From Atherix ibis (Eukaryota; Arthropoda; Insecta; Diptera; Athericidae), in the NCBI GenBank assembly GCA_958298945.1, contig OY282606.1:44839920-44903919 (forward strand): a stretch of 64,000 bases of DNA. The letters run 5' to 3'. Position numbers and translations under genes: made by a program. Below, piece after piece: positions 1-64,000 of the stretch; position 1 is the stretch's first letter, and each line of letters opens with the position of its first letter. The notes under the pieces were generated by a model. It had not been told where the DNA came from, searched no databases, and saw only the letters and a list, made by a program, of their open reading frames with translations.

Positions 1-525
1 AAACGTTTTTAATTTTGTTGTTAATATTAATATTGTTGTTTATGTATTTGTGTATTTTAGATTGTTAAGTGATTCCTTAACTTAATAAGTTTTTAATTTC
101 ATTTTAATTTAAAAAAAAAATTAACTATTAAACAAAAAATTGAATAACGAAATTTTATATTTCTTGCCTATGGGTAAGTTTTGAAAATATGAATTTGATT
201 TTAGAAAATATTTTATTAGAATAAGACTTGAAAAACGTATTCAGAATAATTAAAAACTTACAAAAATTATATGCGAAAAAAAAAACTTTTAATCAAAAGA
301 AATGTTCATTTTTACAAAAACTCTTTTTTAGATTTTTTTTAAATGTTTTTTTTTTTTGTTATATTTTTTATATATTAATTTTTTTAATAGTTTATTTTAA
401 GAAAATAAAAAGATTGTTATTTGTTAGAATTTTAAAATATTTTGTCCTTTATTTGTTTCCTGTTTGGTTTTTGTTTTCATTTCATAAGCGACTTGTTTTG
501 ATATATTTTTGATTTTTTCGAAAAT

Positions 526-2385
526 CTAATGTTGCACGCATTTTATATTTGTTTCTAGCAACATTTTCTGAAATTTTTTATCACCTTTTTAAGTTTGAAA
601 GGTTTAAAGGAAATTTTACTAAAACGTTTTTATAATATTTTGATAAATCAGTTTTTATCATTTTTTAATATTTTCTAATTTTTACTGTATGGAAAATTGC
701 AATCAAGCTTTTCCCATCCATGAAAAATGGAAAAATTTAATTTTAAAAAAATTCAGTAATAGCGAACAACAATGAAAACAGTTTTTAATTAATTTGCAGA
801 AGAAGATGGAAAGCGCTTGGTTTTACCTGATTCGATTGTACATGAAATAAATAGAATTGCTTGTTGGGCCCAGCCATTGCGCCTCCGCCACCAGCCTTTC
901 GAATCGTTTTAATTTGAATGAATTGCTCTTCGAATAATTTGTAAGTAAGTAATTTGGCCTCCTTGGCTGGGATCATTGCCTCTTTTTGTATATCCTCTTG
1001 TTCGATGTAATTTTTCGATCGGATAACACGAAATATTCGACTCGCCTTCGTACCAAATTTTTCTGTGATCACGTTTTCGATGCAAGCGAACACAAGCTGT
1101 TCAAAAGCGAATGACATTTGGACAACGTACTGATCACCACCCTGTTGTGAGACTCTGCGCAAAAAATTAAGACTATCCTCAGCTATGAAATATTCAAATT
1201 AATTTTTTTCTTAACAAAAAAATAAGTAGCAACAAAACCGTACCAATCATCGAAACGTATTGATCGAAATATCGTATTAAGTCTCGATTTTTCGATAATT
1301 TATTGATGGTGTGTTTTACTCCGATAATGGAGATTGAATTTGAATTACCCTAAAATGATAGATGTAGTTTTTTTATGGTTAAAACTGGATCTGGCTAAAA
1401 AATAACATCGATTCTTTTTTTCTTCGAATTTACCTTTTGCCATGCGTCTGAGCGTTCGTACATCACTTGAAGAATGTACTTGAAGCACTCACCAGCCGAT
1501 GGGCCAAGTTTTCTTTCAATAACCGATGTCATAACGGTGTCCCGGAAATCCTGATGGAATCTTTCAAAGTTCACGTGGAAGTATGGAGCTTGAATAAGAA
1601 TTTTTTATATATTTTTTTATATACGTTAAAGGTTATTCTTACAATTAGTATTTTGTTGGTTTTGCTCATTTTCCGGCCCGTGAAGTTGTTCGGTTGTAAA
1701 TGTCGGAGGCGCGAAACGTTCATTGGGGTCCGTAACTGATTGTGGTATGGAGCCATGTTCGTTCGCATGCCGTGGCACTTGTATGCGAATCAAATAGTGC
1801 GCCTCAACCATCGTCTGAAAGATATCTCGGTAATTTTCAATTGTGTCTTTACCATCATTGCTAGCAAAACATTTGCGCACAAGATTTAGTCCCGTTTGTG
1901 TCCCCGAACGTAAAAGTTCCTCGGTTAGCAAAGCGCCAATGTCACCGTACAACGTTTTTATCAGGTGAACGTACCTATAATAATTATTTATTTTTTGTAT
2001 TTTAAAAAAAGAAGAATTAAAAATTCATTTTGAAAAAACGCCAAACCTTGGATAACGAAGAATGAACAAAATCGCATCTTTTCTGATGATGTACTCGACC
2101 AGAATCTCGTTGACTTCATTTGTCTCAAAGTACACAAAACGAAATTTGATCAGAATTGCCAATGCGATGGCAACCTAATTTAATTTTGAATGTTTTAGCT
2201 ATATTTTAATTTCTGAATAAAAATTAATTTGAATTTACCTCCGATTTCGGAAGCTGAGTGCACTTGACTATCGACGAAAGTGTTCGTGACACCGAAGAGA
2301 ATAACGTGTCGGCAACTTTTTGTACACTTTCACCAAAATATTGTTTCAATATCACCGAACATAAATTGCTATATGTTATAGACAT
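526..2385 (-). CDS. POLR3C: RNA polymerase III subunit RPC3 (POLR3C), multi-exon, 3' end uncertain
   Basis: Subunit of RNA polymerase III; in the family it forms a subcomplex with RPC6 and RPC7 needed for promoter-specific initiation of tRNA, 5S and U6 genes in the nucleus. Joined exons on the minus strand are 2385-2239, 2174-2047, 1974-1643, 1588-1434, 1349-1244 and 1182-827. All have GT..AG introns (54-84 bases) and keep phase, giving 408 codons. The N-terminus MSITYSNLCSVILKQYFGE matches the first winged helix of the family. FILRYPRYVHLIKTLYGDIG and the exon 4 stretch FERFHQDFRDTV are further family blocks, and AMIPAKEAKLLTYKLFEEQF plus FYLFHV mark the C-terminal winged helix. The ATG is preceded by no other in-frame coding block. 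A seventh exon at 567-526 (acceptor TTTCAG) would add KMLLETNIKCVQH, resembling the next family block, but then meets TAG; the frame stays open beyond it to a TAA at 424-426. Family proteins are about 530 residues, so the C-terminal coiled part is missing or broken here. Confidence 0.9.
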
Positions 2386-2490
2386 TTTATGAAAACCTTT
2401 TTAAAGTAGAAATCGCTGCAGAGAAACCAAGCACATTGACGTACACGCCGGTTTGTTTTGGTTTCTTGGAGTTGTCAAAACAATACTGAA

Positions 2491-2502
2491 AATCAGCTGA
2501 TT
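2491..2502. promoter_or_regulatory. E-box palindrome in the POLR3C promoter region
   Basis: The perfect 12-base palindrome AATCAGCTGATT lies about 105 bases upstream of the POLR3C ATG. Its core fits the ATCAGCTGAT E-box known as one of the over-represented core-promoter motifs of fly genes. Its use here is inferred from position only; no TATA box was recognised nearby. Confidence 0.4.
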
Positions 2503-4169
2503 TTCTTTTCTAACATTTGGCAGGTTTCGTGGTGAAGTTGCGCATGCAATGTTTTCTGTATAGTTTATGGCTTTGATATTTGTGGTGTAATATAAAATCT
2601 GACGATAGCCACAGATAAGTATACTACCGATTTGCATTCCTTTTTTGAGCTCGCAAGGAAAAATAAATATTCCATTGATAATGAGTCTTTGTCGCCTTAT
2701 TCACAATCATACTACAAATGCATAAATGTATTTTATATGTAACCTTTCAGGCGAATAAAGGTTTTTAATAACACAACTTAACGAGTGTTATTATTTCCAT
2801 ACAGTAGACTCCAAAATGCCTAACATATTTTGTCGAAAATATTGGAAAATGATGTAAAATTTTTGTCACAGTAATTCCGAATGAATTCGATAACGTTATT
2901 ATTCGATCTTTTATAGTTCAAGGCAAACAAAAAATACCTACAAACATATATGGATTTTTATGTCAATACAATTCAAACAAAACCAATCCGTTTAAATAAT
3001 TCATCATCCACTGTTTTATCAAACATTTTACTAGCTGCGGGAAAATTCTTGTGATTTATACTCTAAATCAGGCAATCGTGTGAATGAATGCATTACGAGA
3101 ATTATTATTTGTGTTGGTTGTACGCTTTTACCCTACTCACCGTACTTTAGCGATTTCAGAGCGTAAAACAAGAACTTTTGAGCAGAGCCTGATACTGAAC
3201 TCTTTATATTTATCTGTGATCTGACGCACTATTTTAGGGTAACTGTTCGAAAGTGTTTATATTAATAGTTATTTATTAAAGATATTTTACTCTCTAGCAA
3301 CGCCTAAATATAACAGTAAATTACAAATTATATATATAACTAATTTTTTTGATATTTTTTCCTGAAAGTCAAACCACTAAAATTGTTGTCAAAATGAAAA
3401 AAATAAACATATTTTCCTGCGTCTCATATTAACTTGTGAATTTTATTAAACATATTTTCCGGCGATTCTTTTAATTATTAAATTTTGCTACAAAACCACG
3501 TGTTTGAAGCATAAAATTACAGCCTCATCTTTTTGTTAAAATTATATATTGCAATTTTTCACGTTATAAGTTTTCAATTTAAGATATTGTAATTTTTCTA
3601 GTTAATTGCAAAATTTTTAATTAATTGCTTAATACGAAAATTATTGGTTTTTGTTGATGTTGTTCGTTTTTTTTGACCCTTAAATATAGTTTTTATTTAA
3701 AAAATAGTTAAAAACGTTTTAAAAAAGAACCAAAAATTTTTTGAAATAACCTCAAATAATATTAAAAAAAATGAAGATCCCATTGAAAACTATAAACAAT
3801 AAAAAAGTAAAGAATTGAAAACAATAATAAAAAGTTTTATTTAAAAATTATAAATCGAAAATTTGTTTGAGCGCATTTTTATTAACAAATAAAATACAAT
3901 GTAAATTTTCGAAATAAAATCGCAAAACAAATGTCAATCATCTTTTTTCCAAAATATTTTTTTTTTCTTGTAACTAAAACAATAAATTTAAATTGAACTA
4001 ATAATAAGATCGATTTGATTATTGTTTTATTAATATTCGCCAGCATAAAACTTAATTGAACACAAAACAATTTGAATATTCCTTACTCTAAACAAGAATT
4101 TACAGAATCCACGCATAATTTTTTTATTTTTATATTATTTTGCTGTTTGACTTATTATAATTAAAATTT
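2503..4169. other. intergenic, no gene seen
   Basis: AT-rich sequence between the 5' end of POLR3C and the 3' end of the next minus-strand gene. Short open frames at 2401-2637 and 3882-4070 have no recognisable protein. The part next to 4170 should hold the 3' UTR of the Cys-rich gene; T-rich plus-strand runs near 4119-4130 could supply an AATAAA signal on the minus strand. Confidence 0.5.
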
Positions 4170-7100
4170 CTAACCGCATACATGAATACATGGAATTCCG
4201 CAACAACAGCTGTTAGGGAGTTCTTCATAGAGTTTTGCAGGATTCATAATATTAGTCTCAACTTTATTATTACATGTGCGAGGAAAGTCGGTTGGTGACG
4301 TTCTGCATTCAAGTCCAACGGGCCTAAGCACAATATGAACATGGGCACATTTTAATAAATTTTATACAAAAAATGTAGATATCTAAATACCTGCAACCGG
4401 TGATTTTCCTAAGATCCATACACTCAAGACGGCAGCGCATATAATCACTTACGCCAATTTCTTCAAGCCTGTTAAGAACTACAATTTTTGGTTTATTTGT
4501 GCCTGGAGCGGGCTTGCCAACTTTACCGAATGTACCTTTTCCAGAGGGCCCCTCTCCAGTATTATGTTTCCCAGCTGTGCTTAAAGCGTAGGCATTCCCA
4601 GTATCTTTTGCTTTTCGTCGGCTAGTGTCACGATATCTTTTACCACCTGCTTCACCATTACGATCACTTTCACCACTACGACTACCTTTGGGAATCTGCA
4701 TTCGAGTTTTGTCTTTGCCTCTAAATGTATCGTCGAAAGATTTTCCAGTAGCATCTTTACTCCTGACACTGCGTTCATTTTTACTATCGAAGTTATCATA
4801 ATCTTTTGATCCTACTCTTTTATTTCCGCGATCATCGGTATATTTTCTACCTTTTCCTTGACGATCTCCTCTATCATCCACATCGTTTTTGCCATCTTTT
4901 CGTATCCTGCCTTCATGTTCATCATCCCAATCACGATCACGATTTCGATTCCGATTCCGATCAATATTACTAGCCCGATCAAGATTATGATCCCGATCAA
5001 TATTATCATCCCGATCAAGATTATGATCCCGGTCAATATTACTATCCCAATCGCGATTACGATCCTCAGGACGATTATGATTACTACCACGATTACGGTC
5101 CCCAACAATATTACTATCCCGATCACGATTACGATCCCCAGAACGATTATGACCCTGGTTACGATTACGATCCCCAAAACGATTTTGATCCCGGTTACGA
5201 CTATGATTACTACCACGATTACGGTCCCGGTCACGATTATGATCCCCGTCAAGATTACGATGACGATCCCCATCAAGATTACGATCTCGATCACCATCTC
5301 GATCTCGACCCCGGTTATCTCTATCTTCATTTTCGTTATATCTATTTTGACCACGATCTATATCTCTATCCCGATCCCGATCTCTCTTATTATCATAGTC
5401 ATGGTCCTGACCTCGATCTTTATCTCTGTTTCTATTGCGATTTCGATCCAGATAATCATCGACAGAGCCTTGTCTCTCAACTTGCCTTCCATCACAAGTC
5501 ATTTTTCGTTCTAAAAATTAAAAATATACCAAAAAATAAAATAAAATAAATAACAAATTATATACTTTCAGAAGAATAATTGTCATAACTGGTCTGATGG
5601 GTAGTGTGCACTTGTGATTGAAGCTTTTGAAAATCCCTTAACGCCTCAAGACATATCCTTTTGATTGCGCAGTAGCGGCAGACTTTGGCACAACAACATT
5701 TAGACTTTTCAGTACAGGGTGAAAGTACCTGACTTGCTAAAATCCTCTCTTCTTTAGATTTTTTTCTTTTATCAATCACACACTCATTGCAGCAGATTAT
5801 CGTCACTTTTCGTCGACATCTACTGCAGTTACAGATACTGTAATAGTTTAAAAAAATGGAAATTTCCGTAAATTCACTTTATGCTCATTTATGAGTGATC
5901 GAGGAAGTCTAATAACGATGAAAAGCTTATTCCGATCAGTTAGTCAAGGTTACACAAGGTCGAATCACCTGTTTTATAAAAATTTAGTATTTTTTGGACC
6001 CCATTCCAACATCAAAATATTTTAAAACAGCTCAAAACACCTCCAAATAATTCTAAACCACTTCAAATAATTCAAATTAACTCAAAAAAAAAACTAGGAA
6101 CTTCTTTAAATAATCTCTAAAATAAAAAACTTAAAACGTCTCATAAAAATACCAAATTTTATAAAAGAAAAGACATAATATAATAAACTAGTCGCTTAAA
6201 AAATAAAAGCTCAAAAGCTGTGGACTGCGAACTGTATTATGTGAACAGGCAATATCTTTTTCAAAAATGCACCGGTGACTACATTTAAAAATAATCCTTC
6301 AGTAGGCTACATAATCGCAACAGTCACAAAGAGCCTAGTGGTCTCAAATCTAAATTTTTTTTTGGTTTAGTATGGCTACTTTAAACGTCGTATTGTTGCA
6401 CCGTTGCTTCAGATACTGATACTTGTACGTCTTTTACTATCTCATAGATCTCTTATTATCTCATGGGTCTTATACTATCTCAAAAAAATTCCTAATATGT
6501 CGCAGGTCTTTTACTATATCGCAGGTCTTCTTTTATCTTATAGGTTTCCTAATATCTCGTAGGTAGTAGGACTCCTAATGTATAGTAAGTCTCTTGTTTT
6601 ATAAAAAATCTAAAATATATTTTTTCTTTAATATGAGGCCTAGCTGGTTTTACAATATTTTTATTGACTTGTATTTATAGTGGGATACCCCATCTTTAGA
6701 CAAGTATAGACAGCGCTCTCTCATCCTATCTCAAAGGTCTCCTGTTCTCTCTTCCATCTTCTACATTAACTTAGGTCTTCTACAATATCATATTCCTCTT
6801 ACAATTTTAAGGTCTTTAACTATGTGTATGTCTACTATTTTATAAATTAAAAAAAGAAAATATTTTTTTGAGCTCATTTTAACAGCAGAATTCCCATCCA
6901 TAGATGCTGGAATTTGGAGATCTCGTGGGTCTGTTATTCTCTCTCAAGTCTTTAAAAGTCCTTTTGGTATAGTACTCCCTAATGGTGTCTCCTAATATAT
7001 ATAAAGTCTCCTATTTTAAATAAATAAAAAAATCTATATATCTCATCTTTACTGTTAAGCTAGATATTTGGAAGTTTAAAATAATTATTTTTTTCAAATT

Positions 7101-8035
7101 GTTTTGATATTAAGGGACTAATTGTTAAGATTTTTTTACTTGAATTTTTCATAAGCTCTTATTTTCACTGAATAATAACATGAGCCAGTAAGCCATATTG
7201 AAGTTATGATTATGATAGAAGGAAACTGGAGTTTTTATTTAAAAAAAGATATTCGTATTGATGGTATGCGAGTTTTATTGATTAGATTTCAATGACGAAG
7301 AACAAACTATAGACTTGCCGAATGTAGCACAATCCCAGATATTACGATCCTAGACAAAAAATCTGAACATTGCGGGACTGACAATACCAAGACTTTTATT
7401 AACATTAAGATCACTTTTGGAAAAATGTTATCAAATTTTATGTACTAATCTATTCACTTCATTACTTATTCCTTACATTAGTTTACTCTGTAAAGTTATA
7501 CTATTAAATATAAAAGAACTGAATGTATAATTACTGAGCACGTGGAGATAATTCCTTCCAAATTAATGTATCTATAAATATTCAGATGTAAAAACAAATA
7601 TAAAAAAGAAGGACGCATTGCAAAAAATCCCAATACTTTCAGCATCATTCGTGTGCATAAGAAAGCATGCCAGTATTTTAGATGTCAATCTTAATGTTTT
7701 CAAACAATTTTTTGAACTATTATGAAAAATATTTATAAAAAAATTTATAATCAGCTGATATTTACCATCTTTGAAAATTTGATAAACTGTTACCCTTGCT
7801 GTTGTTTGCTGAAAGAATACTGTCGCTCTAAAAATGAATCAAAAAATAAGTTAAAAGAAGTTAATAAGCTGATCTTAATAGTTAGTCAATTATTATAAAA
7901 TCAGATAAAACTAACATTGTTAACCAAATTTCTACTCGAATGGTTGTTCAAATTCGTAATCGAATAGTCGGCACACTTTTCTTGAGATTTGTAGCACCCG
8001 CACCGTGAACAATAAGGTCTAGAGTCTAGGATCAT
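4170..8035 (-). CDS. unrecognised 575-residue protein: Cys-rich ends, Arg/Asn/Asp-repeat centre
   Basis: Five exons join without a phase error: 8035-7916, 7827-7766, 5837-5566, 5510-4391, 4323-4170 (1728 bases including TAG). The start is the first ATG after an in-frame TGA 24 bases upstream; further 5' exons are not excluded. Residues 1-60 hold YCSRCGC and a Ser/Asn-rich stretch. Residues 61-115 are dense in cysteine (CICNCSRC, IICCNEC, KCCCAKVCRYC), suggesting metal binding or disulfides. Residues about 170-345 are a low-complexity run of Arg-Asp, Arg-Asn and Asp-Arg dipeptides with longer units such as NIDRDHNLDRD. A Gly/Lys/Ser-rich charged linker follows to about 490. The C-terminus has YMRCRLECMDLRKITGCR, GLECRTSP, then SCCCGIPCIHVCG. 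No signal peptide or membrane segment is evident. The Cys exons are split by a 1.9 kb intron holding a degenerate tandem repeat. I do not recognise the family. RD-type repeats occur in some RNA-binding proteins, but the Cys-rich ends argue against assigning that role. The splice joins and phase are seen; expression is not. Confidence 0.75.
4920..5465 (-). repeat. coding repeat, about 6-base period, encoding Arg-Asp/Asn dipeptides
   Basis: Plus-strand text is a run of GATC(C/A)CGATCA- and GATTACGAT-like units, with longer repeats of 24-27 bases such as two NIDRDHNLDRD blocks near 4960-5045. It lies within exon 4 of the Cys-rich gene. The period keeps other frames open as well, so the long Ile/Thr-rich frames on both strands (for example 4858-5514 plus) are by-products of the repeat. 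Confidence 0.85.
6420..7015. repeat. degenerate intronic minisatellite
   Basis: Within the 1.9 kb intron between the second and third coding exons, words such as TCTCATAGGTCTCCTAATAT recur with variation, spaced roughly 20-30 bases apart (near 6440, 6465, 6505, 6530, 6550, 6730, 6930 and 6990). The units are too diverged to fix one consensus. No coding potential was seen in the rest of this intron. Confidence 0.5.
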
Positions 8036-8875
8036 AATGTCACAGTTTCGATGTTTTCATGAAGAAAAATATTTTTTTGCAATTCTCTTCTTGTTAAAAA
8101 TTTTAATCTCTTCACTACTGTCGTTATACTTTAATTTAGTATATAATTTATGATTTTTAGACTTCTAACAAAAAAAACAATCGAGAAAATAATAAGAAAA
8201 AAAACCAATATTTTACATAAATTAAAAGAAAATAATTAATAATAAATTTTTTTATTTCTATTTGAATAAATTTCTATTTTATAAATTCCAATTTTCTAAA
8301 CATAGTTAAATTTGATTGAAAAACGAATAATTTCGTAGATATTTAAATGTCGAAATGGATTCAAAGCCGACTATGAGCGTATATTAGATGAACGTGTGGG
8401 GAATATGCTCCACATACTTTTTTGTTTTGAAAAATTAGAATTTTTATAAGCATTTCTAATGAGTTATAATTTGAGTATTGATGGTATGTGAGATTTTGAG
8501 ATTATGAAACCTTTCATGATATAAGCAATACAAGGACTTGCTTTGATTGTGCATAAGCAACAATCTAGGTTACTTTTAAATGGTACGTAAAATTTTGGAT
8601 GACAACCAATTTTGAGAATATTTTATCTGTATCTAATAACACTACGAAGAGGTCCAATAACTTTGATTTAGTTTTATTTTGGTGTCAAGTGAATATTGAA
8701 TGATCTTGGCATCATTTGATTATCGACTTTAGAAATATGTAATGAGTTAATGATCTTGGTTTTAATGTATTCAATGAGATGGTAAAGATTACAAAAAAAC
8801 TACACAAAAATTATTCCAAATTATTTTTTTATTACAATGTTTTATTGTACTTTTAAGGCTCTGGCATCAATATTT

Positions 8876-8925
8876 GCCAAATGTCCATCACGACTCCGAT
8901 GCCAAATGTCCATCACGACTCCGAT
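8876..8925. repeat. 25-base tandem duplication
   Basis: Two exact adjacent copies of a 25-base unit beginning GCCAAATGTCC and ending GACTCCGAT. Downstream to about 9010, variants of GACTCCGATGACTCCG and AATCGGTAA..TGGGTGTTT recur, so the duplication is part of a small mixed repeat cluster with higher GC than its surroundings. Confidence 0.85.
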
Positions 8926-9059
8926 GACTCCGCCAGTCCCTAATCGGTAATGGGTGTTTCGACTCCGATGACTCCGCATCAATCGGTAAATCGTTATGGG
9001 TGTTTACGGTATTTTTCAATTACATGTCAGTACTCTAAATGATGCAATATTACTTTTTT

Positions 9060-9126
9060 TATGTATGTATTTAGATAGAAATGTGTCCTATAACTAAATA
9101 TGTATGTATTTAGATAGAAATGTGTC
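9060..9126. repeat. 28-base direct repeat, period 39
   Basis: The 28-base word starting TATGTATGTATTTAGATAG occurs at 9060-9087 and again at 9099-9126 without mismatch. Confidence 0.85.
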
Positions 9127-9282
9127 GATAATGAGTTAAGGTTGTCGGCGCCTGGCTACACATTTTCCACCATAAAAAGGTTTTCTACCAAATGACTTAC
9201 GCAAAGGTATACTGGTATTCTTATACTTTGCACCGACTAAGATTCCTTTAGTTTTTGCACCAATCGGCTTACCAGGTGTATA

Positions 9283-10502
9283 AGCTTAAATCCGCTGTTT
9301 TTTATTCAACAAAACACATGTTTTTTTTTCATAAAAAACCGAAACAAATTTATTCAAAGTACTTGCCCTCGGTAGATACACATTTTTCCCATCTTTCGGG
9401 CAAGTTGTCGATACCACGCCAAAAAATTCCTTCTCTTTCGAGGCAAACCACTCATCAAGCCATTTTCGGACGTCTTCGTAAGAATCGAAGTGCTGCTCAG
9501 CAAGCGCGTGGCCCATCGACGAAAACAGGCGGTGCTCGAAAGGGGCCAGTTCTGGTGAATAAGCAGGGTGGGGTAGCGGCTCCCAGTTGAGTGTCTCCAA
9601 GTAGTTTCGGACCATTTTTGACGTGTGCGATGGTGCGTTGTCGTCGAGGAAAATCAGCTCGTCATTACTTTGTTGATAATCCGTGATTTTTTCACGCAGA
9701 ACACGGTGCTCAGTTGTTGGTGGTAGCGGTGAGCATTGACAGTTTCACCAGGCTTTAACATCTCATAGTAGACGATACCCTGCTGTCTTACAAAACCCAC
9801 AGCATTGTCTTCCGTCTGAAGCAATTTGGTCTTGGGGAAGATGTTGATGGTTGGCCGGGCCCACGATTTCTTGCGTTTAGGATTCTCGATATATATCCAC
9901 TTTTCATCGTCTGTCACAATCCGATGCAGGAACGAATTTCTTTTTTGTCTGGCGATCAAGATTTCGCATGTGTTTTGGCGTTGCTCCATCTGCCTGTCGT
10001 TCAATTCATGCGGCACCCATTTTGCGATCTTTTCGATCTTGCCCATGGCACGCAGACGTATGGAAATGCCTGGTTGAGTAACATCCAATTGCTCCGTGAG
10101 TATTTGTTGCGGTTGGGTATCGTCTTCGTCATAAAGAGCCTGCAATTGATAGTCCTCAACCTTCCTAGGCCGATTTTCACGCTCCGTGTCCCACAAGTCA
10201 ATATTGCCGTCTTTGAACTGACGATATTGCCGTCTTTGAACTGACGGCACGTTTTTTCCGATAAAGCACTGTCACAATAGGCCTCCATAAGCATTCGATG
10301 TGATTTGGCATCCGATTTCTTCAAATTGTAGCAGAAAAGCAGAGCTTCCCGAATATGCTCTTTTTCTGGCACAAAACTAGACATGATTACCAAAGGAAAA
10401 ATGTATGTTGTTGTACGAAATTGCTAACAATGTTCACTGATTAATGTTGACAGATGTCAAACTCATAAAAAAAGTATGGCGTGCCCATGGTAACTTAATA
10501 CG
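9283..10502 (-). mobile_element. mariner family A, copy 1, defective and truncated
   Basis: Minus-strand mariner. The transposase starts MSSFVPEKEHIREALLFCYN at 10384; later blocks are GISIRLRAMGKIEKIAKW, VTDDEKWIYIENPKRKKSW, MLKPGETVNAHRYHQQL and YLETLNWEPLPHPAYSPELA. These follow the D,D34D layout, but the last catalytic position reads APFEH where copy 2 has APSDC, so the third Asp is lost, and several frameshifts are present. A 23-base tandem duplication (10201-10246) replaces the DWFRRF region. The left end keeps TA plus AGCTTAAATCCGCTG; the other end stops at 10502, about 50 bases short of the terminus seen in copies 2 and 3. Confidence 0.9.
10201..10246. repeat. 23-base tandem duplication inside mariner copy 1
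   Basis: Two exact copies of the unit starting ATATTGCCGTC and ending GAACTGACG. The length is not a multiple of three, so it shifts the transposase frame. Confidence 0.9.
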
Positions 10503-11125
10503 TAACCTAATATTGCTCAGGATCAGCTAACTATTAACGTTATAGAGTCTAGTGACTTTAGTTTCCTTAAAAATAAAATTGCCTGAGTGATCAAAAGTCT
10601 TGATTTTTATGATTATAGATTTACATGATGACTCAAAATGGATTATGTATGAAGAGAACTAAATAACGGTTTAACAACTTTGGTTAAGATATGGTTAGCA
10701 TAACTTCAGAAGCCAACTGATCTGGATTTATATATATATAGCTATCGTTATACGTATCTAGGGGCAGGAAACTTATAGAATCTAATATCCATAGACATAA
10801 ACATGAGTCTTGAATTAAATAAATTGCCAGTAAACTTCATTTATGATTACCTGTATTAATGTAGAGGATTTGTAACTTATTCAATATAGATCTCTGTATA
10901 AGATCCAGAATTAAAGAAAAATTGTGACAGAAGAAAACTTGAAGTATGAGGAACAATAATAAGTCTTGTAAGAAAAATTTAATTTACAGATTGTAAAAAT
11001 TCCAAATTCCAATATTTATGAATCCAAAAATAATCAGAACTGGATTGTTCTTCATATTTTTATTGTTGCTGTCCTTATTTTTAGGGTTTTCTCTAAAAAT
11101 AACTATTCAAATAATACAATATTAA
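10503..11125. other. no feature recognised
   Basis: AT-rich sequence between the truncated mariner and the coding-like fragment that follows. Confidence 0.4.
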
Positions 11126-11696
11126 CCAAAAACGGATGAACCAGCATCGTATCGATCGAATCCTAAATGCGAAGGAGCATATTTTCCATTCCATTTTATT
11201 ATGTGTTATTTGGCACTAAGGTATTTAGGAGATTCCTATGAATATGTTATAGCCACTGAAGCACATCAAGACGAACTGTTGCCGAATGGAGATTACACAG
11301 AGATTGGTATTCATACACGATTTGGACGACCGCTCATAAAAACATGAAATTCCAAAACTTTATTGTAAACTTCGATGAGGAAAGTTTCCTTTTTGTTCAT
11401 TCATCACAATTTCCTATGGTATATGTTAAGAGGCTCGATTTTGCTGCCATCCAATTTTGTTCGCTTCGTAAGGATTCATCGTATTGAATAAGACTTACTG
11501 TCTGTGTATCCAATACTATAGGCGATTGTTGGCGATTCTATTCCGAATACCGAAGATATATTTGAATTGCGGTTGTCCTCGGGTTTCCCTAACAAAGAAA
11601 TAAGAAAATCTGATAAGAAACCGAAAACATTGAAGCTCTTATTGATCCGAGGAGATTGGATTTGCATTCATTTGAAGATATTTTCTTGTGTTGAAT
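11126..11696 (+). pseudogene. possible degraded coding fragment, family unknown
   Basis: Three consecutive plus-strand stretches in shifting frames look more protein-like than their surroundings. 11126-11347 is open for 73 codons without an ATG start and includes CEGAYFPFHFIMCYLALRYL and EIGIHTRFGRP. About 11350-11490 has NFDEESFLFVHSSQFPMVYV. About 11520-11696 has IVGDSIPNTEDIFELRLSSG and ends at a TAA. The base composition is less AT-rich than its flanks. I do not recognise the protein; it could be an old gene or transposon relic, or chance. Confidence 0.3.
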
Positions 11697-11699
11697 AAA

Positions 11700-12825
11700 T
11701 GTATTACACTTTTTGGGGCTCCACTGACGTTTTTATAATGAAATAAATTTTTTCTACAGGTTAACATTATTTGGTATATAATATGAAAGAAATTTCTTAT
11801 ACTTTGGGATAGCATACGAATTGTAGAATTAGTCGAGTTTTTTCTAAAAGAGTTTTTTTTATTATATGAGATTCTTTTTTGAGGTATATTTATATACTAT
11901 TGAAAAGAAAGGAAAAATACACAGAATGGTAAAACATGGTGTATTTTTGAAATACTCAGAAATTTCTTTAAAGTAAATTCGGTTAATAAGGATAGTGCTG
12001 TGTACATGATGAATTTATTCATTGCTATAAAGTATTTACAAATGAATTTTCAATATTGTATTTGTATTTTTGTAAATTTTTTATTTGAGTTCGATTGAAA
12101 AAAGTAACAGTTTTCATATAATAATAAATTTTATTTGAATAAAAGCTGCATCTTTTTGTAAAAATCATATTAGTCGCTGAAAACCAACCAACTAAAGAGA
12201 ACCTTATAAATTTTAGAATATTTTTTTTGTAAATAAAGTTTTTTTTTTATTTTGCGTGTCTTTTTATTATCGTTATTATTAAAAAGATTTTTTGTAAAAG
12301 TAAACTTCTGAATTTCAACAGTTCTAAAATTTGGAACAGTTCTAAAATTTGCTAATTTCAACAGCTACAACTGGAAATTTTTATTGATCTAAAACTGAAT
12401 TTTTATGTAAGATACTTTTGTAAGTAATAATATATGATCCTTGCTCTAAATAGTTATTATTTTAAAATCAAATATTTTCTAAATTCATGCTATATCTTTT
12501 TGTTAAAGAAATTGAAAATTATGGCTGATAGATTTTGATAAATGAGATTCCGATTGCTCTGAAGTGGCATCTTACTTTGGAAAGCTATGTGTTGAAGATC
12601 CAAGAAAAAACTTGTTTTTTTATATAGTAAAAAAGATATCCGATAAATTTTAAATGAAACTTTATTCTATAAAACTGTGGATTGATACTTAAGGGAAAGT
12701 TATATTTAAAAATTAAAACGGTGGTAAAAAAGAATTGGCATTCGCACTCATTGATAAAGAGGTATAGTGACTGCCATCGTCTACTAAAAAGTCACCAGCT
12801 GTTTTATTAAGGATCTGATCAAATA
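11700..12825. other. no feature recognised
   Basis: AT-rich sequence. A short duplication, AACAGTTCTAAAATTTG, occurs near 12320-12350; nothing else was found. Confidence 0.4.
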
Positions 12826-14055
12826 CTAACATATATTTGTTTCATCCTTAATAGCTTTATAAATAATTAATAGATGTTCAGCAGGGTCTTTCATAAAAAA
12901 TAATTTTATAAAAATTTTCACACAGTTGGCTTCGAGGGCGATACAGCGATTATAGCGATCTTCCAACTTTTCGATACCATTTTTATAGTACTCTTTCGGT
13001 TTTGCCTCAAAATAGGCCTCAGTTTCATCATTGGTCTTAAATTTCTTGCCAGCGAGCATTCTCTTGAGGTCTGCAAACAGGAAAAAGTTGCTGGGGGCCA
13101 GATCTGGAGAATACGGTGGATGGGGCAGCAATTCGTAGCCCAATTCATTGAGTTTGACCATCGTTTTCACCGACTTGTGACACGGTACATTGTCTTGGTG
13201 AAACAACACTTTTTTCTTCTTCAAATGAGGCCATTTCTTAGCGATTTCTTTCTTCAACCAATCCAATAACGCTATATAATAGTCGCTGTTGATCGTCTGT
13301 GCCTTCTGGAGATAGTCAATGAATATTATACCATGCGCATCCCAAAATACAGACGCCATCACCTTGCCAGCCGACTATTGCGTCTTTCCACGCTTTGGAT
13401 TCGGTTCGTCGCTCGCTCTCCAGTCTGCCGACTGCCGATTGGACTCTGGAGTGTAGTGACGGAGCCATGTTTCATCCATTGTCACATATCGACGCAAAAA
13501 TTCGGGTTTATTGCGCTTGAACAGCTCCAAACACTGCTCAGAATCATCAACACGTTGTTGTTTTTGGTCCACAGTGAGCTCACGCGGCACCCCGTTTGCA
13601 CACAGCTTTCGCATGCCCAAATATTCATGCACGATATGTCCAACACGCTCTTTCGATATCTTCAGAGTCTCAGCTATCTCGCTCAACTTCACTTTCCGGT
13701 CATTTAAAATTATTTTGTGGATTTTTTTGATGTTTTCTGCCGTCGAAATTGACGAAACCAATATTCCACAGTTGAAATAGCTGGAGCAGAGTCCGGATAA
13801 CGTTTGTCAAACCATGCTTTGGTTTCCACTGTATTTTTTTTTATCAAAAAGCAATGCTTTATCAATACACGAAATTCGTCTTTATCCATTTTTTTTTCAA
13901 TAACAAAAGTTGCTCCACTCAAAATGCTATATGTCACGAACCAATCAACCGATTGCTGTCAAATTTTGACAGGAATCTTTTGAAGCATGGTGCTTTGTAA
14001 TAATTAAGAGGCGCCATCTAGACATCAACGTTCTAAACTTTTCAGCCGAACTGTT
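12826..14055 (-). mobile_element. mariner, irritans subfamily type, defective
   Basis: Minus-strand transposase in pieces. The N-terminal part MDKDEFRVLIKHCFLIKKN (from 13887) runs to a deletion near 13750 that removes the linker after WFRQF. The middle part has ENIKKIHKIILNDRKVKLSE and YVTMDETWLRHYTPESNRQ. The C-terminal part has VFWDAHGIIFIDYLQKAQTI, KVLFHQDNVPCHKS and HPPYSPDLAPSN. The layout is D,D34D, but the third catalytic Asp reads Asn (APSN). At the 5' end of the element, CTTTTCAGCCGAACTG near 14040-14055 resembles the inner terminal repeat of this subfamily. The opposite terminus was not found and the C-terminal frame reads on into flanking sequence. Confidence 0.9.
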
Positions 14056-14149
14056 ATGTATCTTTTTCTCTTACAGATTGTGCCTTACCTCAACGTGTAT
14101 AAGAGTGCACTAAATTGTCTGTAGATCAAGTTTATTTTTGTATTCTAAA

Positions 14150-15230
14150 GTTGGAAGAGTACTTAAGAATCTTGATATTCATAAGTCCGCTGGTCCAATA
14201 GTTCTGAAAACATGTTCTCCCACGCTGGCGAAACCTATCCTTTTCTTCGGACATTTTTCCAAATAGACGGAAAAAGTATTCGTTTAACTAGTATCCGTCA
14301 GCTTATAAAATATCTTGAATTCAAGAAGTTCCTCAATGACCTCAATATAGTTTCCGAAGTAATATATCCACTAGTGATTTGATGGCATATCCAGCTAAAA
14401 AGTGAAACCAAACTCTCAATTTTTCTAAGGAAATAACCTCCCTTTGAGCAGTTTAATCCAAGATTTTTTGTCTGCATTCAAATAAATGGTGGAATGCAGA
14501 CATATAGCTATCCTCAGGGTTCGGTTTTATCAGCAACTCTTTTTTTAAACATTTATTAATAATTTTTTGTCTGTTATCTCTAATAAGCAATAGACAAAAG
14601 ATCACTTTCACTGATGACGGTACTGTCAATTTTTCATATCTGTCCGCTGAATCAGGAGCTTAATATAAAAAAGTACTGTCATCACGTATAAATGAAATCT
14701 AAAAATTTTTCAGTCTTTGTATGTATATTAATGCCAATTTTCGTTGAAATAATCACATAATTAATATTACCAAAAATGTTAAAGTTTCCTTAAACGATGC
14801 AAGAAGTTACTCCCTTTGATAAAGCCAATATATACATATATAATGAGCATTTATTGGCCCTTAGATTTAATTAGTCGGTGATAAAAAAATTAATTAGGTG
14901 ATAAAAAATTAGTTAAGGGCAAACATTTTACAGAGTTATTAGACTCATCAGAATACCGCCGTAATGTCTCTTGTCTTTCACTATTTGATCGTATTTTCTA
15001 AAAACAGTATTACAATAAATGGCCTAGTTGCATTTTATATCTTTACTATTTCACCACAATACTCATTTTGCCAAGAATGCACATCAGTTTACCCTGACCT
15101 ATTTTTACGGACATTTTGTAAAAATCATTTTTCAACCATTCAATCCGAATGTGGAAATCCCTACCTCACTCTTTAGCGCTAGTGCATTGTATAAGAAAAA
15201 AGATGAAGACTCTTTGATCTCATAACACGA
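14150..15230 (+). mobile_element. jockey-type non-LTR retrotransposon relic
   Basis: Frameshifted plus-strand reading. At 14170-14330 it gives HKSAGPIVLKTCSPTLAKP-like and LTSIRQLIKYLEFKKFLND, matching the fingers and palm of jockey-clade reverse transcriptase. SSGFGFISNSFF corresponds to the family's AGVPQGSVLSPTLF block, and TFTDDGTVNFSYLS near 14610 to the YADDTA block. The far end, LDSSEYRRNVSCLSLFDRIF and FNPNVEIPTSLFSA near 14940-15180, matches the C-terminal region. Many stops; clearly inactive. Confidence 0.65.
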
Positions 15231-15439
15231 TGGTGTCTCTCGGAGTCTATATTTTTCGATACGCTAACCCCTACAGAAATAATAGAAGAACCTTTTAAAG
15301 TTTTATGCAGCTATGAGCTGATGAATCAATATACACCACGTTGCTGCTTCTACCGTAGTAAAGAATGATAACGAAGATGAAAGAGAAAATAATAAAAGTA
15401 TGGAAAATATTTGGAATAAGAGATGCAGTTTCTGAATAA

Positions 15440-16560
15440 GAGATCAGGTACACCGATGATATCAACATAGTGTATGATGAAAGACTGTATAAAAGACCTT
15501 TACTAAAATTGAGCCGGATTTACGAAATTTCAATGTATCCGGCTCGCCATCGACGTGTACTGGTCCTGAACAGAATGTATGAAATTTGGCAACGTCGATG
15601 GGATGAGAGTGTGAATGGCAGATGGACGCATATGTTCATGTATGTTTTACATCTGCGTATGGGTTTGAATTCGGTCTGTATCTTGTGTATTTACTCAAGG
15701 GACATGGCAGTATGAATGGGTTCCTGTGTGGTCTAGCTGCGGAGGCTAAATGCCCTTGTGGGGCGGCGGAGGAGAGTGCCAAGCACCTTTTCACTGAGTG
15801 TGGCCTGTACAGGGATTTGCGTGACTTAGGTGCATGTGGAATCGTGGTGAATGATGAGAGTGTAGATGTGAGTGGTGTGTTGGGTGTGAGAGAGAGGTAT
15901 GAATGCCTTAATAGATTTGCCGTGGCACTTAGCGGTGCCTAGGAATTTACAAGATCCCTGACCGTAGCTCAATTAGCGTAGTACAAACCGAAGTACTCTT
16001 AAAACAAAAATTGGTAAAAACGGAAATCGGGATGCCCCTTGGTGTTAAAACATACTGCGCCTGATTATGGTGAGGCCCTTTCGCAGCAACGTGGTGGCTG
16101 TGGTTAATACCCATATCGCGGGTACGATCTCCAGTTCGCGGGAGGGAGATATCCGGAAATATCCATTTTACAATTATCTCGGACACTGTCACTGCTAATG
16201 ACAGTAGAGGTTTAGGTAGTTCTCGCCACCAGCAGGTGGAGTAGTCAGCTTTTAACTGATTACTAACTGTTAACTGCCAGTAATGCTGGTGCACCGATTG
16301 AGCGTAACTCAATCCCTATAGTCGTAAGCGACTCGTAGTTTTACGTTAAAGACAATTAGGCCACGTTAAATAAAACCTTATAACTGTCTGAGGTTAAAGA
16401 CAACAGTCGATACAACTGTTTATTGCCAACAGATGCTATTTCTAAAGAATCATTTCGAACTGCATGAGCACTGGATTGTTGATTAAATTAGGCTCAATAA
16501 AAAACCTTAGCGTAAGATCATAGCATCTGCAATTGTTTGATTCAGCAGTCCTAGACCGGA
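15440..16560 (+). mobile_element. R1-type LINE 3' end: C-terminal ORF remnant plus 3' UTR
   Basis: Around 15550-15650 the text reads RMYEIWQRRWDESVNGRWTH, and after a frame change near 15650 it continues LLKGHGSMNGFLCGLAAEAK. A CCHC knuckle follows (CPC, then AAEESAKHLFTEC) and the frame ends ALSGA-stop at 15942. This is the C-terminus typical of R1-clade ORF2. A short block before it (15450-15480, YTDDINIVYDERLY) looks like the catalytic block of another RT family, so the start is composite. 15943-16560 is the presumed 3' UTR, part of which recurs at 38985-39560. Confidence 0.7.
16020..16380 (+). repeat. interspersed repeat shared with 39215-39540
   Basis: Shared words in the same order include ACGTGGTGGCTGTGGTT, GGGTACGATCT, CACTGCTAATGACAG, CTCGCCACCA and GGAGTAGTCAGCTT. 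Similarity reaches upstream to 15960-16040 against 38995-39080 (AAGTACTCT...GATGCCCC). It follows an R1 ORF here, so it is most simply that element's 3' UTR. Confidence 0.75.
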
Positions 16561-16599
16561 TCTCCGGTTACCCTGCGTCAATGATGTCTTACATCTCTA

Positions 16600-18224
16600 A
16601 AAAAATATTTTAAATCTAAATTTTTTTTTTACTAATTGCAGAATTAGAAAATTTAAGAAAATTTACTAATTACTGAAAACATCATTTAAAAACAAAACTT
16701 TTGAAAAATCAATCATAAACTTAAAAATTTTCCAGTTAAAGATTTTAATTGTAATTATTTTTACATATTTTATTTTAACTTTGGAAACTTAGAAACAATA
16801 TCTTCTATTTTAATTATTTTCTTTTTCTTTTAGAGTTTTGTGTATTTAAAAGTATGGCACTTACAATCGGATTATTCGAAATATATTATTAGTTTAGCAA
16901 AAAAAATTTTATCTTATTAAAACATTGAGTTTTTATAATATTGAATCTTCTTAGCTAGATATACATAGATGTACTTTTGAAGTCTTAGCTAAGGCATAGC
17001 TCCACCTTACATAATATTTTATGATATTGGTGAATTTTTTTTATAAAAAAGTTTTTATAACTAAGATTAAAAGAATATTTATTTTACTAAACCTAATACG
17101 ATTGAATATGCTTGATAACATATTCGAACAAAATGAAAATATCAGAGTGTAGACAGGCGGAAAAATGTATAGAAAATTTTAGTTCTCTCACCGTAAAAGG
17201 ATACTCGTACAAACACCCCCGTCGATGTGTTAATACTTGTATTTGAATGCTACAGAAGCAATAAATCAGTTGGTATTAATCGATGATAAAGTATTTATAT
17301 TTTTCGTTTTGGTGGTAATAAATCAAAATACAAATCTTTCTGATAAAATAGATTCTGTTTTTTTTGTCGTCTAATTTTTTAGGTTTCCGTATTGTAGAAT
17401 TACGGATATTTTAGTATTTTTATGGTTGTTTACAATAAGCAAATATTGGAAAATTACAGTTAAATATTATTATATATGAAAGTTAATATGAAAATATATT
17501 ATATGACAAATATTATTATAATTATAAAGTATTAGTATGAAATTCATTCTAACATAATCTATTTGCTGATATATTCATAATATGAAAATTCATAAATTAT
17601 AAATTTGTTGTTAAGCATTATCCCTTTATTGTGATTAAATATTTATGTGTATTCTATGGAGTGAATAAAAGTATATGTTTATATTGTAAAGGATAGAAAA
17701 AATTCTTCCATTCTAGCTGAATAAATATTGTATTTTACAAGTAAAAGGAGCAATTATAACTAATTTTATTTCCATATACGATTTTCATGTTTTTAATATT
17801 TTGTTAAAAAATTGTTATTTGTGATTTTTTTTTCAAAATTAACTATTATCATATTTATATAATTTAATTAAGTTATTAAAAATTAAACTAAAAAAAAATA
17901 ATGGCTAAATTTTTCTTGACAATATACTGCATAATATAATAGGGAAATCATAAAATAAATAAAATAACGTTAGAATTTAAATTAAAAAAATGATGCTCCT
18001 TATAGTCAAAAGTTTTTAATTTTTAAGTACAAAAACTTTTGCTATAAGAATGAACCAATGTACAAATATTTAGACGTATAATCAGAACTTTATGAAAAAA
18101 ATAAAAAATTCGGAGTTAGAGATTTCGATTTTTTACTAAACTTAAATTAAGTTAATAGCAGCTAATATCTTGAAATAAAAATAATGTAAGGGCGAAAGAT
18201 GAAGATTTTTTTATTTGATTATGA
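16600..18224. other. no feature recognised
   Basis: Very AT-rich sequence with no open frame of note and no element similarity that I can see. Confidence 0.45.
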
Positions 18225-18500
18225 AACATATTATTCAACAAAGCGCTGAGATAGTGACATTTATTAGAAAAGTTTATGCTTTGTTCGCTAGACCTTCCAT
18301 CAGCTACGTGGAATTTATGGTCAAAATGGACGTTTTATTGAGATCACTATTTAATGTCTAATCAGGAAATTTTAAGAAACGAGTTCAGTTGCTAATTGGG
18401 TAGTGATCTCTTACAACAACATTAATTGCAGTTGACCGACCCCAATATGGTTGATATTTTAATGGGCATTAATTATCAAGATCTTTCAATAAAAAGTGTA
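18225..18500 (+). mobile_element. relic of the LTPLDYFLWG-type DDE transposon, N-terminal part
   Basis: Plus-strand pieces QQSAEIVTFIRKVYALFARP and LRGIYGQNGRFIEITI, in two frames, match the DNA-binding helix region of the DDE family found more fully at 25.0-25.75 and 36.5-37.25 kb. Frameshifted and short. Confidence 0.4.
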
Positions 18501-18689
18501 CCAGGTCAAAACAAAAATTTTTTTTCACTACAAAATGAGTTAATAGATACTAAGATCTTCAGACCCACATTGTGACAAAAAATATGAATTGGTCCAACAA
18601 ACTTAATACATTTAGGTTCAAACACTTTCAGACCGCGTTCTTAAGAAATTTTGGATCCTAAGTTGTGGCAAGAGTTTCTAAGACTTTCA

Positions 18690-18790
18690 AATTTAAATAG
18701 TATTTGAAGGTCTTAGATACTATTTTGAGTATCTAAAACCTCAAATACTATTTTGAGTATTTGAAGGTATCTAAAACCTTCAATATTGAG
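18690..18790. repeat. short degenerate tandem repeat with internal dyads
   Basis: The words ATACTATTTTGAGTAT, TATCTAAAACCT and GTATTTGAAGGT each recur two or three times; ATACTATTTTGAGTAT is itself nearly palindromic. Confidence 0.55.
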
Positions 18791-18799
18791 CCGATAATC

Positions 18800-20429
18800 T
18801 CTAAGGACCTTAAATGTAAATCGAGCATTAGTCACAAATTTTGCGTACGAAATTCTTCATAAAATAGACTCATTTATTTAAATATGGTCGACTTTTTTTT
18901 AAATATAAAAATACAAAACATGCATTAAAAAAGTAATTTTATACAAGCTTGTACGCGTATATAAAAATTTGTCATTTACAATAAATAAATATTAAAATAA
19001 CGATATTCTTAGGTATATTTATAATTAAATAATATATAATTTATTCAAATGTACACAAATAAGTCGTAGTAGAGTAGGTCTTTTTTTAGCGAATTTTATT
19101 ATTTCTTAAAAGTATATATATATACATACTTTTATATCCTTTTTCTTTTACATATTTCTTAAACCATATTTACATTTTTATTTACTTTTGAATACACTTA
19201 ATAAATATTTATTGCGAAATGTAAATTTTAATAAAAACTTTCTATAGTCCAATTTAGTGGATAGCTTCCAAGAATTGGATTCAGGTTTGAGAAGTACACA
19301 TATAAACACAAGACTTTGTGATATTCTGAAATTTTTTCAGATAAAATATTTAGTATATTTTGTTGATAATAAATCTAAATGAATAGTTAATCAAATCATA
19401 CAATTTCAGTAATATTAATGTTATTAATTGTTCTTAAATATTGAATGATTTAAATGATACTAATATAAAATGATAGGTTCTGACGAAATATGACAAGTTG
19501 TTAGTTAATAAAATTAAAATCAATTATTCAAACTGTGGTATTAGTAATTCTTTACATTACATTTTAGGTAACAGATGCCCTAAACCATTTTGATATTCAT
19601 ACTTTATACGAGATAGAAACTTTCTAAAAGCTTTCATTGATATAAGTATTGAAGGATAGAAATTGTTTTGAACCCGAATTTAAAGGTATATTGGGTAAGT
19701 TTGAATAATTTCAGAAAATCATGGGATTCTGTATAAAATTAATTTATTAAACCCCTTTTCTTATGTTATTTATTTTAGATGAAAAGGTAAATACTGGGAT
19801 GAACAGAACTACCATTACCTTAACAAGATAGATAAAATGAGTAACAATAGTAGGAGTAATAATAATAATAATATTGTGTCCTTTTTTGATATTACTCCTC
19901 TTCGGTTTACCTTTTTGTATTTAATATTTTATTGTATTTACTATTATAGTTATTTTCTTTATAGCTTCCAAATAATGTTGATATAACTCGTAAATGTTTA
20001 CCATAAGTTTACAAAACTCAACAAATTTATTTTCATTTTAAACTTAAAATGCAGATTTTATATTAAATATTGAATTTTCATGTGTATTTAGATATATTTT
20101 TAGATAGTAAAATTTATTTAACTATGTTTGGCAGGAAACTGTTATTAAAAATTTATTCATTGAATAGAGAATCATTGAAAAGGAAAATATATTATTCAAT
20201 GTATTAACATATCTCTGTTTTAAGAAATACTTTTAAGAATGAACTAATTTTCGAGAATTTTTTAAAAATTTTGTATCTTAAAATAATTTTTAAATTAGTG
20301 TTACAACACAGATAGATTACATGGATAGAGTAAAATACTTCTCTGGCTTATCAATAGAGTCTTAATAAACTCTTCATTTTTATTCTGCTTTATTTACAAT
20401 TCATCGAACATACCCTTTTATTTTCTCCA
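18800..20429. other. no feature recognised
   Basis: AT-rich sequence; only simple A/T runs and a short AATAATAATAATAATAT tract near 19860. Confidence 0.45.
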
Positions 20430-20890
20430 AAAACTAGTTTTGCTCATCTCCGCCGAGCACTATACTCCTTCTCCGAGTAATATCTCCCTTACTTCTATCA
20501 AGAACTCTTCCTTTATACTGAGAACTATTTTTTGCTCATACCCACTTAAAGTAGTATACTACTTCTCCGAGCATTATCTCGCTCATCTCCACTAAGTACA
20601 TTTCCTCAGAACACTATATACGATTATCTTCTCTGAGCACTGTTATCGTTCGCCACCGCTGCAAGCACTACACACTTTCTCCGAGCACTACGTTACTCAT
20701 GTTCCGTTCGATCACTATCATCCCCCTCCGGGCACTATATCTGCTGACTTCCTATGAGGACTATTGTCGTTCACTACCGCTTCGAGCAATGTATTCCTTC
20801 TCGAAGCAATGTATCGGCTCACCACTTTTCCGAGCACTGTACACATATCTGCTCACCTCCGCAAAAACTACACAGTATGTCCGAACTTTA
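20430..20890 (+). repeat. degenerate GC-richer minisatellite
   Basis: TCCGAGCACTAT, CTCATCTCCGCCGAG and TTCTCCGAGCA recur at about 30-45 base spacing through the block, with indels between units. The short frame at 20699-20926 is a by-product of the repeat. The block ends close to the left side of the mariner at 20.96 kb. Confidence 0.65.
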
Positions 20891-20959
20891 TATTTAAATT
20901 ATACAACATGCAGTGCCATCTATTGATTTGCAGCATTTAAAAGATACATTCATCCTCTT

Positions 20960-22077
20960 TCAAACGCACCTAAATTCATGTAAATCGGCGGATAACAGAA
21001 AAAGTGTGCTAATGTTACAAAACAAAAATGGAACGAAGACCAAATATAAAATTTCGTGTTAAAAAAAAATTCGCTGACACATATGTGCACGAATTGATGG
21101 AAAAAGCTTATGGTGACGATTGTATAAGTCGTACTGAAGTTTATACGTGGTTTACACGATTTGAAAATGGTCGTGAGGATTTAAATGACGACCTAAGGCC
21201 AGGTATCGATTCGAATTTTACTACGAGAATGTTGGCTGAGGAATTATATACGAGTAAAAACACTATTTGAAGAATTTTAATTGAAGATTTGGGTAAAAGA
21301 AAGGTCTGTGCGCGTTTTGTTCCACATGAATTAAATGAAAACCAAAAAATCGCTCGTATGGAGCATTGCAAAGACATTGTTAAAACTGCTGAAAACGATC
21401 CAGACTTTCTTGATTCGATCATAACTGGTGATGAGTCATGGTGCTTTAAATATGACCCTGAAACTAAGCGTCAATCTGGTGAATGGAAGTTTGAAAGGCG
21501 AGCCGAAACCAAAAAATTGCGTTTTCAGAAGTCTCGAATCAAGACAATGTTGATTACTTTTTATGATTCGAAGGGTATTGTCCACAAGGAATTTATTCCA
21601 GAACGTCGAACTGTTAATGGAGAATACTATTTAGGCGTTTTAGATCATTTGTGGAAAAGAATTGGTCGTGTTAGACCTGAATATCCAGCAGGAAAATAGC
21701 TGTTTTTATTGCACGATAATGTGCCACCTCATAAGACCAAAAAAGTGAACTAATTTTTGATGAAAAAACGAATTTGTCTCATCAACAACCCTCCGTATTC
21801 GCCTGATCTATCACCATGTGACTATTTTCTATTTCCAAAACCAAGATGAAAGGGGCATTTTATGATGATATCCCTGCCATTCAAGAAGCCGTAACCGAGG
21901 TGCTGAAGAACATTCCTATAAATGACATAAAAAAATCTATGCATGCGCTGGTTGATCGTTCCAAACGTTGTATTGAGTCTAATGAAACCTATTTTGAATA
22001 AATAATAACTTTCGAAGATAATATAATGTGTATTTTATTCTATATACGGAAAGTTCGGTTATTTTTAGGACACACTG
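20960..22077 (+). mobile_element. mariner of a third lineage, defective
   Basis: The transposase starts at 21028: MERRPNIKFRVKKKFADTYV, then helix-turn-helix text AYGDDCISRTEVYTWFTRFE. A TGA interrupts at 21268. VCARFVPHELNENQKIARME and SIITGDESWCFKYDPETKRQ (first catalytic Asp) follow, and HKEFIPERRTVNGEYYL leads to a TAG at 21697. After that come LLHDNVPPHKTKKV (second Asp) and NNPPYSPDLSPCDYFLFPK (third Asp), so all three Asp codons persist despite two stops and a frameshift. The right end is GTTATTTTTAGGACACACTG before TA at 22078. No matching left terminus is visible; that end abuts the minisatellite. Confidence 0.9.
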
Positions 22078-22117
22078 TATATACCTTCAGTCCAACAACT
22101 CAACTACCGGGTCTTTA

Positions 22118-23412
22118 AGCTTAAATCCGCTGTTTGGTCATAGATGGCGTGAGTGAGCGTATTAAGCTACCATGGGTACGCCATACTTCTTTTTTTTAGG
22201 AGTTTGACATCTGTCAATATTAATCAGTGCACAATGTCAGTGATTTCGTACAACAACATACATTTTTCCTTTGGTAATCATGTCTAGTTTTGTGCCAAAA
22301 AAGAGCATATTCGGGAAGTTCTGCTTTTCTGCTACAATTTGAAGAAATCGGCTGCCAAATCACATCGAATGCTTATGGAGGCCTATAGTGACAGTGCTTT
22401 ATCGGATAGAACGTGCCGAGATTGGTTTCGTCGGTTCAAACACGGCAATATTGACTTGTGGGACAAGGAGCGTGAAAATCGGCCTAGGAAGGTTGAGGAC
22501 TATCAATTGCAGGCTCTTTATGACGAAGACGATACCCAACCGCAAGAAATGCTCACGGAGCAATTGGATGTTACTCAACCAGGCATTTCCATGCGTCTGC
22601 GTGCCATGGCCAAGATCGAAAAGATCGGAAAATGGGTGCCGCATGAATTGAACGATAGGCAGATGGAGCGACGCCAAAACACATGCGAAATCTTGCTCGC
22701 CAGAGAAAGAAGAAAGTCGTTCCTGTATCGGATTTTGACAGGCGATGAACAGTGGATATATTTCGAGAATCCGAAACGCATGAAATCGTGGGTTGATCCC
22801 GGCCAACCATAAACATCTTCCCCAATACCAAATCGCTTCGGACGGAAGACGATAACCTGCTGTGGGATCAGTCTACTATGAGATGTTGAAACCTGGTGAA
22901 ATTGTTAATGCCCACCGCTAGCATCAACAACTGATCAAATTGAACCGTGCTCTGCGTGCATGGATTATGCACGCAGAGCACGGTGCAATTTGATCAGGTG
23001 TTGATGCTAGCGGTGGGCATTAACAGGACGGATTATCAACAAAGACATGACAAGCTGATTTTCCTCCACGACAACGCACCTTCGCACACGTCAAAAATGG
23101 TCCGAAACTACTTGGAGACCCTCAACTCGGAGGTTCTACTTCACTCCGCTTATTCGCCAGACCTGGCCCCTTCCGACTGTCACCTGCTTTCGTCGATGGG
23201 CCACGCGCTCGCTGAGCAGTACTTCGATTCTTACGAAGACGTCCGAAAATGGCTGTGAAAGAGAAGGAATTTTTTTGGCATGGTATCCACAAATTGCCCG
23301 AGAGATGGGAAAAATTTGTAACTAGCGAGGGCAAGTACTTTGAATAAATTTGTTTTTGCTTTCTATGAAAAAAACATGTGTTTTTTTGACTAAAAAACAG
23401 CGCATTTAAGCT
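22118..23412 (+). mobile_element. mariner family A, copy 2, full length but broken
   Basis: Flanked by TA; both ends carry AGCTTAAATCCGCTG or its one-mismatch complement. The transposase ATG is at 22280 (MSSFVPKK), but one base is missing against copies 1 and 3, shifting the frame. It then reads AAKSHRMLMEAYSDSALSDR, TCRDWFRRFKHGNIDLWDKE, ISMRLRAMAKIEKIGKWVPH and LTGDEQWIYFENPKRMKSW. Past the foldback at 22904-23024 comes DYQQRHDKLIFLHDNAPSHT, then SAYSPDLAPSDCHLLSSMGH. All three catalytic Asp codons remain. A TGA follows VRKWL at 23256. Confidence 0.93.
22904..23024. repeat. 58-base-arm inverted repeat within mariner copy 2
   Basis: Left arm 22904-22961, right arm 22967-23024, loop GGATT. 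Only two mismatches between the arms. The left arm matches transposase sequence in copies 1 and 3; the right arm is its inverted copy, and about 25 bases of normal coding sequence are displaced. Confidence 0.9.
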
Positions 23413-24529
23413 TATACACATGGTTTTTACTCCAAACTCTCTTTTTGCTTTGTTATATTTTGGGTTGCCAGAAAATTAGTTTATATTTTTATCAAATTGT
23501 TTATTTACTGTATCATCCTACTCGTAGCATTAGTGTATCATCACATTGCTTTCAATAGTGGGAATAAAAATGTAGTTGAATTATGTCAAAATTAATTTCA
23601 AAATTAAAAAAATCATACAATAATCCTAAAACATTTACAGACTTAATAGACTTTTAGCACTTAGCCATCCAATTTTCTTATTAACTTCGTCAAATTTTCA
23701 TTACACAAACTAAACTAAATATTCATTAATATATTTTTTGTTTTACTATAATATTATCATATAATAATTAGAAGCGGATATGAAATTTATTTTGAAAAGG
23801 GCTAACATATGTTAACGTTTTGAAATTATGGGAAAATAAATGTGTTCCGCAGTAAATTTAAACCAAATTAAAATTGTTTACTCTTTGTAGACTTTTATTA
23901 TTTGTGATAATACTCGTATAATCATAATCGAATGTTTGTAAATAAGTTTTGTAATTGTTATGTTCGATGGTAACATTGCCTTTATATTTTGAATAAATGT
24001 AATTTTATGCTGTGACATCCTCAATTATGCATAGTACTATAATGAATTGTATTTAAATTGAAATTCGTTTAATTATTCATTTATCAGTTATTTGCATTTT
24101 CAAATTATAATTTTTTTATCAACTATACAGCAACGAGTTGGAGTAAGCCAGTTGAAAATTATTTATGGGTAAAATAGATTTTATTTGAATACAGTATTAA
24201 TTTTGCACATTGATTTTCATTTGTAATCATATTGATAAATATGATAATAATTTAATTATTATGGAGAATTGGAAAAGTTTTCAAATGATATGGACAATTT
24301 AAGAATTTGTGAATTTTTTTAAATTCATCTATAAAAATGATTACTTTAACTCATTATAAAGTACACGAATTTTTGTGTAGAGTTCTTCTAAATATACTTA
24401 TCTACGCTAATGATATATGGAATATAGAACATTTTTCTGGTCTTTTGTTATCGAAAATAGCACTAATATGCAGTTTTTATCTGAATTTTTCTTTATCTCT
24501 TTATTGAAATGTATCACCATTAATATCAA
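23413..24529. other. no feature recognised
   Basis: AT-rich sequence between transposon relics, without recognisable coding or RNA features. Confidence 0.45.
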
Positions 24530-24850
24530 AATAGCCGGGAGCTCGGCTTAGGTCATCTGAATCAAAGAATTTCAGAAGTCGGAGCCTCGCGCCGCCAACT
24601 TCCAGTCGAAACTATTGTACTACAATAGCATGTTTTTGGCGTTCTGACTAATATTGTCGTTCCACCGAAGACAGAGCTTATCTCGTCTACTGGGACTGTA
24701 AATGGAGTTCACTTTAGACTTTCCGGACAGAATCTTGCTCATTCTTATAAATTAAGTGTCCAGCCCACTGCAGCCTGTTGAGCTTAATTTGAATCACAAC
24801 CGGGTGGTCATCGGCTGCAACCCTTGACTCCAGGTAGGAAAATAATAAAT
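24530..24850 (-). mobile_element. RTE-type LINE C-terminal fragment
   Basis: The minus strand reads VIQIKLNRLQWAGHLIYKNE followed by DSVRKV, and after a frame change RRDKLCLRWNDNISQNAKNM and SFDWKLAARGSD. This is the RLRWxGHV...GRP.LRW...NWR pattern of the C-terminal region of this retrotransposon class. It may belong to the same family as 27488-27965. Confidence 0.6.
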
Positions 24851-24999
24851 ATTTTTCAAAGCTGTCATCTCCTATCTATTGTAAATAGTTAGCACTTTGT
24901 CCTTCATCTAATGGGTTTTCGAATAAGAGTGATATGATATCTTTAAAAAAACAACACACTAATTGTTAAGGAAATTCAAATGTTTTTTATATAATATGA

Positions 25000-25750
25000 A
25001 GTACAATCGATGCAATTAAGTTTTGAATAAAACCTCATTCAAATGGCCTCCAGGACTTCTTTTGCAGGAACGAATTCGATGAACCCAATTTTCGAGCACT
25101 TTTTCCACTAAATCAAGTCGTATGCCATGAATAGCATATTCAATATTGACTTCTAAAGCATGAAGAGAGTCTGGTTTATTGCTAAAGACCAATGACTTCA
25201 AATAACCCCACAAGAAATAGTCTAATGGTGTTAAAGCACAACTTCTTGGAGGCCATTCAATGTCACAATTTCTTGAAATAATCGAATCTCCAAACTTTTC
25301 TCTCAATAATGCGGTTGTTGCAAGTGCTGTATGGCACGTAGCCCCGTATTGTTAGAACCAGATGTTATCAAGAACAACTTCTTCCAAGTTCGGCCATAAA
25401 AAGTTGGTTATCATCGATCTATACCGCTCTCCATTGACAGTAACGGTGTTACCAGCTTCATTTCGAAAGAAGTATGGACCGATGACTCCATCAGACCAAA
25501 AACCACACCAAACTGTCAATTTGGGTGAATGTAATGGGTGTTCATGAATAATTTGTGGATTTTCTTCGTACCAGAATCGACAGTTTTGTTTATTTATGCA
25601 TCACTCGAGCGCACGAAAAGTTGCAATTGGAGAACGATTATTTTGATAATAAAATTGAATAATTTGTAAACGTTGTTCTTACGTATATCTCTCTATGATG
25701 AAATTGTGAACATTACTGAATGCAATGAAAAAAAAGACAGATCATGACAT
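25000..25750 (-). mobile_element. DDE transposon (LTPLDYFLWG family), internally deleted
   Basis: The C-terminal part, 25306-25016, is intact: EWPPRSCALTPLDYFLWGYL, then VLENWVHRIRSCKRSPGGHL and EVLFKT. Upstream on the minus strand come YFFRNEAGNTVTVNGERYRS, LTVWCGFWSDGVIG and RFWYEENPQIIHEHP, then directly QRLQIIQFYYQNNRSPIATF from the N-terminal helix region, so the middle of the gene is lost. The family is a Tc1/mariner-like DDE group common in arthropods. Stops and frameshifts make it inactive. Confidence 0.75.
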
Positions 25751-25845
25751 ATTACAAATGGCCAGAACGTCACTTAGAAATCATATTACTCTTATTGGAA
25801 AACCCTATATGTGCAGCCTATATTTTCCGCGACCGGGTCAGTCTT

Positions 25846-27470
25846 TTTTTTTTTTTTTTTTTTTTTTTCCGTTTAGATTAATGAGGTACAGGGGGAAACC
25901 TTCAAAAGGTACTCGTCTGGAAGTTTTTCCTGCCAGGTGAGTTATGCGGGATTTTTACCTCGCTAAAACCTAACCTGCACCTCTGATCTTGCTCCCGGAA
26001 TGATGGTTCCCCGGCGGCACTCTTTGTAAATACTACTTCGCCGGGGCGTTCTTGTTTGATGCTACTGCTGTCCCGATGTTATGACGCCTCGCGGCCTATT
26101 CTTCGTACGTTGTGTGGAGATCCTTGAGAATGGATTCCGCGTACTCTGCAATTCTGTTCCAAGCCGATTGGCTCTTCAGCATGCACTCCACTATATTTTC
26201 TGGACTGATGGGACGCTCCAGATTTCTCTCCAGCTCTACCCGCGTCTCCTCATAGAGGGGGCACTGGAAGAACACGTGTTCTGCGTCTTCGATCACATCG
26301 CGGCAATGATGACAGTTTGGGGAGTCAGTTCTCTTGAATCTGTGCAAGTATGCCCGAAAGCATCCATGCCCAGTCAAGAGTTGGGTGATGTAATACCCGA
26401 CTTCCCCGTGCAGGCGAGTGACCCATTTGGTAACATGTGGGATCAGCCGATGAGTCCACCGACCCTTCGTCGAGTTGTCCCATCTCTCTTGCCAGAGGCG
26501 AAGACTCTCGGGTCTCTTCTCTTCACAGAGGACCTTTCGCCGCTCTTCCTTCTTCCTACGATGTTGGCGTTCCCGCTCTCCTGCCAGAATGTCGATGGGT
26601 GGGCATGATGCCACGATGTTGACCGCATCGTGCGGTACCGTTCGGTATGCTGACGCTACTCTGATCGCTGAGAGTCGCTGGACTGATGTCATTGTCTTGC
26701 GGTATGTTGTAAGCTCTAGCGACTTCGCCCACACTGGTGCTCCGTATAGCAGGACGGAGGTAACCACAGTTGCCAGTAGTCGCCTTCGGATTTGCCTGGG
26801 GCCTCCAATATTGGGCATTATCCGCGAAAGTGCGCCCTGTACTGCTGATGCCTTCCTGCTGACGCTGGAGATGTGCTACTTGTAGTTGAGTCTGGCATCC
26901 AGGACCACTCCTAGATACCGGATGTAGGGTAGCGACCGGATGTCGTGATCGCCTACTCTTATGGTGATGGTCTCCATTTTCTTCCGGCTACTCACAAGGA
27001 GTGCCTCAGTCTTATGTTCCGCCAAAGACAGGTCTGCCGATGTCATCCACTGTCTTATGCTCTGGATGGTGGTGGAGAATGCGGCTTCCAGTTCCTCTAG
27101 GTGTTTGGCTACCAGGACAACTGCTACGTCGTCCGCGAAAGCCACGAGTGTTGTGTTCGTCGGTAATTGCAGATGGAGTAGGCCGTCGTACATGACGTTC
27201 CACAAGAGTGGCCCCAGGACAGAGCCCTGAGGTACCCCTCCCGTGACCTCATACTCTGCTAGTCTATCCTCGGTCTCGTATTGCAGTAGTCGATCACTGA
27301 AATATGATCTGACCATCCTCCGTAGGTAGTAAGGCACCCCCATGTTCTCAAGAGCCTCCAAGATTCGATCCCAGCGGGCCGAGTTAAACGCGTTCTTGAT
27401 GTCCAGGGTGACAATGAGGCAATACTTTTTAGAACCGCCTTTCCATCTCTTTCCTGAAATGGCTTCCTTT
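25846..27470 (-). mobile_element. 5'-truncated R1-type LINE, nested insertion with target duplication
   Basis: The minus-strand element ends in a 25-base poly-A (plus-strand T run 25844-25868). It is flanked by the 17-base duplication GCGACCGGGTCAGTCTT at 25829-25845 and 27471-27487; the last two bases are ambiguous with the tail. It lies inside another retrotransposon, whose reading frame resumes after the duplication. The 3' UTR is about 25869-26095. Few lesions are present, so this is one of the younger-looking insertions in the window. Confidence 0.9.
26096..27470 (-). pseudogene. R1-type reverse transcriptase ORF, single TAG
   Basis: From the 5' truncation the frame reads SGKRWKGGSKKYCLIVTLDI, where LDIKNAFNSARW holds the first catalytic Asp of the palm. 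GGVPQGSVLGPLLWN and FADDVAVVLVAKH (catalytic DD) follow. A TAG at about 26878 falls after LDARLNYK, and the same frame continues at once (HISSVSRKASAVQGALSRI, MPNIGGPRQIRRRLLATVV). It then runs through QERWDNSTKGRWTHRLIPHV and a CCHC knuckle (CHHCRDVIEDAEHVFFQC) to HTTYEE-stop. Apart from 5' truncation, one nonsense codon is the only break, probably a C-to-T change at a CAG. No endonuclease domain is present. Confidence 0.88.
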
Positions 27471-27487
27471 GCGACCGGGTCAGTCTT

Positions 27488-27965
27488 GATAAAGGCCTCT
27501 CGTACAGCTCTTTCTGATCGACACACATGCTAAAAAGCTGGACAAACTTAATGAGGTTAGCCCCCTTCATATTTACCAACGTCCAAATAGCTTTTTCCAG
27601 GACCAGGCACGAAAGCACGTCTCCTACTCTGAGACTATTATGGATGTTAAATGGCATTGAAAATGATTCGGCTGCTTTCACTTTTCCTATCATACTATCC
27701 ATAGTCAGCCTAGTCAGTCTAATCAATTATTATGGAATGCCGAACTCATTCATGGATGTGCAGAGTTTTACCCTCACTATGCTATCATAAGCGGTTTTAA
27801 AGTCAATGAACAAATGGTGGATCTGTTGACTATATTCCAACAGTTTTTTGATCGACTGCCACAGAGAGAAGATCTGATCTGTTGCTGATTTCCCTAAAAT
27901 GAAGGCTCTTTTATATGTGGCAATAATTTTTTGGGTGAATGGGGCTATCCTGCCTTTTGGGTGAA
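27488..27965 (-). mobile_element. RTE-type LINE fragment hosting the R1 insertion
   Basis: The minus strand reads SATDQIFSLWQSIKKLLEYS, QIHHLFIDFKTAYDS (first palm Asp), IRLTRLTMDSMIGKVKAAES, LRVGDVLSCL and LEKAIWTLVNMKG, then RSERAVREAFIK. The frame continues across the R1 insertion as TDPVAENIGC at 25843-25810, as expected if the two parts were once contiguous. The catalytic YADD block is degraded (LFSMCVDQ). Confidence 0.75.
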
Positions 27966-30738
27966 TATCTTAAAGATGGTACTCAGCAACGTAGTATCTT
28001 AAAATGAATTTTCTGCATTAAGTGGACTTTTTGAAAAATTTTATTTCTACTAACAGTTGTACAAATATGTTAATTATTACCGCCGCAATATCTTAGATTA
28101 TTCTGCGATAATTAAAGGACACCCAGACTATATCAATAATTGTATGTAAACTCAAGACCACTGCATACCATATACAAGCATTTTAAGTATTGCTTAGTTA
28201 GGGTATTCATTTTCTTTAAATAACGCTTTAAAAATTTCTGCATTCTTTCCTATATATTAATATCATTAAAACTTCTGTGTTATTATTATTTTCATAGTCA
28301 AACTACTATAATAATATTAAAACCCTTTCAAAAAATTTAATAAATGTTTTGTTTAGGATCTGGAGTAATACTTCTTAAATAAAGAAAGTTTATGTTTTTA
28401 CAACTAACATTGTGTAAAGTATGGATTTAAGAAAAATTAACGCGGTCTTACATTTCCTAAACACAAATCGTATGCGTCATCCCCTATCCATTTATACTAT
28501 CATTTGTCAAAAATAAATAATTATATGTCTTTATAATCTTCTTTTGGATTTATTGGAAAATTTTATATTCTTTTAATAATAATCCTTTTTGAAAAAGGTA
28601 TACTCAATAATGTATGGCAGTACTAACGACATATTGTATAAGAGTAATGATTTTATAGTAAGATAGTAAGGGTTGAATATAATTTAGATTGACTGAAAAC
28701 GTGTATTTTTCATCTTAAGTAAATATTATAATTCATTACTTCTCACGCTCAATAGGAGAGGGAACATAGTTTTAAAAATTGTTCTTCTCAATTCAATTTT
28801 GGCATTTAATTTCTAGCATAAATCCTGATACTTAATTTTTTTGCCATTATTGCGAAATTTACTAAATAAAGATCAGTGATCCCATTTTTTTGTTGCAAAC
28901 CTACACTTTTACATAGCTCAGCGTATATTATTTCTGGGTTAGTGTCTTCAGCAAAAAAAAAAAAAAATACTTCGTATCCCAAGGATAATATTTCCTATGA
29001 TAGCACGCAAAATAAAATTTTACAAGCATTCTTACCAAAAAATTCAATATAATTACTCGTCATATGCACGTATTTAATATTGTAGCAGATTTTGTTGATT
29101 ACTGCAATAAAACCCATTCTGTGTTATATACTGCTAGTAATTATAAGAAGGATAAAAGCCCAATAAAATTTTATTTCAACTAAGTAATTCAAAAGAAAAA
29201 TTGTAATTATACCTTAAGTAGTTTTTATTAAAGAATCTACGAGTACTATACTTTTGTATACTATGTACTGAAATAATAAATTGCAAAAGAGACTAGAAAA
29301 CAATTTTATTTCTCTTGATTTATATTTTTTTTGTAGAAATATTTGAAGAAAAAATAGGAGTAAACAAAGAAAAAGTACACTTTTTTTAAGTATAATTAGA
29401 ATAATGTGAAATGCATTCGTAAATGGAATACACTCTGTTCCATTAATAAAAGTGATTCCACGTGTACTTATTTTATTTATGAAGCAGAACAAAGCTAAAA
29501 TTTTCTTCCAAAAATACTTTCATAGAATTCGTAAGGATGAAGTTGAATATCCTCTTAAAGATGGTACGGTATAGTAAATATTAAAGTTTATACTCATACG
29601 ATAGTCTGTACGAAACTAGCAACGATATATCAAATATGCAAAATCTGATTTTGCTCCTTATTTGAATATTAAGAATGGAAAAAATATAGTTTTGTAATCT
29701 GACAAGGTTTCTCAGACAAGGATTGTCATGTCTTGAATTTCTAAAGAAAATAATAATAATAAGTTTCAGTTAGCATGTAGAAAAATGTTGATATGGTAGA
29801 GGATTTTGAAAAGAAAAAACCTTATTTACTTCTGAATAAAATACTCAAATGTACTATATACCTTAATGTAGAAAAATTTGAAAAATATTCAATTTGATAT
29901 AAAAATTTTAATTTTATATATAATAATTTAGTGAATTTTAAGTAAGTATTGACAACAAAATAAATTGATAAAAATAAGAAGAATTGTTGAGAAACCATAT
30001 TTTAAAATGTTTTCAAATAAATTTTCTCAAAAATTCTTCTTATTTGCATCAGTTTATCCTTGTTACATAAATATATACAATATATATTTTTTAAATATAG
30101 TGTTTAGATAAGTCTCTAATAATTCACTCATTTTATGTGTAGATAAAATATTTAGCATTTTTTTGCATTTGCATAGTGCTCATATTATGGAAAATTTAAA
30201 ATAGTTTCATTTTGTGAATTTAGCAAATTTTAATGAATTATTTTTTTGAATTTTAATTAAATTTTTTTGTGTTTTTTTTTCTATATGCGATGATATAAAA
30301 TAGCAAAATTATAAATATTCATTATTAAGCTATCATAATTAAAAATATTTTAAGCTATTATAGTTAAAAATATTTAAAATAACTAAAAGAATTTTTATAG
30401 TTAATAAATTTAACATTTACTTTAATAAATTTTAATAAACATTATATTTTAGATTAGCATTTAGGACAAATAAAAATAGAGATTTGGTTAAGAGAAGCTA
30501 CTGCAAGTCTAAATATTTGTAATTAACTAAAAGATGTTTTCTATATATAAAACTTCTAAGACAAACTATAATAAATTTTAGGCAGTTTAATTTTTAAGAA
30601 TATTTTAAAAAGTCTTTTATGACTAACCAAATTTTTAGGTCAAATAAAATAGAATTTTTAGTCATACTAAAATAGAAATGGTAAAAATTGTGATTAAAAT
30701 TTTTTTACAATTATATACAATAATAAATTTTAATTATA
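27966..30738. other. no feature recognised
   Basis: AT-rich sequence with only short chance frames such as 29214-29492, a low-complexity Leu/Phe-rich frame without family resemblance. Confidence 0.45.
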
Positions 30739-30740
30739 TA

Positions 30741-32039
30741 TTGGGTTGTTCGGAAAGTAATTTCGTTGCTTCACAACAGAGGACTTAATTGAATTTTTCA
30801 CAACAAACTTCACACTTAAGCCGCATAATCATATATATTTTGACAGCTGGAATAGCAAGGCTTGCTTATAAATAAAATTAGCGAGGCTGGTTTGATTGAT
30901 TCGGCACAGTAGTTTTTGCTTGATACCCTTTTAAATATGGAAAGTAAAAACCGCATTTTCGACATATTTTACTTTTTTACTATAGAAAAGATAAAAAATT
31001 CTGTTCAAGCAAGAAAAAACTTATGCAGAAGAGCGGCAGTGCCAAAACTGGTTTGCAAAATTTTGATCCGGCAATTTTGATCTCGAAGATGCATCACGTT
31101 CTTGAAGGCCAGTTGAAGCTGATGAAGACACTAATTTGATCTCGAAGATGCACCTGACTTAGGCCAGTTGAAGCTTATGAAGACACAATAAAGACAATAA
31201 TTGATGCAAATCGGCGAATAATAACTCGCGAGGTCGCTGAGAGATTAAATTGATCGAATTCGACCGTTCATTATCATTTGAAATGGATAGTTTTTATCTC
31301 TTCTTACGGAAAAAAATTTGTGCTGTCGCATTGACGTTTGTGATTTGCTTTTCAAACGCCAAGAAATGAATCCATTTTTGAAGTGTATCATCACTGGAGA
31401 CGAGAAATGGGTTGTCTACAACAACGTTAAGCGCAAAAGATGCTGGAGTAGTAAAGATGAACCGGCTCAAAGCACTTCGAAAGCCAATATTCGTCAAAAA
31501 AGGCTATACTATCTGTTTGGTGGGATTTCGAAGGAATCGTTTATTTCGAGCTTCTACCGAGCAACACAACGATCTATTCTAAAGTGTACTGTCATTAGTT
31601 GGACAAATTGAGTGATTCAATTCAAAATTGGTCAATAAGAAAGGTATAGTATTCCAACAGGATAATGCGAAACCACATACAAGCTTGATCACTCTGCAAA
31701 AGCTTTTATAGCTTGGATGGGATATGCTACTATATCCATCATACTTTCCCGACCTAGCACCTTCCGATTATTGTTTGTTCCGGTCTCTATAAAATTTTAT
31801 ATAGAGACAGTGAAACGTTTAATTCAAACAAGGACATCAAAAATCACTTGGATCAGTTTTTTTTGGCAGCAAAGAACAAAAATTTTATGAGCGTGTAATC
31901 ATGCTACTACCAGAAAGACGGCAAAGGGTATTGGATCAGACTGGACAATATTTAATTGAATAAAATATTAATTCACTATAAGAAAATCGTCTTTCATTTT
32001 TATAAAATAAAAAATGAAATTACTTTTCGAACAACCCAA
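30741..32039 (+). mobile_element. mariner, mellifera subfamily type, both ends intact, ORF shattered
   Basis: Terminal inverted repeats TTGGGTTGTTCGGAAAGTAA (30741) and its complement ending at 32039 differ by one base over 24, with TA on each side. The transposase begins MESKNRIFDIFYFF near 30937. A 59-base direct duplication with a small deletion lies at 31075-31187. ITGDEKWVVYNNVKRKRCWS holds the first Asp. Later frames give VFQQDNAKPHTS (second Asp) and PDLAPSDYCLF (third Asp), then ILPERRQRVLDQTGQYLIE-like text at the end. The catalytic residues survive, but the frame is broken in many places. Confidence 0.92.
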
Positions 32040-32439
32040 TAATTTTTCGTTAACAAAAATAGTCTTAAATAAATTTTTAGACAATTTAAAATACGGGTTA
32101 AGTCATGCTAAATAAAGAATTGACTATTATATCGTTTTGGAGTTCAAAATAGTTTTTTTTAATTAAAAGAGGTTTTTATGTTCTCAAATTTGAAGTCTTA
32201 CTATAATAAATTTTCGTAAACATAATATTTTAGATTTCCTATATTAGTATATTACCGCAAAAATGATTGTTGGAACAATTTTCAAGGTCTCAAGTGCTAA
32301 TGTATTAGATTTGATAAAAAATTAAGTAAGTTTCCATGTGTTTTTAATTTGAATTATTAGTTAGTGGAAAAAGATCGTAGCGTTTTTTGAGTAAAATAGG
32401 GACTTTATATCAGAGTGTTAAAATCAATTTATTCAAACC

Positions 32440-32990
32440 AAATATTCTCTATTATTATCGACAATGTTTCAGCATTTTGAATAATAACATTTTGGCAGGG
32501 CCATGATTTCATCAGTACAGAACTTCTGGGATTTCTGCTTGAAAAACTGAATCAAGTTTTTCAATAGGCCTCTCTTGAAGCCAGCTTGGTTCCATGAAAA
32601 GAGTTCTGCGGAGATCAAAACAAATGGCAGTCTAATGGTACTATACTCGTATCTCGCTATATGGTGGATGTATTAAAACTTCACAGGCAAGCTCTCTTTA
32701 TTTTTCGAGAGTCATCTAATATACTTACCATATGGTTGAGCGTTATCGTACACCCTTCCTATTAATCAATTCTGGCCGTTTTCTCTCAATCGTTTGACGT
32801 AATCTCTCTTGTTAATGATAGTACAGTACAGAGTTAACGATTTAACTGAATATTTAACTGACACACAGATATAACCTTATTGGCTTTCAATCATGGCTTT
32901 GAAATTGTTTGGGATTGTTCATTTCTCTTTTTCCACGATATCTTTCAAACGATATTCTCGCATTTTACTCATTTTCATCACCAGTTATGC
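32440..32990 (-). mobile_element. mariner relic, mellifera type
   Basis: The minus strand reads RKRPELINRKGV-like text, then YDNAQPYGKYIR (second Asp block), VLIHPPYS, and GLLKNLIQFFKQKSQKFCTD with EIMALPKC, matching the C-terminal third of the transposase at 30.7 kb. No ends were found and frames are broken throughout. Confidence 0.55.
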
Positions 32991-35900
32991 TTCTGGTTTT
33001 ATTTTTTTAAAGGTAAGTAAAGTACGAGTAAATAATTTTTAAACATTGATCAAATATGTTATATACTGTAAGGAAACTTCAAGCATGTTTATTGTCATTG
33101 CGAAAAAAAAATTCACTAGTGAAGAGTGATTGGAGCTAATTAACATTGAATAATCTCAGTTAGTACAAACTAATACCAAAAAAATTGAAAAAGCTAGCAC
33201 AAAAAAGAAAAATCCCACCAATTACATAAAAAATGATAATCAAGCTTGGTTGTGTTAACATTATGTGTATGTGTACGTGTGGATTTGTATATAAATAACG
33301 ATATTGAAACAAACAAAAAAGATTTCAATTTCTACGTGGAAATTATGACTCTTTTTTGGGTGTTGGTCATTTAATAATAGTCCGAAAATGACCTCTAAAG
33401 TTATTTTATTAAAAAATAAAAAATAATAAAAAAAATGCATTCTTTTTTTGTAAACCTTTTTTACACTTTCGATACCAAAGTAAGTTCGAAATGAAGATTA
33501 GGAGGGGAAGACAGCTTATAAAAACTTGATATCGATTATAATACTCGTAAATACCAGATCAGGTTAGTTTGTTTGATTTTATATAAGGCCCCTTAGATGT
33601 ATGCCAGGAGATGATACTTTATAGCGTCACGATCATGATGCCATTTGGAAACGTTGCTTTCATTCATTGTAACAATACTGAAAGGATTCAACTCGAATCG
33701 CCTTTAGCTTCTCGGTTAAACTTCCTCGAGAATATAAAGTATTGTATATACTTTGTATTCTCGCGGAAGTTTAAAAATTACAGGAAACTATCTTTATCAA
33801 GAAATTTAAACTCTCGGATTTATCAATTTCAACACAAATTATTAAGGCGCATTGTTGCTCCAAATTTTGCATAAATACAACTTAACTTCTCAGGCTTTAC
33901 AGGGTCGCGTAGTTACAGGGCGACGTTGAAGCTTGTAATATACGTTTAAGAGGGACTTAAGTATAAATTATATGGTAGTTGCGCGAGCTCTAGTAATAGC
34001 TTCACACTGCAAAAAAAAATACCACTGCTAATCGGACGCCAAATTTGGTTAATATCTTTTTTTTTTTTTAAAAAACTCTTTTAGAGAAGTTATGGAGAAA
34101 AAAATCCCATTTGAAATTCGCAGTTTTTTTACGTAATTATTGGAAAAAGGTTACTTTATTAATTCAAAAATCAATTATTTTAAAAAATATTTTTCCATTT
34201 AATTATATAAAAGGATTATTTTGATAAACCTTGAGGATAATATCAGCACCTTTATAATTGCAATTGATCTTCTTTATTGTTTTCTATTTAAATCATGCGA
34301 AATTAAAAAAAAAAAATAAACAAAAATGCTGATAGCACTAATTGAAAAAATATATTGTTTTTTTATTGGAAAAAATATTGCGAAAATTGAAAAAAATAAT
34401 ACATATCAGAAGGGAAGATATCCGTCGTATAAATAACTGAAGGGAGCAAAATCGAAGTATTTTTTTTTATACTTACTCGTACGTTCACGTACATTACGGC
34501 GAGATACTGAGCATTTTTATAGCTAACTCACCTTTGATCTAAGATAGATAATATTGCGAACATACGCTAACTAGTCGTTATCCCAACAATTCTAATATAT
34601 AATACTTATACAATTTCATTCAACTTATCACAGATATTAGGGTCGGTTTATCTTGTTTTTCATGCTCAAATCATGAGGCACCTAAATATTGAGTTAATTT
34701 TTAAACCCAAATTTTCGCGAATGGTTTAAAATGATTTGATGATAATTTGCCAATCAGAACAGGACTGAGTTTTGCAAAAAATTCATAATTTTTACATTAC
34801 TATACAGATTTTAATAAAATTGAAAAAGGTCGAAAAATGCCATGAACTTTTTCGACAAACTGATGAATAGAAGTTTTCAAATGGAAAATTTGAGATAGAT
34901 TTAAAGTGGTTTTCCTAGTGAGTTGATTTGAAAAGACTTTTATAGTCTTAAGTTCTTAGAATAATTTATATAAACAATATTTATTTATTATTTTCATATA
35001 ATTTATATTAAATTAAAGAATATTAATGTTTGCTAAAATAATCAATATAATCTTATCTTTGAAATTTTATACAATTTCTTGCATTGGAAAATTTATATAA
35101 GCAGTACAAAAAATTATTTTAATAAAAATATTGCCCTCTTAACCTGCTCTTATAATATTAAAACTTAAGTTGCTATTGTATTATCATTCCTTTCAGTTCG
35201 TAGATTCTATTTCAAGTGGAATTCTATTTGAAATGAATGTATCAGCTACGACCACGTGTTCGAATTAAATATGTTTCAATAAAGGTTAATGCTTTTTGTT
35301 TTGGAATATACGAAAATGTAATTTTATATATAATGATATCTAAATAACTATGATGAATATACGTGAGAAAAGTAAAAGAGCAAAGAGGATTCTATTATAT
35401 TGAAAGTTACTAGCATGTGAACAATATGAGCATATTCACGTATTTTGAGTACAGATTACATGCCGCAACATAAATTGGAGAACGTTTCTATGCCTAAACA
35501 TAATCTTGGTAGGGTACATAGTATCTCGACAAGGTAATAATCCTTTTCGATGTTTTTAGAAATACTAGGACATGTATGTGTATATATGTATATACATAAC
35601 TACTGGTTGTTATCTAGAATTTATTTATTCTACTATAATATAATTTTAGTTGAAATGGAATACTCATATTCAAATGAAAGTTTTCCTATACAAAGTCTAA
35701 ATTATTATTCACGATAAGAAAATGTACAAATACATACGGTAGGGATTTTAAGTTTGTCTATTCCGCTATATTATTGTATAAGTAGTAGTTAATAAACTAA
35801 ACTATTGTTAATAAAACTAGTAACTATAAAGTTCATAAAATATGTTATCAAATATTGTTGAAGTAGTTTTGATATTAAACAGGAAAGATAAACGTGATTT

Positions 35901-36529
35901 TGAAATAGAAGATCCCAGTTCTATTTTGATATTTGTTAGATATAATAAGTATGGTAAAAAAAAAAAACAAAAATATATATTGCAATTAAATATTTATTGT
36001 TAATAAAATTTTTGAAAAATATCTATTTTATGGGACAGCAAAATTATCCTGAGGCTAGTTAGATTAGGAAATTGTGTGAAGGTCTCAAACCATACAATTT
36101 TACAGCTGGCATTACCAAAAATACTATTGATTTTACCTAAAACAGACCTTACTTCATCAGTTAATAAATAAATGGAGACTCAATTAATATCCTGGTGCAG
36201 ATCATTCTTATATAAGTGAAGTGATTTATATTATCATATTTAAAATTTTTTTTAATAACAAATCCTTAAAATTTTCAATGTACACTTTTTCTAGTTTTTA
36301 TTTTAAATATGCTCGCATTTAAGGCATAATGAATATTTATCGTACGAGTGGAAGGTATTAGAAGGATTGGCGCAAAAGGAGCATTGTAGTTGAAAGTCCT
36401 TATAACTTTTTTGTTTTAATTATTTTTTAAAAGAAATTGATTTCAGTATTTTATATAGCAGATTTGGAGAAATTTAAATGCAAGAATACTTAATGGAATA
36501 ATGAACCAAAATCGTTGAAATATATTTTG
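32991..36529. other. no gene recognised; contains one hairpin
   Basis: AT-rich. An 87-codon frame at 33611-33874 spans the hairpin at 33718-33772 and has no recognised family. The rest shows only A/T runs. Confidence 0.4.
33718..33772. repeat. imperfect inverted repeat, 24-base arms
   Basis: Arms 33718-33741 and 33749-33772 pair with two mismatches around a 7-base loop; the core is CGAGAATATAAAGTA against TACTTTGTATTCTCG. Confidence 0.85.
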
Positions 36530-37250
36530 AAAATCAATTCTCCATTATTTTGACTCAGCGTGTATATCGTCTATATTTAAATGTTCAAATTGGATCCTCA
36601 GAATCAACAATAAACCGTTTGGATGCCAATTTTCGATAACAAGGGATAGTAAGGAAGCATCGTAATGCCGGAAAATAGTGTACAGTGCACACAAATAAAA
36701 ATATTGAAAGTGTACGGGAGAGTAGGCAAGAAATTCTAGAAACATCTACAAGGAGAACGTTGACATAACTTGGGCTATTACGAAGGACGCTGCAAAGAAT
36801 TTTGGATACATTACGCATGATCACATATAAAGTTCAGTTTGTGTAAGAATTGAACATGACAAAAGCTGAAGAAAATTCAAATTTTATTCATAATTCTGTT
36901 ATGAGCAATTAAGCCCATTTCCAATTAAATGACTTTGTAAATAAGGGAAACTTAAGTGTACTTGTCTTATGCGGTATATTGTCCGAAAGGATAATTGGCC
37001 TATATTTCTTTACAAATAAACTTGGTATCGTAGTCTCCATCAATAGTGCTCAATATCGGAAAATGTTGGAATGTTTTTTAAGGCCAGCTGTAGTAACCCT
37101 GCGGTTTCACCAAGAACAGGCGCATACTGCAAGGGAATCAATGTTTCTGTTAAATGATATGTTTCGCGAACGCATTATTTTGCGTACAAGCGATTTCAAT
37201 TTACCTTTTCCTTATCCAGATTTAACCTTTTCTAACTGTTTCCTTTGAGA
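36530..37250 (+). mobile_element. relic of the LTPLDYFLWG-type DDE transposon
   Basis: Plus-strand pieces in family order: SSESTINRLDANF; HTNKNIESVRESRQEILETS; LLRRTLQRILDTLRMITYKV with QFV; HFQLNDFVNK; LYFFTNKLGIVVSINSAQYR; VVTLRFHQEQAHTARESMF; LLNDMFRERIILRTSDFNLP. The catalytic block degenerates at PYPDLTFSNCFL. It covers both the DNA-binding and DDE regions but is full of changes. Confidence 0.65.
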
Positions 37251-37780
37251 ATAGTGTATATTAATAAGCTAAGAAGTATTTTTTAATTAAAAAACTACAT
37301 TCATAATAAAATTGATGTCATAACACCTAAAATTTTGCAATAGGTTAGGGAAAATGTTTTGGTGGGAGCAGTAAATAGCCACCAATTGCGAGATATTACT
37401 AATCCAAAAATATTTCATATATTATTTATTTATAAAAGTAATAATTATAGCTTAATTATAGATTTTATAATCTGGGAAAACCGATTATTGTAGAGGGCAG
37501 TTCTACAATCGTATTATATGGTTTAAGTAAAAATATTCAACTAAGCAGAACATGCAAAAATAGGTCCTAGAGAGAACTGATAAGTATGGGGTTTATAGTA
37601 AAAAAAACTTGAAAGAATGGAGTGGAACTAGTCAATTCACTTGAACACTGTTTATGGCAAATATGATAAATTAAGGAAAGGCAGGAGACATTACGAAGGT
37701 GTTCCAATTAGTTCATTGAATCCGATATGATTTTATCACCAATAAGTCTTATCGCATGATTTTTGCTCCCGTCTATTTCT

Positions 37781-37895
37781 TAAGACTTATAGATATTGGC
37801 TAAATCAGTAGAACTAGAGAATTTCCAGACACCTAAGAACTCCCGACACCTAAGACTTATAGATATTAGCTAAATCAGTAGAACTAGAGAATTTC
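37781..37895. repeat. 45-base direct duplication, offset 70
   Basis: A 45-base unit starting TAAGACTTATAGATATTGGC at 37781-37825 recurs at 37851-37895 with one mismatch. Confidence 0.85.
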
Positions 37896-37988
37896 GTAAA
37901 CTGCTTCAAGAAAGCTAAAAGTTTTGCTACATTAAGATAATCAATATTAAATATGTTGTCATTTCAGCGGAAGAAGTTATTAATAAAC

Positions 37989-38069
37989 ATACCAAGAATT
38001 AAAAGTCCTATTGGATTCTCACTTTTTATATTATACCAAGAATTGAAAGTCCTATGGGATTCTCACTTA
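37989..38069. repeat. about 37-base direct duplication, offset 44
   Basis: The unit ATACCAAGAATT(A/G)AAAGTCCTAT through GGATTCTCACTT occurs at 37989-38026 and 38033-38069. It lies immediately before the small-RNA concatemer. Confidence 0.85.
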
Positions 38070-38070
38070 T

Positions 38071-38128
38071 TTTTATCTGGCCTTCACCCAGAAGGCCCGG
38101 GTGCATTTACCGGTATGAGAAATTTTTT
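38071..38128 (+). other. GC-rich leader ending in T run; possible 3' end of another polymerase III RNA
   Basis: It contains a perfect 6-base stem (GGCCTT at 38079-38084 with AAGGCC at 38092-38097), then CCCGGGTGCATTTACCGGTA, and ends in ATTTTTT. It is joined directly to the 5'-cut U6 in the same way the 5S segment is joined to the next U6. I cannot name the RNA. Confidence 0.3.
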
Positions 38129-38207
38129 ATTGGAACGATTCAGAGAAGATTAGCATGGCCCCTGCACAAGGATGACACGCAAAATCGTGAAGTGTTCCAC
38201 ATTTTTT
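38129..38207 (+). ncRNA. U6 snRNA pseudogene 1, 5'-truncated
   Basis: Matches U6 from ATTGGAACGAT to the 3' end GTTCCACATTTTTT, with AGATTAGCATGGCCCCTG and AAGGATGACACGCAAAATCG. The first ~32 nucleotides, including the 5' stem-loop, are missing, and ACAGAGA reads TCAGAGA. The T run is followed at once by 5S sequence. Confidence 0.95.
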
Positions 38208-38328
38208 GCATCCATATCGTCCTGGATCCACCGGCTCTCGTCCGATCACCGAAGTTAAGCAGGACTGGGCGTGGTTAGTACTTAGATGTGTGACCGTTTG
38301 GAAACATCGCGTGACGCAGGTTATTTTT
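38208..38328 (+). rRNA. 5S rRNA pseudogene, near full length
   Basis: Reads TCCATATCGTCCTGGATCCA, TCTCGTCCGATCACCGAAGT, TAAGCAGGACTGGGCGTGG, TTAGTACTTAGATG and GTGACCGTTTGGAAACATCG, ending GCAGGTTATTTTT. This spans the A box and C box of the internal promoter. A few bases at the 5' end and several stem positions differ from normal 5S, so it is unlikely to be functional. Confidence 0.93.
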
Positions 38329-38408
38329 AATTGGAACGATATAGAGAAGATTAGCATGGCCTCTGCTGCAAGGATGACACGCAAAATCGTGAAGCGTTCC
38401 ACATTTTT
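38329..38408 (+). ncRNA. U6 snRNA pseudogene 2, 5'-truncated
   Basis: Begins AATTGGAACGATATAGAG, within a base or two of the point where copy 1 begins, and ends GAAGCGTTCCACATTTTT. ACAGAGA reads ATAGAGA, and the CCCCTGCGC segment reads CCTCTGCTGC. The next base starts 7SL sequence. Confidence 0.95.
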
Positions 38409-38699
38409 AACTGGGTGGTTGGCATCACCTGTAATCCGGCTTCTCGGAGGTTGGAGTTCGGAACGATTTGAGATCGGGGTCATTGTGTGTTGTACTAGGG
38501 CATGTTGACGGAGCGTATATTGCCATCAATATGGGCGTCATGGAGGAGTCCGCGGCATCCAGGTTAGCTAAGGAGGGATAAACCGGGCCAGAGTGAAAAC
38601 CAGCAGCCAAAATGTCTCCTGTGGCGAGCAGTAGTGGGAAAACACTCCGGAGTGCACTACCGGCGTCAGCCGGACCAATAAAGTTGAACCGAATTCTTT
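38409..38699 (+). ncRNA. 7SL (SRP) RNA copy, near full length
   Basis: About 291 nucleotides; the fly gene is close to 300. The Alu-domain start reads CTGGGTGGTTGGCATCACC and TGTAATCCGGCTTCTCGGAG, followed by the central GCCATCAATATGGGCGTC, GGTTAGCTAAGGAGGGATAA and ACCGGGCCAG. The S-domain GAAAACCAGCAGCC and GAGCAGTAGTGGG, which in SRP RNA lie in the SRP54-binding helix, are present. It ends GTCAGCCGGACCAATAAAG and GAATTCTTT. It is sandwiched between U6 copies with no promoter of its own, so it is most likely a retrocopy. Confidence 0.92.
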
Positions 38700-38789
38700 G
38701 TTGTTGCTTCGGCAGAACATATACTAAAATTGAAACGATACAGAGAATATTAGCATGGCCCCTGCGCAAGGATGACACACAAAATCGTG
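38700..38789 (+). ncRNA. U6 snRNA pseudogene 3, complete 5' end, 3'-truncated
   Basis: Begins GTTGTTGCTTCGGCAGAACA and TATACTAAAATTG, keeps ACAGAGA and AGCATGGCCCCTGCGCAAGG, and stops after CAAAATCGTG, about 17 bases short of the U6 3' end. Non-U6 sequence CATAAAAAGG follows. Confidence 0.95.
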
Positions 38790-38984
38790 GCATAAAAAGG
38801 TAAAATAGCTAACAAGGGGCAAAAGTAGACACGTGGCTGGCAAATGTGATATTAAAATTCATAGTAAACCTTTAATATCACATAGTAAACCCTATGGGGT
38901 GGTAGTCATGGACAAAAATGATGTGGAAAGAAAAGGAGGAAATGGAGAAGGAACGGAAGGAGAAAAAGGTCAGGATATTACAAG

Positions 38985-39560
38985 GTAGCTGACCACTGCT
39001 CACAGAGCAGAGTACAGACCTAAAGTACTCTAATAAAAACATAGGTACCACGGGAACCGAGACGCCCCACAGAACGAAATTCAAAATATTAAAGAGATCT
39101 TTCAGGATTATGGCGTCGAAGCTCTTCACAGCTTTCATGCATAATGCTTTTATAGTATTTGCTTGTATATGCTAATGTGAGTGGAGTTGTACCCGTTTGT
39201 GTCTATAAAAAAAATGAACTATTGTAGTTCTGTGCTCGATTATTGGTGAGGTGCTTCGGCATTTACGTGGTGGCTGTGGTTGAAACCTATATCGGGGGTA
39301 CGATCTGCGGCTCGCAGGTGGGAGATAACTGGCAATTATCTCGGGCGCTGCCACTGCTAATGACAGCAGAGATTTAGATAGTCCTCGCCACCAACAGTTG
39401 GAGTAGTCAGCTTGTAAATGATTGCTGACTGCTAAAAAATTTTATGGTAGTGCGCTGATTGGGCGTATCTCAATCCTTTTGGTTGATGAAACTCGTGTCG
39501 TAGATAGCTAACGAGTGGTATGGCACGTTAAATCAAATAATAAACTGTAGGGACAGCAGA
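38985..39560 (+). mobile_element. LINE 3' UTR-like repeat downstream of the small-RNA concatemer
   Basis: Homologous in order to 15950-16400: AAGTACTCT, GACGCCCC, ACGTGGTGGCTGTGG, GGGGTACGATCT, ATTATCTCGG, CCACTGCTAATGACAG, CTCGCCACCA, GGAGTAGTCAGCTT and GGCACGTTAAAT. No ORF remains before it. Same strand as the concatemer, and separated from it by about 195 bases of unidentified sequence holding a purine-rich stretch at 38920-38970. Confidence 0.7.
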
Positions 39561-41745
39561 CATTACTACGTCTTTGTATTATTATACCAAATGGTATTGT
39601 AATATTACTTATCAATACTAAGAATCTATCGGCTTTTAATTAACATGGAATTATTTTGGAAATCCAGTAACTTCAGTACAAATTTTAATGAAAATAACCA
39701 TTAAGAAGGGGTAAAACTAGTTAATTGATAATAAAATATACCCAATTTTAATTTTTTTTTCTGTTATATTCAATTTAGTAGAAAATGATAATAAAAAAAG
39801 TAGACATATTCATTTTAAAAAATTCTATTCTATTTTTAATATTAGTTGGGCCCAACCAACATCTGATAGCCATGAAATTGTATAGATTTTTAATAAAACA
39901 TAAATAAAAATAAATTATAAAAGAATATAGAATATCAGTTAAAGACCAAAACAGATTTGTATAATTAAAATAAGGAAAATGATACCAAATAAATTTGACA
40001 ATTTAGTATATATATTGGAGAATTTAGTATAATTGAAGTATTTATTTGACGATGTTCCCAAAATACTTTTTAGAAATTTGGATTATGAACATTTCATATC
40101 TACAAATGATAGAAAAAAAAATTATAAATTATCATAATTTATCAGATATTTCGAACCAAAAGAAAAGCAAAGATTTCTGAAAAGTAAAATTTTCAATTTA
40201 TTTCGACAATAATTTAATGGGTCCACCGAGAAGAGAGTTGATATTATTCAAACAGTTTCTATTAAAATAACAAAAGATAATATTTTGGTAAAGGAGAGAT
40301 AAAAGTCTCAAAGTATATGGAGCTGGTATTTCATTTAATTGAGATAACGAAGCTAGAGAAATTATGGCAAATTAACTTTCACCAATCAAATTATATTTTG
40401 GAGAAAGTCTGTGAAATTTTTCAATTTCTTATTTTATTATAATTTTATAAAAGAAATCTCTTCTGAATTGAATATTAAATGCAAACAATATTAAATAATG
40501 ATGGATTCCATTGACAAAAGTAAAAACAAATCAACATATATATATAAAATCTTAGATTGTTGAATTATTTGCAAAGTTTGTCTAAAATGACTGGTATATT
40601 CAATGGCTTACAGCAGAGGACAATTTTAATTAAAGGTTTAAATCAATTTAAATAATTTTGGTTCTATTTATTTGTTTACATAATTTTCTATTTCATACTC
40701 TAAATGAGTTATTTATGAAGAAATCATTAATAAAGTATTATATGAACAATATTCTCTGAAGGCTTTTCAAGGTATTCGTAAAGATGAATGTACTTAAGAA
40801 TTTCAATGGTAAGGAGAATGACATTCATTTGAAATTCTATTGATTCCTTTTTTTCTTCAAACATATAATTTGTACTTATTTCATTATTTTATATCATATT
40901 TGAGTTATACACCTTGTATAGTAGTTATTTCCATATTGTAAAAGAACAAGCTCAAAAGAGAATAACAAAAAAAAAGGACTCGATTATAAGGAATATGCCA
41001 AGAATTTGAGTTCATTAAATACGTAAAGTACAAAATTTTAGTAGAGCGTAAAAATAATAGAGTCAGTTTTGTTGAGGAATTCCTTTATTTGTAATGGAAT
41101 GCCGTAGTGAATTGTACTCGTTCCATTAAAATAAAATATTTATCTTAGAGTATCTTAGGGCATATTATTTGTTTTTTTTTTTCTTTCAGTTTTATGATTT
41201 CTTCGAATATTTATAATGAGAATAATATATAACAATATATTTTTGTAAATAAAATTTCCTTTAAAATAATAATTAATTAAATGTAGTTAAATATATACTC
41301 TTAATTATTAAGTAAGAATTTTCCTTTGTTATCATAATAGTTATTGATTTATATAAAAATTATATATAATTCAGAGTATAGATGAGTATACAGATTGTTT
41401 GAAATATTCACATTTGGAAGTGTATAATTCTTTCTGATGAGGAATTTTGAATTCAGTTAAAAAAAAAACTTTTATTCGATAAAAGGATATTTTAATTATT
41501 TTAAAAAATTTATAAAATACCATTAATTGCATTAATTAGAATACTGAGTTGTAAGAAAATAAAAAAATCCGGAATTACTTCAAAGATACATTTTATGAAA
41601 GAAAACTACCTCAACGACTATTTGTCAATTTCACAAGAATCCTTGTATCTGAATCAAAATTATATTGTAGGAAAAGTTCTTGATACACAGGGTTGGCGAT
41701 CTATTAGGTTTATTTTTAAACTGAAAGAAAACATACATTTGTATA
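39561..41745. other. no feature recognised
   Basis: Very AT-rich sequence up to the left end of mariner copy 3. No coding or RNA signal was seen. Confidence 0.45.
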
Positions 41746-42986
41746 AGCAAATAAATCCGCTCTTTGGTCATAGATGGCGTGAGTGAGCGTATTAAGCTAC
41801 CATGGGCACGCCATACTTTTTTTATGAGTTTGACATCTGTCAACATTAATCAGTGCACATTCTGTCAACATTAATCAGTGTAGTTTTGTACCAGAAAAAG
41901 AGCATATTCGGGAACTTTTTTATGAGTTTGACATCTGTCAACATTAATCAGTGTAGTTTTGTACCAGAAAAAGAGCATATTCGGGAAGCTCTGCTTTTCT
42001 GCTTCAATTTGAAGTAATCGACTGCCGAATCGCATCGAATGCTTATGGGTGCCTATGGTGACAGTATTTTATCGGAAACAACGTGCCGAGATTGGTTTCG
42101 TCGGTTCGAAGACGGAAATTTTGACTTGTGGGACAAGAAGCGTGAAAATCGGCCTAGGAAGGTTGAGGACCATCAATTGCAGGCTCTTGTGGACGAAAAC
42201 GATACCCAATCGTAAAAAAATGTCGCGGAGCAATTGGGTGTTACTCAACCAGCCATTTCCATGGGTCTGTGTGCCATGGGGAAGATTGAAAAGATCAGAA
42301 AATGGGTGCCGGATGAATTGACTGATAGGCAGATGAAGCGACGCCAAAACACATGCGAAATCTTGCTCGCCAGACAAAAAAGAAATTCGTTCCTTCATTG
42401 GATTGTGATAGGCAATGAAAAGTGGATATATTTCGAGAATCCTAAACGCAAGAAATCGTGGGTTGATCCCGGCCAGCCATCAACATCTTCCCCAAGACCA
42501 AATCGCTTCGGACGGAAGACGATGCTGTGCGTTTGGTGGGATCAGTCTACTATAAGATGTTGAAACCTGGTGAAACTGTCAATGCCCACCACTACCACCA
42601 ACAACTGATCAAATTGCATCGTGCTCTGCGTGTAAAAAGTATGGATTATCAACAAAGACATGACACACGTCAAAAGTGGTCCGAAACTACTTGGAGACAC
42701 TCAACTGGGAGGTGCTACCCCACCCTGATTATTCGCCAGACCAGGCGCCTTCCGACTACCACCGGTTTTCGTCGATGGGCCACGCGCTTACTGAGCAATA
42801 AGAATTTGTGGATTCTTACGAAGACGTCCGAAAATGGCTTGATTTTTTTGGCGTGGTATCCACAAATTGCCCAAGAGATAGGAAAAATCTGTAGCTAGCA
42901 AGGGAAAGTACTTTGAATAAATTTGTTTTTGCTTTCTATGAAAAAAAAACATGTGCTTTTTGACTAAAAAACAGCGGATTTAAGCT
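41746..42986 (+). mobile_element. mariner family A, copy 3, near full length, defective
   Basis: The left end is mutated (AGCAAATAAATCCGCTCTTT). The right end keeps CAGCGGATTTAAGCT before TA. The 5' UTR and first codons are duplicated at an offset of 73 bases (41822-41987), and no ATG stands in front of the VPEKEHIREALLFC frame. Downstream come TTCRDWFRRFEDGN-like, ISMGLCAMGKIEKIRKWVPD, VIGNEKWIYFENPKRKKSWV and YKMLKPGETVNAHHYHQQLI. The first catalytic Asp has become Asn (GNEK), and the HDNAPSHT block with the second Asp is deleted near 42660. Confidence 0.92.
41822..41987. repeat. 73-base direct duplication inside mariner copy 3
   Basis: TATGAGTTTGACATCTGTCA and AGTTTTGTACCAGAAAAAGA recur at an offset of 73; the first unit also has an extra short repeat of CTGTCAACATTAATCAGTG. 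Confidence 0.88.
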
Positions 42987-43689
42987 TATATATCTGGCAA
43001 GCAAACATCAAAAATATTTATTGAAAATAAAAGTAGAATTAATTGTAATTATACTACGATCATAAGAGCATTTGGCGACTTTATGGTGCTTTTAGGTTGG
43101 CATTGCCAGCTTCCCTAATGAAATTAGCCGATGGTAATTTGGAGAGAAAAGTTACACATTGTTATATTTTGTGGAGCAAATTAACATTATAAAGAAGGTT
43201 AAAAAGAGGGTTTGAACAAATAATTGTTGGTTCTAGGATCTCCATAATGGAAAGAGTTCTATTCAAATACAAATTTTTGGTTAATTCATTTAAAATATAG
43301 GGAATGGTGAGTTGAACGCCACAGGATAAAGAATGTTACAGAAGAGAGTGCGGTATGATTCTATTTGAAAATTAATCCTTCCATTGTGGAACTCCCAGAC
43401 CCAATAACTTCTCTCCCAAGTCCTTTCATTAATTTTCTAATAGAAAATATGTTTCATTAAATTTAACTTCTTCTAATTGCACCCTCCAACTAACCAGTTG
43501 CATTAAGTAAGCGGGCAATGCCAAGCCACACGTAACAAAAAATCGCTTAATGGCCTCAAAATCCTAGTGCTACAGAAAGCCTCTGACTCTTGTTTTAAAG
43601 ACCTTACGATGTTATATTTGCTTATTCCTATTAGTAGCATAGGCATAAAAAAATAGAGCATCGTTAACCCTTTACCCATGAGTAGGCTA
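42987..43689. other. no feature recognised
   Basis: AT-rich, with no coding similarity found; it leads into the degenerate tandem array. Confidence 0.4.
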
Positions 43690-44530
43690 ACCATTTGGTT
43701 TCAATGTCATCGATGTCAATACGTCGAGCCTAGGCCACTATATATGACCCCAGATCACTGACCTTACTTGCGAGACTAGGTCATAATCACCTTATGCCTA
43801 CTATTAGGCTTATTTAAAATTGTACCAAGACTATTGACTCTACTTTGAGATTAAGTCATTGATCCTAATATGAGACTTGGTCACTAGTAGGATATTCGTA
43901 AATATTAGTCAAGATCTCTGACCCCTCGAATGAGACTGAGTTCATGTTTGGATTTGCTAGTACTTGTAATTATTAGATTGACTACTTGATCATGGGTTGC
44001 GTACAGATGGTCGAACGTAAGGTCATTATTCACTCTTACTAAAATAGGTAGGCCAATCGACTTATTTTTTCTGAGAAATATAATGCCTGAGAAAGGTCAG
44101 TAAAAGACTAGTCTTATGAGACTAGGTAAATAGTCAAAGTTGCTTACAAATAAGCCAACGTAGGATGATTATCTGATCATACTAGAAGACCTAACATTCG
44201 ACCTGCTTGCAAATGTACCTGCTTTAATATTAGTCAAGATCACTGACCCTTTTAACTAGGGCAAAGTTTGGGTTACCAATACGAGTATATGTGTTTAATA
44301 TATTGACTATTGTCATAATAATAGGTCTATGGCTGAGTTGCTTATAAATGATCCAACATGAGGTCATTATTTGCCCTACTAACGCAAGCAAAGCTTTATT
44401 TCAAGAGAACCAATGTCATTGACCTTAATATGAGACTAGATCACTAGCTGGATTTGCTAATATACGAGATAAGATTACTAAACTTTTGCAGAAAGCCTAA
44501 TACCTAAATTTGTTTATATATTAGCCAAGA
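43690..44530. repeat. long degenerate tandem array
   Basis: Words such as GATCACTGACC, TGAGACTAGGTCA, AATATTAGTCAAGATC, GAGGTCATTATT and GGATTTGCTAATA recur about every 50-110 bases, with much divergence. No ORF. It looks like an old satellite or minisatellite block. Confidence 0.55.
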
Positions 44531-44597
44531 TTATTTTCTTTTTACACGATATTGAGCCAATTATTACTGCCTTTTGGATTCGGCCAATAATTGGGTT

Positions 44598-44726
44598 TGG
44601 TCATTTAATTTTTAATTAAATTGGCTAAAATATGATAATTTTAAGAAATTATCATATTTTAGCCAATTTAATTTTAAAATTGGTCATTTAAAATTAAATT
44701 GGCTAAAATATGATAATTTTAAGAAA
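44598..44726. repeat. 28-base perfect inverted repeat plus a third direct copy
   Basis: Arms 44614-44641 and 44646-44673 are perfect complements around the 4-base loop TAAG. A third copy, in the orientation of the left arm, lies at 44691-44726, preceded like the first by GGTCATTTAA. The unit contains TTGGCTAAAATATGATAAT. Confidence 0.92.
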
Positions 44727-46689
44727 ACATAAAAAATATTTTAAATTAAAACAAAAATATTTTAAAAAAATTGTGAGGAAATAATAATTATAAAATATTT
44801 TGTCACATGAACAAAATGTACTCAGAATCAATTCGCACATATCAAAAGGGGTTTTTACCCAAATCCCTGCTTTTATTTTTTTTTGTAATATCATTTATTT
44901 TTCCCAAAAATACTAAATAATATCTACTTATCGTATTCTTTAATATTTATAAATTAGAAAACTGATTTCAATTTAGGCTAAGGCAAAAAATGTCAGGCAC
45001 GTTCTTGGTATCAATTTGAGAAAGTAGAAAATGAGCTTGTGTTGTTCTAAAAGGAGTTTACTTAGCAATTTTTATATAGAAATTTATAAAGCCACAAATA
45101 AGTTGTGAGAAAATGTACTATTGTTAATAATAAATTTCTGACCACGATAAAATTTGCAGTATAACCAAATTGAATGTTGAATTTAGTGTTTGGTTGTATA
45201 CGACGATGACCAAAAGAATTTGTACACAGAAAATAACATAAATTCAGCAGATAAACATTGTGTTTAGGTTAAAAATTTATGTTGGAAATCATGTGGGTAT
45301 TCTTCTTACTTTGCTGTAAACATATAAGTATAAGTGTCTGACTATTTCTTATGTTGATTTTCACATCTCTCACGATAGAATATTTGCACATGATTTTAGG
45401 TGATACTCTACTACTTGGTACACGGAACTACGAAAGATACGTGGGAGAGGACTCCAATTCGACTAACAGCTTTTCAGTTTAGTTCAAGCAAGTACAACCC
45501 TTGACAGTATCCGGTTTCGATAGATACAACGAATACCAGTACCACTATCAGTACTACTAATAACAAATCGATATTCAATATATTTTTGATAGAGCATTTT
45601 ATATCGAATACTAAACGCTACCGAGACTAATAAATTAAACCAGGTTGAAAGCTTTCGTTTGTATTGAAAATTATTCATTTTCAAGGTATTTCGAATTATG
45701 GTATTCTAAACTGCAATTACTTTAATGAATAATATTTAAGTATAGTTTTTGGTAAAAGATTATTATAGATAATTTTTAATAATGCCTTAGTTTTTCGGGG
45801 CATCCTCGATATTAGCTATATTCAAAATATTTCTCGATAGCTTTATAATTTCCACATAAGAAAATAATTATAATAATAATTATCATATATCAATTAGCTT
45901 GAAATATTTAATTATAAAATAACTTAATTTAATATATATATATATATATTATTGGATATAAATGGTTTTAATTTGATGGAGAATCTGATTTGTAGAAATA
46001 TCCTTTTTCTGATATCTTTAAAGTCAATAAATTAAACTTCTTACGAATCTTTTTTCTTATCTATAATTCAATATATTATATTGCAGATATTCTCTTATTG
46101 GAATTTGGAAAAATAAATCAGATAAAGCAAAAATCCTTGATTTATTGAAGATAAACGAATTTTTTGAACTGTAGTATCCCTTAATTAATTTTATCCCTTA
46201 GAAAGTATTTAATATTTTATTTAAATAAAACAAGAAAAATAAGATACATTTTCAATGTTTAAATTCTTATTAAATTTTTTAGGTATAATTTTACACTCTT
46301 TAAATAAGAGAAAATTTTTTTAATAATTTTATTGATTTCTTAATAAAAGAAAAATAAATGTTATCACATTATAGGATAAAATGTAAGAGATTAAATGTAA
46401 AGCGTTTATTAATATATTTATTAAAAATTTATTTTTAAATAAATTTAATCATGAAATTCATCCCTTATTTATTTATTTATTTATTTTTTTGGTTGGCTAT
46501 TAAATACAAAAATTGTGTATTATTTAGCACTTAAATTTGTTGGTTAAGTCAATTTTTATGAATGAAACAAAAAAAATTAAGAAATGATTAATTTACTAAA
46601 ACAAAATAAAAATTTAAAAAGTTACAAAGAATAACTTATAAATACTTCGCAGAAATTTTATCAATTTTTATTTGGAACTAAAAACACCT
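44727..46689. other. no gene recognised
   Basis: AT-rich, with a (TA)n tract near 45935-45950 and a (TTTA)n tract near 46466-46490. Nothing coding was identified. Confidence 0.45.
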
Positions 46690-47130
46690 CGTGATTATGC
46701 TTGAAATAAAACGTTATTCAAATGGCTACCAGGAGACTTCTTGCAGGACTCGATTCAGTTGTTCGCACATTTCAGGCTGTAATTCGGCCATTACCTGATG
46801 GGTGTTGGTTTGTAAATACTCTATAGTATAAAAATTGTCTGACATCAACAATCTCTAAATTAAGCATCCTGGGCACAATAAAGCTAAATTTTGCCGTGTT
46901 GTATGACTTATGAAACACGTGGTAAAAATTTTCAAATTCAGTCTAAAAATAATTGATTATTATACAAATCAAAATTGACAGAAACAATATCTTCTTCTTT
47001 ATTTTCATAAAAATACGGGGGCCAATAACACCTTGAGACCAAAATGTACACTAGACAATCAGTTTTTGCAGATACGAGGAATTTTGAATTTCCGCGGGTT
47101 ACGTATATTCGATTTTCGATTTTTTTGTGA
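46690..47130 (-). mobile_element. LTPLDYFLWG-type DDE transposon relic
   Basis: At 46700-46790 the minus strand reads the family C-terminal pattern MCEQLNRVLQEVSW followed by a degraded HLNNVLF-like end. Around 47000-47060 GVIGPRIFMK-like and LIVXCTFWSQGVIGP-like pieces match the YFF/DGVIGPYFF region of the copy at 25 kb. Poorly preserved; the limits are rough. Confidence 0.4.
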
Positions 47131-47239
47131 CATTATATTAGTACTCATGTGTCTCATTTATGCCGACAATTGAATGTTCAGTTAATTTTTGATAGCTGCG
47201 GCCATTTTGAATGTTTTAGTTAATTTTTGACAGCTGCAA

Positions 47240-47340
47240 GCAATGCTCAATCATCCTAATGGAAGCTACCGCACGAGCCAAGACCGAAAAAGCGCGCCGA
47301 GTTCGGTCGAATGTGAAGGTTTTGCTTACAGTTGCTTACT
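47240..47340 (+). mobile_element. mariner fragment
   Basis: The plus strand reads AKTEKARRVRSNVKVLLTVA, matching KARQVRSNMKVLLTVFFD of the mariner at 59 kb. No other part of that element is evident here. Confidence 0.5.
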
Positions 47341-47379
47341 TTTGCTCAAACAAAATTTTCTCCAGTGGTTGGAAATTTT

Positions 47380-47870
47380 TCTAGAGCCACATATAAAAAC
47401 CTACAAGTGACTATAGTCTGCAAAAATGACTGTCTTCTTCGTAGTAATTTTATCTGAAGGTATCATTTGGTTGTATTTCTTTGAAATTAAAGAAGGACAG
47501 ACCGTTACCGTCAATACTGACCACTATGTTAATATGATAACCGAATTTTTTTAACCTGAACTTGAAGATTTTATTCTAGATTATATGCGGTTTCTACAAA
47601 ACAAGCCACACAACATATACTCAAAAAATTCCCAGAACGCGTAATTTTGATATTTGATAATGTCAATTGTCCTTTAAGACTGAGCGCTTTGCCGCCGTTG
47701 AACTTTGTTTTGTAATTCTACATAAACAATCATATAAACGCATATATTGTAGTTCTCAAACTTAAAAGTACTTAAAAGCTACTATCTCTTAAGGAAAGAT
47801 CAAATTGCAGCCCGAAATGTGCCAAAAAACCATCAAAAGTGACCTTAAAAGAATTGAATCCTGTAAGAAG
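47380..47870 (+). mobile_element. LTPLDYFLWG-type DDE transposon relic, plus strand
   Basis: Reads VILSEGIIWLYFFEIKEGQT, VTVNTDHYVNMITEFF, PELEDFILDYMRFLQNKPHN, then LRKDQIAARNVPKNHQK-like text. This matches the middle and C-terminal parts of the DDE family. It is in opposite orientation to the piece at 46690-47130. Confidence 0.6.
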
Positions 47871-50579
47871 TAGTATGGTATTGTAGTGGGCTAGTTCCTA
47901 CAGTATATACTTTAGTATATTAGTATACTACATCCAAGTAGGATATTTTAGATATAAAATAAAATTATATTTATACTAAAAAAAAATAGTTTTCATTGTA
48001 CAGTGAATTAATCAAATAAAAAACAAACAAAACATCGTCCTGTGCGTACTGTAATTTCAAAGTTGCCTTGTCCACTGATCAAATGTCAATTAACACCTTG
48101 GGCTATTTGTAGATAAAAAGACTGGACTAATAGTGAAAGATTTCTTTCTAAATATTAGCCCAAATAATTCGTTAGGGAAGGTGGCAAAGCCAATCTATGC
48201 AAAACATAAAATCAGTGTTCATGTCGCTACAAAATGACCCTTGTCTCAGAGACCTTATAACCTAACAAAGAAATAAAAACTCCCATAGTTCGAAGTAACT
48301 ATCAATTATTTAAAAAAATCTTTTTGATTGAAATTAATCTTAAAAATCGAAAGAAAAAAACAGTTTTATTATAAATACCAATCAAGCCATTTTACCGGAA
48401 AATAATTTAATACTCCAATCAATAGTTATTCTTCTACCCAATATGGATAATGGTATTCGATTATACGAGTATATTTTGAAGGTAATAATGTAGTTTACCG
48501 AAATTTAATAAAAGTAATAGTTTTGGAAAAAAAAATCATCGATTTAATACTTTAAGGCTATAAGCAAAACAGCTAAAATAATTAATAAAATAATTAAAAA
48601 GTGGGCAAAATTGGTTTTCAGGATCCCAAATCAAAATTCCTTTCCTACAACTTAGCAAATTTTAATATCGATTTAATTTTTTTTTCTTACCTTAAATCAA
48701 TTCTTTAATATTTGACCTACTGAATTTTTTCGCTATCATTTCTACACTTGGGAAAACTAGAAACTAAATTTCAATTTGAAGCAGCAATATTAGATATTAG
48801 GGCTTTTCTTTAAATTTACTGAATGAACTTTTAAAAATGCTATATTAACTTTTTTTGTTTGCTTTAAAGAAAAAATATTTCTAATATATTTTATCATTTA
48901 TAGATAAATATTACCACTAAACATTTAAATAATTTAAAGTAGATTCGATATTTATTTATAATGTTAACTAATAAGTATTATGAAATCATTTATAATTTAA
49001 ATAAAAATGAAAAAAAAACCTGCCATTTATTAAATGCCACATTTCATTTAAAAGATATTACTTAGAAGTTAAGGATATTTTTATTCATTTTAATATAATT
49101 GAAGCTTTCTAATGTATTATTTTTGATTGCATGTTAAATGATTGCTTTTTGACATATTATTTTAAAAATGAGTTTAGACTACTTTTGATCGATTACCCTT
49201 CGATAAAATGTCCTTCATGTATCCATTCATATTTTAGAAGACATCTAATGTGCTTTTGTGAAAGAATTGTCATAAATATATGGTATGGACTATTTTCTGT
49301 TCGTGTACAATACCAGTAGAAGTTTTAAGCTTATAAGATGACTGAAAACATGCTAGAAATGATATAGTTTTGGTCAGTGATTGATGGCCCAGTGGACAGT
49401 TTCGTTCTAAGCTGAATAATGGAATTATTTAGTTTTAAAAGCCATAAACGTAATTTTTTTTTGGTCTTTATTCTTTACTATTTGCGATACAAGCCGAAGG
49501 AAAAAATTGCCAAACATAAAAAATCGATCAGACCAATTGTATCATATATTAGAGATAATATTGAATGTTTTAGTATTCAATAAAAAATGTCCTGATAGAG
49601 AAGAATACAATATTTAAAAGTTCTGAAGTTCTGAAGTTTCATTTTCTTTATTAAATTTTTTAAGCACGAAAAATAGGTTTGATTGAAGTTTGATTCTAGT
49701 TCTTAGAAAAAATAGTTTTTTTTTCCAAAATAATTGATAAAATTCTAAAATTAATAAAGCGGAATATCAATAAAAAAATTACGAACATTTATGGGCAAAA
49801 TTTACAAATTATGTTTTTTTCGACTATAAAATGTTCATTTTCTAGTTATGAAATGAGTAAGCCACAATTTTATATTTATGGCCATTAAACGACCATAGCT
49901 AAAATATTCTACCCTAATTTCGTCGAAGTTTCCTTACGAATCTCAAGAAACTAATTCTGTTTAAGTGGAATTTAACAAATGCAAATAGAAGTTTAACAAA
50001 GTTTAATTGTTGTCTAGTTCAAATTGGTCGCGTAATTAAATGTTCACTACTTCAGAATGCAAATTTAATATTGTCGATATTCATTGTTTCCTTTGTAGAT
50101 TTAAATAAAATAAATGGGATTGGCAATTATTGATGAAAAAAAAGGGAGAATTATAGTGAAAACTTTCTAGTTTAAAAGCAAAGTTTCATATAAATTCGTT
50201 TATTTTTTTAGGAAATTAACTAAAACTTTTCACTTAAATTTAAAAGGTTTTCTTGTATTTTATTGTATTTGATTTCAACTTTGTAAGAAATTGTAGCTGT
50301 AGGGCGTAAAAAGTGTGACATTAGTGCAATTTGAAGAAATTGCAAAAAAAATAGATTTTTTTTCAAAAAATGTTGTTTCTTTTTTATTATAAAGGTATAA
50401 TTCTTAAAAATAGGAAATGCTGTTAATCAATTATGATACTTAAGATACTATTGCCTGAAAGACTTTTTAATGAAGTCAACTTTTGTGGTCACCTCATTAA
50501 TTAATAAAACACTTATTAATGATATAACTATTAAATTAAATGGGTAAAAGAATATTTATAAAAATAAAGAGGCATTTTT
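47871..50579. other. no feature recognised
   Basis: AT-rich; a slightly GC-richer patch at 48030-48260 gave no recognisable translation. Confidence 0.4.
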
Positions 50580-50780
50580 GATATGATGTTATAATCATCA
50601 AAGGCGTGATAAAAGGAAATCCAGTCCAAGCCTGCTTAGCAATTCTAACATATTTTTAGCGTTTTGTCTAACGTCGCCGCTTTTTAGAAGACTGGGTCTG
50701 CATCGTCATCTGAGAGTTCAAATTATACTATCGGGCAGCTGTAGTAATACTTAAGAAACTCATTTTAAGCATTATTTGGA
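50580..50780 (-). mobile_element. RTE-type LINE C-terminal fragment
   Basis: The minus strand reads SGDVRQNAKNMLELLSRLGL followed by DFLLSRL, parallel to NISQNAKNM...SFDWKLA of the fragment at 24.5 kb. Confidence 0.45.
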
Positions 50781-50799
50781 TGCAAAGATTCAAAAAACT

Positions 50800-51120
50800 C
50801 GCAAAAGTTTTCGGCGAAGAGGTAAATTTCCAAAATACATATGAGGGCTGTCAGAGAAGATTTCCTGTACAATAGTAGCTTCGATTTTAAAGTCTGAACT
50901 TTCGAGCAAAACAATTAAGACTTTTGTTGAAGGGCGTGGTGCATGATATAAAAAGTTCAACGGTAGTTTTGGATTACGAATCCTGAAATTCTGGTAGTTG
51001 TTCCTATGGGAACTCGAATGGAAGATGTCAAGGGTCCCCCCATTCTTCGGAATGGACCCTGACTATTGGTGTAGGCTTCGAGGTGGCTATGCGTTTTAAA
51101 TGTATGCAGCCAGCTAGGAC
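50800..51120 (-). pseudogene. possible coding relic, family unknown
   Basis: The minus strand is open over about 75 codons without stops, including FRIRNPKLPLNFLYHAPRPS and FKIEATIVQEIFSDSPHMYF. A second frame (51199-50957) overlaps it. No family was recognised. Confidence 0.25.
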
Positions 51121-51280
51121 GTAATCTGATGTGTGGAAAAATACCTATATTGGACAAAAACAACAAACCGAAATGGTAAAAAGTTTCACACGCTTTCATA
51201 TAATTTTCATTGGTTTTCTAATTTCAATCCATACAGTTGTTGCTCCAAGTTTCAATAACAAAAATTTTAAAATTATAAAA

Positions 51281-52183
51281 TTGGGTTATTTGGAAAGTAA
51301 TTTCATTTTTTTAAAATAAAAATGAAAGACCATTTTCTTATGGTGAATTAATATTTTCTTCAATTAAATATTGTCCAGTCTGATCCAATACCCTTTGCCA
51401 TCTTGCTGGCAGTAACATGATTCCACGCTCATAAAATTTTTGTTCTTTGCTGGCAAAAAACTGATCCAAGTGATTTTTGACCTCCTCATTTGAATTAAAC
51501 GTTTTACCGTCTAAAAAATTTTATAGAGACCGGAACAAATGATAATCGGAAGGTGCTAGATCTGAATAGTATGGTGGGTATGGCAGTATATCCTATCCAA
51601 GCTCTAAAAGATTTTGCCGAGTGGTCAAACTTGTATGTGGTTTCGTATTATTCTGTTGGAATACTATATCTTCCCTATTGACCAATTTTGGTCTTTTTTC
51701 TTTAAGTGAATCATTCAATTTGTCCAACTAATGACAGTACACTTCAGAATTGGTCGTTGTGTTGCTCGGTAGAAGCTCAAAATAAACGATTCCTTCGAAA
51801 TTCCACCAAATAGATAGCATAACCTTTTTTGATGAATATAGGCTTTCAAAGTGCCTCGAGCCGGTTCATCTTTTGTACTCCAGGATCTTGGGACATTTCT
51901 CGTCCCCAGTGATGATACGCTTCAATAATGGATCATTTCCTTGGCGTTTGAGAAGCAACTCACAAAAGTCAATGCGACGGCACAAATTTTTTTCCGTAAG
52001 AAGATGAGGAATCCCATATGTCGGGCATTGAGACTAAACCTAGCCGTTTCAAATGATCATGAACGATCGAATTCGATAAATTTAATATCTCAGCGATCTT
52101 ATTAAAGTCCTCTGTTGGGAAAAAATGAAAATACAATTAAGTCCTCTGTTGGGAAAAAATAAAATTGCTTTCCGAACAACAAA
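51281..52183 (-). mobile_element. mariner, mellifera type, N-terminal deletion
   Basis: Ends resemble those at 30.7 kb: TTGGGTTATTTGGAAAGTAA on the left and GCTTTCCGAACAAC on the right. The minus-strand text runs from the linker (NKIAEILNLSNSIVHDHL-like), past ITGDEKCP (first Asp) and the QDN- and APSDYHLF-like blocks, to LPARWQRVLDQTGQYLIE. About 400 bases at the 5' end of the transposase are missing. Near that break, a 22-base word starting AAGTCCTCTGTTGGG is repeated at 52105 and 52139. Confidence 0.85.
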
Positions 52184-52249
52184 TAATAGAAAAAAAACTA
52201 TGGGGTGTTGGCGTAGAAGTGGTAATTCGTAAAAATTCCCACCTCTATG

Positions 52250-52620
52250 ACTACTTGTAAGTGTTGGGGAAGGTTAAGGTAAATAGACTTAGGTACCTCT
52301 TAGGACAAACGCAAGGTAGAGCGTATGACGGTACTGAAAATAAGGTCTTCGACGCTAGACTTTTAACTGCTGGCTCATTTTTGATGAACGCATCTAGTAC
52401 AGCTCTTTTGGGTATATACATTTTATCAACGTCGTCGTCGTATGCTGAAAGCTGTACAAACTTAATGAGGATGATGTGCCTGCGTCACATTTCAATGGAG
52501 AACTATTTCCATCGCTAATTTGAAGAGAATTCATAAAAGTTGCAAGAATTTTGTTTATATTTTAATATTTTTTCCTTCGACTAGCATAGAGAGAAGATCA
52601 GATGTTGCTGAAGAAAAGTC
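52250..52620 (-). mobile_element. RTE-type LINE reverse transcriptase fragment
   Basis: The minus strand reads LIKFVQLSAYDDDVDKMYIP, then KRAVLDAFIKNEPAVKS, parallel to KFVQLFSMCVDQ...RAVREAFIKTDPVAEN of the host element at 27.5 kb. YDDDVD is the catalytic Asp-Asp block (usually YADDID). Confidence 0.6.
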
Positions 52621-52865
52621 TTTTCGGTATTCTGCCATAGTTTTTTGACCAAATGGCGCTCACCTGCTTAGAACGATAAGTACATAGTACTTAGAGACGT
52701 TTTCTTCTCTGTAATTGTTATAATTGAATATACCTCCTTTTTTGAGTACAGATGCTAGTTGTCAGGCATCAAATCACTATCCTATACTTGAATAATTAAG
52801 AGATGAATCGCTTTATGTATTGTGTCGTATTATATAGTAATAGAACGTATTAAATAGATGGATAG

Positions 52866-52990
52866 TTATGGCTCCGGTCTAGTAGTAAAGTCGTTAGCGT
52901 ACTGTATTACCATTCAAAGGGTCGTGACTTCTAATCCCACTAACGCATGGTCATATGATAATTACAAAATAAAACAACTTTAATTTTCTT
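52866..52990 (+). mobile_element. possible tRNA-derived SINE head
   Basis: GGCTCCGGTCTAGTAGTAAA at 52869 resembles a tRNA acceptor stem and A box (TAGTAGTAAAGTCGTTAGCG). About 40 bases on, GGGTCGTGACTTCTAATCCC fits a B box (GGTTCGAATCC-like) with its T stem. A short AT-rich tail follows. No second copy in the window confirms it. Confidence 0.4.
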
Positions 52991-52999
52991 AATATCCTT

Positions 53000-55900
53000 A
53001 TCCCGTCATATTTTTCTTTACAAATAGTGCAGGTAAAACATCTGCAAAAACCATCAGCAATCAGAAACTCGGAACTATTAATACCAGCTTTCGAAATAAA
53101 AAACCAATCGTCAAGAAACAGCCGTATTGGATGAAATTGACATAATAACAACTCGAAATTGACATAATAACCGTCTCTACAACTGGACAAAAGTATGGCA
53201 AGACAGCAAAATTGCACGAAAAATAGGCAGCAAAATAGCTGCAGCGGACCGATCATATGCTCAGCGAAGAGAATATCGTGATCTAAAAACTAAAAAAAAA
53301 AACATTTGTTAATAAGGATCTCTTATTCCGACAGAAATGTTAAAAGAGAAATGGAAAGATATATAGTCACAGTTTGGTAAATTTAATATTTCTATATATT
53401 CTAGGGATCTTGAATATTTATAGAAGAACGTACTTCAGAAAATTCTTTTCTAAGCTAAGCTTTTCCTACGCTTATACTCGTATATGTAAAACTCTACTTC
53501 TTAAGTTCCTTGGGCTGATTTTATACTTTATAAATAAGATATTTAATGGAAACAAATATTTTTTCCGTGCTTCTAAATTAAAGATTTACAAATAAGTAGG
53601 CGCTATCTATATGTGATTCTTGATGTATTATAATGTCTACTAAAATGACTTTAAATTTAAACTTAATAACATAAAATAATCAACAATGGAAAATTAAATA
53701 AAAATAAACTTAGTATAGATTGGTAAAAGAATAATAATCTTTTATAAATATTGGAAAAATTACTACACAAAATTCATATTTTCTAATTACGTCTTTCCCA
53801 AGTACTACTTCAGAAACGTTGTAAATCCTTTGAAATTCGGCAATATTGATTCATTAATTTTCGTATTTCAGTCAAATCAACGCAAAAGTCAATTAAATTA
53901 GCATAAATTGTTTTTTTTAAAGGTAGGCCTAAACAAAAAATACTTTATCCCTTTTTTAATTAATGTTTACCTCTATTTTTTCCTGCTGATAGAATTAAGC
54001 CTGACAGAATACAAATACCCTACAAATTAAAAATGTAATTATGTAAACATGCGGTCCATCATGATGTGGCCAAAAAAAATGCTGAGCTTTTTCATATCCC
54101 TTCAAATAAGGAAGAATTTATATTGAGTTTGAAGGACATTTTTTGAATAAAGTGTTCCTTTTGTTTTGTTGGGAGAATCTTTTTCAATTATTGGTCAAAA
54201 GCAATAGTACAGAGGCTTCTATTTTTTTAATTCTATATACTATAGTATTGAATTATTTTTATTTAGATGCTACGTAATAGATCCTTGCCTAAATAAATAT
54301 TTTCAGTTCATTTAATTTTTTTTAGATTTTATTAAATTTTAACAGAGACTGAAGAGAAGATAAATAAATGATAGGCAAAAATAAATAGTATCATTGGACA
54401 ATATTGTTTCAGTTTTACAAATTAGGTATTTTTGTTACATTTCAGGATTTACATACTTAAAATGGATATAATTTGTTATGATTCCAATTCCTATTAAATT
54501 CAATATATTTTCTATAAATATTTGAGGAGGATTTAACAAAGGAAGGTAGATAAAACTGGGTATTATTTTACGAATATTTATACCTGAAATATATTACTAT
54601 ATTGTATCTAAGGACCTTGCAATATTAGTATGAAACCAGTTGGTAAAGTATCTTATTTTCATTTATTGTAAAGCATTTGAAATTTTTAAAATATAATTTT
54701 TATGAAATATTGAAATAACAAAAATGAAAATATTTAATAGTCGATTGGGATAGAAAGGTTTAGTAGATATTATATTATAATGAATATATTTTTATAGTTT
54801 AAGATGACGAAAATTCGTTATTAATTGTATCGGAACTAATAGTTTTGGCTAGGTTTTTTTATAATAGCAAAAATTCATAGTATTACGTTGAGATTTTCAT
54901 ATTCTAGGATATTTTGTTGCCATAAGCTACATACTTTCACTCTAATTAAGGAAAAACCAATCCAGTCCATTATTTTTAAACATTAAACCTAATCGATTTT
55001 AGAATAAATATTTTTCATTTTTCCTCAATAGAAAATACATCTTTGTAAGGATAACAAAAAAAAAATGAATCTTATGAACATAGTAGACTAAAATCTTTTC
55101 AATCAAATTTAATATAATATGAGGACTTCTGAGAAGGACTTTCTAATAATGACGGTATAAAGGTTAACAGATCTTAAAAAGAAGTAGTACTAACATTACG
55201 GATTAAATATTTTTCGAAAGATATTATTTTCTCTTCGAAGGATAATAAATGTGTTAAGATATTTCTAGCACATATAATATAGTATAAAATATGTTGAGGT
55301 TATTCTCAGTTAAAAACAAATATTTTATGTTGCTTTTAAAAAAAACTGAATAATATTTTTGATAATATTAAATTATTTATATTTTTCAATGATAAACAAA
55401 ATATTATGATGAGAAGTATTTTAGGGATCCCAAATAAAGTATTATGTAAAATCGGAGAATATCTTAAGTATATGTTCAAATATAATATTTTCTTGCAATT
55501 CTGGGTTGGCCAATCCTTTTAGTATTCTTTTGTGGAAAAGGATTATTTTACTAATGTTATTTATATTAATATTTTTTTATGAATGGTGATTTAGTTTCCT
55601 ATATTTTTAGTAATAATAATATATAATTATTAATTTATATTATTGTGATATATTATGTATTTATATTTTTTTGGAAATTTTAAATTTTTATGTTTGTTAT
55701 ATAAACTATATAATTTTAATTATATGAAGTTTACAACAAACTACAGGAGAAATATAAATCGATCGATTTTTGGGGCTTCAATTAGAACACAAAACTTATA
55801 CCAAATTTTATATGCAGAAATAAAGTAAAATTCAGAGAATATTATTATTATCTTACATTGATATTCGTTTGAAATAGAAAAATTACATACTATTAAGTAT

Positions 55901-56149
55901 GTATCTTGTATTACAAATGTCTAAAACGAAGTATTGAATAAAAATATATTTTTGTTTAATTCTTACATTTGGGCTATTGCAAGAACCATTTTTGAAAAGC
56001 TGTTTGGGTATGTGTTACTAATTGGCTTTTTCATTTTTAGGACTAATTTTTGGAAAACGATATTTCAGTTTCAAAATATGGTATGTCTGAAAGTAAGAAA
56101 GCAGAATTTATTTCTTCGGAGATAAAAATACAAATTTTGAATCCTTTGT
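53000..56149. other. no gene recognised
   Basis: AT-rich. A short direct repeat, GAAATTGACATAATAAC, occurs at 53135 and 53155. No family signal was found in the frames at 52951-53256, 53374-53595 and 55934-56125. Confidence 0.45.
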
Positions 56150-57300
56150 TAAAATGAGAAAAGGCAAAAGGGGTATAAATTTAAATGGGGCAAGAGTTCG
56201 AATAATTTAAAAAAATAAACAGGAAATTAGAAGTGCAGTTATCGCATGATATCCACGAACTAAGCAGGCCGTTTTTGTGGTACCAATTATTGAGAAAATG
56301 GAAGACGCACTCAGTATATGGATTGAAGATATTATACAAAAAGAACTCCATTGGAACAACTTACAAAAAATTCTAAAAAAAGTGAAGAATCTCATACAAA
56401 TCTAGACTTTTCAAAAAAAATAAGGGTTGGTTTGAGAAATTTAAAAAAGTTTTGCAATTCATAGCGTAAAAATTTAAGCAGAATCGCCGTCGACTAATCA
56501 TGAAGCTGCCAAAATGTATTCAATAAAAATTCAAACGAAAATTGAAGGATAAGGATATACATTATATCAAGTTCTTAATGACCATGAGACAGGGCTTTAT
56601 TGGAAAATAATACCTAAGATAACCTTTATATAAGAAGAAAAAAAAGGGCAGCAATGCGTTGGGGGGAAAAATGACAAAGCTTTTACTAGAGTCTAGATCT
56701 TTAATTCCTTCAAGGTATAAATAAAAATACCTTATCAGTACATTGGAGAGCAAACTTAAAAGCTTCGGTAACAGGATATTAATTTAGAGACTGGTTTTTC
56801 AGCCATTTTGCGCGAGAGGTTTAAAATATTTTGAAGCAAATATTTCATAATGCTGCAAGTATGAAAAATAGTTCATAATGCTGCAAGTCGCCCAAAGAAT
56901 ATGGAAAGCTTTTACCTCAAAGTGAAGCTTTTTACGAAGAATAATATTTTGTCACTCCAACCATTAGATCAAGGTAATATTTCCACCATCAAAGCGAACT
57001 TCATTAGATAATCACTTAAATGAACTTCAGACACAATTGGTTAAAAATCATTTGAAGTAATGAAAGTTTAAAGAAGAACTAAAAAAATCAACCCTTAATG
57101 CATGTGGGAAGAAGATATGCTCATCTTCAGTAGAAAGTTTGCTTAAATTACCAGAAAGTGGGATTCGGGGAATATTAGATTTTGCTAAATCGATCGGAGG
57201 CCTAGTTTTTGTGGACATGGCTATTAAGGACGTCTAAGATTTATTAACTGAAGAAGAAATTGGCAAAGCGGATTTAGTGGAAGCTGAATTTTTTTGTTCA
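56150..57300 (+). mobile_element. pogo/Tigger-type DNA transposon relic
   Basis: Plus-strand pieces in family order: VPIIEKMEDALSIWIEDIIQ (CENP-B-type DNA-binding region); GWFEKFKKV; NDHETGLYWKIIPKITFI, matching the DETGL(F/Y)WK block with the first catalytic Asp reading as His; SKLKSFGNRI; ASRPKNMESFYLKVKLFTKN; LQPLDQGNISTIKANFIR; SIGGLVFVDMAIKDV and LLTEEEIGKADLVEAEFF. Many stops; inactive. The terminal repeats were not found. Confidence 0.6.
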
Positions 57301-58935
57301 CTTACACGTATGTTTTTTTTTAAAATTTTGTATTTATTTTTAAAAAAATTTTAATTGGCTGTTAGCCTTGTATAATACGGTTTCATATAACACGATATTT
57401 TCTAGGAACCTATCTACCGCTCTATAGGAGGGTTACCTATATTGGGTTTTTAAATATTTTCTCTATATAAAAACAAAAATTGTTTTTTAATGAAAATATA
57501 ATATTATAGAGAAGAAGCGCTTTTTAGATTAGTATATTTTTTAACGTTAAATAATAGAATTACTCATGTATGTTAGAGATTGATGGTCGCCATGATGTCG
57601 AAAAATCTGATTTTGTATTTATTAATATTTTTTTTACTTTATTTTTATTATATCGATTGATGTTTATAATGACGCATCGAATGATATTCACGTGCGTTAA
57701 TATAAAATGATAATAGGTTTATGGGTGCATATCCTTCGATGATTGACATATGGACTAATCTATTTTAGAATAGAAACTGGAACTGATACTTATCCCAACA
57801 AGAGAATTGTTATGTTGAAAAGAGTTCAGTAATGATGAAATATTGGGATTGGGGTGTATTCATACAAAGAGGTATTATGAACATCAAAATGGTAAGAAAT
57901 TAATGATATATCTGTTATGTCTTTGAAGAGATTTATTCTTTAGTTTTTTTGGTATGTTTTATATAAAATAAGATTAGGCCCATTTCTTTGATCAACAGAT
58001 ATCAGCAGTAGCTTTAGTATACATATATTCCCATCATTTCAGTTTGAAAAATATACAAGGATAAAATTATACTATAAGAATGCCATTGTATAATACTAAA
58101 GATACTTATCTTATTTTACGTGTAAGCCTATGGGAATCGCTGTCATATTTTAATGAAACAAGTAGAGATAATACGAAAATATAATATGTATGGGTACTCA
58201 CATTACAAAAATGTCTCGAATGTAAGCAAGTTTCGAATGTCTTTTGTTATATAATATTTTGATATTATTTTACACATAAATTATATAAAATTTAATTAGA
58301 TTTATTTTATTTGATCTACTATAATACACAATATTATTGGGGATGACTGCAACTATACAATACATTTAAGAATACTATAGATGAATACGTTAGTGAAGAG
58401 AATAAATTAAATTCCCAATCAGAAAGGTATCATATGAACAACTTTTTAAAGGTATAGAAAATATTAAAGAAGTAGCAAACAAGTTTTAATAAATCATGCT
58501 ACTATTATAAGATAATAAGTACTTTCTATTACTGATAAGATCGAAAGTGTGTTAAGTCTAGGCAAATTATCAAAAATTATTAATTAACTTAAGAACAGAT
58601 TTGTGATATTGAATATTAAATACAAACTTCTTAAACATAAATTTCTTCAAATTTAATTCCTATTTTAGTTGATTTTTGAAGAATCTGAAACTACTTTGAG
58701 TAGGCAAAAGTTATAATTTTAATATTTTTATAATTTTACAGATTTTTAAAACTATTATATAAAACAAGCAGTTTTCTATAAAAGTTTCTATTACAATAGC
58801 ATAAAGGATTATTGAAAATAACGAGGATGAAACTTTTTATAACGAGACATAACCATATTATGAGTATATAGAACTTTAAGCTTATAATAAATAGCACATA
58901 AAAGGGAGTATCCACAAGGTTACAAAGTACAATAT
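57301..58935. other. no feature recognised
   Basis: AT-rich sequence between the pogo relic and the next mariner. Confidence 0.45.
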
Positions 58936-60005
58936 ACAAAGTCTGTTCAAAAAGTATCGCGAATTTTGTGTTTTTTCAAAAATTATTTATTTATTCATGA
59001 ATATCTATTTCGTCCCCTTCAAAATAATCCCCACCAGATTTTATACACTTGTGCAAACGTTTTTTCCAATTCTCGAAGCAATTCAAAAAATCATTTTTTG
59101 TGATCTTGTTCAGCTCCTCCTTCGATGCCGTCTTTATCTCCTCAATCGTAGGGTAGCATCGTCCTTTCATAGGGCTCTTCAGTTTCGGGAACAAGAAAAT
59201 GTCTCATGGGGTCAAATCTGGAGACTAAGGTGGCTGTGGCATTATTAGTGTGTTGTTTTTGGCCAAAAATTCGCGCACATTTCTTCCACAAATCCGGCCG
59301 TTTATGGCAGATTGCTTCGCACAACGTGCTCATAACTTGCAGGTAATATTCCTTATATACCGATCTATCCTGTGGTAAGAACTTATAATGCACCACGCCC
59401 CTACAATCGAAGAAAACTGTAAGCAAAACCTTCATATTCGACCGAACTTGGCGCGCTTTTGTCGGTCTTGGTTTCCACGTCGTAACCATAAACCTATGAT
59501 TCATCACCAATTATGACCCTCTAGAGCAAATTTAGGTCGCTGCGGATAGAGACCAAGAGCTCCTTAGCAATGTTAATGCAATGCTGTTTTTAGTCCGAAT
59601 TTCGCGGCAACCCGACTCACGCCAAAAACATTGGTAAAAATCGAAGAGCACGAGCCAATCGATATGTTTAAGTCCCCAGCAACTTCTCTAACGGTGATTC
59701 GACGGTTGGCCAATACTATTTTCTTCACTTCATCAATGTGCTCGGGCGTCCGGCACACTTTTCGTCGTTCACACCTACTCGTCCCTCTGAGAACATTTTG
59801 TACCACCGATAAACGTTGCTTCGGTCCAAGGTGGCTTCACCATACACATATGCCACAGTCAACATTCGGAATGCGTCCGCGCAATTAATTTTGTTTTTCA
59901 CATAAGATTTGATACAGATTCTTTTATCCATTTTTGGAATGGGCAAAAATCGAAGACCTGCTAAAACACGTGCAAGCAAAGTAGCTGTCAAAAATTAACT
60001 GAACA
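58936..60005 (-). mobile_element. mariner of the same broad lineage as 20.96 kb, defective
   Basis: The transposase starts MDKRICIKSYVKNKINCADA at 59931. SNVYRWYKMFSEGRVGVNDE and TPEHIDEVKKIVLANRRITV then lead to VFGVSRVAAKF, after which a deletion and frameshift remove part of the linker. KPRPTKARQVRSNMKVLLTV and KFLPQDRSVYKEYYLQVMST follow; the DNA-level order continues to FPKLKSPMKGRCYPTIEEIK and RLHKCIKSGGDYFEGD. The 3' end shows GTCTGTTCAAAAAGTATCGC near 58940, a likely terminal repeat; its partner was not clear at the 60 kb end. Confidence 0.85.
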
Positions 60006-60229
60006 TTTTTAGCCTTCAGTTAGTAATTGTATAAAATACTTGTATGTTTATTATGTTTTTGAAACTTGAAGTATTTGTCGATGTCGTTTTTTTAGATCTA
60101 GTTTTTAAAGTCTTCTGTATGGTTTTCATATCAAGCGTTTATCTAAATGCAGTCTTAGGTATTAAACCTTGTGGTATTTCACTATTGTTTAAATATATGG
60201 GAAGATATGTTTCATGGTAAAGAGTAAAA

Positions 60230-60610
60230 GTTACATTAGTTTCATTAACTTTAGTTTTCCACTTGGGAAACTAGTCCTGGAGGATTTTTATTTGGTTTTG
60301 AAGAATTTTGGAGGCATAGATGTGGCAAACAAGGAGTTAGGACAGATGGGTCTAAGTATGCTACGTTGCGGAACACTAGCAATTTTCGGATAGATATTAG
60401 AAAGTTTGTTAGCTTTATTTACTTAGATATAGTAGTTTGCAAAGAATACATATTAGGTAATATATAGAACTAAGGATTCTCCTAAGTTCCCAAAGTGTCA
60501 GACTCGATTAAAGGCTTGACTTATATCTAAAAACACTCTGGGACAATATTATTTTCTTTTTAGAGAGGATGCAATAAAATCAATGACTCAATTACATTTC
60601 TGAGAATATT
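60230..60610 (-). mobile_element. jockey-type LINE RT fragment
   Basis: The minus strand reads KRKYCPRVFLDISQAFNRV (palm with catalytic Asp), then IYPKIASVPQRSILRPICPN, corresponding to the AGVPQGSVLGP block. Frames are broken and the YADD region is lost. Confidence 0.55.
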
Positions 60611-63600
60611 CAAATAAAATTATTTTACATAAATTAAAAAAAGAATTATACTAAAATATAAAAAAAAGATCTGCAAAAACGCATATGACGTTTTTTTTTC
60701 GTGTTACTGTATTTGATGCTCCAAGAAATATTGTAGCGCCCGGAATACTCTTATTTATCTCTTATTCTATTTTATTTTATTTGATTCTTAGTTTAAAAAT
60801 TTATTGATATCTATTTAAAATTTTTTAGTAAATTTATTTATACAACTATTAACCAATATAATCAGTATTTTCAAGTAGACTCCAGAGTATTGATAATGCA
60901 TTTTAAGATATATAACTCAAATATAAATTGACATAATATAGAATAATAATAAATGAAATATTAGAACTTTTTTTTACTATACTGATAAGCCTTTTAATTT
61001 TTTTTTTACGTTTGATTAGATTTTATCCTAAGAAATAAATTGTTTTTATTATTTGTCATCATTTTATGCACTTAATAACCAGATAAATGTACTTGAAAAA
61101 ACTTTTATTTTTCGTCCTTAAGATGTGATGTAATTTTTTCTTTGAAATATGGAGATATGAATAAACACGAACCCAATAAGCTATCCTTAATAGACAAGCA
61201 AAAAAAAACCTCCTAAAATTAAGAGGAAAAAGGAAAAAAACATGAACAAAAACAGTTTGCCTGTTACACATTTTATGTAGATAAAATTTTTATGGTTATA
61301 ATGAAAAAATCATAAAACCTCAACTGTATAAATGTTATCAACAAAACCAAAATGTTTCCAGAATACTTAGGTCGTGTGGTGAAATTTAAATATTTTGGAA
61401 TGAGTCTTTTTAGCTCTGGCAAATTTTTTTAAGCTCTATATATATTGTATCTTTAAGTTAATCTATAATTAATTACAGATTAACAAAATACACTGTTCTT
61501 ATTTGCAAATTGTATTCCAATTTTACACTATGAACTTGTAAATTTATAAATTATTTTTCGGTTTAACAAAAATAATAAATATGTTAATCAATAATTATAT
61601 TAGCATAAGTTCTATAATCAAATATAATATATATTACTTATATAATGTAAACACAATGGTAATAAAATTGCACCTGTTCTTAAATGCTGTAAATCGATAA
61701 AAATTCCATTAAAATTAGTGATGAAAGTGACAAAATTTAACGAGTCATACGACTTAAAAGTAATTTTATATGATAACAATTTATATTTAAAAGTAAAATT
61801 TGCGTTTTACTTTTAAATATAATATAAGTAATGAAAGAAAGTTCCAAAAAGTCATATTGGATGAGAGTGATGTGTATTATTGAATAATTAAACGTAAAAT
61901 CTCTAGTCTACATTATCAATAGAGATTTTCTTAGATATTACATACAAATTTGGGAGCATTATCTATAATAATCGATTTAGGATATTTTTTAAATGCGCCA
62001 AAATGTTACACAAAGGAATTTGAGAAATTTTTCAAAGTAATATTGTACACCTGAGCACACTAACGAAGTGTATAATGTGTGGAAGAAATCCATGTTATTG
62101 TGGCTATAAAATTTTGATGTTTACCGAAATGTGTATTGAAATTTTTTTTTATCGTAATGTTTAATAGAAATTTGAATGTTTTGCGTGGTAAATTTTGATT
62201 TTATATACATTATAAAAAATACTATCTTTTAAAAGCATTATTTTATCTTTTAAAATATTTATTTTAAATGATAAGTGAATATCAAATTAAAAATTAATTA
62301 TTTAATTGGCACGGAAGATAATATTGCAAGAATTTGTCAAAAAGATTCTCAAATATTAAGTTTGAAATCATTCAGTCAGTCTAAATTATTTTGTTTGAAA
62401 ATTCCGACCATAACATCGGTGTTGCTGCTGTCATACCAGTTCTCATGTATTCTTCCAAAATACTTGGTTTTCCAGCAAAAACCATTTCGAACTCTTGTTT
62501 GCGTTGCAGAGGAAGAAACTTTGCAAAATTTTCGGCATCTTAAAATAAGGATGGACTATTCCGGAGCCTATTTAACGACGAGATTTATGGATAAAATTAA
62601 GCTGTGGTGGCCTGAATTTATGGATAAAATTAAGTATTAAATACTTAATCCGTATGGATGAGAGGATTCTGCTCGGAAAATCTATAATGGCTACATTTAT
62701 GGTCTAAGAAAGCGAGGGATATATAGTGAAAAAAGTAAGATCTGAATAATGTTTTAAAGCTTAAAAGCAAAAATCTCCTTGAAGATGAACAAACCATTGA
62801 GGTGAGCGTAATGTTTCGTAACTAAAAAGTTATGTACGATTTAGTAATAAAAACTTTGCTTATAAAATACCGAAAAATAAAGTTTTAATAGCTATCACTA
62901 TTGACGATATTTGCAAAATAGAAATACTATATGTGCAGTTCCTTATCTCTGAGCAGAATTAAAAGAAAGAAAATCCCTTGATGAGCTAACAAGTTGAGTA
63001 CATATACGAGTACATACAAATTAAATAGCGTCAATAAGACAAATTCAGCTATAATTCAATAATATAATTTAAAGACAATTTAAATATTTCTATTATTCTG
63101 CACAAAATCCAAGAAAACTTATTTGAAAGTAAAAATAATACAACTGCGATAACTAATTCAAATATTATTAATGTTCATTAATAGTAAATAACTATTCGTC
63201 GTAAAGTTTAAATATTTTTAAAAATAATACGAACAAGTATAAGAGCAGATGATATAGATAAAAATTAATTTAATACATAAAGTATTCATACTACATATAT
63301 CTTAGATTGTACTAGTTGGTGTTGTTCAAAAGTTTTCCGTTTTCCTAATGATAAAACTGCCCAGCATACAACTGTAGTAGTAGTGCTAAAATTATTTCAC
63401 CGTAGTCATTATTGTTGATCCCCAATGTATTCACTTTACTAATTGAACTTCATGAATAATATTTGCTTTTGTAATGTAACTTCTCGTACAACTTATTGTA
63501 TCTATATCAAAGTAGTTTCTAATGTATTTCAAAATGTAATTGCAATAACTCACTTCTAAACTAAATATACTCATGCAGACATACATGTGAATGGAAATAT

Positions 63601-64000
63601 TTACGAATAATATTAGTCCAGGTATATGTGAGGGCATTTATGTTTTTGGTTTGTGAAGAAAACACATGGTCTGTTTATGTAGATTAAATGAACTAAGAAT
63701 GTCGGTAACCCAATTAAGGATAACTTACCCAAATGCACATTATACTTAGAGATACAGAAAATGATTCTATTTATATAAAATATACTTCTAGTATCTGCAT
63801 ATACATATATAGTCGAAGAAATAGTAATACAATTTCAATTTCAAATGCACCATAAAATGAATATGAATGCAGAAATTGCTCATATATGGTTATTATTCCT
63901 AGTCACCTTCGTAAGCTGAGTGCTACTTCTGCTGAAAGCTGAGTTTTTAATAGACTCGGAATAAATTACGTTTTTAACCAGGAAAGACTCTAAACATATT
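60611..64000. other. no gene recognised
   Basis: AT-rich to the window end. A 121-codon frame at 62275-62640 has a small direct repeat at its end (TTTATGGATAAAATTAAG twice) but no recognised family. Confidence 0.4.

Follow-up and report, generated by a model that had tools for sequence, protein, structure and literature searches.

How do copies of several small RNAs come to lie head to tail on one strand of the genome of the fly Atherix ibis, with zero spacer bases between them? An earlier note, made from the letters of a 64,000-nucleotide stretch of this genome (here called the window), described a spacer-free series U6-5S-U6-7SL-U6 at 38129..38789 and attributed it to a LINE reverse transcriptase that had copied one RNA after another from right to left. 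The series itself holds. Rfam covariance models at their gathering thresholds return exactly five matches in the 64-kb window, namely U6, 5S, U6, SRP (7SL) and U6, all on the plus strand, and comparison with genes of the same genome agrees with them. The limits do not hold, in that the chain extends to about 38074 on the left, within a tRNA-Glu sequence, and to 39544 on the right, at the end of a LINE-related element. Judged by its sequence, the locus reads as a chain of seven templates with six joints, in the order pre-tRNA-Glu/U6/5S/U6/7SL/U6/LINE-related element (Table 1), and it probably arose as a single insert when a reverse transcriptase, primed at the target, jumped serially from template to template. 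Three separate things are inferred here: a single event, jumping instead of ligation at every joint, and the kind of enzyme responsible.

Units and joints

Borders of the units were refined by comparison with small-RNA sequences of the same genome, and chance matches are excluded by the Rfam scores. As no intact U6 gene turned up, a majority sequence built from the genome's U6 copies served as the U6 reference. Over 38207-38321, the 5S unit is identical at 106 of 115 positions to one gene of the 5S array (a tandem array at G000:C1:111421984-111531824 with a commonest spacing of 655 bases, at least 47 copies). The 7SL unit and the 7SL gene (L079) share 275 of 290 aligned bases and are set apart by four indels of 5, 3, 1 and 1 nt. 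The 5S and 7SL copies each appear to begin about 3 nt inside their RNA, the true 5' end of 5S being placed by stem pairing and that of 7SL by the Drosophila 7SL sequence.

Table 1. Units of the chain and other features of the window, with positions in window numbering
Feature	Positions	Strand	Details
Unit 1, sequence read as 3' part of pre-tRNA-Glu with uncut trailer	38074..38128	+	from linear nt ~25-27 of 72
Unit 1, tRNA body	38076-38121	+	
Unit 1, trailer ATTTTTT	38122-38128	+	
Unit 2, U6-1 snRNA nt 30-107	38129..38206	+	Rfam 91.7 bits; 3 mismatches in 78 against the genome U6 majority
Unit 3, 5S rRNA, near full length, T run TTATTTTT	38207..38328	+	Rfam 83.2 bits
Unit 4, U6-2 snRNA nt 29-107	38329..38408	+	Rfam 83.6 bits; 2 mismatches, 1 inserted base
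Unit 5, 7SL (SRP) RNA, 3' end TCTTT	38409..38699	+	Rfam 146.8 bits
Unit 6, U6-3 snRNA nt 1-90	38700..38789	+	Rfam 86.8 bits; 4 mismatches in 90
Unit 7, 5'-truncated dispersed LINE-related element, end CAAATAATAAA	38788..39544	+	at least 51 genome matches
Dispersed repeat of the left flank	37586..38006		at least 48 matches (best 40 candidates); breaks off at ~38006
44-nt tandem duplication ending CACTTATTTTT	37989..38076	+	abuts unit 1; possibly part of the insert
Second local duplication, 45 nt, left of the chain	37781-37895		
RNA polymerase III subunit exon, RPC82/POLR3C type	785-1198	-	Pfam POLR3C_WHD, E 1.4e-26
LINE reverse transcriptase frames	26096-27529	-	RVT_1, E 7.7e-24
Repeat family, members 79-87% identical	9267-10502, 22122-23424, 41752-43002		mariner-like look, as we take it
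Transposase_1 Pfam match, separate from that repeat family	21271-21699		

In the earlier note, every right-hand unit is joined to the T-run 3' end of the unit on its left. This is so at five of the six joints, where an oligo-U 3' end is the landing point (the T at 38207 can be assigned to either U6-1 or 5S). The exception is U6-3, whose 5' end is intact and whose 3' end is missing beyond nt 90, where it overlaps the element by 2 nt, TG. Only the 7SL/U6-3 joint lies at nt 1 of U6; the others lie slightly or clearly inside the RNA to their right. Against the four or more jumps first envisaged, six joints can be counted. The U6 units at 38129 and 38329 begin at near-identical internal nucleotides (30 and 29), and these similar starts look like a preferred stop or the end of an RNA fragment.

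A cluster of polymerase III genes or a composite SINE family might be suggested by the six RNA units, all of which we take to be polymerase III products. Yet no promoter room is left between the units, as a normal tandem gene cluster (the alternative that the earlier note set against its own reading) would need, and U6-1, U6-2 and the tRNA lack their 5' parts. A SINE family is made unlikely by the genome search with 7SL, in which only the gene and the window copy are of full length among the best 26 of 2450 candidates, at least three weak fragments near the gene being found as well. Taken together, we regard this explanation as barely credible.

The LINE-related element at the right end

A dispersed element adjoins U6-3 on its right, its match count coming from the best 40 of 3008 first-look candidates. 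Its relatives share sequence from 38788 onward; upstream of that point they have a leader in common, which the window copy lacks, the shared 5' end being recognisable in 21 of the 29 relatives fetched. At the other end, the relatives that reach furthest 3' (L040, L042 and L049) stop at the terminal sequence given in Table 1, that is at 39544, and diverge at once, and many others diverge earlier, at about 39476. From the shared leader and the shared 3' stop it follows that the window copy is 5'-truncated at the U6 joint and 3'-complete.

What kind of element is it? Full matches are 0.65-0.8 kb long among the matches listed. Its 3' part is 75.6% identical to 16055-16315 over 262 aligned positions, and the frame at 15607-15942, which precedes that end, carries what we recognised by eye as, presumably, the cysteine motif of a LINE C-terminus. 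Pfam gave no match on this frame, so that no profile stands behind the clade of the element or its kinship with LINEs. The element would be short and non-autonomous, related to a LINE rather than a full LINE itself. The earlier proposal of a LINE reverse transcriptase working from right to left, made with no LINE in sight, gains from the presence of this LINE-related element at the right end: it lies on the same strand as the RNA units, is 5'-truncated, is joined to U6 and ends at the 3' end of its family, and for these reasons an origin by target priming would fit.

The tRNA-Glu part and the left flank

The left end of the chain is marked by a partial tRNA. Its body (unit 1) differs at 6 of 46 positions from a sequence that is present exactly at six places in the genome and, with 1-3 mismatches, at five further places; in ten loci fetched, ARAGORN calls these genes tRNA-Glu (ttc). 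The next best place for the pattern in the 64 kb, on both strands, has 22 mismatches. Standard searches pass over this unit: Rfam on 37960-38130, with E up to 10, gives only matches far below gathering and misses the tRNA part, and ARAGORN finds no tRNA in the window, as expected for a half tRNA. The trailer of unit 1 compares with that of gene L072, ATTTTTTTTT, and other tRNA-Glu genes differ. As the trailer is retained, the template was probably an unprocessed polymerase III transcript.

Of the six mismatches, four lie in or beside the T loop (38103-38109), A58 to T among them; when the T loop and one further base are compared with the remainder, a contrast picked with the data in view, Fisher's test gives p = 0.005. 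Misreading of 1-methyladenosine produces T-loop changes of this sort. Such misreading may account for these mismatches, and so may chance.

Further to the left stands a dispersed repeat that is probably outside the chain. Its relatives are 70-88% identical among the matches listed, and past 38006 no listed match is found except the window itself, the relatives continuing differently there. The T-ending 44-nt duplication between this repeat and the tRNA part was considered as a further RNA unit, and no identity was found for it.

Single insertion or stepwise assembly

An insertion by a LINE enzyme would be expected to leave a target-site duplication, and the earlier note had suggested looking for one around the whole unit. 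Neither exact nor gapped searches near the edges found one adjoining the chain. Three candidates were discarded. The first, a 12/13 match of 37682-37694 with 39554-39566, lies inside an unbroken dispersed repeat, starts 9 nt beyond the end of the element and is equalled in 13 of 500 shuffles. The second, TATTATACCAA (38029 and 39580), starts 35 nt beyond the element end and is AT-rich, and the third, a match at 36032, is attributable to chance, 45 of 500 shuffles being equally good.

Sister copies of the element often have what the chain lacks. Among those with a recognisable 5' end, 12 of 21 (29 fetched) carry an exact duplication candidate of at least 8 nt, six of these 12 being 11-13 nt long, when about one copy in eight would be expected to show an 8-mer duplication by chance; in L040, a further candidate of 13 nt was read by eye. 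Given these sister copies, the missing duplication is a real gap in the evidence, and target deletion, decay or a more leftward edge would explain it. Because no duplication was found, the single event is deduced rather than demonstrated. The search for an empty site gave nothing further, as relatives of the left repeat that extend past 38006 yield no match at the right flank when 38001-46000 of the window is searched; the one long match, L083 to 41752-42452, was rejected as evidence of an empty site because it is not adjacent to the chain.

Mutation load offers a second view of the same question. The six RNA units together differ from their references at 39 of 698 sites, with no significant difference among units in a test of low power (chi-square p = 0.15), nor among the five units other than the tRNA (p = 0.52); the tRNA part, taken by itself, has diverged further than the remaining units (6/46, p = 0.036). 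The three U6 units have no departure from the U6 majority in common, and they are therefore not products of recent DNA duplication.

Stepwise nested insertion, with separate retrocopies landing against each other, has been offered for tripartite chimeras in the accessible text of PMC4476161, and no target-site duplication demonstrates one insertion here. We nevertheless judge it very unlikely: neither tails nor duplications nor extra bases intervene between units, the seven lie on a single strand, and no difference in mutation load can be detected among the RNA units, low as the power is. An artefact of assembly or library preparation is highly improbable, since every RNA unit has changes of its own, unlike cloned contemporary RNA, and the chain is embedded in a 122-Mb contig with dispersed repeats on either side.

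Jumping or ligation

If the chain is one insert, its synthesis may be pictured from right to left. Target-primed reverse transcription would start at the 3' end of the element RNA (39544) and copy to 38788. The enzyme would then move to an internal position of U6 (nt 89-90, with the 2-nt overlap) and copy to U6 nt 1, after which successive jumps to 3' oligo-U ends would take it through 7SL, U6, 5S, U6 and pre-tRNA-Glu.

Alternatively, the RNAs may have been ligated first, for example by an RtcB-type ligase acting on the cyclic-phosphate ends of U6, and the joined RNA reverse transcribed afterwards. Units that start inside an RNA (U6 at nt 29/30, the tRNA at ~26, and 5S and 7SL by about 3 nt) resemble cleaved 5'-OH fragments, as this scenario would predict. 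However, U6 is capped at its first nucleotide, and U6-3 begins at exactly that nucleotide, where a ligase would probably be unable to attach 7SL. The 3' ends of 7SL and 5S are ordinary hydroxyl ends, which also counts against ligation, and six joints would be required. Ligation of U6, which the earlier note had brought up, is accordingly disfavoured at the 7SL/U6-3 joint and possible at the others. RtcB ligation is among the routes listed in the accessible text of PMC13174262; for the chain as a whole we judge prior ligation to be unlikely.

Serial jumping, the reading that we prefer, has a biochemical basis in that non-LTR enzymes are reported to jump between templates in vitro (PMC8857657, PMC10830420). 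As described in the available portion of PMC8857657, jumping by the R2 enzyme depends on a short non-templated overhang suited to the next template. With balanced nucleotides the enzyme adds mainly A, and the overhangs that this gives, 3 nt or longer, are nonproductive for jumps. We tentatively consider an A/U relay rule, by which a few A added to each finished cDNA would pair with the oligo-U of the next RNA and so lead the enzyme along nearby nuclear polymerase III transcripts. Such a relay is somewhat doubtful, and the nonproductive overhangs (PMC8857657) disfavour it unless oligo-U ends alter that behaviour. A nuclear pool of oligo-U-ended polymerase III RNAs would fit the uncut trailer of the pre-tRNA.

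U6 and LINEs across the genome

Is the association of U6 with a LINE peculiar to this locus? The genome search with U6 gave at least 41 matches (best 48 of 57280 first-look candidates), three of them in the window and the remainder in 37 loci (L001-L007, L009-L038), all of which were fetched. L002 equals L003 over 3.1 kb, so that the independent loci number 36. At 13 of the 36, U6 is fused to a 5'-truncated LINE at differing internal LINE points, ten involving one LINE family and three another; a fusion was scored where sequence shared with a LINE of other loci starts no more than 18 nt from the U6 3' end, a limit chosen with the data in view, and the remaining 23 may include further fusions. 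With 13 of 36 loci fused, jumping from LINE to U6 would be a recurrent process in this genome. At two loci, L018 and L030, the joint lies at an internal U6 position (nt 89 and 76). Among 17 frames downstream of U6, some of them several hundred bases away from it, Pfam recognises reverse transcriptase or RNase H at E up to 0.01 in 11 and nothing in six; eight frames lie above the Pfam cut-off (L001, L002 twice, L004, L011, L015, L020 and L031), and in L004, U6 stands directly before an open reverse transcriptase frame of 499 aa.

Long chains are another matter. At the Rfam gathering threshold, no second kind of small RNA lies beside U6 at any of the 37 loci, in keeping with the earlier judgement that five units including 5S and 7SL would be unusual, and none was found near 20 of the 29 fetched relatives of the element. 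Multi-RNA events are on these grounds rare. One locus, L029 (2001-2119, minus strand), was tried as a second chain: two truncated U6 pieces lie head to tail, followed by a LINE, and share four variants by eye, so that the pair was set aside, duplication being as likely as one template reused. Capture of U6 by LINEs is thus recurrent, and a chain of this length is the exception within the set of loci examined.

Patterns of the first 47 and the last 59 nt of U6, with up to 3 mismatches, revealed no intact stand-alone canonical U6 gene. The last 59 nt match at five places and the first 47 nt at eight, all of them copies already known, several LINE-fused or within the chain. A split U6 gene was likewise discarded, both part patterns matching known copies only. 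The real U6 genes may be unassembled or different in sequence.

Known systems and implications

The closest published relatives fall into several groups, compared here as far as the accessible parts of the papers go. First, chimeric U6/LINE retrogenes of vertebrates likewise have U6 placed 5' of a LINE that is 5'-truncated and shares its orientation, and they involve several LINE clades; 7SL, tRNA and 5S are also reported as LINE-1 partners (PMC4476161, PMC13174262), and PMC13174262 names tRNA, 28S, 7SL, Y and 7SK, one partner each. These chimeras have one RNA partner per LINE (PMC4476161, PMC13174262), whereas the present chain has six RNA units. For U6/L1, internal initiation was never observed according to the available text of PMC4476161; here it is seen in U6-3 (nt 90), L018 (nt 89) and L030 (nt 76).

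Second, the tripartite retroelements of Magnaporthe, human and mouse (PMC2104539) likewise point to serial jumps from LINE RNA to other transcripts, with direct fusion on one strand, in three parts rather than the seven seen here. Of the features by which that paper recognises such elements, the chain has the 5'-truncated 3' part (here LINE-related), the direct joins and the common orientation. It departs in its leftmost unit, a partial RNA (the pre-tRNA from nt ~26) in place of the full-length 5' cellular RNA. The flanking direct repeats expected of LINE chimeric retrogenes (PMC2104539) were not found next to the edges; the Magnaporthe and mouse tripartite cases have target-site duplications.

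Third, template jumping in the test tube, as reported in the accessible accounts, also yields continuous cDNA over unlinked RNAs, including concatemers; these are in vitro reactions, and the chain is a fixed genomic record built of natural small RNAs. Finally, tailless retropseudogenes (PMC5322556) are described as using U6, 5S and unprocessed tRNA templates with internal truncation, as here, and as single internally primed RNAs, whereas in the chain U6-3 precedes a LINE-related element. No chain beyond three parts appeared in the literature searched, which consisted mostly of openly accessible papers. As far as these sources go, the length and the mix of partners are unusual, and the mechanism is one already proposed for shorter chimeras.

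The locus offers a natural record of apparently six successive template jumps, against two in the published tripartite cases as their accessible text describes them. It makes testable the debate over the origin of LINE chimeras, through jumping of the enzyme or through ligation of the RNAs beforehand, in that its joints predict oligo-U landings, an intact first nucleotide of U6 and a pre-tRNA with its trailer. The Atherix genome is a good test system for this debate because so many of its other independent U6 loci are LINE-fused. Composite SINEs, too, could plausibly stem from serial jumping, and if the A/U relay were true, such jumping would be a general route to them.
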